The notes beneath the pieces are model-generated. The model did not search any database, was not told the DNA's origin, and saw only the letters and a list, made by a program, of their open reading frames with translations. A DNA stretch of 33,277 nucleotides from assembly GCA_021778015.1 (NCBI GenBank), contig JAJYCX010000021.1, positions 1 through 33,277 of the forward strand, given 5' to 3'. The stretch comes from Pseudomonadota bacterium. GTDB lineage: Bacteria > Pseudomonadota > Gammaproteobacteria > UBA1113. Below, one piece after another: positions 1 through 33,277 of this stretch (positions are counted from its first letter, which is position 1; every line of letters begins with the position of its first letter). A program made the translations under genes and the position numbers.

Positions 1-1
1 A

Positions 2-1489
2 TTAACGTCAGGAGAAAAGATTAAAATAGCCCAAGATCTTCTTACACACCAACTTCAACTAGATCTAAAGCAAGCTGCTGGATTCGCACGTACCGTACAA
101 CAAAGATTATGTGGTTATCATAAAAGATTAACAGGCCAAGATCGGCCTAATTCTGATAATAGTGTTGAAGAGCCTGACTTTACAATATCCTTTTCTCGTC
201 AAGGCGAAAAAATTATTGCTAAGTTGCACACAGCAACAGATCCTGAGCTATACAGTGAATTTGAAATACTGGTTTCAAATTTAACTGATGCGAACGGGGA
301 ACCTCAACGTGCGCCTATTAAATTAATTTCTACAAAAAGCAAGAATAGTGAAAGCGGATATTGGGATACGGAGGGGTATCACTACAAGGATAAGCTCAAA
401 GCTGAGAAGTTTTTCTCTTCAATCGAAGAAAAAAAGGCAGCCTATGCTGAAAGAAACATGCTAATAGAATATTTGGATAATTCAAAACGTATACAATATA
501 ATAAACTTAGCGCTAAACTTCAAGAGCTTCGCGATGAACATGAAAGACTTGTTGCTGTGGATGCTTCAGCTGGAGTTTCTGCAGTGGATTCAGAACGGCT
601 CGATTCACAAATATTAGAAATAGAATACGAAATAGGTGGTGATCCGCAATTAGGTAAAATAGGACTGCTTGACAAAGTAACGACTATAGAAAATGAATAT
701 GGAGAAGGTTCTTCAAACCCCAATCCCTATATATTTTTTACTGATTTGGAGCTTACATCAGCGTTAGCACAGGCCAATAAATTCTGTGGTTTGGATGCAA
801 ATGACTCGAAAAGAAGAGGGGAAGAAGATTCTATACAGAAACGATATAGTCAACTTGTGCATAGGCATGAAACGCTTATTCAGGAAAAAGAATCGCTTGT
901 CGGTGTTAGCAAAGGCTTCAATAGAGAACTTAAAGCACTCGATGCCGCAGCTAATAAAAAGCGCAGCTTTGGACTAAATGTGTTACTAGGTGTTGCCACA
1001 TTGTTCACTGCGGGTTTGGCTTTAGTTCCTGTTGCAATCAATCGTTATTTTTCCATACAGGAAAGAAATGAACGTAGGAAAGAAATCGCTGCAAGTGAAA
1101 GTGAGATAACTGAACGTACAAAGGATATAGAAAGACAATTAAATAAAATAAACAGTGAAATAGGGGCTATTACAAAGGAGATGGAAGGGCAATCACCAGC
1201 TAGGCCTACTAGCCCAGAAGCTATTCCTGCAAATCTGTATTTAGACCTATTTTTAGCAGATATAGAAGTCGATGCACTTAAACCCAATGAGTATGGCTCT
1301 TCGCACGTTGTTCTTGATTTAGAAAAAAGAAGTGGGAAAGTACCTGTATGTTCGCAAGCTGAGGCTTTGGATAAATGTGGATTCCTTGCCAAGTCAAATA
1401 GCCAGCCTCCAGTTTTGCCATCTTCGCAGACTATTATAACACAAAGCACGGCTCACTTAGATCGGACGAGTCTAGGATTAGGGCAGTAA
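2..1489 (+). CDS. Hypothetical coiled-coil membrane-associated protein (5' partial)
   Basis: The reading frame is open from base 2, so the gene begins upstream of the window; the in-frame TTG at 224 is not a credible start because the frame runs 74 codons further back. At least 495 residues are visible. The protein is hydrophilic and rich in Glu, Lys and Arg, with long heptad-like stretches around residues 110-220 and 275-320 and again after 350. One hydrophobic segment lies at about residues 325-347 (motif LNVLLGVATLFTAGLALVPV). The N-terminal part (QDLLTHQLQLDLKQAAGF) is helical. I recognise no enzymatic motif. A long coiled coil with a short membrane hairpin is common among secreted effectors of intracellular Legionellales, but that is only a possibility. 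The gene is followed 40 bp later by a second, shorter coiled-coil gene on the same strand. Confidence 0.75.
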   Translation, partial: LTSGEKIKIAQDLLTHQLQLDLKQAAGFARTVQQRLCGYHKRLTGQDRPNSDNSVEEPDFTISFSRQGEKIIAKLHTATDPELYSEFEILVSNLTDANGEPQRAPIKLISTKSKNSESGYWDTEGYHYKDKLKAEKFFSSIEEKKAAYAERNMLIEYLDNSKRIQYNKLSAKLQELRDEHERLVAVDASAGVSAVDSERLDSQILEIEYEIGGDPQLGKIGLLDKVTTIENEYGEGSSNPNPYIFFTDLELTSALAQANKFCGLDANDSKRRGEEDSIQKRYSQLVHRHETLIQEKESLVGVSKGFNRELKALDAAANKKRSFGLNVLLGVATLFTAGLALVPVAINRYFSIQERNERRKEIAASESEITERTKDIERQLNKINSEIGAITKEMEGQSPARPTSPEAIPANLYLDLFLADIEVDALKPNEYGSSHVVLDLEKRSGKVPVCSQAEALDKCGFLAKSNSQPPVLPSSQTIITQSTAHLDRTSLGLGQ

Positions 1490-1529
1490 TAGATTAGTAA
1501 ATTATACAATAGCTAAAGGAGGAGTTGAT

Positions 1530-2045
1530 ATGACGACTGCATTATATATTGAAGGAGCTCCGCGAAGTTCATTCTACAATCCTTGTACACGGATTGTAGA
1601 TGAGATAGCACGATTGGAAAGAATAGTTGCAGCCTGCGAGGTTGATATCAGTGTTCGCTGTGCTGAACGTGAAGTACTAATTGATGATCGTGAGAAAAAT
1701 TTAGAAAAATTTTGGGGAAAGCTAAATAATCTAAATGAACATGAAAGAAAAATACCAGCAGTACTCTGTTCTAAGGAAGAAAAGAACCTGTTATTTAGAA
1801 AGCTGACCTCTGTAAGAGATCGTCATAGAGACGCTGTTGAGCCAGAAATAAGGAACACCGATACGCAAATCGAGAAAGTAGATAGTATATTACTTGAATT
1901 GCAAAAGGAGTTAGAGACTAGTAGGACACAATTGGAGCAGTGGCGTGCGGCATTGGCGTTGCTCGCAAATCTAAGTGGTAGGGAAGAGGTTAGAAGCGAA
2001 GATGCACGAAACACCTATGGCCCTTGTGCAGCCTCAGCCGCTTAA
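1530..2045 (+). CDS. Hypothetical coiled-coil protein, 171 aa
   Basis: The ATG start is preceded by a strong Shine-Dalgarno sequence (AAAGGAGG, 1515-1522) at good spacing. The 171-residue product is mostly charged helix. A predicted coiled coil runs from about residue 20 to 145, with clusters such as ERIVAACEVDISVRCAERE and KELETSRTQLEQWRAAL. There is no signal peptide, membrane segment or recognised catalytic motif. It lies 40 bp behind another coiled-coil gene on the same strand, so the two probably form an operon. The function is unknown. Confidence 0.7.
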   Translation: MTTALYIEGAPRSSFYNPCTRIVDEIARLERIVAACEVDISVRCAEREVLIDDREKNLEKFWGKLNNLNEHERKIPAVLCSKEEKNLLFRKLTSVRDRHRDAVEPEIRNTDTQIEKVDSILLELQKELETSRTQLEQWRAALALLANLSGREEVRSEDARNTYGPCAASAA

Positions 2046-2140
2046 TTATCCTTAAAATAGACTGGCGCAGGTATTAGTCAAGCCGTATTTGCCAAAATCA
2101 TCAAGGTGAGTGATGCTGCCATTATTATTTCCCACCCCCC

Positions 2141-2169
2141 TTGTTTATTGTCCCTATATTTTGTAGAAT
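2141..2169 (+). promoter_or_regulatory. Candidate sigma70 promoter for rplM-rpsI
   Basis: The -35 box TTGTTT (2141-2146) and the -10 box TAGAAT (2164-2169) are separated by 17 bp. Transcription would start near 2176 and leave a leader of about 100 nt before rplM. A long leader is common for autoregulated ribosomal protein operons, but I see no specific L13-binding structure. Confidence 0.45.
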
Positions 2170-2276
2170 AGTGGGTCTTTAGCCTAAGTCTGTGGTTTAG
2201 AACGTCAGAAAGGCGAGAATAGAGCGAGAATTGTACATATAATAAGCAAAATGCTTAGATTTTAGGAAAAGTTATC

Positions 2277-2714
2277 ATGAAAACATTTAGTGCCAAGGCC
2301 GAAACGGTTGAACGCGATTGGTATGTGGTTGATGCCACCAATAAAACTTTGGGTCGTCTGGCCAGCCAAATCGCCTTAAGATTGCGTGGGAAGCATAAAC
2401 CTACCTATACCCCGCATGTGGATACCGGCGATTACATTATTGTACTCAATGCCGAGAAAGTGAGCGTAACTGGTCGAAAAATGACCGATAAGACCTATCA
2501 TTGGCATACCGGCTACCCAGGCGGTATCAAGAGCATTACGCTTGAGAAATTATTGGCCAAAGCACCAGAACGCGTTTTAGAAAAAGCCGTGAAGGGTATG
2601 ATGCCAAATAATCCCTTGGGACGCGCAATGTTCCGCAAATTAAAAGTGTATGCCGGTGCTACGCACCATCATACGGCCCAGCAACCTAAAGAATTAATTA
2701 TAGAGACGGATTAA
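2277..2714 (+). CDS. rplM: 50S ribosomal protein L13
   Basis: The 145-residue protein matches bacterial L13 over its whole length and at the usual size. It begins [20 protein letters not shown] and contains the conserved [27 protein letters not shown] stretch, the MMPNNPLGR motif and the [17 protein letters not shown] tail. L13 is an early-assembly protein of the large subunit that contacts 23S rRNA domain II. It is followed by rpsI after only 4 bp, the classic rplM-rpsI operon, which balances one large- and one small-subunit protein. A likely promoter lies about 110 bp upstream. Confidence 0.98.
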
Positions 2715-2718
2715 ACCT

Positions 2719-3180
2719 ATGTCAGCAGCAAGCAAACAGTATTTTTATGGTACCGGCAGACGTAAAGAAAGCGTCGCACGTGTGTTTTTAAAGAAAGGCA
2801 GCGGTAAGTTTACCGTGAATGGCCGTGAATTGGCCGATTACTTTCCTAGAGAAACGGCACGTATGATCATTGCCAGACCTATGAACGAAGTCGGCATGAA
2901 TGATCGCTTTGATATCATGGTCACCGTTAAAGGCGGCGGCATCAGCGGTCAAGCCGGCGCAGTGCGTCTAGGCATAGCACGCGCTTTGGTCGATTACGAC
3001 GAAGAAGGCGGCAAGGCTAAGGGCGGTACGGTTAAGGTAGTGGCTGAAGAAGGCGGTTCTTTGACCTTCAGACAAAAACTACGCCAAGGCGGTCATTTAA
3101 CTCGTGATGCGCGTTGTGTAGAACGTAAGAAATTTGGTCTGCGTAAAGCTCGTAAACGTTGCCAATTCTCTAAACGATAA
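2719..3180 (+). CDS. rpsI: 30S ribosomal protein S9 with an internal insertion
   Basis: This is S9 of the small subunit, whose C-terminal tail reaches the P site. The family signatures are [15 protein letters not shown] near the N-terminus, [19 protein letters not shown] at 72-90, and the tail [20 protein letters not shown] ending in FSKR. At 153 residues it is longer than the usual ~130. The excess is an insertion at about residues 96-115, between YDE and the helix before LTRD, which breaks the normally ungapped YDExLRxxLRxxG segment. The inserted part is Gly/Lys/Glu rich (EEGGKAKGG and EEGGS). The tail reads RCQFSKR where RPQFSKR is usual. No frameshift is needed and the frame is intact, so it is presumably functional. 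It forms an operon with rplM. Confidence 0.96.
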
Positions 3181-3187
3181 TTTTAAA

Positions 3188-3259
3188 CTGGACCCTCGGC
3201 CTGCGGCCGAGGGTGACAGAGCACCGGATCTCTGGCTTATGGTCGGAGATAGACCCTGG
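3188..3259 (+). repeat. Degenerate copy of dispersed repeat family A (copy A8)
   Basis: It contains a perfect 9-bp stem CCCTCGGCC/GGCCGAGGG (3193-3201 and 3205-3213) with a 3-nt loop, followed by GTGACAGAGCACCGGATC. This mirrors the CTGGATCC-hairpin-GGATGACAATGTGCTGGATCC order of better-preserved copies at 6960-7000 and 7196-7240, but with several substitutions. It sits just after rpsI and could terminate its transcript. Confidence 0.55.
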
Positions 3260-3389
3260 TTTATATACTCACAGCAGTTGGTTTTTAGGCGAGGCGCCGA
3301 GCTCGCGAGCACCAGGAGTGTAGTACTCTACATGACTGGGGCGAGATGGGCGAAGGCAACAAAGCCTAAGAATCAAATGCGAAGAGTAT
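3260..3389 (+). repeat. Dispersed repeat family B, copy B1
   Basis: About 130 bp that align, with roughly three quarters identity by eye, to the reverse complement of 11839-11970. Shared blocks in order are GCAGTTGrTTTTTAGGCGAG, CTCkCGAGCA, CAGGArTG, GCGAGATGrGCGAAGGC, and TAAGAATCAAATGCGAA at the right end. It fills the rpsI-hemA gap, and its reading frame artificially lengthens hemA at the 5' end. Confidence 0.8.
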
Positions 3390-3406
3390 TTAGTGTGGAC
3401 TTCCAT

Positions 3407-4642
3407 ATGAACTTATATGTTTATGGCTTGAATCATCGCAGCGCACCCTTGGAGGTACGCGAGCAAGCGATGATAGCGCATGAACATTTAGCACGTGCCC
3501 TGCAATCTATCTTAAACGAAGACGGTATCTTAGAAGCGGTTATTCTATCGACCTGTAATCGTTGTGAGTTCTATGCTATTGCCGACAATGGTCGGCGTTT
3601 AGAGCAGTGGATGGCTAAACAACATCATAAGGGCGATGGCTCTTATCAACAATATACCTATCTTTATAACGGCGAGGAAGCGATAGCACATTTATTGCGA
3701 GTGGCTATAGGTTTAGATGCCCAAGTTATAGGTGAGCCGCAGATCTTAGGTCAAGTTAAAGCCGCTTTTGCCATAGCCTTAGAAGTAGGTGCCGCTGGTC
3801 CTGAGTTGAATCATTTATTTCAGCAAGTATTTTATAGCGCTAAAAGCATACGCAACAATACGGGTTTAGGAGCGCATGCCATTTCGGCTTCATACCTAAC
3901 TTGGCTGATGATACAACGCTGTATTCCTATAGACAAACCCGCTTCTGTGGTTTTAGTCGGTGCTGGCGAAATGATTGCCAACCTTATTCCTTATTTGCAG
4001 CAAGCACCTCAATTGAATATTACGCTTATCAATCGTACACCGGAGCATGCAGAAGCTTTATTGCCAACTGCAAAAGTGTTGACTATGTCGTTTTTATTAG
4101 AATCTTTAATAGACTGCGATGCCGCAGTGTTCGCAACGGAAAGTTATCAACCTTTATTAACCCGAGACGCTGTGCAAACTATTTTACCGCAACGCAGTAA
4201 GCCATTGTATTGTTTAGATTTGGCGTTGCCGCGCAATGTAGAGGCTAATGTGACTGAATGCGCTAATGTCAGTTTGTTTAATTTAGATGATATACAATTG
4301 TGGGTAGATGAAAATCAAGACAAGCGTCAACAGGCAGCTTTGCGTGCTGAGGAAGCCATCAAAGAACATAGTCTACGATATCAAAAACAGTTGCAGACTA
4401 TAGAATTTGATGAATTGATTAAATCCTATAGGCGGAAGATTAATAGCGTGCGCGAGTTGGAATTAGACAAGGCCTTACAAAAGTTACAAGAAGGCGTAGA
4501 GGCTGCGGTCGTGTTACAACAATTTTCGCATGCCTTGGCTAATAAAGTCATGCATCATCCTAGCCAGGCTTTGAATCAAGCACGCTTTGAGAAAGGCAAG
4601 GATTGGTTGGCTTCTGCAAAACTGTTGTTGGGATTAGAGTAG
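3407..4642 (+). CDS. hemA: Glutamyl-tRNA reductase
   Basis: It catalyses NADPH-dependent reduction of glutamyl-tRNA(Glu) to glutamate-1-semialdehyde, the first step of C5-pathway tetrapyrrole synthesis. The start at 3407 is chosen because the protein then begins MNLYVYGLNHRSAPLEVRE, the family N-terminus. The longer open frame upstream runs through dispersed repeat sequence. The catalytic Cys is Cys50 in STCNRCEFYA. A Rossmann NADPH-binding segment (VVLVGAGEM) lies near residue 180, and the C-terminal dimerisation helix is present. At 411 residues it is of normal length. It is followed by prfA after 105 bp, the hemA-prfA-prmC order common in gammaproteobacteria. Confidence 0.96.
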   Translation: MNLYVYGLNHRSAPLEVREQAMIAHEHLARALQSILNEDGILEAVILSTCNRCEFYAIADNGRRLEQWMAKQHHKGDGSYQQYTYLYNGEEAIAHLLRVAIGLDAQVIGEPQILGQVKAAFAIALEVGAAGPELNHLFQQVFYSAKSIRNNTGLGAHAISASYLTWLMIQRCIPIDKPASVVLVGAGEMIANLIPYLQQAPQLNITLINRTPEHAEALLPTAKVLTMSFLLESLIDCDAAVFATESYQPLLTRDAVQTILPQRSKPLYCLDLALPRNVEANVTECANVSLFNLDDIQLWVDENQDKRQQAALRAEEAIKEHSLRYQKQLQTIEFDELIKSYRRKINSVRELELDKALQKLQEGVEAAVVLQQFSHALANKVMHHPSQALNQARFEKGKDWLASAKLLLGLE

Positions 4643-4747
4643 AATGAAAGGTAAGTATTCTCCCATCTATAAGTACTGTAAAGCACAGATTGGGATGCAG
4701 GTTGCGTGCAATATGGGCTTTTGTTTAAAAAGGCGTAGGTAGTTACA

Positions 4748-5836
4748 ATGAAAGAGTCTTTACTCAATAAGTTAGACCAACTGCGCATGCGTCACGAAGA
4801 AGTGTCGGCGTTGTTGAGTGACCCTAAAGTAATGAACGTGCAAGAAGAATTCCGCAATTTATCCAAGGAATATGCGCAATTAGAACCTGTGGTGAATACC
4901 TTTCTGCGGTATCAAAAAATACAACAAGATATGGTAGAAGCGCGCGAACTTTTAACCTTAGGCGATGCTGAATTAAAAGAATTGGCCGAGCAAGAGCTAC
5001 AATCGTTTGAAAAACAAATAGTAGAATTAGAGCAAGCATTACAAATCTTATTAATACCCAGTGATCCAAACGATACTAAAGATATTTACCTAGAAATACG
5101 TGCGGGTACGGGCGGCGACGAAGCGGCTATTTTTGCGGGCGATTTGTATCGTATGTACACGCGTTATGCGGTAACGCAAAATTGGCAGTGCGAGTTGATC
5201 AGCGAAAGTTTAGGCGAGCACGGCGGCTATAAGGAAGTGATTATTAAGATCAATGGCCATGGCGTGTATTCACAATTAAAATTTGAGTCTGGCGCACATC
5301 GAGTACAACGTGTACCTGAAACTGAAGCGCAGGGCCGAGTGCATACCTCGGCTTGTACGGTCGCTATATTACCCGTGGCCGAAGAAATCGATGAAATAGA
5401 CATTAATCCTGCCGATTTAAAGATAGACACATATCGTGCTTCGGGCGCGGGTGGTCAGCACGTCAATAAAACCGATTCGGCTATACGCATTACCCATTTA
5501 CCCAGCGGCATCGTCGTGGAATGTCAGGATGAACGTTCACAACATAAGAATCGTGCGCGGGCGATGTCTTTATTACAAGCCAAATTATTGATGGGCGAGC
5601 AAGAAAAACAACGCCAGGAAGAAGCTATGACGCGGAAGTTATTGGTGGGTAGCGGTGATCGCTCTGAGCGTATACGTACTTATAATTACCCCCAAGGGCG
5701 TGTTACCGATCATCGTATCAATTTAACTTTGTATAAATTACAAGATATTATGGAAGGCGCCTTAGATCAAGTGATCCAACCTTTATTGCAAGAATACCAA
5801 GCCGAGCAGTTGGCGTTTTTGTCTAAAGAGGGATAG
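4748..5836 (+). CDS. prfA: Peptide chain release factor 1
   Basis: RF1 recognises UAA and UAG stop codons and triggers peptidyl-tRNA hydrolysis. The 362-residue protein has the stop-codon-reading PxT tripeptide (PET, residues 190-192, in [11 protein letters not shown]) and the universal GGQ loop (235-237, in [16 protein letters not shown]). The GGQ glutamine is the substrate of PrmC, encoded directly downstream. Length is normal. The stop codon at 5834-5836 is immediately followed by the left end of repeat copy A1. Confidence 0.98.
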
Positions 5837-6016
5837 CATATACCCATCGCTAATGAAGATGCGAGATCTGATGAATCCTGTAACTTTGAATCAAGGCTTT
5901 GTCATCCTCGACAAGGCCGCAAGGCCTCAGTCGGGGATCCAGTGAACAGCCCTTAAAACTTGAATTGAAACTGGATCCCCGCTGCGCGAGGATGACAAAG
6001 CTTCGATTCAATGACG
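5837..6016 (+). repeat. Dispersed repeat family A, copy A1
   Basis: It fills the prfA-prmC gap. The left end CATATACCCATCGC matches, inverted, the right ends of copies A2 and A3. A core follows with TTTGTCATCCTCGACAAGG, CAGTCGGGGATCCAG, CTGGATCCCCGC and GAGGATGACAAAGCTTCG. The arms GTCATCCTCG/CGAGGATGAC and GGGGATCCAG/CTGGATCCCC can pair into one long hairpin. A 10-bp direct repeat AGTGAACAGC (5941-5950 and 6018-6027) is specific to this copy. Confidence 0.85.
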
Positions 6017-6032
6017 GAGTGAACAGCTACAT

Positions 6033-6884
6033 ATGAAGACGATTCAAGAATTATTGCAATGCGCAAAATCTCAAAACATAGACACGCTAGATGCCGAAGT
6101 ACTCTTAGCCCACGCGCTAGAAAAAAATCGCGCTTATTTATACACTTGGCCGGATGAGCTCGTAGCAGAAGCCGCAACCATACAATATCAAAATAACTTA
6201 AAACGCCGCCTATTAGGTGAACCTATTGCCTATATACTAGGGTATAAAGAATTTTGGTCTTTGCCCATTGCTGTGACCAGCGATACCTTAATTCCACGGG
6301 CCGATACGGAAAGTTGGATACACTGGTTATTGGAACGATTTGCCGATAAACAGCGATTACGAGTTTTAGACTTAGGCACCGGCAGCGGCGCCATTGCCTT
6401 AGCTCTAGCGCATGAAAAACCACAATGGGCCATTTGCGCGGTAGATTGTTCTAAGGCTGCTTTGGCCGTGGCAATGCGCAATGCCAAAGCTTTAGAAAGT
6501 CCGCAAATAGAATGGTTGCACAGCGATTGGTATCAGGCATTATCGGGGCGGGTATTTGACGTGATAGTTGCTAATCCGCCGTATATTGCGGAAGACGAGC
6601 TGCATTGGCAACAAGGCGATTTACGCTTTGAGCCCAAATCGGCCCTAGTAGCGGCAGACAATGGGTTGAAAGATTTGGCGCATATTATTCAGCAAGCGCC
6701 ACAGTATTTGGCACCGTCGGGGTTGTTATTAGTGGAGCATGGTTATTTGCAAGGGCCTAGTGTAAAATCTTTATTCGTTGCGGCTGGTTTTAGTGCCGTA
6801 GAAACGTATTGCGATTATGGTGATCAGCCTAGATGGACGATGGGTATATATCCATTACACGTCAAATTACAAACACAGTACTAA
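6033..6884 (+). CDS. prmC: Release factor glutamine methyltransferase with repeat-derived C-terminal tail
   Basis: PrmC N5-methylates the glutamine of the GGQ motif of RF1 and RF2, both encoded in this window. The N-terminal helical domain (1-80) is followed by a SAM-binding Rossmann fold with DLGTGSGAIALALA at 113-126 and the catalytic NPPY at 181-184. PRADTE at 89-94 is also typical. Total length is 283. The family normally ends shortly after the CxDYGDxxRxTxGxY block, which is CDYGDQPRWTMGIY here. The final ten residues, PLHVKLQTQY, and the TAA stop are encoded by sequence shared with the dispersed repeat at 7070-7135, so the tail appears to be borrowed from the repeat. Confidence 0.96.
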   Translation: MKTIQELLQCAKSQNIDTLDAEVLLAHALEKNRAYLYTWPDELVAEAATIQYQNNLKRRLLGEPIAYILGYKEFWSLPIAVTSDTLIPRADTESWIHWLLERFADKQRLRVLDLGTGSGAIALALAHEKPQWAICAVDCSKAALAVAMRNAKALESPQIEWLHSDWYQALSGRVFDVIVANPPYIAEDELHWQQGDLRFEPKSALVAADNGLKDLAHIIQQAPQYLAPSGLLLVEHGYLQGPSVKSLFVAAGFSAVETYCDYGDQPRWTMGIYPLHVKLQTQY

Positions 6885-7080
6885 AGCGTTGTCATCCTCG
6901 ACCAGGCCGCGAGGCCGCAGTCGGGGATCCAGGAAAATCCTATATGATCCTGGATCCCTGACCTTCGGTCGAGGATGACAATGTGCTGGATCCCTGACCT
7001 TCGGTCGAGGATGACAAAGCTTCGATTTAAGTCTATAGTATTCAGCTAGATCTCGCGTCTTCATTGGCGATGGGTATATA
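6838..7080 (+). repeat. Dispersed repeat family A, copy A2 (first of a tandem pair)
   Basis: It begins inside the prmC 3' end (CGATGGGTATATA, 6838-6850) and ends with the same motif at 7069-7080. The core holds the arms GTTGTCATCCTCGACC and GGTCGAGGATGACAA with an internal pair GGGGATCCAGG/CCTGGATCCC. It also has two successive CTGGATCCCTGACCTTCGG modules. It is nearly identical to copy A3 that follows, apart from a short deletion near its left end. Confidence 0.9.
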
Positions 7081-7330
7081 CACATTCCATTTCAAGATGC
7101 GAGAACAATACTTTCTACAAACACAGTACTAAAACGTTGTCATCCTCGACCAGGCCGCGAGGCCGCAGTCGGGGATCCAGGAAAATCCTATATGATCCTG
7201 GATCCCCGGCCTTCGGTCGAGGATGACAATGTGCTGGATCCCCGACCTTCAGTCGAGGATGACAAAACTTCGATTTAAGTCTATAGTATTCGCTAGATCT
7301 CGCGTCTTCATTGGCGATGGGTATATATGG
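7081..7330 (+). repeat. Dispersed repeat family A, copy A3 (second of a tandem pair)
   Basis: This is the most complete copy. The left end is TATACACATTCCATTTCAAG and GATGCGAGAACAATACTTTC, then ACAAACACAGTACTAAAACG. The hairpin core runs from about 7138 to 7267, and the right end is GCGTCTTCATTGGCGATGGG then TATATA. It shares the boundary motif GATGGGTATATA with copy A2, suggesting tandem duplication. The vanX-type gene begins directly after it, with its Shine-Dalgarno GGAGG only a few bases beyond the repeat. Confidence 0.9.
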
Positions 7331-7339
7331 AGGTTAAAA

Positions 7340-8101
7340 ATGATTAAGTTTCTGATGATACTATTATTGACAATTATTACTGTAGAAGCTGTAGCAGAAC
7401 ATATAGTCCCTGTAACAGATCGGCCTGCAGACTTCGTTAACGCACAGCAGATCATACCCCAACTACAAGTAGACATGCGCTATGATTCCGCTCATAATTT
7501 TGTAGGTAGAAGAATTAAAGGTTATAAAGAGCCTGTCTGCTTATTAACCCAGCAAGCAGCCTACGCATTAAAAACAGTAGAAACACAATTGTTAGCCAAG
7601 GGTTTAACGCTTAAAGCATACGACTGTTATAGGCCACAAACGGCGGTAAATGATTTTATAGAGTGGGCTAACAAAGTAAACGATGTGACCATGCGCTCTG
7701 AATTTTACCCAGCCATCAATAAAGCCGATCTTTTTAAAAAAGGGTATATCGCTTCTCCCTCTGGCCATAGCCGTGGCAGTACCCTTGATTTAACGATAGT
7801 ACCTTTGAACAGCCATATTCCACTATATGATCCTAGAGCAAAACAAGTGTCTTGTGCTGCTCCGCAGCAAGAGCGGTCACCCGATAATAGTTTGGATTTT
7901 GGTACTAGCTATGATTGTTTTAGCCCTATGTCTCATCCCAATTATCCAGGTATATCTGCAGATGCTAGAAAAAATAGAGCATTATTGCGGACTTTGATGA
8001 AGCACGCCGGATTTAAGCCCATCGCTACAGAATGGTGGCATTTTACTTTAATCAATGAACCATATCCTAATACTTATTTTGATTTTCCTGTTAGAAATTG
8101 A
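7340..8101 (+). CDS. Secreted D-alanyl-D-alanine dipeptidase (VanX/DdpX, peptidase M15D)
   Basis: A zinc dipeptidase that cleaves D-Ala-D-Ala, probably in peptidoglycan turnover or recycling rather than glycopeptide resistance, since no vanH or vanA partner is nearby. The start at 7340 has a GGAGG ribosome site at 7329-7333 and gives a signal peptide (MIKFLMILLLTIITVEAVA, cleavage after Ala19); the longer upstream frame reads through repeat sequence. Zinc ligands are His143 and Asp150 in SGHSRGSTLDLT and His234 in EWWHFTL. Glu231 is the catalytic base, and Arg98 in YDCYRPQTA matches the conserved substrate-binding arginine. MRYDSAHNFVGR at 46-57 is typical of the family. The mature protein would be periplasmic. 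Length is 253. Confidence 0.92.
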   Translation: MIKFLMILLLTIITVEAVAEHIVPVTDRPADFVNAQQIIPQLQVDMRYDSAHNFVGRRIKGYKEPVCLLTQQAAYALKTVETQLLAKGLTLKAYDCYRPQTAVNDFIEWANKVNDVTMRSEFYPAINKADLFKKGYIASPSGHSRGSTLDLTIVPLNSHIPLYDPRAKQVSCAAPQQERSPDNSLDFGTSYDCFSPMSHPNYPGISADARKNRALLRTLMKHAGFKPIATEWWHFTLINEPYPNTYFDFPVRN

Positions 8102-8106
8102 GGCTG

Positions 8107-8298
8107 TGTAGATATGGGACTTGATTAATACTATGGCTTTGAATCGAAGCTTTGTCATCCTCGACGAAGTCGGGGATCCAGTTTCAAATCAAGTTTTTTC
8201 TGGATCCCCGACTGCGGCCTCGCGGCCTGGTCGAGGATGACAAATGCGTGGGCCATAACGAACCTGCCTCGCATCATAAGCTCAATCGGTATATAATA
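8107..8298 (+). repeat. Dispersed repeat family A, copy A4
   Basis: The core GTCATCCTCGACGAAGTCGG .. GGGGATCCAGTTTCAAATC .. CTGGATCCCCGACTGCGGCC .. GGTCGAGGATGACAA spans 8154-8242. The right end CTCGCATCATAAGCTCAATC GGTATATAAT resembles the outer ends of other copies. The terminal TATAAT (8292-8297) lies 24 bp before the prfB start and could act as its -10 box. Confidence 0.85.
8292..8297 (+). promoter_or_regulatory. Candidate -10 box for prfB at the end of a repeat
   Basis: A perfect TATAAT whose predicted start site (about 8304) would leave an 18-nt leader before the prfB ATG at 8322. No good -35 box lies 16-18 bp upstream (TCGCAT there), so the call is weak. Confidence 0.3.
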
Positions 8299-8321
8299 AT
8301 TCCTTTTCACGGTGACCAGTT

Positions 8322-9420
8322 ATGATTGAAATCAATCCAGTTCTATTGAAGATTGCCGATTTGCGGCTACGGGCAGAGGCGCTTCGGGGGTATCTTTGAC
8401 TACGAAACCAAGCAAGACCGCTTGGCGGAAGTTTTACGCGAGTTAGAAAACGACAAAATCTGGGACAACCCAGAAACAGCTCAAAATTTGAGCAAAGAAA
8501 AAGTACAGCTTACGACTATTTTAGATAGCTTGGACAATATGCGCCTGCAATTAGCCGATCTGGACGCCTTATTGGAAATGGCCTATGCCGAGGAAGATGA
8601 GGCCGCTGTGAACGCGGTATTGGCCGATGTAGCAGAAGCAGAGCGTGCCGTTAAAAATCTAGAATTTCAAAGGATGTTTGCAGGTGAGGCCGATGCCAAT
8701 AACGCTTTCTTGGATATACAATCGGGCTCTGGCGGTACAGAAGCTCAGGACTGGGCCGAAATGCTGTTGCGTATGTATTTGCGCTGGGGAGAAAGGCATG
8801 GCTTTAAAGTAGAATTATTAGAAGCTTCGGCGGGGGATGTGGCGGGTTTACGCAGTGCCACGGTTAAGTTTGAAGGCGCCTATGCCTATGGTTGGTTAAG
8901 AACCGAAACGGGGGTGCATCGTTTGGTGCGTAAATCTCCCTTTGATTCAGGTCATCGCCGTCATACCTCTTTTGCTGCTGTTTTTGTATCCCCGGAAATT
9001 GACGACGATATCGTTATAGATATCAATCCGGCAGATTTGCGCATCGATACCTATAGGGCCGGTGGCGCGGGCGGTCAGCATGTTAATAAAACCGATTCAG
9101 CTATACGTATCACGCATGTACCAACGGGAATAGTGGTACAATGTCAAAGCGATCGTTCTCAGCATAAGAATCGTTCTCAGGCCATGAAGCAGCTGCGCTC
9201 TAAATTGTATGACAGGCAAATGCAAGCGCGGAACGTAGAAAAGCAAGTCTTGGAAGAGTCTAAAACGGAGATAGGCTGGGGCAGTCAAATTCGATCTTAT
9301 GTGTTGGATGCCTCGCGCATTAAAGATTTGCGCACTGGCGTAGAAGTGGGGAATACGCAAGCCGTATTGGATGGTGATATCGATGTGTTTATTGAAGCAA
9401 GTTTAAAGGAACAGGTGTAA
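8322..9420 (+). CDS. prfB: Peptide chain release factor 2, programmed +1 frameshift
   Basis: RF2 reads UAA and UGA. Translation starts at ATG 8322 ([20 protein letters not shown] then LRGYL), meets UGA at 8397-8399, and continues in the +1 frame from GAC at 8398 ([12 protein letters not shown]), giving 365 residues, the E. coli length. The slippery site CTT TGA C preceded by CGG GGG TAT is the classic autoregulatory frameshift: low RF2 lets the ribosome slip. The upstream SD-like element is GGGGG rather than AGGGGG. RF2 hallmarks are the SPF anticodon motif ([15 protein letters not shown], about residue 205) and GGQ ([14 protein letters not shown], about 250). An ORF caller that ignores the shift would start at 8353. 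The stop overlaps the lysS ATG by 1 bp. Confidence 0.97.
8388..8400 (+). promoter_or_regulatory. prfB +1 programmed frameshift site
   Basis: GGG TAT CTT TGA C with an in-frame UGA at 8397-8399 and an SD-like G-run at 8386-8390. It matches the conserved RF2 recoding signal, with peptidyl-tRNA(Leu) slipping from CUU to UUU. Confidence 0.95.
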
Positions 9421-10934
9421 TGATGACAGAACAACCAGAATCCGTGCAAAATGAATTGAGTGAAAACGAGCAAATCGCTGAACGCAAAAACAAACTGCGT
9501 TTATGGCGGGAAGAAGAAAAAGCTTATCCCAATGACTTTAAGCGTGATGCTTTAGCGCTAGAATTGCATAAACAATGGTATGCGGTTTCTGAGGAAGACT
9601 TAGAAAAGGCACAACATACGGTGCATTTAGCCGGGCGCATTATGACTCGTCGTTTGATGGGTAAAGCCAGTTTCATTCATCTACAAGACATGTCGGGCAA
9701 AATACAGTGTTATATTACACAGAACATTATAGGCGAAGAAGCTTATCAGGATTTTAAAAAGTGGGATATAGGCGATATAGTCGGTATAGTCGGTACAGTA
9801 TTTAAAACCAAAACTGGTGAATTATCCTTGCGCGCCCAGAACATACGGTTATTGACTAAAGCATTACGGCCTTTGCCGGACAAATTTCACGGCTTACAAG
9901 AAATAGAAACACGCTATAGACAACGTTATTTAGACTTAATTATGAGTGAAAATACGCGCCGAGTATTTGCTATCCGCAGTCAGACCATCAGTGCCATACG
10001 CGACTTCTTAATCCAAAAAGGTTTTTTAGAAGTAGAAACGCCAATGATGCATGTGTTAGCAGGGGGTGCTGCGGCAAAGCCCTTTGTTACGCATCATAAT
10101 GCCTTAGATATGCAATTGTACTTGCGTATCGCTCCTGAATTATATCTAAAACGGCTGGTAATCGGCGGCATAGAAAAAGTGTTTGAAATCAACCGTAATT
10201 TCCGCAACGAAGGCATGTCCGTGCGCCATAATCCTGAATTCACTATGTTAGAGTTTTATCAAGCCTATGCCGATTACAAAGACATGATGGATATTAGCGA
10301 GGAAATGTTTCAATTTATCGCACACACTGTTTTAGGGCGTTTTGATTTTGAATATCAAGGACATCATTTTGATTTTTCTAAACCCTTTACGCGTTTAACC
10401 ATGACCGATTCCATTATAAAATACCATCCTGAATTAACAACAGACAATATTCACGATGTGAAAGCTTTGAAAAAGATATTGAGCGCTTTAAAATTGCCTC
10501 ATAAAGACAACGACAGTATTGCTAAATTGCAATTGATTCTGTTTGAAGAAACGGTGGAAGAAAAGTTAATCGATCCTACTTTTATCACTGCTTATCCAGC
10601 CGAAGTATCGCCTTTGGCTAGACGCAATGCAGAAGATCCAACTATAGTCGATCGCTTTGAGCTGTTTATTGCCGGACGTGAAATTGCCAATGCTTTTTCG
10701 GAATTAAATGACCCCGAAGACCAAGCCGCACGCTTTCATCTACAAATGCAAGAAAAAGCACAAGGTGATGAAGAAGCCATGCCTTACGATGAAGATTATA
10801 TTACTGCTTTGGAATATGGTTTGCCACCAACGGCGGGTGAGGGGATAGGGATTGATCGCTTGGTGATGTTATTAACGAATTCGCCTTCTATACGCGATGT
10901 GATTTTGTTCCCACACATGCGCCCTAAGGGGTAA
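9420..10934 (+). CDS. lysS: Lysyl-tRNA synthetase, class II
   Basis: It charges tRNA(Lys). The 504-residue protein has the N-terminal OB-fold anticodon domain (about 60-160, [20 protein letters not shown]). The class II catalytic core follows, with motif 2 ([20 protein letters not shown]) and motif 3 ([20 protein letters not shown]). The start ATG at 9420 overlaps the prfB TAA (TAATG). A second ATG follows at once, so initiation may be at 9420 or 9423; AAGGA lies upstream inside prfB. The prfB-lysS pair is a conserved gammaproteobacterial operon and the overlap implies translational coupling. Confidence 0.97.
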
Positions 10935-10941
10935 TGTTGCT

Positions 10942-11150
10942 GCGTATATCATTGCTGAAAGCAATCATCCACTAGAGGGTTGTCATCCTCGGAGTACCGA
11001 GTACAGGCTCCGATCGGGGATCCGGTTTCAAATCAAGTTTTTCCTGGATCCTCGACTGCGGCCTCGCGGCCGCGTCGAGGATGACAACGTTTTAGTACTG
11101 CGTTCGCAGAAAGTATTGCTCTCGCATCTTGAGATAGAATAGGTATATAT
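10942..11150 (+). repeat. Dispersed repeat family A, copy A5
   Basis: It occupies most of the 315-bp gap after lysS. The core starts GGTTGTCATCCTCGGAGTACC with the module GAGTACAGGCTCCGATCGGG, which recurs inverted in copy A7. GGATCCGGTTTCAAATC, CTGGATCCTCGACTGCGG and GTCGAGGATGACAACG follow. The right end TAGTACTGCGTTCGCAGAAA .. CTCGCATCTTGAGATAGAAT .. GGTATATAT equals the inverted left end of copy A3. Confidence 0.88.
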
Positions 11151-11203
11151 CGAATGCGAACAGTTGTAATGAGGAAGATAAGAAGAGAGTAGATATTTTG
11201 AAT

Positions 11204-11234
11204 TATAAAGGCGGTTCGAAAACCGCCCTTATAA
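11204..11234 (-). terminator. Probable bidirectional hairpin terminator
   Basis: A perfect 7-bp stem GGCGGTT/AACCGCC (11210-11216 and 11221-11227) with a CGAA loop. It is extended by TTATAA/TTATAA flanks with one mismatch. On the minus strand it is followed by TTTATAATTC. It lies just past the stop of the Met-rich protein gene and probably ends that transcript. Confidence 0.65.
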
Positions 11235-11249
11235 ACTTTAGACCAGAGA

Positions 11250-11585
11250 CTATTTGCTCATGCCATTTTGCATCATTTGCATCATAGCTTTTTGGCTATC
11301 AGCATCCATAGCATTGTACTTCATCATCATGTGATCCATAGCCATTTTCTTTTCATCTGGAGTCATTTTAGTCCAGTGATCTTTCATCATAGCCATTTTT
11401 TCATCAGGTGTTGCTTTTTTCCATTTTTCCATGTCTGCTTTGCAGTCTTTAGCTGAAACATTGTGTTTTTCACAAAATGTTTTGCCAGGACCCATCATGT
11501 CGGAATTTTGATCCATAGTTGCAGTAGCTGCAAAAATAGAAGTAGCGCAGAATAGCATGGTCAAGATTAGAGATAGTTTTTTCAT
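11250..11585 (-). CDS. Secreted methionine-rich small protein
   Basis: A 111-residue product with a clear signal peptide (MKKLSLILTMLFCATSIFA, cleavage near residue 19) and a good ribosome site (AAGGAG, 11 bp before the ATG). About 19 of the 92 mature residues are methionine. Two imperfect internal repeats are visible: TPDEKMAMMKDHWTKM and TPDEKKMAMDHMMMKYNAM. Two cysteines (TFCEKHNVSAKDCKAD) are spaced for a disulfide, and there are several His residues. Met/His-rich clusters such as these often bind Cu(I) in periplasmic proteins, so a copper-binding or chaperone-like role is possible but unproven. The gene is monocistronic, with its own promoter and terminator. Confidence 0.85.
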   Translation of the reverse strand: MKKLSLILTMLFCATSIFAATATMDQNSDMMGPGKTFCEKHNVSAKDCKADMEKWKKATPDEKMAMMKDHWTKMTPDEKKMAMDHMMMKYNAMDADSQKAMMQMMQNGMSK

Positions 11586-11838
11586 TGTAAAGCTCCTTGT
11601 TAATGATTCATAACCACCAAAGAAATATTGGTAGTGTCCTCATCCTGAGAACTACTGCGCATTTTTTGTGCAGCACTAGTCCGCAAAATGACCCAACACC
11701 ATTATAGCCCATAAATCAGAAAAAGTATCAAAAAGCTGATAAATTTCAGCAAAGTGCAGAGATTTTATTTGCGATTGATACAAGTTTGGCCAGTTTTTTG
11801 GAGTAGATTGTTTCAATAAAGAAGGATAGAATAGCTGT
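11586..11838. other. Non-coding leader/promoter region
   Basis: No gene is seen. It holds the leader and promoter of the minus-strand Met-rich gene. On the minus strand the leader can fold partly through ACTAgTGC/GCAgTAGT around 11655-11680. The remainder up to the family B repeat is AT-rich without recognisable features. Confidence 0.4.
11701..11731 (-). promoter_or_regulatory. Candidate promoter of the Met-rich protein gene
   Basis: On the minus strand a perfect -10 box TATAAT (11701-11706) is preceded at 19 bp by TTGATA (11726-11731). The long spacer makes it imperfect. The transcript would carry a leader of about 110 nt. Confidence 0.45.
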
Positions 11839-11970
11839 ATATTTTTCGCATTTGATTCTTATGCTTAAAGCCTTCGCTCATCTCGCACCCAGTATATGAC
11901 ATAAGTACGTCATTCCTGCTGCTCGAGAGCTAGTCTTCTCGCCTAAAAATCAACTGCGATGAGTATATCT
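11839..11970 (-). repeat. Dispersed repeat family B, copy B2
   Basis: The reverse complement aligns along its full length with 3260-3389. Its ends read CTGCGATGAGTATATC on one side and, in the same outward sense, AATGCGAAAAATATA on the other. Both resemble the outer ends of family A copies (GGCGATGGGTATATA). It lies 29 bp upstream of the gene at 11999. Confidence 0.8.
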
Positions 11971-11998
11971 CATTTTCACAGATATTAAGGATCTTCAT

Positions 11999-12850
11999 AT
12001 GAAAGTAACGCGCCAATTAAGACAGTATTTAAATGAAAAAAAATTATATACTGCTCCCGGTGTTTTTGATGGCATGTCAGCATTATTAGCCGTACAAGCA
12101 GGTTTCCCTTTGCTATACGCTAGCGGAGGCGCTATTGCTAGAGCTGCGGGATACCCTGATTTAGGCTTGTTGAGCATCAGCGAGGTCTGTTATCGCTTGT
12201 CGGAGATTATAGATGCCAGCACTGTGCCGGTGATCGCCGATGCAGATACGGGTTATGGCAATGGTTTGAATGTAGCGCGTACGGTGCATACTTTTGAGCG
12301 TTTAGGCGTGGCGGGTTTGCATTTAGAAGACCAAGAGTTTCCTAAACGATGCGGACATTTGGAAGGAAAGTCATTAGTCAGTAGCGTCGAAATGGTACAT
12401 AAGATTAAGGTAGCCAAGGATAGTGTTAGCGATGACGATTTCGTCATTATCGCGCGCACAGATGCCATTGCGGTAGAAGGTTTTGATGCAGCCATAGAAA
12501 GGGCACAGCGTTATACCGAAGCAGGCGCCGATATGATTTTTGTAGAAGCACCTACAACGGTGGAGCAAATTCAAAAAATTGGCGAATTGATAAAAGCACC
12601 TAAACTCATCAATATGTTTCATGGTGGTAAGACGCCGATGGTGTCAGCCGATAAATTGGCCGCTTGGGGTTATCAAGTGATGATTATCCCTTCTGACCTA
12701 CAACGTGCCGCCATTTATGCCATGCAACAAACCTTGCAAGCCATCAAAGAAGACGGCCAGAGCGAGCGTTGCCGTGACTTTATGGTAAGTTTCAACGATC
12801 GCGAAGAGATTATAGGCACGAAGCGTTATTTGGAAATAGATAAAATGTAA
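11999..12850 (+). CDS. PEP mutase / isocitrate lyase superfamily enzyme (2-methylisocitrate lyase-like)
   Basis: An alpha/beta-barrel lyase of 283 residues. Diagnostic motifs are the metal-binding DADTGYGNGLNVARTV (residues 80-95), LHLEDQEFPKRCGH carrying the mobile-loop Cys of the KRCGH signature, and IIARTDAIAVEGFDAAIERA with MIFVEAP. KRCGH supports C-C lyase activity on a methylisocitrate-type or oxaloacetate-type substrate rather than phosphonate chemistry. Overall it resembles PrpB, but the loop reads GYG instead of the usual GFG and no prpC or prpD lies next to it, so oxaloacetate decarboxylase-like activity is an alternative. AAGGA at 11988-11992 serves as ribosome site. Confidence 0.85.
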   Translation: MKVTRQLRQYLNEKKLYTAPGVFDGMSALLAVQAGFPLLYASGGAIARAAGYPDLGLLSISEVCYRLSEIIDASTVPVIADADTGYGNGLNVARTVHTFERLGVAGLHLEDQEFPKRCGHLEGKSLVSSVEMVHKIKVAKDSVSDDDFVIIARTDAIAVEGFDAAIERAQRYTEAGADMIFVEAPTTVEQIQKIGELIKAPKLINMFHGGKTPMVSADKLAAWGYQVMIIPSDLQRAAIYAMQQTLQAIKEDGQSERCRDFMVSFNDREEIIGTKRYLEIDKM

Positions 12851-12861
12851 TGCAACCTTCC

Positions 12862-12890
12862 CATCCGCCCCCTTACGGTCGCGGCTCAGT
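12862..12890 (-). repeat. Short dispersed repeat (family D), copy D1
   Basis: On the minus strand it reads CTGAGCCGCGACCGTAAGGG then GGCGG. It matches CCGAACCGCGACCGTCAGGG AGCGG at 13606-13634. It overlaps the terC stop codon: the terminal residues TEPRP and the TAA are encoded by it. Confidence 0.65.
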
Positions 12891-13583
12891 TTTCTTTTTT
12901 CTTTTTCTGTGCATGCTATTCAACCATTCCACAAACAGAGAGAAGCTGATAGCAAAGTAAATATAGCCGCGCGGAATATGATAGTGTACGCTATCAGCTA
13001 TCAGCATAGTACCGATTAAGATTAAAAAACTGAATGCTAGGATTTTAATGGTAGGGTATTTCTGAATAAAGCGGCTCATCACTTCACTGGCGCCAATCAT
13101 GATGATGATAGCAATGGTAATACTGGTTGCCATGATCCAAAACCGCTGTGTTAAACCTATGGCGGTAATGACGCTATCTAAAGAAAAAACAATGTCTAAA
13201 ATACCGATTTGAAGAATAACCGACCAGAAACGTTTGGGTTTAGCAGTGTGTTCGGGTTCAATGGCCATATCCATTTCATGGTGTATTTCTTGAGTCGCTT
13301 TAAAAATTAAAAACAAACCACCACAAAATAAAAAGATATCGCGTATAGACACGGCGAAATCAGCAATACTAAATAAAGGTACCGTTAAGCGCGATAGCCA
13401 AATAGCAGAAGCCAGTAAGATTAAACGGGTTACCCAGGCTAGGCACAAGCCAAATTGCCGTGCGCGACGTTGTTTTTCTGCGGGTAAGCGTGCCGACATA
13501 ATACTGATAAACACCAAGTTATCGACGCCTAGAACGATTTCTAATATGGTTAAAGTAAATAAACTAAAAGCAATCTCTAACAT
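12873..13583 (-). CDS. TerC family integral membrane protein
   Basis: A 236-residue multispanning membrane protein with about seven helices. The two acidic family signatures are in the first helix (LEIVLGVDNLVFISI, residues 14-28) and mid-protein (LDIVFSLDSVITAIG). These intramembrane acidic residues are thought to bind metal, and characterised TerC/Alx/MeeF-type proteins export manganese. There is no tellurite-resistance cluster nearby, so metal homeostasis is the likelier role. The C-terminus ends in a basic tail (HRKRKKKTEPRP) whose last codons lie inside a short dispersed repeat. AGGACTTACC precedes the ATG on the minus strand. Confidence 0.92.
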   Translation of the reverse strand: MLEIAFSLFTLTILEIVLGVDNLVFISIMSARLPAEKQRRARQFGLCLAWVTRLILLASAIWLSRLTVPLFSIADFAVSIRDIFLFCGGLFLIFKATQEIHHEMDMAIEPEHTAKPKRFWSVILQIGILDIVFSLDSVITAIGLTQRFWIMATSITIAIIIMIGASEVMSRFIQKYPTIKILAFSFLILIGTMLIADSVHYHIPRGYIYFAISFSLFVEWLNSMHRKRKKKTEPRP

Positions 13584-13605
13584 GGTAAGTCCTATCTCTT
13601 TGTAA

Positions 13606-13634
13606 TACTCCGCTCCCTGACGGTCGCGGTTCGG
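13606..13634 (-). repeat. Short dispersed repeat (family D), copy D2
   Basis: Minus strand CCGAACCGCGACCGTCAGGG AGCGG, a direct copy of D1 at 12862-12890. It lies between the 5'-nucleotidase stop and the terC start, so terC is bracketed by two copies in the same orientation. Confidence 0.65.
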
Positions 13635-13646
13635 TTATAAACGAAA

Positions 13647-14555
13647 TTAACCCTTAATATCTTGCATGACCCCATGCGGGACATGTGCAGTGGTGACATG
13701 CTGTTGTGTGCTATTGCAATGACGCAATTGATCGTCGAAAAAGATATCAGCATCGAAGGCTTTTAGAAATTCGCTTTTATCTAAACCACCTAAAAATAAG
13801 GCTTCGTCGGTACGGATATTCCAAGTGCGCAGGGTATGGATCACGCGTTCATGCGCAGGCGCATCTCTAGCGGTTACCAAGGCCGTGCGTATAGGACAGG
13901 TATCGGCAGGAAATAATTGCTGTATGCCGTGTAAAGCACGTAAAAAGTCTTGAAAAGGGCCGGGCTGTAATGGCGTTTTAGCCGCTTTACTTTCACTGGC
14001 CTTAAATGCATCTAAGCCTTCATTTTGAAAAACCCTTTCCGCTTCATCGGAAAATAACACCGCATCGCCGTCAAAAGCTATTTTTAAAGGGCCTTCATCG
14101 TGATGATTACTTTTTGCAGGTAATAGAGTAGCCGCAGCACAATGGGCATTTAGGGCTTGTTGTACGTCCTGATGGTTCGTGGACAAAAATAAGTGGGCGC
14201 CAAAAGCTGCGATATAGCGATAAGGGCTCTCTCCATTGGTAAAGGCTGCGCGAGTAATATTTAAGTTATAGGCTTTGATGCTGTTAAAAATACGTAAGCC
14301 CGTATCTGCGCTGTTTCTAGACAATAGAATAACTTCAACCAAGGGCTCGTTGGTCTGTGGGTTGTGTAAATTCAATAATTTTTTGACCAAAGAAAAAGCA
14401 GGTCCATGCTCTAGGATATTGTTTTCGTGCAATATTTGATACTTTTGGTAAGCAATTATACCCTCTTGTTCAAAAATAGTATGACTTTCGCTGAGATCGA
14501 ATAAAGCTCTCGAGGTAATGGCGACGACTAATTTTTCACGAATGCTGACGAACAT
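13647..14555 (-). CDS. Cytosolic 5'-nucleotidase (NT5C1-like family)
   Basis: It would dephosphorylate nucleoside monophosphates. The 302-residue protein matches the bacterial 5'-nucleotidase family related to eukaryotic cytosolic 5'-nucleotidase I. Visible motifs are the N-terminal LVVAITSRALFDL, VEVILLSRNSADTGLRIFNS near residues 73-92, and ITRAAFTNGESPYRYIAAF. The later HAD-like motifs are IAFDGDAVLFSDEAERVF (about 160-177), TALVTARDAPAHER and FFDDQLRHC. No signal peptide is present. AGAGG lies 5-9 bp before the ATG. It precedes terC on the same strand with 63 bp between them. Confidence 0.9.
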   Translation of the reverse strand: MFVSIREKLVVAITSRALFDLSESHTIFEQEGIIAYQKYQILHENNILEHGPAFSLVKKLLNLHNPQTNEPLVEVILLSRNSADTGLRIFNSIKAYNLNITRAAFTNGESPYRYIAAFGAHLFLSTNHQDVQQALNAHCAAATLLPAKSNHHDEGPLKIAFDGDAVLFSDEAERVFQNEGLDAFKASESKAAKTPLQPGPFQDFLRALHGIQQLFPADTCPIRTALVTARDAPAHERVIHTLRTWNIRTDEALFLGGLDKSEFLKAFDADIFFDDQLRHCNSTQQHVTTAHVPHGVMQDIKG

Positions 14556-14621
14556 AAAACCTCTAGTGTATCAATTTGACGATGCCTTAGTGTAATCAAT
14601 AAAGGCTATGACAGCAACAGC

Positions 14622-15680
14622 CTAGGATTCTTGGGTAGTTGAGGAGGGATGTTGTGATGCTTGTTCTTCAAGCTGTTGCCATGATTTATCAAAATCAGAT
14701 TGAAACAAGTAATCTTGAACAATGCGATATTTTTCGAATTCACTTTCGGCATGAGATTTGGCCAGCTCAGCACTGATACTACCAGCGTTTTGTAGTATCT
14801 CGCGATCGTCCAGTTTTAGAAACTCATCTAATCGTTTTGCCCAATCTTCCATTGTCATGGGAATTTTTCTCTGAGCACGACTTTCGGCAAGATCGAGATA
14901 AGAGTTCACAATTCGTCCTAATGCCGTTAATTCGTCAGTATCTAAATAGTTTTTAGCTATGACAACATCGGTTTTAAGAATTTTTCCTTGTGGCCCGTTC
15001 TCCCAAGCCGTCAAGCCCATATTGATTTTAGTACTATCTGCGCGCTTCTTAACCAATTCTGCAGCGGTATGGCCGTGGATCGCATAATGCAGTTTGTTTT
15101 GAACTTTGGCAAAAAAGTCTCTGGTAGTAGGAGCATCTGGATTGTAGTCTACAGAAGTAGTGTAAATATCAGTGATTTTTTGATAAAAGCGTCGTTCGCT
15201 GAGGCGTATTTCATGTATTTCGGCTAACAGATGCTCAAAATAATCCACACCTAAAAATGCACCATTTTCAAGTCGTTTTTTGTCCAATACATAGCCTTTA
15301 ATCGCAAATTCCCTTAAAACTTGAGTAGCCCATTGCCGGAATTGCGTTGCACGTACAGAATTTATCCTATAGCCAACTGAGATAATGGCATCTAAATTAT
15401 AGAAATTTGTATCATAGTTTTTGCCGTCTGCAGCAGTTGTCCGGAAATTCCGGACAACTGAATTCTCTTGTAATTCATTGCTTTTAAAGATATTTTGCAA
15501 ATGTTCACTGATTGTCCGTTTATCAACATCAAACAATTCTGCCATTAGCTTTTGGGTTAACCAAATGGTATTTTCTTCATAACGCACAGCAATACCATCT
15601 TTAGCTGCTTGATGGGTAAAAATTAAAAATTCTGCGGTACTATTGCGTATATTGAGCGTGGATGAGCTGTCTTTGTTCAT
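14622..15680 (-). CDS. RhuM family virulence/defence-associated protein
   Basis: The 352-residue protein matches the RhuM family. It has an N-terminal winged-helix-like segment (IWLTQKLMAELFDVDKRTIS EHL, about residues 38-60), followed by FYNLDAIISVGYRINSVRAT QFRQWA and the C-terminal region with KLHYAIHGHTAAEL and RADSTKINMGLTAWENGPQG. RhuM was first named in Salmonella SPI-3; its biochemistry is unknown, and homologues recur on mobile and defence islands. The gene stands alone on the minus strand between the 5'-nucleotidase and addA. The protein ends in a low-complexity Ser/Thr tail. No strong ribosome site is visible before the ATG. Confidence 0.9.
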   Translation of the reverse strand: MNKDSSSTLNIRNSTAEFLIFTHQAAKDGIAVRYEENTIWLTQKLMAELFDVDKRTISEHLQNIFKSNELQENSVVRNFRTTAADGKNYDTNFYNLDAIISVGYRINSVRATQFRQWATQVLREFAIKGYVLDKKRLENGAFLGVDYFEHLLAEIHEIRLSERRFYQKITDIYTTSVDYNPDAPTTRDFFAKVQNKLHYAIHGHTAAELVKKRADSTKINMGLTAWENGPQGKILKTDVVIAKNYLDTDELTALGRIVNSYLDLAESRAQRKIPMTMEDWAKRLDEFLKLDDREILQNAGSISAELAKSHAESEFEKYRIVQDYLFQSDFDKSWQQLEEQASQHPSSTTQES

Positions 15681-15729
15681 ACAATATTCTCTTATTCCAG
15701 AAAGAAGTAGATCATTTAAAATGATAAGA

Positions 15730-18700
15730 TTATATACCCATTAATCTATAACACCAACTGTGCCAACCCTGGAATAGCGGAAAATACAAGCCTAAATAAA
15801 TAGGGCGATCATCTAATTGTGCTAATAGTTCCCCATATGCGGTTAATTGTCCTGCATGGTTTAATTGTGCGCGGTTGTAAAAATCCTCAATGGTTTCATC
15901 TGGTTTGGGTTGGCTGGTTTTGTAATCAATGATCCAGCGTTGACCCTTTTCATCAATGAAAGTTCTATCGAGAATATAAGGTTTATAGCCGTTTTCAACT
16001 TTGCCGGTTAAAGGATATTCTGAATGTGCTTCTAAATGGGTTTTATCTAAAATCCAAGCAGCGCGTTTGTCTTTGCGTAGAGCCAACAATGCTTGTGACA
16101 GCGTGTCTAAAGCGGTTTCCATTTGATCTTTGTGCACACCTAATGCCAGTAACTGTCGTCTTAAATAAAGTGCATGGTAAGTCGTGGCGGCTTCCTGTAG
16201 AGCTTGTGGACCTTGTAGACTCAGTAAATATAAGATCCGATGTAATACAGTGCCTACATGCTGTGCGGTGGTATCGTTTAGAATAGAAAAAGAAAACTTA
16301 GTATGTGAATTATCTATTTTGTGAGTATAATCTAAATCCACTACGACGGGCAGATTATTATCCACAGCAAAACGTTTTAGCAAAATAGGATTTTCAGCCA
16401 AAGGATCACTTTTTTCTACTGAACTATCGCTAAAAGACAACCCCGCTTGCCAATGCTGCATGACTTCATGCTGCAATACAGGCCATAATTCATGTAAAAA
16501 ACTGCCTTTTAGCGGTGCTTTTACCTCATTGTCTTTTAAATCGATGCCATAGAGTAAATACAGTCTAAGTCTCGCGCGCGTGGCGGCTACGTACAATACG
16601 CGTGTGTTTTCAAAGTTGAGTTTAGCCTTATTTTTACGTCGTATATAATCATATAAAGGCGCATTCATTTCATCTAAAGCGGGAATAGGCGCTAATAACA
16701 GATCGGTGCTGCCATTACTACGAGTACGCTCTAGCCAAGTCAGCAAGGGTTTTTTCTCCACTGGAGGCGATGCTTCTAAACGAGGCAGAATCACACAATC
16801 AAATTCTAAACCTTTGGCCTTGTGTATGGTCATCACTTGTAAGGGCGATTTTTCCATATCCAGCGGTGTTGCAAATAAAGTCGCGAATTTGTCTTTTAAC
16901 TGTTGTGGTTGTGGCCAAATACCGGCTTGGTCAAATTGTCTTAATGTAGAAAAAAACAATTCGCATTCATGTAGGGCATTGTCATCGGCCAATACATGTG
17001 GACCTTCTAAAGCACGCCAAGTGTTTTCTATCCAAGCGCTAAAACTTAAAACGCCTAAATTCTCTAAGCTTTTTTGTAGGGCTGGCAAACGTAAGCTCAA
17101 GCGTCTTTGCCCATCGTCTGATAATAGATTAAAAGTATTGCGCTGATTCAATGCCTCGTAAATCGTCAAGGCTTGCGAATTGGCTATATGCGTTAAATCG
17201 CTTAAGCAAAAACCAAACCAGGGGCAACGCAATAAAGACAACCAAGATAGGCGATCGGCTAGATTTAATAAAGCTAAAGAAAGCGATAACAGATCTTGTA
17301 CGGTCTCTTTATTTTGTAAATATTCAATCTCTACGGCTTGATAGGGAATGTGTTGGGCATTCAACTGTACCAATAATTCGGGCAAATGACTGCGCGCCTT
17401 GACTAAAATGCCGATGGTTTTTTTGTCATCTATAGCCCAGATATCGCGAATAATGCGGATAGTGGCTTTAGCTTGATCAGATCTATCATTTTTATCAAAA
17501 GCTAAGGGGAAAATACTTTGTGGGCTATCGCTTTTTTTAACAGCAAAACTCATATGATAAGTAATAGCGCCGTTATCCATATTGTCGTTGGCGGGAAAGA
17601 GTGTTTTAAAAACATGATTGTTCCAATCTACTATGGAATCTGAGGAGCGGAAATTAGCCATCAACGCCAAAGGAGTTAAGAGTAAAGGACCTAAACCCTG
17701 TTCTTTAACGCGTAAAAATAAACTCACTTCGGCTTGGCGGAAGCGGTAGATCGATTGCATAGGATCGCCTACTAAAAATAAAGTATGCCCATCGCCGGGC
17801 TGCCAACCTAGAGTCAGTTTTTCCAATAAACGAAACTGAGTAATAGAAGTATCTTGAAATTCATCGATTAAAATATGTTGAATTTTTTGATCTAAAGCCA
17901 AAGCCAGATCAGTAGGTGCATCATCGTCTCCCAACGCTAATAAGGCGTGTTCGGCAATAGCCGAAAAATCTATGCTTTCTTCTGCGTGGAAGACTAAATT
18001 TAATTCCGCTACCAAATAAGGTAATAACACAATCAGCTCTTGTAATAAGGCATAAGAAGGATCTTGCTCGTCTAGAGCCGGGACTCTTTGTATTTGTGCC
18101 AATAAATACAGCCATTGCGGATTATCTTCTAAACTTTGCCGTAATTCAGATAAAAACTCCTTATCAAAATCGGCAAAGTCTTTACCCCAGCGCTGGCGTA
18201 GCGTGTCTGTCTTGGTGAGTAGGCGTGCGGCTAGATCTTGCCAGTCGTGTAAGGTTGCCTCTTTTAGCTCGGCAATGGGCCTGTTGGTAAAATAATGCAT
18301 GAGCGCTAATAATGGAGCTGCTAGGTTGCTGGGTATTTGTTGCCGTAAATGATGTAAATTATCGCTGATTAAGTGTTGTAAACTCTGGTGTAAATAAGTC
18401 GCTAAAGAAGAGGCGAAATTGCCTACTAAATAAGGCAGCCATTGATCGCGTATTTTCAGCATTTCAACCAACAGATTCTTCGTTTTTTCTTGCTGATTGT
18501 CTAGATGATGCAATAATTTCAATAAAGAAGGCGCTAAAGGGCTATCCGTTTCTAAATGCGCCAATAGATTCTCTGCCGCCATGATGTAATAGGGTGCGGG
18601 GTCAGTACTAATGTCTAATTCTGCGCCTAAGGTAGAAAGAATAGGCATGGCCTGGGTTAGGCTTAAACAAAAGGCATCTATGGTTTGTATCTTTAAGCGT

Positions 18701-19044
18701 GAGGGTTGGTTTAATAGATTCCAATTCAACGTTTTATCTTTATCCAATACCGCGCGCGCCAATTGCCAGGTCTGTTTACTGTGGGCTTCATTAGGCGCTG
18801 GATTTTCAGCATTTTCTAAGGCCATTAGAATACGCTCTTTCATTTCTCTAGCGGCTTTATGCGTAAAAGTGATGGCAAGCACGCTATCGGGAGCGTCAAC
18901 GCGGTACGCTAATAAGGCTAAAAAGCGCTGCATGAGTAATTCTGTTTTGCCTGAACCCGCAGGCGCCTGTACGATGAAAGATTCTTCTACATTAAGAGCT
19001 AATAAACGATTCTTTTGATCTAGAGCTAATTGTGCTTCTATCAT
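15730..19044 (-). CDS. AddA-like UvrD-family helicase-nuclease
   Basis: The 1104-residue partner of the protein encoded just upstream in a RecBCD-like recombination nuclease that processes DNA double-strand ends. Superfamily 1 helicase motifs are in order: Walker A APAGSGKTE (28-35), ITFTHKAAREMKER (58-71), Walker B LIDEFQDTS (392-400), GDPMQSIYRFR (426-436), VMTIHKAKGLEFDCVILP and RVLYVAATRARLRLYL. A PD-(D/E)XK nuclease closes the protein, with GTVLHRILYLL and WIIDYKTSQPKPDET. The ATG overlaps the addB TAA by one base (TAATG). The closest family is the proteobacterial helicase that pairs with the TIGR03623-type nuclease rather than Bacillus AddA itself. Confidence 0.93.
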   Translation of the reverse strand: MIEAQLALDQKNRLLALNVEESFIVQAPAGSGKTELLMQRFLALLAYRVDAPDSVLAITFTHKAAREMKERILMALENAENPAPNEAHSKQTWQLARAVLDKDKTLNWNLLNQPSRLKIQTIDAFCLSLTQAMPILSTLGAELDISTDPAPYYIMAAENLLAHLETDSPLAPSLLKLLHHLDNQQEKTKNLLVEMLKIRDQWLPYLVGNFASSLATYLHQSLQHLISDNLHHLRQQIPSNLAAPLLALMHYFTNRPIAELKEATLHDWQDLAARLLTKTDTLRQRWGKDFADFDKEFLSELRQSLEDNPQWLYLLAQIQRVPALDEQDPSYALLQELIVLLPYLVAELNLVFHAEESIDFSAIAEHALLALGDDDAPTDLALALDQKIQHILIDEFQDTSITQFRLLEKLTLGWQPGDGHTLFLVGDPMQSIYRFRQAEVSLFLRVKEQGLGPLLLTPLALMANFRSSDSIVDWNNHVFKTLFPANDNMDNGAITYHMSFAVKKSDSPQSIFPLAFDKNDRSDQAKATIRIIRDIWAIDDKKTIGILVKARSHLPELLVQLNAQHIPYQAVEIEYLQNKETVQDLLSLSLALLNLADRLSWLSLLRCPWFGFCLSDLTHIANSQALTIYEALNQRNTFNLLSDDGQRRLSLRLPALQKSLENLGVLSFSAWIENTWRALEGPHVLADDNALHECELFFSTLRQFDQAGIWPQPQQLKDKFATLFATPLDMEKSPLQVMTIHKAKGLEFDCVILPRLEASPPVEKKPLLTWLERTRSNGSTDLLLAPIPALDEMNAPLYDYIRRKNKAKLNFENTRVLYVAATRARLRLYLLYGIDLKDNEVKAPLKGSFLHELWPVLQHEVMQHWQAGLSFSDSSVEKSDPLAENPILLKRFAVDNNLPVVVDLDYTHKIDNSHTKFSFSILNDTTAQHVGTVLHRILYLLSLQGPQALQEAATTYHALYLRRQLLALGVHKDQMETALDTLSQALLALRKDKRAAWILDKTHLEAHSEYPLTGKVENGYKPYILDRTFIDEKGQRWIIDYKTSQPKPDETIEDFYNRAQLNHAGQLTAYGELLAQLDDRPIYLGLYFPLFQGWHSWCYRLMGI

Positions 19045-21698
19045 TATGTATTCTCCGCGCTTTTATGCAAGTGAATACGGCACAAAGAAGGCAAATGGCA
19101 ATATTCACAGGTTTTTTCGCCTTCTTTAGGGGTGACAGCGGCATAACCTTGTTTAAACTCTTCAGCCAATAAGGTTAATTGCTGGCGCCACAGCGCTTTT
19201 TGTTGTTGCCAGGGGTCATCACCTTCTATTGTAGTAAATGTTAAACGCTTAATAGCGGGCCAATCATCGTTGACGGCACCTATACCTTCGATGCCTAACT
19301 TTTGCAGATTGACTTTAGCAAAAGCCATGGCCTTGATATCGCTGTCATAAACACTGCAATACAAGGGCATTTGCGGCTCATTCGGGCGCTCTGAGAACCA
19401 ATCGTTAATATGTACATGGCCTGTTTTATAATCGATGATGATTTCGCTGCCATCGTTTAATTTATCGATGCGATCAATTTGCACCTTAAACTGTAATCCA
19501 GCAAAATCGGCTTCTAAACGTTTTTCGGTGGCAACGACGGTAAAGTGTGGACGCATTTTTTCTTGTTCTAGCCACGCAGATAATAGTTTCTCTAAACGCG
19601 CTGCTTCCAAGCTATAATGGCGGCTGTATTCTGCTGGAGGCTGCTGTTCGTGTAAGTGAGCCAAGGCATTTTGACAGGCTTTTTGTAATAGTTGATGCTG
19701 TTCTTCTTTGGACAAAGCCAATAACTGCGATTGCGAACTGATGGTCTGATAAAAGTAATGCAAGGCGGCATGTACGGCATTCCCGCGCAAGGCAGGCGAT
19801 AATCCTAAGCCTGGATAATCATTTTCTTCGGCTTGCAAACGCAAGCGCGCATAAGCTTTAAAAGGACATTGTGCTTGTAATTTAAATAAAGCACTGCCTC
19901 CACGCACGGATGTATCTGCAGCAAGGCTTAAGCCTTGTGAGTCATTAATATATTCTGTTTTAAGCTGAGAGGGAGTTTTTTCTTCTAAGTTTATAGCTAA
20001 CCGTGACCTGTTAAATAAGGGCAAGGCTGAGATCAAAGGGCTAGGACGTAGATTGATATCGTTATTTTCCTCGCTGTAACTGCATATTATAGAATCACTA
20101 TGTGTTAATAAGCGTGTTAGTAATTTCTGTGCGATACTAAATTCGCGTGCGGCATCAGCACGAGGCATAGATAATTTTTTTTGTAGGCTGATGGGTAATA
20201 ATGGCGTTGGACGTGGATTGGCTGGAAGAATACCCTCGTTTAAGCCTGTGATCCACAAATGGGTATATTCTAAGCCACTTGCTTCTAGTAACCCCAATAT
20301 TTGTATAGGTGCATCGTGGGTTTTGGCTTGGAATAATTTTTGCTGACACAAATAATGCAGCTGTGTTAAGGCTTCATCAAAAGATACTTTTTCTTCAATC
20401 CTATCTAAAGCCGCAAAAGTACGTAGCACTTCTTCAAATGCATTCAAACGTTGCACATCGGAACTCACTAAGCTACGCTGACCAGGAAAGCCTAAAGCCA
20501 ATAAATAGCGATGAATGATTTGCATCCAGGTATGGTGACTTTTAGCGCTGGGGTTATGGCTGGGCGGCGCTTTTAAGGCAGTATAAAATTCGGGGAAACT
20601 ATTTTCTGTTTTATTGCCCAAGGATAGCTGCTTATGTAAAAACCGCATCAAAGTGTTGTGGCTGATGTATTTATTGTATTGATGACATAAACGTTGCTCT
20701 AGCAAGGGGCGCATTGCATTGTGCGTACCAAAGTTAAAATAAGGCGAATGCCATAGCCAATATAAGTCAGGTACAGCGATATGATGTGGTGCTAGCTTTA
20801 AGGCGGTAAAAACACTTTGTAGCAATAAGGTGTCGCTTAAAGGGATGCCGCCAGAAATATTGACTAAGGTATTGGCTTCTGGTTCTTGAAAGAAAGTGTC
20901 CGCATAAAATAATTTTTGACAGAGAGTAACGATAGCATTGCGTTGTTGTGCTAGCTCCGGCACAACGATGCCTATGCGAGCCTGCTTGTTTTTCTTTAAT
21001 TCATTTTGCGCAAAAGACAAAGCCAATTTTAACTCTTCTAAATTATTCTTACAATTGAGTTTATAGGCGGTTGTAGAGGCTTCTTTTTCAGCGAAGTAAT
21101 TTACATTAATACCACGTTGCTCTAGTGTTTCTAAAAATGTGTTCATAACGGGCCTAATATCATCAAATCCCACCAAATGCAAAGCGGGTAATGTTTGACA
21201 ATAGGAAGGCGGTAAACATTGCGCTAAATGTGCGGGTAATTCGGCCAATGTTAACCAACCCTCTACGGCTAGAGTTTTTTTAAAAATATTTAACCATGTT
21301 AAGAATTGTTCGGTTTCGCTATGATGACTGTGTTCTAAAGCGCTTATAGGTAATTGCCAATGTTGCACTAATTTCCAGGCCTTCTGTGCCAATTGAGCGG
21401 TGTTATGTGATTTAGACAGCAGGGCAGTGGTCATGGGTTGTAGCTTGATCACTTTTTCCCATAAAGCCAATTCTTGCTCTGTTGTTAAAACAATTTTATC
21501 GGTCCATTGCTGCATTAAAGCGTCTTCATGTAAGCGTTTTAACCATGCGTCCTCGGATAATATATCGGCAGTATTAAAAACAGCGGCCTTTTGAGTTTCA
21601 TTATATTGTTTGCGCAAATAAGTAGCCAGACGTTGATTCGGCGTTAATACTGTAGCGGCGGGAGAGAGGGTATTGAATACGCTTTGGTAGCGGCTCAT
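19044..21698 (-). CDS. AddB-like PD-(D/E)XK nuclease (TIGR03623-type DNA repair protein)
   Basis: An 884-residue subunit of the AddAB-like end-processing complex. The N-terminal two thirds resemble a degenerate helicase without a Walker A lysine (VLTPNQRLATYLRKQY at the N-terminus, then LLGLLEASGLEYTHLW-like and LNEGILPANPRPTPLLP segments). The C-terminal nuclease has RGNAVHAALHYFYQ, then IDRIDKLNDGSEIIIDYKTG. Four cysteines match an AddB-type iron-sulfur staple: one in QAQCPFKAYAR before the nuclease and three near the end (Cys864, Cys867, Cys873 in CEYCHLPSLC). The start overlaps the nadE stop (ATGA), and the stop overlaps the addA start, so all three genes are probably translationally coupled. 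Confidence 0.92.
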   Translation of the reverse strand: MSRYQSVFNTLSPAATVLTPNQRLATYLRKQYNETQKAAVFNTADILSEDAWLKRLHEDALMQQWTDKIVLTTEQELALWEKVIKLQPMTTALLSKSHNTAQLAQKAWKLVQHWQLPISALEHSHHSETEQFLTWLNIFKKTLAVEGWLTLAELPAHLAQCLPPSYCQTLPALHLVGFDDIRPVMNTFLETLEQRGINVNYFAEKEASTTAYKLNCKNNLEELKLALSFAQNELKKNKQARIGIVVPELAQQRNAIVTLCQKLFYADTFFQEPEANTLVNISGGIPLSDTLLLQSVFTALKLAPHHIAVPDLYWLWHSPYFNFGTHNAMRPLLEQRLCHQYNKYISHNTLMRFLHKQLSLGNKTENSFPEFYTALKAPPSHNPSAKSHHTWMQIIHRYLLALGFPGQRSLVSSDVQRLNAFEEVLRTFAALDRIEEKVSFDEALTQLHYLCQQKLFQAKTHDAPIQILGLLEASGLEYTHLWITGLNEGILPANPRPTPLLPISLQKKLSMPRADAAREFSIAQKLLTRLLTHSDSIICSYSEENNDINLRPSPLISALPLFNRSRLAINLEEKTPSQLKTEYINDSQGLSLAADTSVRGGSALFKLQAQCPFKAYARLRLQAEENDYPGLGLSPALRGNAVHAALHYFYQTISSQSQLLALSKEEQHQLLQKACQNALAHLHEQQPPAEYSRHYSLEAARLEKLLSAWLEQEKMRPHFTVVATEKRLEADFAGLQFKVQIDRIDKLNDGSEIIIDYKTGHVHINDWFSERPNEPQMPLYCSVYDSDIKAMAFAKVNLQKLGIEGIGAVNDDWPAIKRLTFTTIEGDDPWQQQKALWRQQLTLLAEEFKQGYAAVTPKEGEKTCEYCHLPSLCRIHLHKSAENT

Positions 21699-23302
21699 AC
21701 AAATCCTTGGCTAATGGGGTAACGGCGTTCGCGACCAAAGGCGCGTGTGGTTATTTTGATCCCAGGCGCTGATTGGCGGCGTTTATATTCAGCACGATAG
21801 AGTAATTTTACGACTTTGTTGATATCCTCTAAACTGGCAAAGCCTGTTGCGGCGATGTCGGCAATGCTTTTTTCACCTTCTATATAGGCCTCAAGAATGC
21901 GATCTAAGATATCGTAAGGAGGCAAGTTGTCTTGATCGGTTTGTCCAGGGGCTAATTCTGCGCTAGGGGCGCGCGTTAGGACTTTTTCAGGAATGACGTA
22001 TTGTTGCTTATTGCGATAACGCGACAGACGATATACCCAGGTTTTATACACATCTTTTAATACAGCAAAACCACCAGCCATGTCGCCATACAAAGTGGCA
22101 TAGCCTACCGCCATTTCACTTTTATTCCCAGTGGTTAAAAGAATGTTGCCGGTTTGATTGGAGAGTGCCATTAACAAAATACCGCGTGCACGTGCTTGCA
22201 AGTTTTGATGGGTTAGATCGCTTTCATCAGTACTGATATGATCGCCTAAAGTGCTGAGCAAAGCTTCATAAATAGGCTCTATGGATAAGATTGTATGCTT
22301 AACGCCTAATAAACGCACTTGTTCTAAAGCCAAAGCCATGCTGTCATCACTGGTATAACGCGAAGGTAATAATACCGCTTCGACGTGATCACAGCCTAAA
22401 GCATCGCAGGCAATCGTCAGAGTTAAGGCCGAATCGATACCGCCGGATAATCCTACTAAAGCGCCACGGAAATTATTTTTTTCGGCGTAATCATATACAC
22501 CAAAACGTAGCGCATCATACATTAAGCTTTCTTCGCTCACAACGGTAGATTCTTCTTCTAAGGAAACGATTTTTTCTCCCTGACATTGGATATAGGATAA
22601 ACCTTCTTTAAAATACGGTGCTTCTAGTACTACGTCGCCCTTTTTGTTTAACACCAACGAACCGCCATCGAAGACACATTCATCTTGAGCGCCTACGCTT
22701 TGCACGTAAATGATAGGCAAAGGGGCTTCTAATTGCTGTTGCCGTAAAATATCTAGGCGCTGAGCGGGTTTATAGTGATCATAAGGAGAGGCATTGATGC
22801 TGATCAAACAATTTGCGCCAGCGGCGTAGGCCTGTGCCGCTGGGCCCCCATGCCACAGATCTTCACATACGACTAAGCCCATAGCTAAACCATGACGTTG
22901 TATGACGCAAGGCTTATCGCCGCGGGTAAAATAGCGTTTTTCATCAAAGATGCCATAATTGGGTAAGCATTGTTTGGCATAATACCCTAGTATTTTACCC
23001 TCGCTTAAATAAAATGAGGCATTGTATATGTCATTATTGTCTAACCAGGGGGCGCCTAAGATGATATCTATATCTGTGCTGGCAGCAGCGAGGCGCTGCA
23101 TGGCGCTTTTAATTTTTTGATGAAAGGATTGCCTGAACAAGAGATCTTCGGGAGGATAGCCGCTCAAGGCCAATTCAGAAAAAATAACAAGTTGTGCTTT
23201 TTCTAACCTAGCCTGTCGCGCGTAATACACCATTTTATCGGCATTGCCATCTACGTCACCTACAAAAAAATTGACTTGTGCTAGGGCTATTTTAGTCTTC
23301 AT
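21695..23302 (-). CDS. nadE: Glutamine-dependent NAD+ synthetase
   Basis: It makes NAD+ from deamido-NAD+, ATP and glutamine. The start at 23302 gives MKTKIALAQVNFFVGDVDGN, the family N-terminus; the 21 upstream codons of open frame look unrelated. The N-terminal nitrilase-type glutaminase domain has the triad Glu43 (FSELALSGYPPEDLL), Lys110 (AKQCLPNYGIFDEKRYF) and Cys146 (LVVCEDLW). The synthetase domain has the PP-loop SGGIDS at 286-291 and the GNKSEMAVGYATLYGD block. At 535 residues it is of the fused glutaminase type. It heads the nadE-addB-addA operon and overlaps addB by 4 bp. Confidence 0.96.
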   Translation of the reverse strand: MKTKIALAQVNFFVGDVDGNADKMVYYARQARLEKAQLVIFSELALSGYPPEDLLFRQSFHQKIKSAMQRLAAASTDIDIILGAPWLDNNDIYNASFYLSEGKILGYYAKQCLPNYGIFDEKRYFTRGDKPCVIQRHGLAMGLVVCEDLWHGGPAAQAYAAGANCLISINASPYDHYKPAQRLDILRQQQLEAPLPIIYVQSVGAQDECVFDGGSLVLNKKGDVVLEAPYFKEGLSYIQCQGEKIVSLEEESTVVSEESLMYDALRFGVYDYAEKNNFRGALVGLSGGIDSALTLTIACDALGCDHVEAVLLPSRYTSDDSMALALEQVRLLGVKHTILSIEPIYEALLSTLGDHISTDESDLTHQNLQARARGILLMALSNQTGNILLTTGNKSEMAVGYATLYGDMAGGFAVLKDVYKTWVYRLSRYRNKQQYVIPEKVLTRAPSAELAPGQTDQDNLPPYDILDRILEAYIEGEKSIADIAATGFASLEDINKVVKLLYRAEYKRRQSAPGIKITTRAFGRERRYPISQGFV

Positions 23303-23359
23303 ATGTTTTCCAAATCGGGTGAAATTCGCTATAGGATACCAGATCTTTATGGGACATAG

Positions 23360-23387
23360 TTGCAATTTAAACGACCAATGTTATAAT
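23360..23387 (+). promoter_or_regulatory. Candidate promoter of the prepilin-like gene
   Basis: TTGCAA (23360-23365), a 16-bp spacer and a perfect TATAAT (23382-23387) lie 30 bp before the ATG. It lies in the divergent gap with nadE. Confidence 0.5.
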
Positions 23388-23416
23388 GCATATTAATTTT
23401 ATCTTGAGTTTTCCTC

Positions 23417-23944
23417 ATGCGTTTTTCTGGTTTTACTTTAATCGAATTATTAGTGGCATTGCTGATTATGGCCATCATGGCCACGGCCGCGACTTACTCT
23501 TACCGTGAATGGGTTGCTTATGCCGATTCTAAACGAGCGTTGGCACACATACTGTCGGCCATCACGGTGGCTGAAAGTTATGCCTTATCGTCAGGACGAA
23601 TAGTCACTTTGTGTAAAACCTTAAAAGGGAATACCTGCGATGCTGCCAATTGGTCACAAGGAGTATTGGTTTTTTTCGATGACGACAATCAACATCAAGC
23701 GCTTAAAGTAGATGATCGCATCAAGGTATTGCCGGCCATAGGTTCTAGTGGCAGTTTAATGTTTTCTGGTTTCCCCAGCAGCAATTATTGGCAATATCAA
23801 CCCATAGTGAGCATAGAACAACAAAACGGGACCTTCGTATATTGCGATAATAGGAAAACGGGTAATGATTGGCGCTTGGTGATCAGCAAAACAGGCCGGT
23901 ATCGTGTGGATAAAACGCGGGATGAAAAGTGTGCGTATATCTAG
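23417..23944 (+). CDS. Type IV pilin-like / GspH-FimT family pseudopilin
   Basis: A 175-residue minor pilin or pseudopilin. The class III signal is MRFSGFTLIELLVALLIMAI: prepilin peptidase would cut between Gly5 and Phe6 and methylate Phe, with Glu at +5. A single hydrophobic helix at 6-27 follows. The C-terminal globular part carries GspH/FimT features (AESYALSSGRIVTLCKT, WSQGVLVFFDDD, DWRLVISKTGRYRV). Four cysteines in the globular part may form disulfides. No other pilus genes are adjacent, so it may act with components encoded elsewhere. The stop at 23942 directly abuts repeat copy A6. Confidence 0.88.
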   Translation: MRFSGFTLIELLVALLIMAIMATAATYSYREWVAYADSKRALAHILSAITVAESYALSSGRIVTLCKTLKGNTCDAANWSQGVLVFFDDDNQHQALKVDDRIKVLPAIGSSGSLMFSGFPSSNYWQYQPIVSIEQQNGTFVYCDNRKTGNDWRLVISKTGRYRVDKTRDEKCAYI

Positions 23945-24069
23945 GTTATATATTAAACGCACTTCAATATGCGAGAACAATACTTTCTACAAACACAGTA
24001 CTAAAACGTTGTCATCCTCGACGAAGTCGAGGATGACAACGGTCGCATCTTCATTGGCGAAGAGTATAT
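23945..24069 (+). repeat. Dispersed repeat family A, minimal copy A6
   Basis: It fills the entire gap between two convergent genes, stop codon to stop codon. The left end ATGCGAGAACAATACTTTC and ACAAACACAGTACTAAAACG matches copy A3. The right end CGCATCTTCATTGGCGAAGA GTATAT matches the right ends of A2 and A3. The core is reduced to one perfect 16-bp stem CGTTGTCATCCTCGAC/GTCGAGGATGACAACG (24007-24022 and 24026-24041) with loop GAA. It shows which parts of the element are essential and probably terminates transcription in both directions. Confidence 0.92.
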
Positions 24070-24606
24070 CTACAGCATTCGCTTCAACACATCATCCTTT
24101 CGTATAAAATGATGATACAGCGCGCCTATCGTATGTAATACCACTAAGCCTAAAATAGCCCATGCCAAATAAGTATGGCATTCTTTAAGAGTGTGTCCTA
24201 AACTGTCGGATAAAGGTACAAATGGCGCAGGTAAATTAAACCAGCCCCAAAGTACAGGGGGGTTGCCTTTAGCTGTCGTAAAAATCCAGCCGCATAAACA
24301 CATGGCAGTAACTGAAATATATAACAAATAACGCACGACTTGGGCTAAGGCCTTTTGAGCAAAGGGCATGTCAGCGGGATAACGGGGTTTAATACTACGT
24401 GCCGACCATAGCATAAAGACAATCATTAGGGCCAAGAGCGTCATCCCTAAGGATTTATGCCAACCAAAAACCGCACCTTGGGTGGGGCCCACCAAGACAT
24501 CTAATAGGCTGCCTACCAGCAACATGCCCAGCACACAGAAGGCTACAACCCAGTGCAATAGCTTACTGACTACTCCATAGCGGTCTGTTGTATTTTTAAT
24601 TTGCAT
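24070..24606 (-). CDS. Cytochrome b561
   Basis: A 178-residue di-haem membrane protein of the bacterial cytochrome b561 family, which moves electrons between quinol and other acceptors at the inner membrane. Four helices are seen at about 15-35, 53-72, 90-112 and 147-168. Candidate haem-ligand histidines sit at the expected places: KLLHWVVAFCVLG, FGWHKSLGM, LKECHTYLAW and LVVLHTIGALYHHF. The start at 24606 is preferred over the ATG five codons upstream because GGAGAG precedes it at proper spacing and overlaps the upstream ATG. The stop codon touches the right end of repeat A6. Confidence 0.92.
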   Translation of the reverse strand: MQIKNTTDRYGVVSKLLHWVVAFCVLGMLLVGSLLDVLVGPTQGAVFGWHKSLGMTLLALMIVFMLWSARSIKPRYPADMPFAQKALAQVVRYLLYISVTAMCLCGWIFTTAKGNPPVLWGWFNLPAPFVPLSDSLGHTLKECHTYLAWAILGLVVLHTIGALYHHFIRKDDVLKRML

Positions 24607-24747
24607 ATGAACTCTCTCCAAATTGATATTCGATTGATTCTACGTGGTTTTTTGAGAGGTTGTAAAGAGTCTAATCATCCAGTTGCCGTATTATTTTCTT
24701 AAACCGAGTTTTAATCAAAGCACAGATATCATCAATCACAGGGGAGA

Positions 24748-26448
24748 TTAAGCCGTTATATTCAGAATATCAGGGTTGCGGCTGGAGGGAATATTGATGC
24801 TTATATTATCCACAACAATAAAGCAACCATTAGCCTCTGGTTTATTACTTACAGTCCACCTACCTATGTAAATGCGATTATTGTATATGGTTCGGCATAT
24901 ATAATCACGTGAAAGATAAACTTGTTTGCGTTCTTTATCAATAATAATGTCACCCCCTAATAGGATGGAGGATGCAGGATGCGAATAGGCCGGATCCCAG
25001 CCTATATTCTTTGTTTGACCCGTGAGTACTTGAAAAGTGCTGCTTTGTTTGACTGTATTTGTTGTAACGACACTACATTTATTATGGAATAATTCGCCGA
25101 GAACCCACTTATGGTCATACTCTATTTTACAGGCATATAAAGGATCTTTGCCTCGATACCCTAAGACAATGGGCGAGTTGAGTTGTGATGAATTTGTCCA
25201 AGTTATTCCTGCAGCTTCTAATGCTTTTGCAGCATTTTGCATATCCGTTTCTAGTTGTCCTTGTAGAGCGCTTATTAGTGTTGGCGATATCTGTGGTGTT
25301 GGCGTTAGTTGGGGTGCTGGTGTTAGATTTTTCTTATATCTTACAGCAGGAGAAAATTGTACTACGATGCTCAAACCTAAGGTTACTAGAATGAACGCTA
25401 TCGCAATGCTTATATTGAGCCTGGGCAAGAGGCTAAAGGTTTTTTTATTTTTGCGATAGAGTACGGCTATTGCATAAGCAACGGGATAGACTATCAAAAA
25501 CAGGCAATTGCTACATATTATCAAATTAGACGGATAGGGCATATTTTGAAAATTAAATAGAACAGGAGCATTGGCTAAGATTGCAAATAACGGCAACGTT
25601 AACATGAATAGCTTGATACAGATAAAGAGGTATTTAGAATAAGGGGTATTGGCGTTACCATCTTGATAAGAGGCATTGATAAAAATAATACCCAATAGGG
25701 TAATACTTGAAAATAATGTTATATGTTGAGAGAAAGGGTGGGCCCCTAAAAACACCATGTTAAATAAGGATATGATTAAAAACGCTAACACCATGATGGC
25801 TAAAAAAGGATAAAGATAACGAAATAATTGCAATAATAACCATCGTAAACTATCAATAATATTAGGTCGTTGTCTGCCTAAAAATATTCCCACCGAAAAT
25901 AGAAAGGGGAAAACAAACAGAGTAAACCGGGTCGTTAACAATAAATCTTTTAGAAAATTAATGTGCACTAAGGTAAATAGACTTGCACTAAGATAGAGTA
26001 TAACCCAAGCCAATCCAGAAAAAACACAGGAAAAAATCAATAAACAGAAGGTATTCCATACCGTATAGAAAAGAGTGCTGTATTGATAATGGTAGCTATT
26101 GTCACGATGATAGGCCCAATGAAAACTATGGATCATATAAGTTGCTAGTGATAGGCTGATGAACATTTGAATGGTTGTATTAATGTCCAGTGCATGACGG
26201 GCATTGTTAAAAACCCCGATCATGATGGCGATACAGAATGCAGCAAGGGCGCTGCTCAGGAGCAAACGAATGTTTTTTGAACCATCATAGCTAAAAATGG
26301 TCAATATGCCCCACGCATTAATAAATGCTAACACAAAGGCAGATTGATAATGATAAGATAAGCCGTTGATAAGGCCTATAAGAAAGCCTATTGTAGAAAG
26401 AATTAACAATCCCCTAGGGATCGTTTCGCTGTTGGTCGAAGGTTTCAT
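24748..26448 (-). CDS. DUF4153-like polytopic membrane protein with C-terminal DM9/DUF3421-like domain
   Basis: A 566-residue protein. Residues 10-365 contain about 11-12 hydrophobic helices in the pattern of DUF4153 membrane proteins. A Pro/Thr-rich linker follows (TPAPQLTPTPQISPT, about 378-393). The last ~165 residues are soluble. They hold two similar units, PLYACKIEYDHKWVLGELF and VYLSRDYICRTIYNNRIYIG, each ending in a Cys-containing strand. This spacing recalls the DM9/DUF3421 repeat (LYxxRxxxxxxxxxGKxxxxxGCxIxY). That assignment is by eye and uncertain. The soluble part is probably exported and could bind a ligand or surface glycan. Expression probably starts from a promoter at 26485-26513 that touches an operator-like site. 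Confidence 0.7.
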   Translation of the reverse strand: MKPSTNSETIPRGLLILSTIGFLIGLINGLSYHYQSAFVLAFINAWGILTIFSYDGSKNIRLLLSSALAAFCIAIMIGVFNNARHALDINTTIQMFISLSLATYMIHSFHWAYHRDNSYHYQYSTLFYTVWNTFCLLIFSCVFSGLAWVILYLSASLFTLVHINFLKDLLLTTRFTLFVFPFLFSVGIFLGRQRPNIIDSLRWLLLQLFRYLYPFLAIMVLAFLIISLFNMVFLGAHPFSQHITLFSSITLLGIIFINASYQDGNANTPYSKYLFICIKLFMLTLPLFAILANAPVLFNFQNMPYPSNLIICSNCLFLIVYPVAYAIAVLYRKNKKTFSLLPRLNISIAIAFILVTLGLSIVVQFSPAVRYKKNLTPAPQLTPTPQISPTLISALQGQLETDMQNAAKALEAAGITWTNSSQLNSPIVLGYRGKDPLYACKIEYDHKWVLGELFHNKCSVVTTNTVKQSSTFQVLTGQTKNIGWDPAYSHPASSILLGGDIIIDKERKQVYLSRDYICRTIYNNRIYIGRWTVSNKPEANGCFIVVDNISINIPSSRNPDILNITA

Positions 26449-26484
26449 CTTTATATGTTACACAGCTGTATTGATATTGCATTG

Positions 26485-26513
26485 ATTGTAGGCTGTTTTT
26501 AAGGACTTGTAAA
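26485..26513 (-). promoter_or_regulatory. Candidate promoter of the DUF4153-like gene
   Basis: On the minus strand TTTACA (26508-26513) and TACAAT (26485-26490) are separated by 17 bp. The operator-like site O1 (26513-26534) abuts the -35 box. Confidence 0.55.
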
Positions 26514-26534
26514 ACTAACCTGATCGGGGTGATT
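26513..26534. promoter_or_regulatory. Operator-like palindrome O1
   Basis: AACTAACCT-GATC-GGGGTGATT. The right half matches the consensus AATCAnCCC-N4-GGGnTGATT fully and the left half 6 of 9. Its centre is exactly 50 bp from that of O2. It abuts the -35 box of the DUF4153-like gene. Confidence 0.55.
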
Positions 26535-26562
26535 TTATGAGGTTTTGATGCCATAATGGGCT

Positions 26563-26584
26563 AATCATCCCGATTGGGGTCAAA
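26563..26584. promoter_or_regulatory. Operator-like palindrome O2
   Basis: AATCATCCC-GATT-GGGGTCAAA. The left half is a full match to the shared consensus and the right half is weaker. It lies just upstream of the presumed uup promoter. Confidence 0.55.
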
Positions 26585-26617
26585 TGAGGTGCTATCGCAA
26601 AAATAACTGAAGTGTTG

Positions 26618-26623
26618 TATACT
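26618..26623 (+). promoter_or_regulatory. Candidate -10 box of uup
   Basis: TATACT, 35 bp before the uup ATG. The sequence 17 bp upstream (TCGCAA) is a poor -35 box. Confidence 0.4.
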
Positions 26624-26658
26624 TCATGTTCAGAAAAATAAGGTAACTCATTAGTAAA

Positions 26659-28512
26659 ATGTCGCAAATCCACTTAAAAAATATTTCCATTGCTTTTGGC
26701 GCTGATCCTCTTTTAGATAAGGTCGATTTAATCATTGAAGCAAAGGAACGTCTTTGTATTTTAGGCCGTAATGGCACAGGTAAATCTACTTTGCTCAAAT
26801 TGATCAATGGCGAAATAAAACCGGATGGTGGTGAAATCAGCTATCAAAGCGGTATTACGATTGCGAAGCTAGATCAGGATGTTCCTAGCAATATGAGTGG
26901 AACGGTTTATAAGGTTATTACTCAGGGCCTGGGTAAACTGGGCCAGCTGTTAGCGCAATATCAGGACTTAACACATAAATTGACCGATGATAGTTCTGAA
27001 CAAATATTGAATGAACTGCATACGGTACAACAATCCTTAGACAAAGAGCATGGTTGGGATTTATCTTATAAGATAGAATCTATTATTTCGCTCTTAGCAT
27101 TGCCAGCCGATATGGAATTTTCAAGCCTTTCTGGCGGATTAAAGCGTCGAGTATTGTTAGGACAAGCCTTAGTTAAAGCCCCCGATATTATTCTTTTAGA
27201 CGAACCTACGAACCATTTAGAAATAGAAGCCATTGATTGGTTAGAAAAATTTTTAAAAGGGTTTTCGGGCACCGTTATTTTTATAACGCATGATCGTACC
27301 TTTATGCAGAGTATTGCAACGCGCATGGTGGAATTAGACCGTGGTAAGTTAAGCAGTTATCCGGGCAATTATCAACATTATCTAGACCGTAAGCAACATG
27401 AATTAGAGGTAGAGCAAACGCAAAATAGAGAATTTGATAAAAAGCTGAAACAAGAAGAAGCGTGGATCCGTCAAGGGGTGAAGGCGAGACGTACGCGTAA
27501 TGAAGGGCGAGTACGCGCATTAGAAAAATTACGTGCAGTACGTCAAAGTCGGCGCGAGCAGATAGGTACGGCCAAATTACAAATACAAAAAAGCGAGCAA
27601 TCTGGAAAAATAGTGATTGAAGCAAAGAATATCAGTTTTAACTATCCGGATAAAAAAATTGTGAATGATTTCTCCACAACGATTATACGTGGGGATAAGA
27701 TTGGGCTAATAGGTCCTAATGGCGTAGGCAAAACAACGCTATTGAGAATACTATTGGGTCAGTTGCAGCCACAGCAAGGCTCTGTGCGTCATGGTACAAA
27801 ATTAGAAATTGCTTACTTTGATCAGCTGCGCGCTGATTTAGATGAAAGTAAAAGTGTAGCAGATAATATCAGTTATGGTGATCAATATGTTACGGTGAAT
27901 GGTCAGCTTATTCATATTATGACCTATTTGCAGGATTTTCTGTTTTCGCCACAGCGAGCGCGATCACCCGTCAGCTCTCTTTCCGGCGGCGAACGCAATC
28001 GTTTATTGTTAGCAAGATTGTTTACTAAAGCCGCTAATTTGTTAGTATTAGATGAACCCACCAATGACTTAGATCTAGAAACTTTAGAGTTATTAGAATC
28101 TTTGTTGGTAGACTATACTGGCACACTACTCTTAGTCAGTCATGATAGAAGCTTTTTAGATAATACCGTGACGAGCACTATGGTTTTCAATGGTGATGGC
28201 AAGATAGAAGAATTTGTAGGCGGTTATGATGATTGGTTGCATCAGAAAAAAATGGTAACGGAAAATGAAAAAGCCACAGCCGCTAAACCGCAAACTACGA
28301 ACGAAGACTATCAAACCCGTAAAGAAATGGCGGCCTTAGAGCGTAAAATTGAAAAATGCGAGTTAAAGCAAAAAGAGCTGAAACATAAGTTGACTGACCC
28401 CGAACTCTATCTGCCAGAACAAGCTTCGCAATTGGAAAAGCTACAACAACAACTGCAACAGTGTGAGAGTGAGCTTACTGAATTGGTAGGGAAGTGGGAG
28501 AAGTTTGTTTAA
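26659..28512 (+). CDS. uup: ABC-F family ATPase Uup
   Basis: A soluble tandem ABC ATPase without membrane domains, of the Uup subfamily linked to ribosome function and to suppression of transposon excision. It has 617 residues. The first Walker A is GRNGTGKS (36-43), with signature SSLSGGLKRRV and Walker B IILLDEPTNH. The ABC-F linker is the charged helix QEEAWIRQGVKARRTRNEGR typical of Uup. The second Walker A is GPNGVGKT, with SSLSGGERNRL and LLVLDEPTNDLDLE. The last ~75 residues form the Uup C-terminal coiled coil (EMAALERKIEKCELKQKELK), which binds DNA in E. coli Uup. The stop lies 2 bp from the convergent HTH gene end. Confidence 0.95.
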   Translation: MSQIHLKNISIAFGADPLLDKVDLIIEAKERLCILGRNGTGKSTLLKLINGEIKPDGGEISYQSGITIAKLDQDVPSNMSGTVYKVITQGLGKLGQLLAQYQDLTHKLTDDSSEQILNELHTVQQSLDKEHGWDLSYKIESIISLLALPADMEFSSLSGGLKRRVLLGQALVKAPDIILLDEPTNHLEIEAIDWLEKFLKGFSGTVIFITHDRTFMQSIATRMVELDRGKLSSYPGNYQHYLDRKQHELEVEQTQNREFDKKLKQEEAWIRQGVKARRTRNEGRVRALEKLRAVRQSRREQIGTAKLQIQKSEQSGKIVIEAKNISFNYPDKKIVNDFSTTIIRGDKIGLIGPNGVGKTTLLRILLGQLQPQQGSVRHGTKLEIAYFDQLRADLDESKSVADNISYGDQYVTVNGQLIHIMTYLQDFLFSPQRARSPVSSLSGGERNRLLLARLFTKAANLLVLDEPTNDLDLETLELLESLLVDYTGTLLLVSHDRSFLDNTVTSTMVFNGDGKIEEFVGGYDDWLHQKKMVTENEKATAAKPQTTNEDYQTRKEMAALERKIEKCELKQKELKHKLTDPELYLPEQASQLEKLQQQLQQCESELTELVGKWEKFV

Positions 28513-28514
28513 GA

Positions 28515-28736
28515 CTACTTTAAATTATCTCCGCCTATTTGAATATCTAAACCTAACATGGCCAAAATATGCAATGACTTACCTATATGGCAGGATTCTT
28601 TACCTTGCTCTAACTCACGTACAAAACGCACACCTACGCCGCTGACGGCGGCCAGCTGTTCTTGTGTTAAGCCTTGTTGCTTGCGCGTAGTGCGCACGAT
28701 CTGGCCCAGTTTTTGTATTTTCGTCATTTGTGTCAT
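28515..28736 (-). CDS. HipB-like (Y4mF family) XRE transcriptional regulator, orphan
   Basis: A 73-residue single-domain helix-turn-helix protein. The HTH spans about residues 10-45 (LGQIVRTTRKQQGLTQEQLA then AVSGVGVRFVRELEQGK), and LHILAMLGLDIQIGG matches the C-terminal strand of HipB/Y4mF antitoxins. Such proteins normally sit upstream of hipA kinase toxins and repress their own operon; no hipA is here, so this is an orphan regulator or a relic. The palindrome O3 lies directly upstream of the ATG and covers the ribosome site (GAGAGGG), suggesting autoregulation. Related palindromes occur 50 bp further and at the uup/DUF4153 divergent promoter. Confidence 0.85.
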   Translation of the reverse strand: MTQMTKIQKLGQIVRTTRKQQGLTQEQLAAVSGVGVRFVRELEQGKESCHIGKSLHILAMLGLDIQIGGDNLK

Positions 28737-28737
28737 A

Positions 28738-28759
28738 AATCAACCCTCTCGGGATGATT
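28738..28759. promoter_or_regulatory. Operator-like palindrome O3
   Basis: AATCAACCC-TCTC-GGGATGATT: both halves match with a single mismatch between them. It lies 2 bp from the start codon of the HipB-like gene, over its Shine-Dalgarno and a possible -10 box (TAAAAT on the minus strand, 28757-28762). Confidence 0.65.
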
Positions 28760-28783
28760 TTAACAGGAGTAGTTAAAAAAGAA

Positions 28784-28813
28784 AACAAATAACCCCGATC
28801 GGGGTTATTTGTT
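28784..28813. promoter_or_regulatory. Perfect 30-bp palindrome O4
   Basis: The two 15-bp arms AACAAATAACCCCGA and TCGGGGTTATTTGTT are exact reverse complements with no loop. The inner 22 bp fit the O1-O3 pattern with GATC at the centre. Its centre is exactly 50 bp from that of O3. It lies between the divergent HipB-like and ATPase genes. A no-loop palindrome favours protein binding over termination. Confidence 0.75.
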
Positions 28814-28871
28814 ATATTGTAGATTTTAATTCAAAGTAGTAATTTATTAGTGTTATTTACTGAAAGTAAAC

Positions 28872-28900
28872 TTGACTTTTAACAAGAAATCTGCAATAAT
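28872..28900 (+). promoter_or_regulatory. Promoter of the RloA-like ATPase gene, probably giving a leaderless mRNA
   Basis: TTGACT (28872-28877), a 17-bp spacer and AATAAT (28895-28900). The usual start site 6-7 bp downstream falls at 28906-28907, the A of the best ATG. No ribosome binding site precedes that ATG. Confidence 0.6.
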
Positions 28901-28906
28901 GTGATT

Positions 28907-30112
28907 ATGATACATAAAATAACGATTGAAAATTTTTTCTCCATTTCAGAAGAGCAAGAGCTGAGCTTTAAAGTTCCTGCCAATGCCCCTGATTTGGCCT
29001 ATTTTAAGCCTACTTTGTCGAACACGGAGCTGCGTTTGCCCTCGGTTATAGGGTTTTTTGGCGCCAATGCGTCGGGTAAAACGACTATTTTGCGTGCGGT
29101 TATTTCAGCTTTTATATTTGCATGTAATAGTTTTGATGCACAGAGTATCCCATACCCTTTCTTTACGCCGTATAGACAAAAAAGTTGGTGTAGTGTGCCT
29201 ACTAAAATCATGATTGAATTCGATGGCAAACTGAACGAAGAATCTCCATCTCAAGTATTTCGCTATGAACTGCATATTAGCCATAAGCCAGAGCCTATGG
29301 ATTTCAGTGGTAAGACCGTTGCTTATGAGGCATTGTCTTATGCCCCGGCTGGAAAATTTAGATCTCTTTTTAAACGAGAAAAGCAGAATATATCTTTCGG
29401 GCGTGAATTTGGAGTATTTCATGCAAACGATCCTAGAACAGAAAGCATACGTCCCGATGCTAGTGTGATTAGCACGCTGGCTAAATTCAATCATCCACTG
29501 TCTATTTATTTAAAACATATTATGGGACAACAAGTAGAAACTAACATAAGAGGTATTGGAAAAGTTCGGCCCGGTGCTTCACAATGGTTACAAATCTATC
29601 ATCGTAATAAGAAGTGTTTAGATGCGTTAAACAAAGAATTACCGCGTCTAGATATGGGCTTGAGTAATATGGTTGTTGAACAGGGCCCACAAGGATTCTT
29701 TGCTAAGTTCTATCATGAAGGCTTAGATGATTTTATCTTTTTCGATGAAGAATCGCAAGGGACGCAACGGTTCATCGAAATTTTCCCACGCTTGCATTAT
29801 GTATTAGAAATGGGCGGTATTGCAATTATCGACGAAATCGACACGGATTTACATCCGATGTTACTACCAGAGCTCTTTAGATGGTTTGCCGATCCCAAAC
29901 GTAATCCTAAAGGCGCTCAATTGCTCTTTACGGCGCACAATCCGGGTCTATTAGATCATCTGGAAAAAGAACAAATTTTCTTTACAGAAAAACCCAGTGG
30001 GCAAGGAACTTCTGTATATGGTGGAAAGGATATCCAAGGCTTACGACGCGAACCTAGTTTAATGAAAAAATATCTTTCAGGCGAACTGGGTGCTGTGCCG
30101 CACATTGGGTAG
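28907..30112 (+). CDS. RloA-like AAA/ABC-type ATPase of a defence cassette
   Basis: A 401-residue ATPase of the RloA/AAA15-AAA21 type, related to the ATPase halves of PARIS (AriA) and OLD-like systems. The N-terminus MIHKITIENFFSISEEQELS is the first SMC-like strand. Walker A is GANASGKT (52-59), then a long insertion and a signature-like DEESQGTQRF. Walker B is IAIIDEIDTDLHP, followed by LLFTAHNPGLLD with the switch histidine. The ATG at 28907 is chosen over GTG 28901 because the latter would lie within 1 bp of the -10 box. The next gene encodes a RloB-like TOPRIM protein 7 bp downstream. Sensing by the ATPase and nucleolytic action by the partner is the known logic of such pairs; the trigger here is unknown. 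Confidence 0.88.
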   Translation: MIHKITIENFFSISEEQELSFKVPANAPDLAYFKPTLSNTELRLPSVIGFFGANASGKTTILRAVISAFIFACNSFDAQSIPYPFFTPYRQKSWCSVPTKIMIEFDGKLNEESPSQVFRYELHISHKPEPMDFSGKTVAYEALSYAPAGKFRSLFKREKQNISFGREFGVFHANDPRTESIRPDASVISTLAKFNHPLSIYLKHIMGQQVETNIRGIGKVRPGASQWLQIYHRNKKCLDALNKELPRLDMGLSNMVVEQGPQGFFAKFYHEGLDDFIFFDEESQGTQRFIEIFPRLHYVLEMGGIAIIDEIDTDLHPMLLPELFRWFADPKRNPKGAQLLFTAHNPGLLDHLEKEQIFFTEKPSGQGTSVYGGKDIQGLRREPSLMKKYLSGELGAVPHIG

Positions 30113-30119
30113 AGGATAA

Positions 30120-30662
30120 ATGAAAATACAACAAAGAACGCCATTCTTTTTTGCTGTGGAAGGGGAAAGCGAGCAATCACTTGTTAAATGGTACCAAAGT
30201 CTTTGTGATCAGCAGGGATTACACTTGCACTTAGATCCTCAAAACTTGTCTGGTGGTGGTTATAAAAGCATGCTGGAAAAAGCCGTGCTTCTGCAAGAAA
30301 GGAAAGGTGCAAAACAATCATTCTTACTGGTAGATAGCGATCGAAGTCTAAGCCAAGGAAGAGATGATTCTTGGTCCATTGATGATCTTAAGAGAAAAGC
30401 ACACAAAGAAGACATCCTTGTTTGCGCTCATCATCCTAATATAGAAGGTTTTTTCTTACGTTTATTCTCAGGAAATGAACATTTAGAGCCACTACCAAAA
30501 GAAGCTGAGAAACTGTTGAGAAAAAAAGAATGGCCTGACTATGAAAAACCAGAAAATGCAAAGAGAATAGGTGAAAAGTTCACATTGAAAGATTTACTGC
30601 GGCTTGCTAAGGTTGAACCGGATCTGAAAGCTCTTCTATCTATTTTGGGATTGAATAAATAG
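30120..30662 (+). CDS. RloB-like TOPRIM-fold protein
   Basis: The 180-residue partner of the ATPase encoded just upstream. A TOPRIM-like core is visible: the N-terminal acidic motif FFFAVEGESEQSLVKWY with Glu14, and LLVDSDRSLSQG with Asp72 and Asp74. The RloB-type NxExFFLxLF element is HPNIEGFFLRLFSG, near residue 110. These residues would coordinate Mg2+ for phosphodiester cleavage. RloA-RloB pairs were first noted as restriction-linked ORFs inside type I restriction loci; this copy has no hsd genes beside it. AGAGGA precedes the ATG, and the 7-bp gap suggests a single operon. Confidence 0.85.
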   Translation: MKIQQRTPFFFAVEGESEQSLVKWYQSLCDQQGLHLHLDPQNLSGGGYKSMLEKAVLLQERKGAKQSFLLVDSDRSLSQGRDDSWSIDDLKRKAHKEDILVCAHHPNIEGFFLRLFSGNEHLEPLPKEAEKLLRKKEWPDYEKPENAKRIGEKFTLKDLLRLAKVEPDLKALLSILGLNK

Positions 30663-30718
30663 AGGGTAAAGAGATAGGTTCTATACTTGCATGGTAAATT
30701 ATATAGTAGGATGAAATT

Positions 30719-31690
30719 ATGTCAGATGAACTTGCGCATTATACAACAGAGCAGGGACTAGCAGCTATACTAAGCACAAAAAAACTTTGGGCTACGCATT
30801 GGCAGTTTTTAAATGATTCTAGTGAGCTGCAGCATGGAATGCACATTATAAATTGTATTTTTGATGATGTTAGGAAGTCAATGCCCAAGGAAGATCTGCT
30901 GAGGAGGTTTATTGAACAAGAAGAGCCAAAGTTTCTACAAAACTTGTGGTTTAGTGGGATTGCTCCAAACCAAAATGTCCCTGAATTCTTTATAACCTCG
31001 TTTTCTAGGATATCCGATGAGAATAAGGATGATGGAATATTAAGTCAGTGGCGTTCCTATGGTGATTTTTCTATTGTGTTTTCGCGAGATAGTTTAAGAA
31101 AATCATATCGTTTTTTTTCGAAAAAATGTAAAGAACATGTTGGGCTGGATCTTCAAGAAGGATGTCTGGAATGCAAAAAATTTATTTTTGCTCATACACT
31201 TGATTTGGTTAGATATCCACAGGACATTGCTGAACTCGAAAAAGAAGGTTATAAAGATTCCCTTGAAGTTATAAAAAAATACGCTCCTATTTTCATCAAC
31301 GGTGTTAAAGAAGGAGCGTTAAACATAACTTTAAACGAGTTCGATCTTTTTGTAAAGGCGATTACCGTATTGCTTACAACCATAAAGCATCCAGGATTTA
31401 ATGAAGAAAAAGAGTTCAGATTTGCTTGTTTAAACAGAGTAGAGCGTTATGGTGGTGGTTATGATTTTGAAAGCCCATATGAAGTAGCCATAAAGAATAA
31501 TGCACCCAGGTTGGAAGTGGATTTTTCACCAGAGGCCATAAAAAGAATCATTATTGGGCCTCAGCCTAATCAAGATCAAAAGGTAGTTATCGTAAGACAC
31601 TATTTAGATCTATATGGATATAAGAGTGTTGATGTGGTGAAGTCGTCCATCCCTTATAAGAAAAACATTTCAGCAGAAATGAATCATTGA
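30719..31690 (+). CDS. DUF2971 domain protein
   Basis: A 323-residue protein starting MSDELAHYTTEQGLAAILST, followed by KKLWATHWQFLNDSSELQHG. This is the DUF2971 opening (xxxYTxxxxLxxIlxxxxlw and LNDxxE). WRSYGDFSIVFSR (about 110-122) and HPGFNEEKEFRFACL with IKRIIIGPQPNQDQ near the end are also family-like. The fold is thought to be related to ADP-ribosyltransferases, but activity is unproven. It lies 56 bp after the RloB-like gene on the same strand with its own ribosome site (AGGATGA). DUF2971 genes are frequent passengers of defence islands, so it may be a third component or a neighbour. Confidence 0.85.
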   Translation: MSDELAHYTTEQGLAAILSTKKLWATHWQFLNDSSELQHGMHIINCIFDDVRKSMPKEDLLRRFIEQEEPKFLQNLWFSGIAPNQNVPEFFITSFSRISDENKDDGILSQWRSYGDFSIVFSRDSLRKSYRFFSKKCKEHVGLDLQEGCLECKKFIFAHTLDLVRYPQDIAELEKEGYKDSLEVIKKYAPIFINGVKEGALNITLNEFDLFVKAITVLLTTIKHPGFNEEKEFRFACLNRVERYGGGYDFESPYEVAIKNNAPRLEVDFSPEAIKRIIIGPQPNQDQKVVIVRHYLDLYGYKSVDVVKSSIPYKKNISAEMNH

Positions 31691-31727
31691 GAGACTTTAG
31701 TCTTTATTGTAAAGTTCAACATCTTCC

Positions 31728-31845
31728 TGGATTGCCGCGCTGCACTCGTCTGGTTTTGTTTAATTCAATAGTTCAGTTATTATTGTCTCTCACAGTCTCT
31801 GCTATAAATCGATTACTCGTTTGCTCGCAATGACGAATCCCGAGT
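31728..31845 (+). repeat. Intergenic repeat-like element (family C)
   Basis: It starts CTGGATTGCCGCGCTGCACT and ends GCTCGCAATGACGAATCC. These ends resemble the widespread proteobacterial intergenic repeat GGATTGC(n)CTCGCAATGACG. Only one copy is visible in this window, so the call rests on resemblance. Confidence 0.4.
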
Positions 31846-31937
31846 GTAACAGCTATACCGTGAAATTTTAAAGTTTGTTGTGATTAAATAAATTCAAAGA
31901 AACATCTCCCTAAAAGCTATTATTTATTTTTTACTTC

Positions 31938-31946
31938 TGCTATGAT
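31938..31946 (+). promoter_or_regulatory. Extended -10 promoter of a candidate non-coding RNA
   Basis: TGCTATGAT, an extended -10 element (TGn plus TATGAT). It is preceded by a T-rich stretch without a clear -35 box, as is common for extended -10 promoters. The predicted start is near 31953. Confidence 0.5.
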
Positions 31947-32101
31947 TATCAAGTGCTTAGCTTTTTGAGTTGCGCACAAAGGCGCAACCTTGAGTCCCAC
32001 GATTTTACACAGCGACTCAAAGTTGCATAGGCGCCCCTCTGGCATGCAACGAACACGCCAAAGAGGCTAACTTGAACCTTACTACTAATAAGGACAAGCT
32101 A

Positions 32102-32275
32102 ATGAAAATGATATCACATCGCTCTTCCTTCGCCCACCATAAACTGGTACGAAAAATTTACACTATTCTGCTTTTATCCCGATTTTGGATTAAAAATAAA
32201 CTTTTTTTAGTCTTAAACGAAGTTAAAACACGGGATAGATGCGTCTTTAAAGGTTCCATCTTCTTCGGTTGCTAA
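32102..32275 (+). CDS. Possible small protein, 57 aa (uncertain)
   Basis: ATG at 32102 with AAGGA 8-12 bp upstream; the product begins MKMISHRSSFAHHKLVRKI, then YTILLLSRFWIKNKLFLVLN. It is basic, with a moderately hydrophobic middle. The Shine-Dalgarno lies inside the P4 hairpin. It has no recognised homology and may be a chance ORF inside a structured RNA. Confidence 0.25.
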   Translation: MKMISHRSSFAHHKLVRKIYTILLLSRFWIKNKLFLVLNEVKTRDRCVFKGSIFFGC

Positions 32276-32336
32276 ATTGGTGTAGGGGCAATCCCTATGA
32301 ATAGATCCATATTTACGATCAACCAGGAGAGAACAA

Positions 32337-32396
32337 GTGTGGGACTTTATTAGACGCATGCTTTGCGTGCCTTATGGTGGGCATGGTCCGCCTTAA
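32337..32396 (+). CDS. Possible 19-codon peptide (very uncertain)
   Basis: GTG at 32337 follows CCAGGAGAGAACAA, a good ribosome site, and encodes MWDFIRRMLCVPYGGHGPP. Its 3' half overlaps the terminator-like hairpin, so it may be fortuitous. Confidence 0.15.
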   Translation: MWDFIRRMLCVPYGGHGPP

Positions 32397-32407
32397 ATAT
32401 TTTTTTG
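32376..32407 (+). terminator. Rho-independent-like terminator
   Basis: The stem GGTGGGC/GTCCGCC (32376-32382 and 32386-32392, two G-T wobbles) with loop ATG is followed by TTAAATATTTTTTTG. It would end the candidate RNA that starts near 31953. Confidence 0.5.
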
Positions 32408-32694
32408 TATATCCATTGCTAGTGTAGATGTAATGCTGAAAGTCGCATAAGCTAGAACGTTGTCATTCTCGATCAGGCCGCGAGGCCGCAGTCGGGGATC
32501 CAGGAAAAACTTGATTTGAAACTGGATCCCCGACCTTCGGTCGAGGATGACAATGTGCTGGATCCCCGATCGGAGCCTGTACTCGGTACTCCGGGTATCG
32601 AGGATGACAATATGCTGAATTTTCACCTACAGTGAAGATTACACTGTTTGTAGCAGATATTTATTCGCATCTTGTAACGCAACGGATACAGTAA
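32407..32694 (+). repeat. Dispersed repeat family A, copy A7
   Basis: The left end GTATATCCATTGCTAGTG resembles the inverted right ends of A2 and A3. The core at 32458-32611 holds GTTGTCATTCTCGATCAGG, CAGTCGGGGATCCAGG, CTGGATCCCCGACCTTCGG and GAGGATGACAATGTGCTGG. An inverted copy of the A5-specific module follows (CGGAGCCTGTACTCGGTACT). The right end CGCATCTTGTAACGCAACGG is degenerate. It separates csrA from the upstream RNA region. Confidence 0.85.
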
Positions 32695-32718
32695 ACTTAT
32701 TTTTTAATTCTCAACAAG

Positions 32719-32778
32719 GAGAAGATCATGATCTTATCTTTTTTGATTGAATGGTTACGCAAAAAAAGGAGAAACAGC
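32719..32778 (+). promoter_or_regulatory. csrA leader with two GGA-containing ribosome sites
   Basis: AAGGAGAA occurs twice: before the in-frame ATG at 32728 and at 32766-32773 before the ATG at 32779. Each contains a GGA core, the motif bound by CsrA, overlapping a Shine-Dalgarno. Two such sites about 50 nt apart could allow one CsrA dimer to bridge them and repress its own translation. Confidence 0.5.
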
Positions 32779-32958
32779 ATGTTAGTTTTAACACGACGAC
32801 TAGGTGAGAGCATCATCATTGGCGATGACATTATCATTCGGGTATTGGACATAAATGGACAAGTAAAATTAGGCATCGAAGCACCTCAAGATATTTCGGT
32901 GCATAGAGAGGAAATCTATGCCAAGATTCGGGAAGGCTTGTCTGAACACAAGGATTAG
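32779..32958 (+). CDS. csrA: Carbon storage regulator CsrA
   Basis: A 59-residue RNA-binding translational regulator that binds GGA motifs as a dimer. In Legionella and Coxiella relatives CsrA controls the switch between replication and transmission. The start at 32779 gives [20 protein letters not shown], the universal CsrA N-terminus, with AAAGGAGA upstream. The RNA-contact residues Leu4 and Arg43 (VHREEIY) are present. An in-frame ATG with its own ribosome site at 32728 would add 17 residues ([17 protein letters not shown]) with a hydrophobic, basic character; this is more likely a short overlapping leader or alternative start. The gene ends at a GGGCGG/CCGCCC hairpin before htpG. Confidence 0.95.
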
Positions 32959-32971
32959 TGTCTTTTGTGCT

Positions 32972-32989
32972 GGGCGGTTAGGGCCGCCC
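32972..32989 (+). terminator. Hairpin after csrA (weak terminator)
   Basis: A perfect GGGCGG/CCGCCC stem (32972-32977 and 32984-32989) with loop TTAGGG. It is followed by AAAACACC rather than a T-run, so termination may be partial or Rho-assisted. Confidence 0.4.
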
Positions 32990-33015
32990 AAAACACCTGC
33001 ATATTGTGAACCAGC

Positions 33016-33044
33016 CTTGAAAAACACCCCTATCGCCCTCATAT
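33016..33044 (+). promoter_or_regulatory. Sigma32 heat-shock promoter of htpG
   Basis: CTTGAAA (33016-33022) is an exact sigma32 -35 element. After 14 bp, CCTCATAT (33037-33044) matches the sigma32 -10 consensus CCCCATnT with one mismatch. The predicted leader is about 30 nt. This fits the heat-shock gene downstream. Confidence 0.85.
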
Positions 33045-33080
33045 ATAAGGCAACAAACAACACTATGAGAGGTTTTTACT

Positions 33081-33277
33081 ATGACAGCAGCGACTACAGC
33101 ACAAAAACAGACCTGTGGCTTTCAGGCGGAAGTAGGGCAGGTCTTACATCTGGTCACCCATTCGCTTTATTCCAACCGTGAAATATTCTTAAGAGAATTA
33201 GTTTCTAATGCTTCAGATGCATTGGACAAGCTGCGCTTTTTAGCCGTCAGCGAGCCTAGCTATTTGGAAAACGACAC
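33081..33277 (+). CDS. htpG: Chaperone HtpG (Hsp90), 3' partial
   Basis: The first 65 codons of bacterial Hsp90 are present; the gene runs off the window. [20 protein letters not shown] then [20 protein letters not shown] is the N-terminal GHKL ATPase domain opening. Glu39 (catalytic) and Asn43 (Mg-ATP binding) sit in [21 protein letters not shown] lies 9-13 bp before the ATG at 33081. Expression from a sigma32 promoter is predicted. Confidence 0.97.

What the first reader, a model, noticed from the sequence alone, without database searches (positions are those of the whole stretch)
26513..28813. Two pairs of operator-like palindromes, each exactly 50 bp centre to centre, linked to an orphan HipB-like regulator
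Four sites fit AATCAnCCC-N4-GGGnTGATT: O1 26513-26534, O2 26563-26584, O3 28738-28759 and O4 28784-28813 (the last a perfect 30-bp palindrome). O1-O2 and O3-O4 centres are both 50 bp apart, although the pairs are about 2.2 kb from each other. O1 abuts the -35 box of the DUF4153-like gene, O2 precedes uup, O3 covers the ribosome site of the HipB-like gene, and O4 lies between that gene and the RloAB cassette. HipB proteins bind multiple palindromic operators cooperatively and bend DNA. The inference is an uncharacterised mini-regulon joining a membrane protein, an ABC-F factor, the regulator and possibly the defence cassette.
Basis: partly seen in the sequence, partly recalled or inferred. Interest (0 to 1): 0.75.

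Follow-up and report, generated by a model that had tools for sequence, protein, structure and literature searches.

The report
Broken hipBA operon with leftover operators
The palindrome pairs are the usual control sites of a hipBA-type toxin-antitoxin operon: one pair still sits before the surviving antitoxin gene, whose toxin gene is gone, and the other looks like the leftover promoter of a second such operon rather than a new regulatory network.

Summary
The four sites are real and non-random, but only O3 fits the stated consensus exactly; O1 and O2 have 3 mismatches each. The 50-bp spacing is the normal promoter layout of hipBA operons with this HipB: of 20 distinct related loci examined, 14 have such palindromes 48-50 bp apart ending at the hipB start, two more have variants at 49-50, four do not. 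O3/O4 are therefore HipB autoregulatory operators. hipA follows hipB in 15 of 16 near relatives; here only its last 58 nt remain, at 24693-24750. O1/O2 are weak, lack promoter features, and end where DNA shared with sister genome G008 begins. They align with a second pair in G008 that also lacks a hipB. In 15 genomes scanned, a pair away from an intact hipB appeared only in G000 and G008, though the scan had limited sensitivity. Best reading: an orphan antitoxin with its own operators plus a hipB-promoter relic. Residual HipB control of the neighbouring membrane-protein gene is possible but unshown.

The parts
28515..28736 (-). hipB: intact 73-aa HTH antitoxin of the Y4mF/HipB family, without hipA
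   Evidence: TIGR03070 76.7 bits, cut-off 71.65; 93% aa identity to G007 HipB; dN/dS 0.088 against G007
28738..28759 (-). O3: hipB-proximal autoregulatory operator
   Evidence: exact consensus match; same kind of site at the same position in 14 of 20 distinct related loci examined
28784..28813 (.). O4: hipB-distal operator, perfect 30-bp palindrome
   Evidence: centre 50 bp from O3
24693..24750 (-). relic of the hipA 3' end (last 58 nt)
   Evidence: 90% nt identity to the end of G007 hipA; tblastn 24 aa, 75%, E 6e-6 at 24686-24757
26513..26534 (.). O1: weak operator, probable relic
   Evidence: PWM 20.2; 3 of 38 operators of relatives score as low or lower; overlaps a predicted -35 box by 1 nt
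26563..26584 (.). O2: weak operator, probable relic; DNA shared with G008 starts at the next base
   Evidence: PWM 17.3; 1 of 38 operators of relatives scores as low or lower; blastn edge at 26585
26485..26513 (-). sigma-70-like promoter TTTACA-17-TACAAT facing the 24748-26448 gene
   Evidence: 10 of 12 matches; shuffles give one promoter on average in the same stretch
24748..26448 (-). 566-aa membrane-type protein (by eye) with a DM9-like C-terminal part; its stop codon overlaps the hipA relic
   Evidence: sub-threshold DM9, E 4.8e-4; of the 10 other family genomes only G003 has a match, 31%
26659..28512 (+). uup-like ABC-F ATPase gene between the two pairs
   Evidence: best NCBIfam hit Uup NF050005, 841 bits, below its 900 cut-off; 97% aa identity to G008
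28872..28900 (+). predicted promoter of the defence cassette, TTGACT-17-AATAAT
   Evidence: starts 59 bp after the end of O4

Best explanation
The locus is the remains of hipBA toxin-antitoxin operons. O3 and O4 are the two autoregulatory operators of hipB: HipB dimers bind the palindromes, one over the start region and one further upstream, and repress transcription (position and conservation shown; binding inferred). All of the toxin gene hipA but its last 58 nt is missing, which leaves hipB as an orphan antitoxin (shown by sequence). O1 and O2 are most likely the operator pair of a second hipBA-type promoter, cut off at or next to its hipB start codon and now wedged between the DM9-type gene and uup (similarity and degeneracy shown; relic status inferred). 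HipB may still bind O1/O2 weakly, where it would touch the -35 box of the membrane-protein gene, but nothing shows that this is used.
For: One search examined 20 distinct loci with a HipB relative (L087 is the same contig as L015). In 14 (L005-L013, L015-L019) 2-3 palindromes of this sequence precede hipB; their 24 successive spacings, counted by hand with low-scoring hits in between left out, are 50 (15), 49 (8) and 48 (1) bp. Two more (L020, L090) have a variant core at 49 and 50 bp. hipA follows hipB in 15 of 16 loci, two of them cut by the contig end. A 58-nt hipA tail lies at 24693-24750 on the same strand as hipB, and the assembly holds no other close hipA (one partial match, 31%). O3 and O4 score 29.4 and 30.2 against 38 operators of relatives (range 13.1-33.6, median 25.1); O1 and O2 lie at the bottom, 20.2 and 17.3. 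The O1-O2 spacer has no significant hipB-promoter signal in either direction (p 0.16, 0.06) but matches the spacer of a second G008 pair, 17 of 28, p 0.0008, one of 15 comparisons; the aligned 68 columns run to AAATG. Homology to G008 starts at 26585, the base after O2. At that edge G008 has a decayed leftward hipB promoter (spacer p 0.005; 21 of 28 identical to the window's hipB spacer). In 15 genomes, 16 of 18 places with at most 1 mismatch are at hipB promoters.
Against: Of the 20 loci, L089 (58% identical HipB, same family) has one good site and no 48-50 bp partner, and L091-L093 (41-48%) have no such sites. O1/O2 kept recognisable cores although the promoter spacer is not recognisable, as selection for HipB binding would give, and O1 sits at a good -35 box. 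No hipB or hipA coding trace follows O1/O2 in either direction. A family-wide blast with the second G008 pair did not list O1/O2 at E up to 1, so that homology rests on a short pairwise alignment; the G007 hipBA promoter also matches O1/O2 rightward (60 nt, 68%, E 0.001; spacer 14 of 28, p 0.004), so the parent promoter is unsettled. The scan saw the hipB array as two or more sites in only 7 of the 13 genomes other than G000 and G008, one site in 5 and none in 1, so pairs elsewhere could be missed. How hipB with its operators lies right of uup in G000 while G008 has the fossil promoter left of uup is unresolved.
Confidence: 0.72

Rival explanations
1. Co-opted regulon: after loss of hipA, orphan HipB was kept as a transcription factor, and O1/O2 were retained or acquired so that it controls the DM9-type membrane gene and uup in addition to itself.
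For: hipB is intact, dN/dS 0.088 against G007 (this covers the whole branch, not only the time since hipA was lost); O1/O2 cores persist although the promoter spacer is not recognisable; O1 overlaps a -35 box; E. coli HipB represses relA, eutH and fadH (Lin 2013 as cited in PMC10305079, passages seen).
Against: O1 and O2 are among the weakest sites, O2 no better than the decayed near site of G008 (17.3 v 17.0); operators are not significantly better kept than the spacer against the second G008 pair (34 of 44 v 17 of 28, Fisher p 0.18); matches of this region in G009 and G007 begin only after O2; G008 without a close HipB keeps one core-perfect and one decayed pair; no extra pair was seen in the other 13 genomes, within its limited sensitivity; no promoter for uup overlapping O2 was found.
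Confidence: 0.2
2. O1/O2 and O3/O4 are sites of a different regulator or a dispersed intergenic repeat unrelated to HipB.
For: G008 keeps a core-perfect pair without a close HipB in an assembly rated 91% complete.
Against: The motif is tied to hipB promoters in Alpha-, Beta- and Gammaproteobacteria and is not repeated elsewhere in G000 at the same quality.
Confidence: 0.04
3. Chance palindromes.
For: O1 and O2 each have 3 mismatches to the stated consensus; O2 (17.3) is only just above the best score in 20 resampled windows (16.4).
Against: 0 of 100 shuffles give as many single or paired matches; the same layout recurs in relatives.
Confidence: 0.01

Closest known systems
hipBA of Escherichia coli K-12
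   Same: HipB-type HTH antitoxin with several palindromic operators upstream of hipB; the G007 HipA is related to E. coli HipA (PDB 2wiu, E 7e-46)
   Different: E. coli operators are TATCC-N8-GGATA (consensus recalled, found four times) with spacings 28, 39 and 28 bp, not CCCGAnCGGG at 49-50 bp; the window lacks hipA
hipBA1/hipBA2 of Caulobacter crescentus
   Same: [quoted passage not shown] the Asticcacaulis locus L017 has CCCGATCGGG-type sites at 48-49 bp
   Different: Caulobacter keeps hipA; its repeats were not read here
hipBST of Legionella pneumophila
   Same: HipB with three evenly spaced operators upstream of its own gene, 53-bp inter-operator gaps (PMC10653801, passages seen); HipB(Lp) 8ezt is the best PDB match of the window HipB (E 4e-8)
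   Different: three-gene system with a split kinase and other inverted repeats; no hipS or hipT seen here
hipB promoters of the more distant relatives L021-L084 (mostly Clostridia and Treponema)
   Same: arrays of CCC-N4-GGG palindromes before hipB
   Different: core TATACCC-N4-GGGTATA, spacing mostly 40-41 bp or twice that (pairs found in 24 of 62 loci scanned, 23 of the 24 at 40-42 or 80-83 bp)

Membership tests
HipB / Y4mF antitoxin (TIGR03070) | match over the curated cut-off | tested here: met
   76.7 bits v 71.65
HipB / Y4mF antitoxin (TIGR03070) | binds palindromic operators before its own gene | not testable with these tools
   sites are present and of the kind seen in 14 of 20 distinct related loci, but binding needs an assay
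functional hipBA toxin-antitoxin operon | hipA directly downstream of hipB | tested here: not met
   only the last 58 nt of hipA were found, at 24693-24750
functional hipBA toxin-antitoxin operon | 2-3 operators 48-50 bp apart ending at the hipB start (layout seen in near relatives) | tested here: met
   O3/O4
HipB regulon (operators controlling other genes) | operator pairs at other promoters, recurring in relatives with HipB | tested here: not met
   only O1/O2 in G000; none seen in the other 13 genomes (own hipB array seen as two or more sites in 7 of 13); G008 has one pair but no close HipB
HipB regulon (operators controlling other genes) | HipB changes expression of the flanking genes | not testable with these tools
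   needs binding and expression assays
HipBST | hipS and hipT beside hipB | tested here: not met
   hipB is flanked by uup and the AbiL-like cassette

The most novel reading that the evidence does not exclude
Loss of a TA toxin leaves behind an antitoxin and phased operator pairs that neighbouring genes can capture: orphan HipB here would still occupy O1/O2 and act as a small local regulator of the DM9-type membrane gene (and perhaps uup), a toxin-antitoxin promoter turned into a stand-alone regulatory module.
Probability: 0.2. Interest if true: 0.5.

Novelty: new member of a known kind. Interest (0 to 1): 0.3.

Why it matters
It explains an apparent new regulon as toxin-antitoxin debris and offers a usable signature: phased operator pairs, 48-50 bp apart in the near proteobacterial relatives and mostly 40-41 bp in more distant ones, mark live or dead hipBA promoters. 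It is also a natural case of an antitoxin outliving its toxin, where one can ask whether the orphan is decaying or has been kept as a regulator.

Tried and rejected
Chance rejected. A dispersed repeat rejected. O4 as a terminator: the scan flags it on the minus strand, toward hipB, but its position and sequence match the distal operator of relatives, so terminator use is not favoured. O1/O2 as an inherited part of the DM9-type gene's promoter: the only relative found, in G003 (L109), shows no such site in the 400 bp printed (read by eye). More sister loci for O1/O2: family and order searches returned the same 11 genomes. hipB coding traces after O1/O2 or after the G008 pairs: none by tblastn at E below 0.5; a short open stretch after the second G008 pair looked hipB-like by eye but has no support. 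Evolutionary order: two models stay open, (a) a block holding the DM9 gene, O1/O2 and uup replaced the body of one hipBA operon, or (b) two hipBA-type modules flanked uup and were exchanged. The hipA tail in line with hipB favours (a); the leftward promoter fossil left of uup in G008 favours (b). Synonymous divergence G000-G007 is 0.38 for hipB and 1.28 for uup, which suggests that hipB moved horizontally and blurs both. Statements on print rest on seven searches; Schumacher 2015 was not held and is known to me by recall and by citation in other papers.
Full report
OBSERVATION. All four sites are where the finding puts them and both pairs are offset by exactly 50 bp. Only O3 fits the stated consensus exactly; O4 has 2 mismatches and O1 and O2 have 3 each. 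O4 is a perfect 30-bp palindrome. They are not chance: at up to 3 mismatches there are 4 sites in the window against a mean of 0.07 in shuffles, and the 50-bp paired core gives 4 strand-matches against a mean of 0.04; 0 of 100 shuffles reached 4 single sites and none reached 4 paired matches. In the whole 2.02-Mb assembly (83.6% complete) the 22-mer is found at 9 places, 4 of them these, against 3 for the reversed control. In G000 the paired core at up to 2 mismatches is found only at these two pairs.

WHAT O3/O4 ARE. The 73-aa protein is a HipB/Y4mF antitoxin over its curated cut-off. A scan of one genome per species confirmed 424 relatives and returned the best 80 loci, and 11 family genomes gave 13 more matches. 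I examined the upstream DNA of 20 distinct loci: 15 of the 16 best (L014 has none) and L089-L093; L087 is the same contig as L015 and is not counted. In 14 of the 20 (L005-L013, L015-L019) palindromes of the same sequence precede hipB, 48-50 bp apart: 24 successive spacings, counted by hand with low-scoring hits in between left out, are 50 (15), 49 (8) and 48 (1). The nearest site ends 0-4 nt before the likely hipB start (by eye), as O3 does. L020 and L090 have variant cores at 49 and 50 bp. L089 (58% identical) has one good site and no partner at that distance, and L091-L093 (41-48% identical, L092 being a second HipB relative of G000 itself) have none. hipA follows hipB in 15 of 16 loci (L005-L020; L016 and L019 cut by the contig end); the exception is L017, Asticcacaulis currens. 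So O3/O4 are the autoregulatory operators of a hipBA-type operon. More distant relatives (mostly Clostridia and Treponema) have the same plan with another core: a dyad-pair filter found pairs in 24 of 62 loci, 23 of the 24 at 40-42 or 80-83 bp, with no pair in control stretches; the filter is strict, as it found 50-bp pairs in only 2 of 15 proteobacterial loci. E. coli K-12 has four sites at 28, 39 and 28 bp.

WHERE HIPA WENT. In G007 hipB and hipA overlap by ATGA. In the window hipB runs one codon past that point and stops, next to the uup end. The last 58 nt of hipA survive at 24693-24750, 90% identical to G007 hipA, on the same strand, overlapping the stop codon of the 24748-26448 gene (tblastn E 6e-6). 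No other hipA or hipB piece was found by tblastn in the window or in the two G008 stretches at E below 0.5, and the rest of the assembly gave one partial 31% hipA match. hipB is intact and shows dN/dS 0.088 against G007 (5.5 non-synonymous, 14.5 synonymous changes); this covers the whole branch and does not prove selection after hipA was lost. Synonymous divergence is 0.38 for hipB against 1.28 for uup, which suggests that hipB moved between these lineages after they split; hipB has only 48 synonymous sites.

WHAT O1/O2 ARE. Against a position matrix of 38 operators from relatives (leave-one-out range 13.1-33.6, median 25.1), O3 and O4 score 29.4 and 30.2, O1 20.2 and O2 17.3; 3 and 1 of the 38 are as low or lower, and the best of 20 resampled windows reached 16.4. 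The 28-bp spacer between O1 and O2 has no significant hipB-promoter signal in either direction (p 0.16 and 0.06). The nearest genome, G008 (Uup 97% identical), has no close HipB. DNA shared with G008 begins at 26585, the base after O2, and ends at 28528. At that same edge G008 has a decayed leftward hipB promoter: spacer 21 of 28 identical to that of O3/O4, an ATG in the right place, the near site degraded (17.0) and the far site gone (-2.3). G008 has a second, well preserved pair right of uup (L121:2524-2595; 30.0 and 27.9), also without a hipB that tblastn can see. O1/O2 align to that second pair over 68 columns up to AAATG; spacer 17 of 28, shuffle p 0.0008, one of 15 comparisons. Against this, a family-wide blast with the G008 pair did not list O1/O2 at E up to 1, and O1/O2 also match the G007 hipBA promoter rightward (60 nt, 68%, E 0.001; spacer 14 of 28, p 0.004). 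So O1/O2 are best read as the operators of a second hipB-type promoter cut off at the hipB start; which promoter it came from is open.

REGULON TEST. In 15 genomes (G000, G007, G008 and the 12 in which L006-L013 and L016-L019 lie) the 22-mer with at most 1 mismatch occurs at 18 places, 16 of them hipB promoters by position; the others are a single site (G014:C29) and one site of the second G008 pair. At up to 2 mismatches no genome but G000 and G008 shows a pair away from hipB. The scan is not fully sensitive: of the other 13 genomes it showed the hipB array as two or more sites in 7, as one site in 5 and not at all in 1 (G012). Still, nothing points to a general HipB regulon in this group. 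Operator preservation does not track HipB either, since G008 keeps one core-perfect and one decayed pair. In favour of local control, O1 overlaps by one base the -35 box of a TTTACA-17-TACAAT promoter toward the 24748-26448 gene, but one promoter is expected by chance in that stretch. The defence cassette has a predicted promoter at 28872-28900, 58 bp past O4, so it is an unlikely target.

MECHANISM. Shown: intact hipB, its conserved kind of operator pair, loss of hipA, a degenerate second pair. Inferred: HipB dimers fill O3 and O4 and repress hipB. [quoted passage not shown] the structural paper itself was not held). With hipA gone, repression would rest on HipB alone. Weak binding at O1/O2 is possible.

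WHAT IS KNOWN. HipB autoregulation through palindromic operators (PMC8262856, passages); regular inverted repeats before Caulobacter hipBA1 and hipBA2 (PMC7029023, passages); three evenly spaced operators before Legionella hipBST (PMC10653801, passages); E. coli HipB acting on relA, eutH and fadH (PMC10305079, passages). Papers that use the term orphan antitoxin exist (listing only). A fixed 49-50 bp spacing for this operator type was not seen in the passages I read or in the listings; most subscription papers are not in that library.

VERDICT. A correct and careful observation with a mostly ordinary explanation: a toxin-antitoxin operon that lost its toxin, with its own operators and one leftover pair. 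The idea that the orphan HipB still acts on its neighbours remains open at about one in five.

Noticed in passing
28901-30662: The cassette named RloAB matches PADLOC AbiLi (E 7e-64) in its ATPase; the 180-aa partner has no significant Pfam, NCBIfam or PADLOC match. Possibly an AbiL-type two-gene defence cassette.
   Followed up: partly
24748-26448: 566-aa protein with a weak DM9-like C-terminal part; among the 10 other family genomes searched only G003 has a relative (31%), so it may be acquired.
   Followed up: partly
28515-31886, with L121 and L124: The stretch between uup or hipBA and the csrA-htpG genes is a variable spot: a DUF4143 ATPase, an oxidoreductase and a beta-lactamase-like gene in G008, hipBA with a DUF4143 ATPase in G007, hipB with the AbiL-like cassette and a weakly DUF2971-like gene here (csrA, htpG, oxidoreductase and beta-lactamase-like are labels by eye).
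   Followed up: partly
L017:4995-5315: Asticcacaulis currens carries hipB with three operators at 48-49 bp but no hipA within 2.5 kb after it; an ORF resembling the HipA kinase by eye lies on its 5' side (L017:3363-4493). A second case of hipB without its usual hipA.
   Followed up: partly
L021-L084: hipB promoters of more distant relatives carry TATACCC-N4-GGGTATA arrays, mostly 40-41 bp apart, about one helical turn shorter than the 49-50 bp of the near relatives.
   Followed up: partly
window 32562-32611 and 10990-11021; L092:1336-1386: A short repeat of about 30-50 bp is shared between two places in the window and another contig of the same genome.
   Followed up: no
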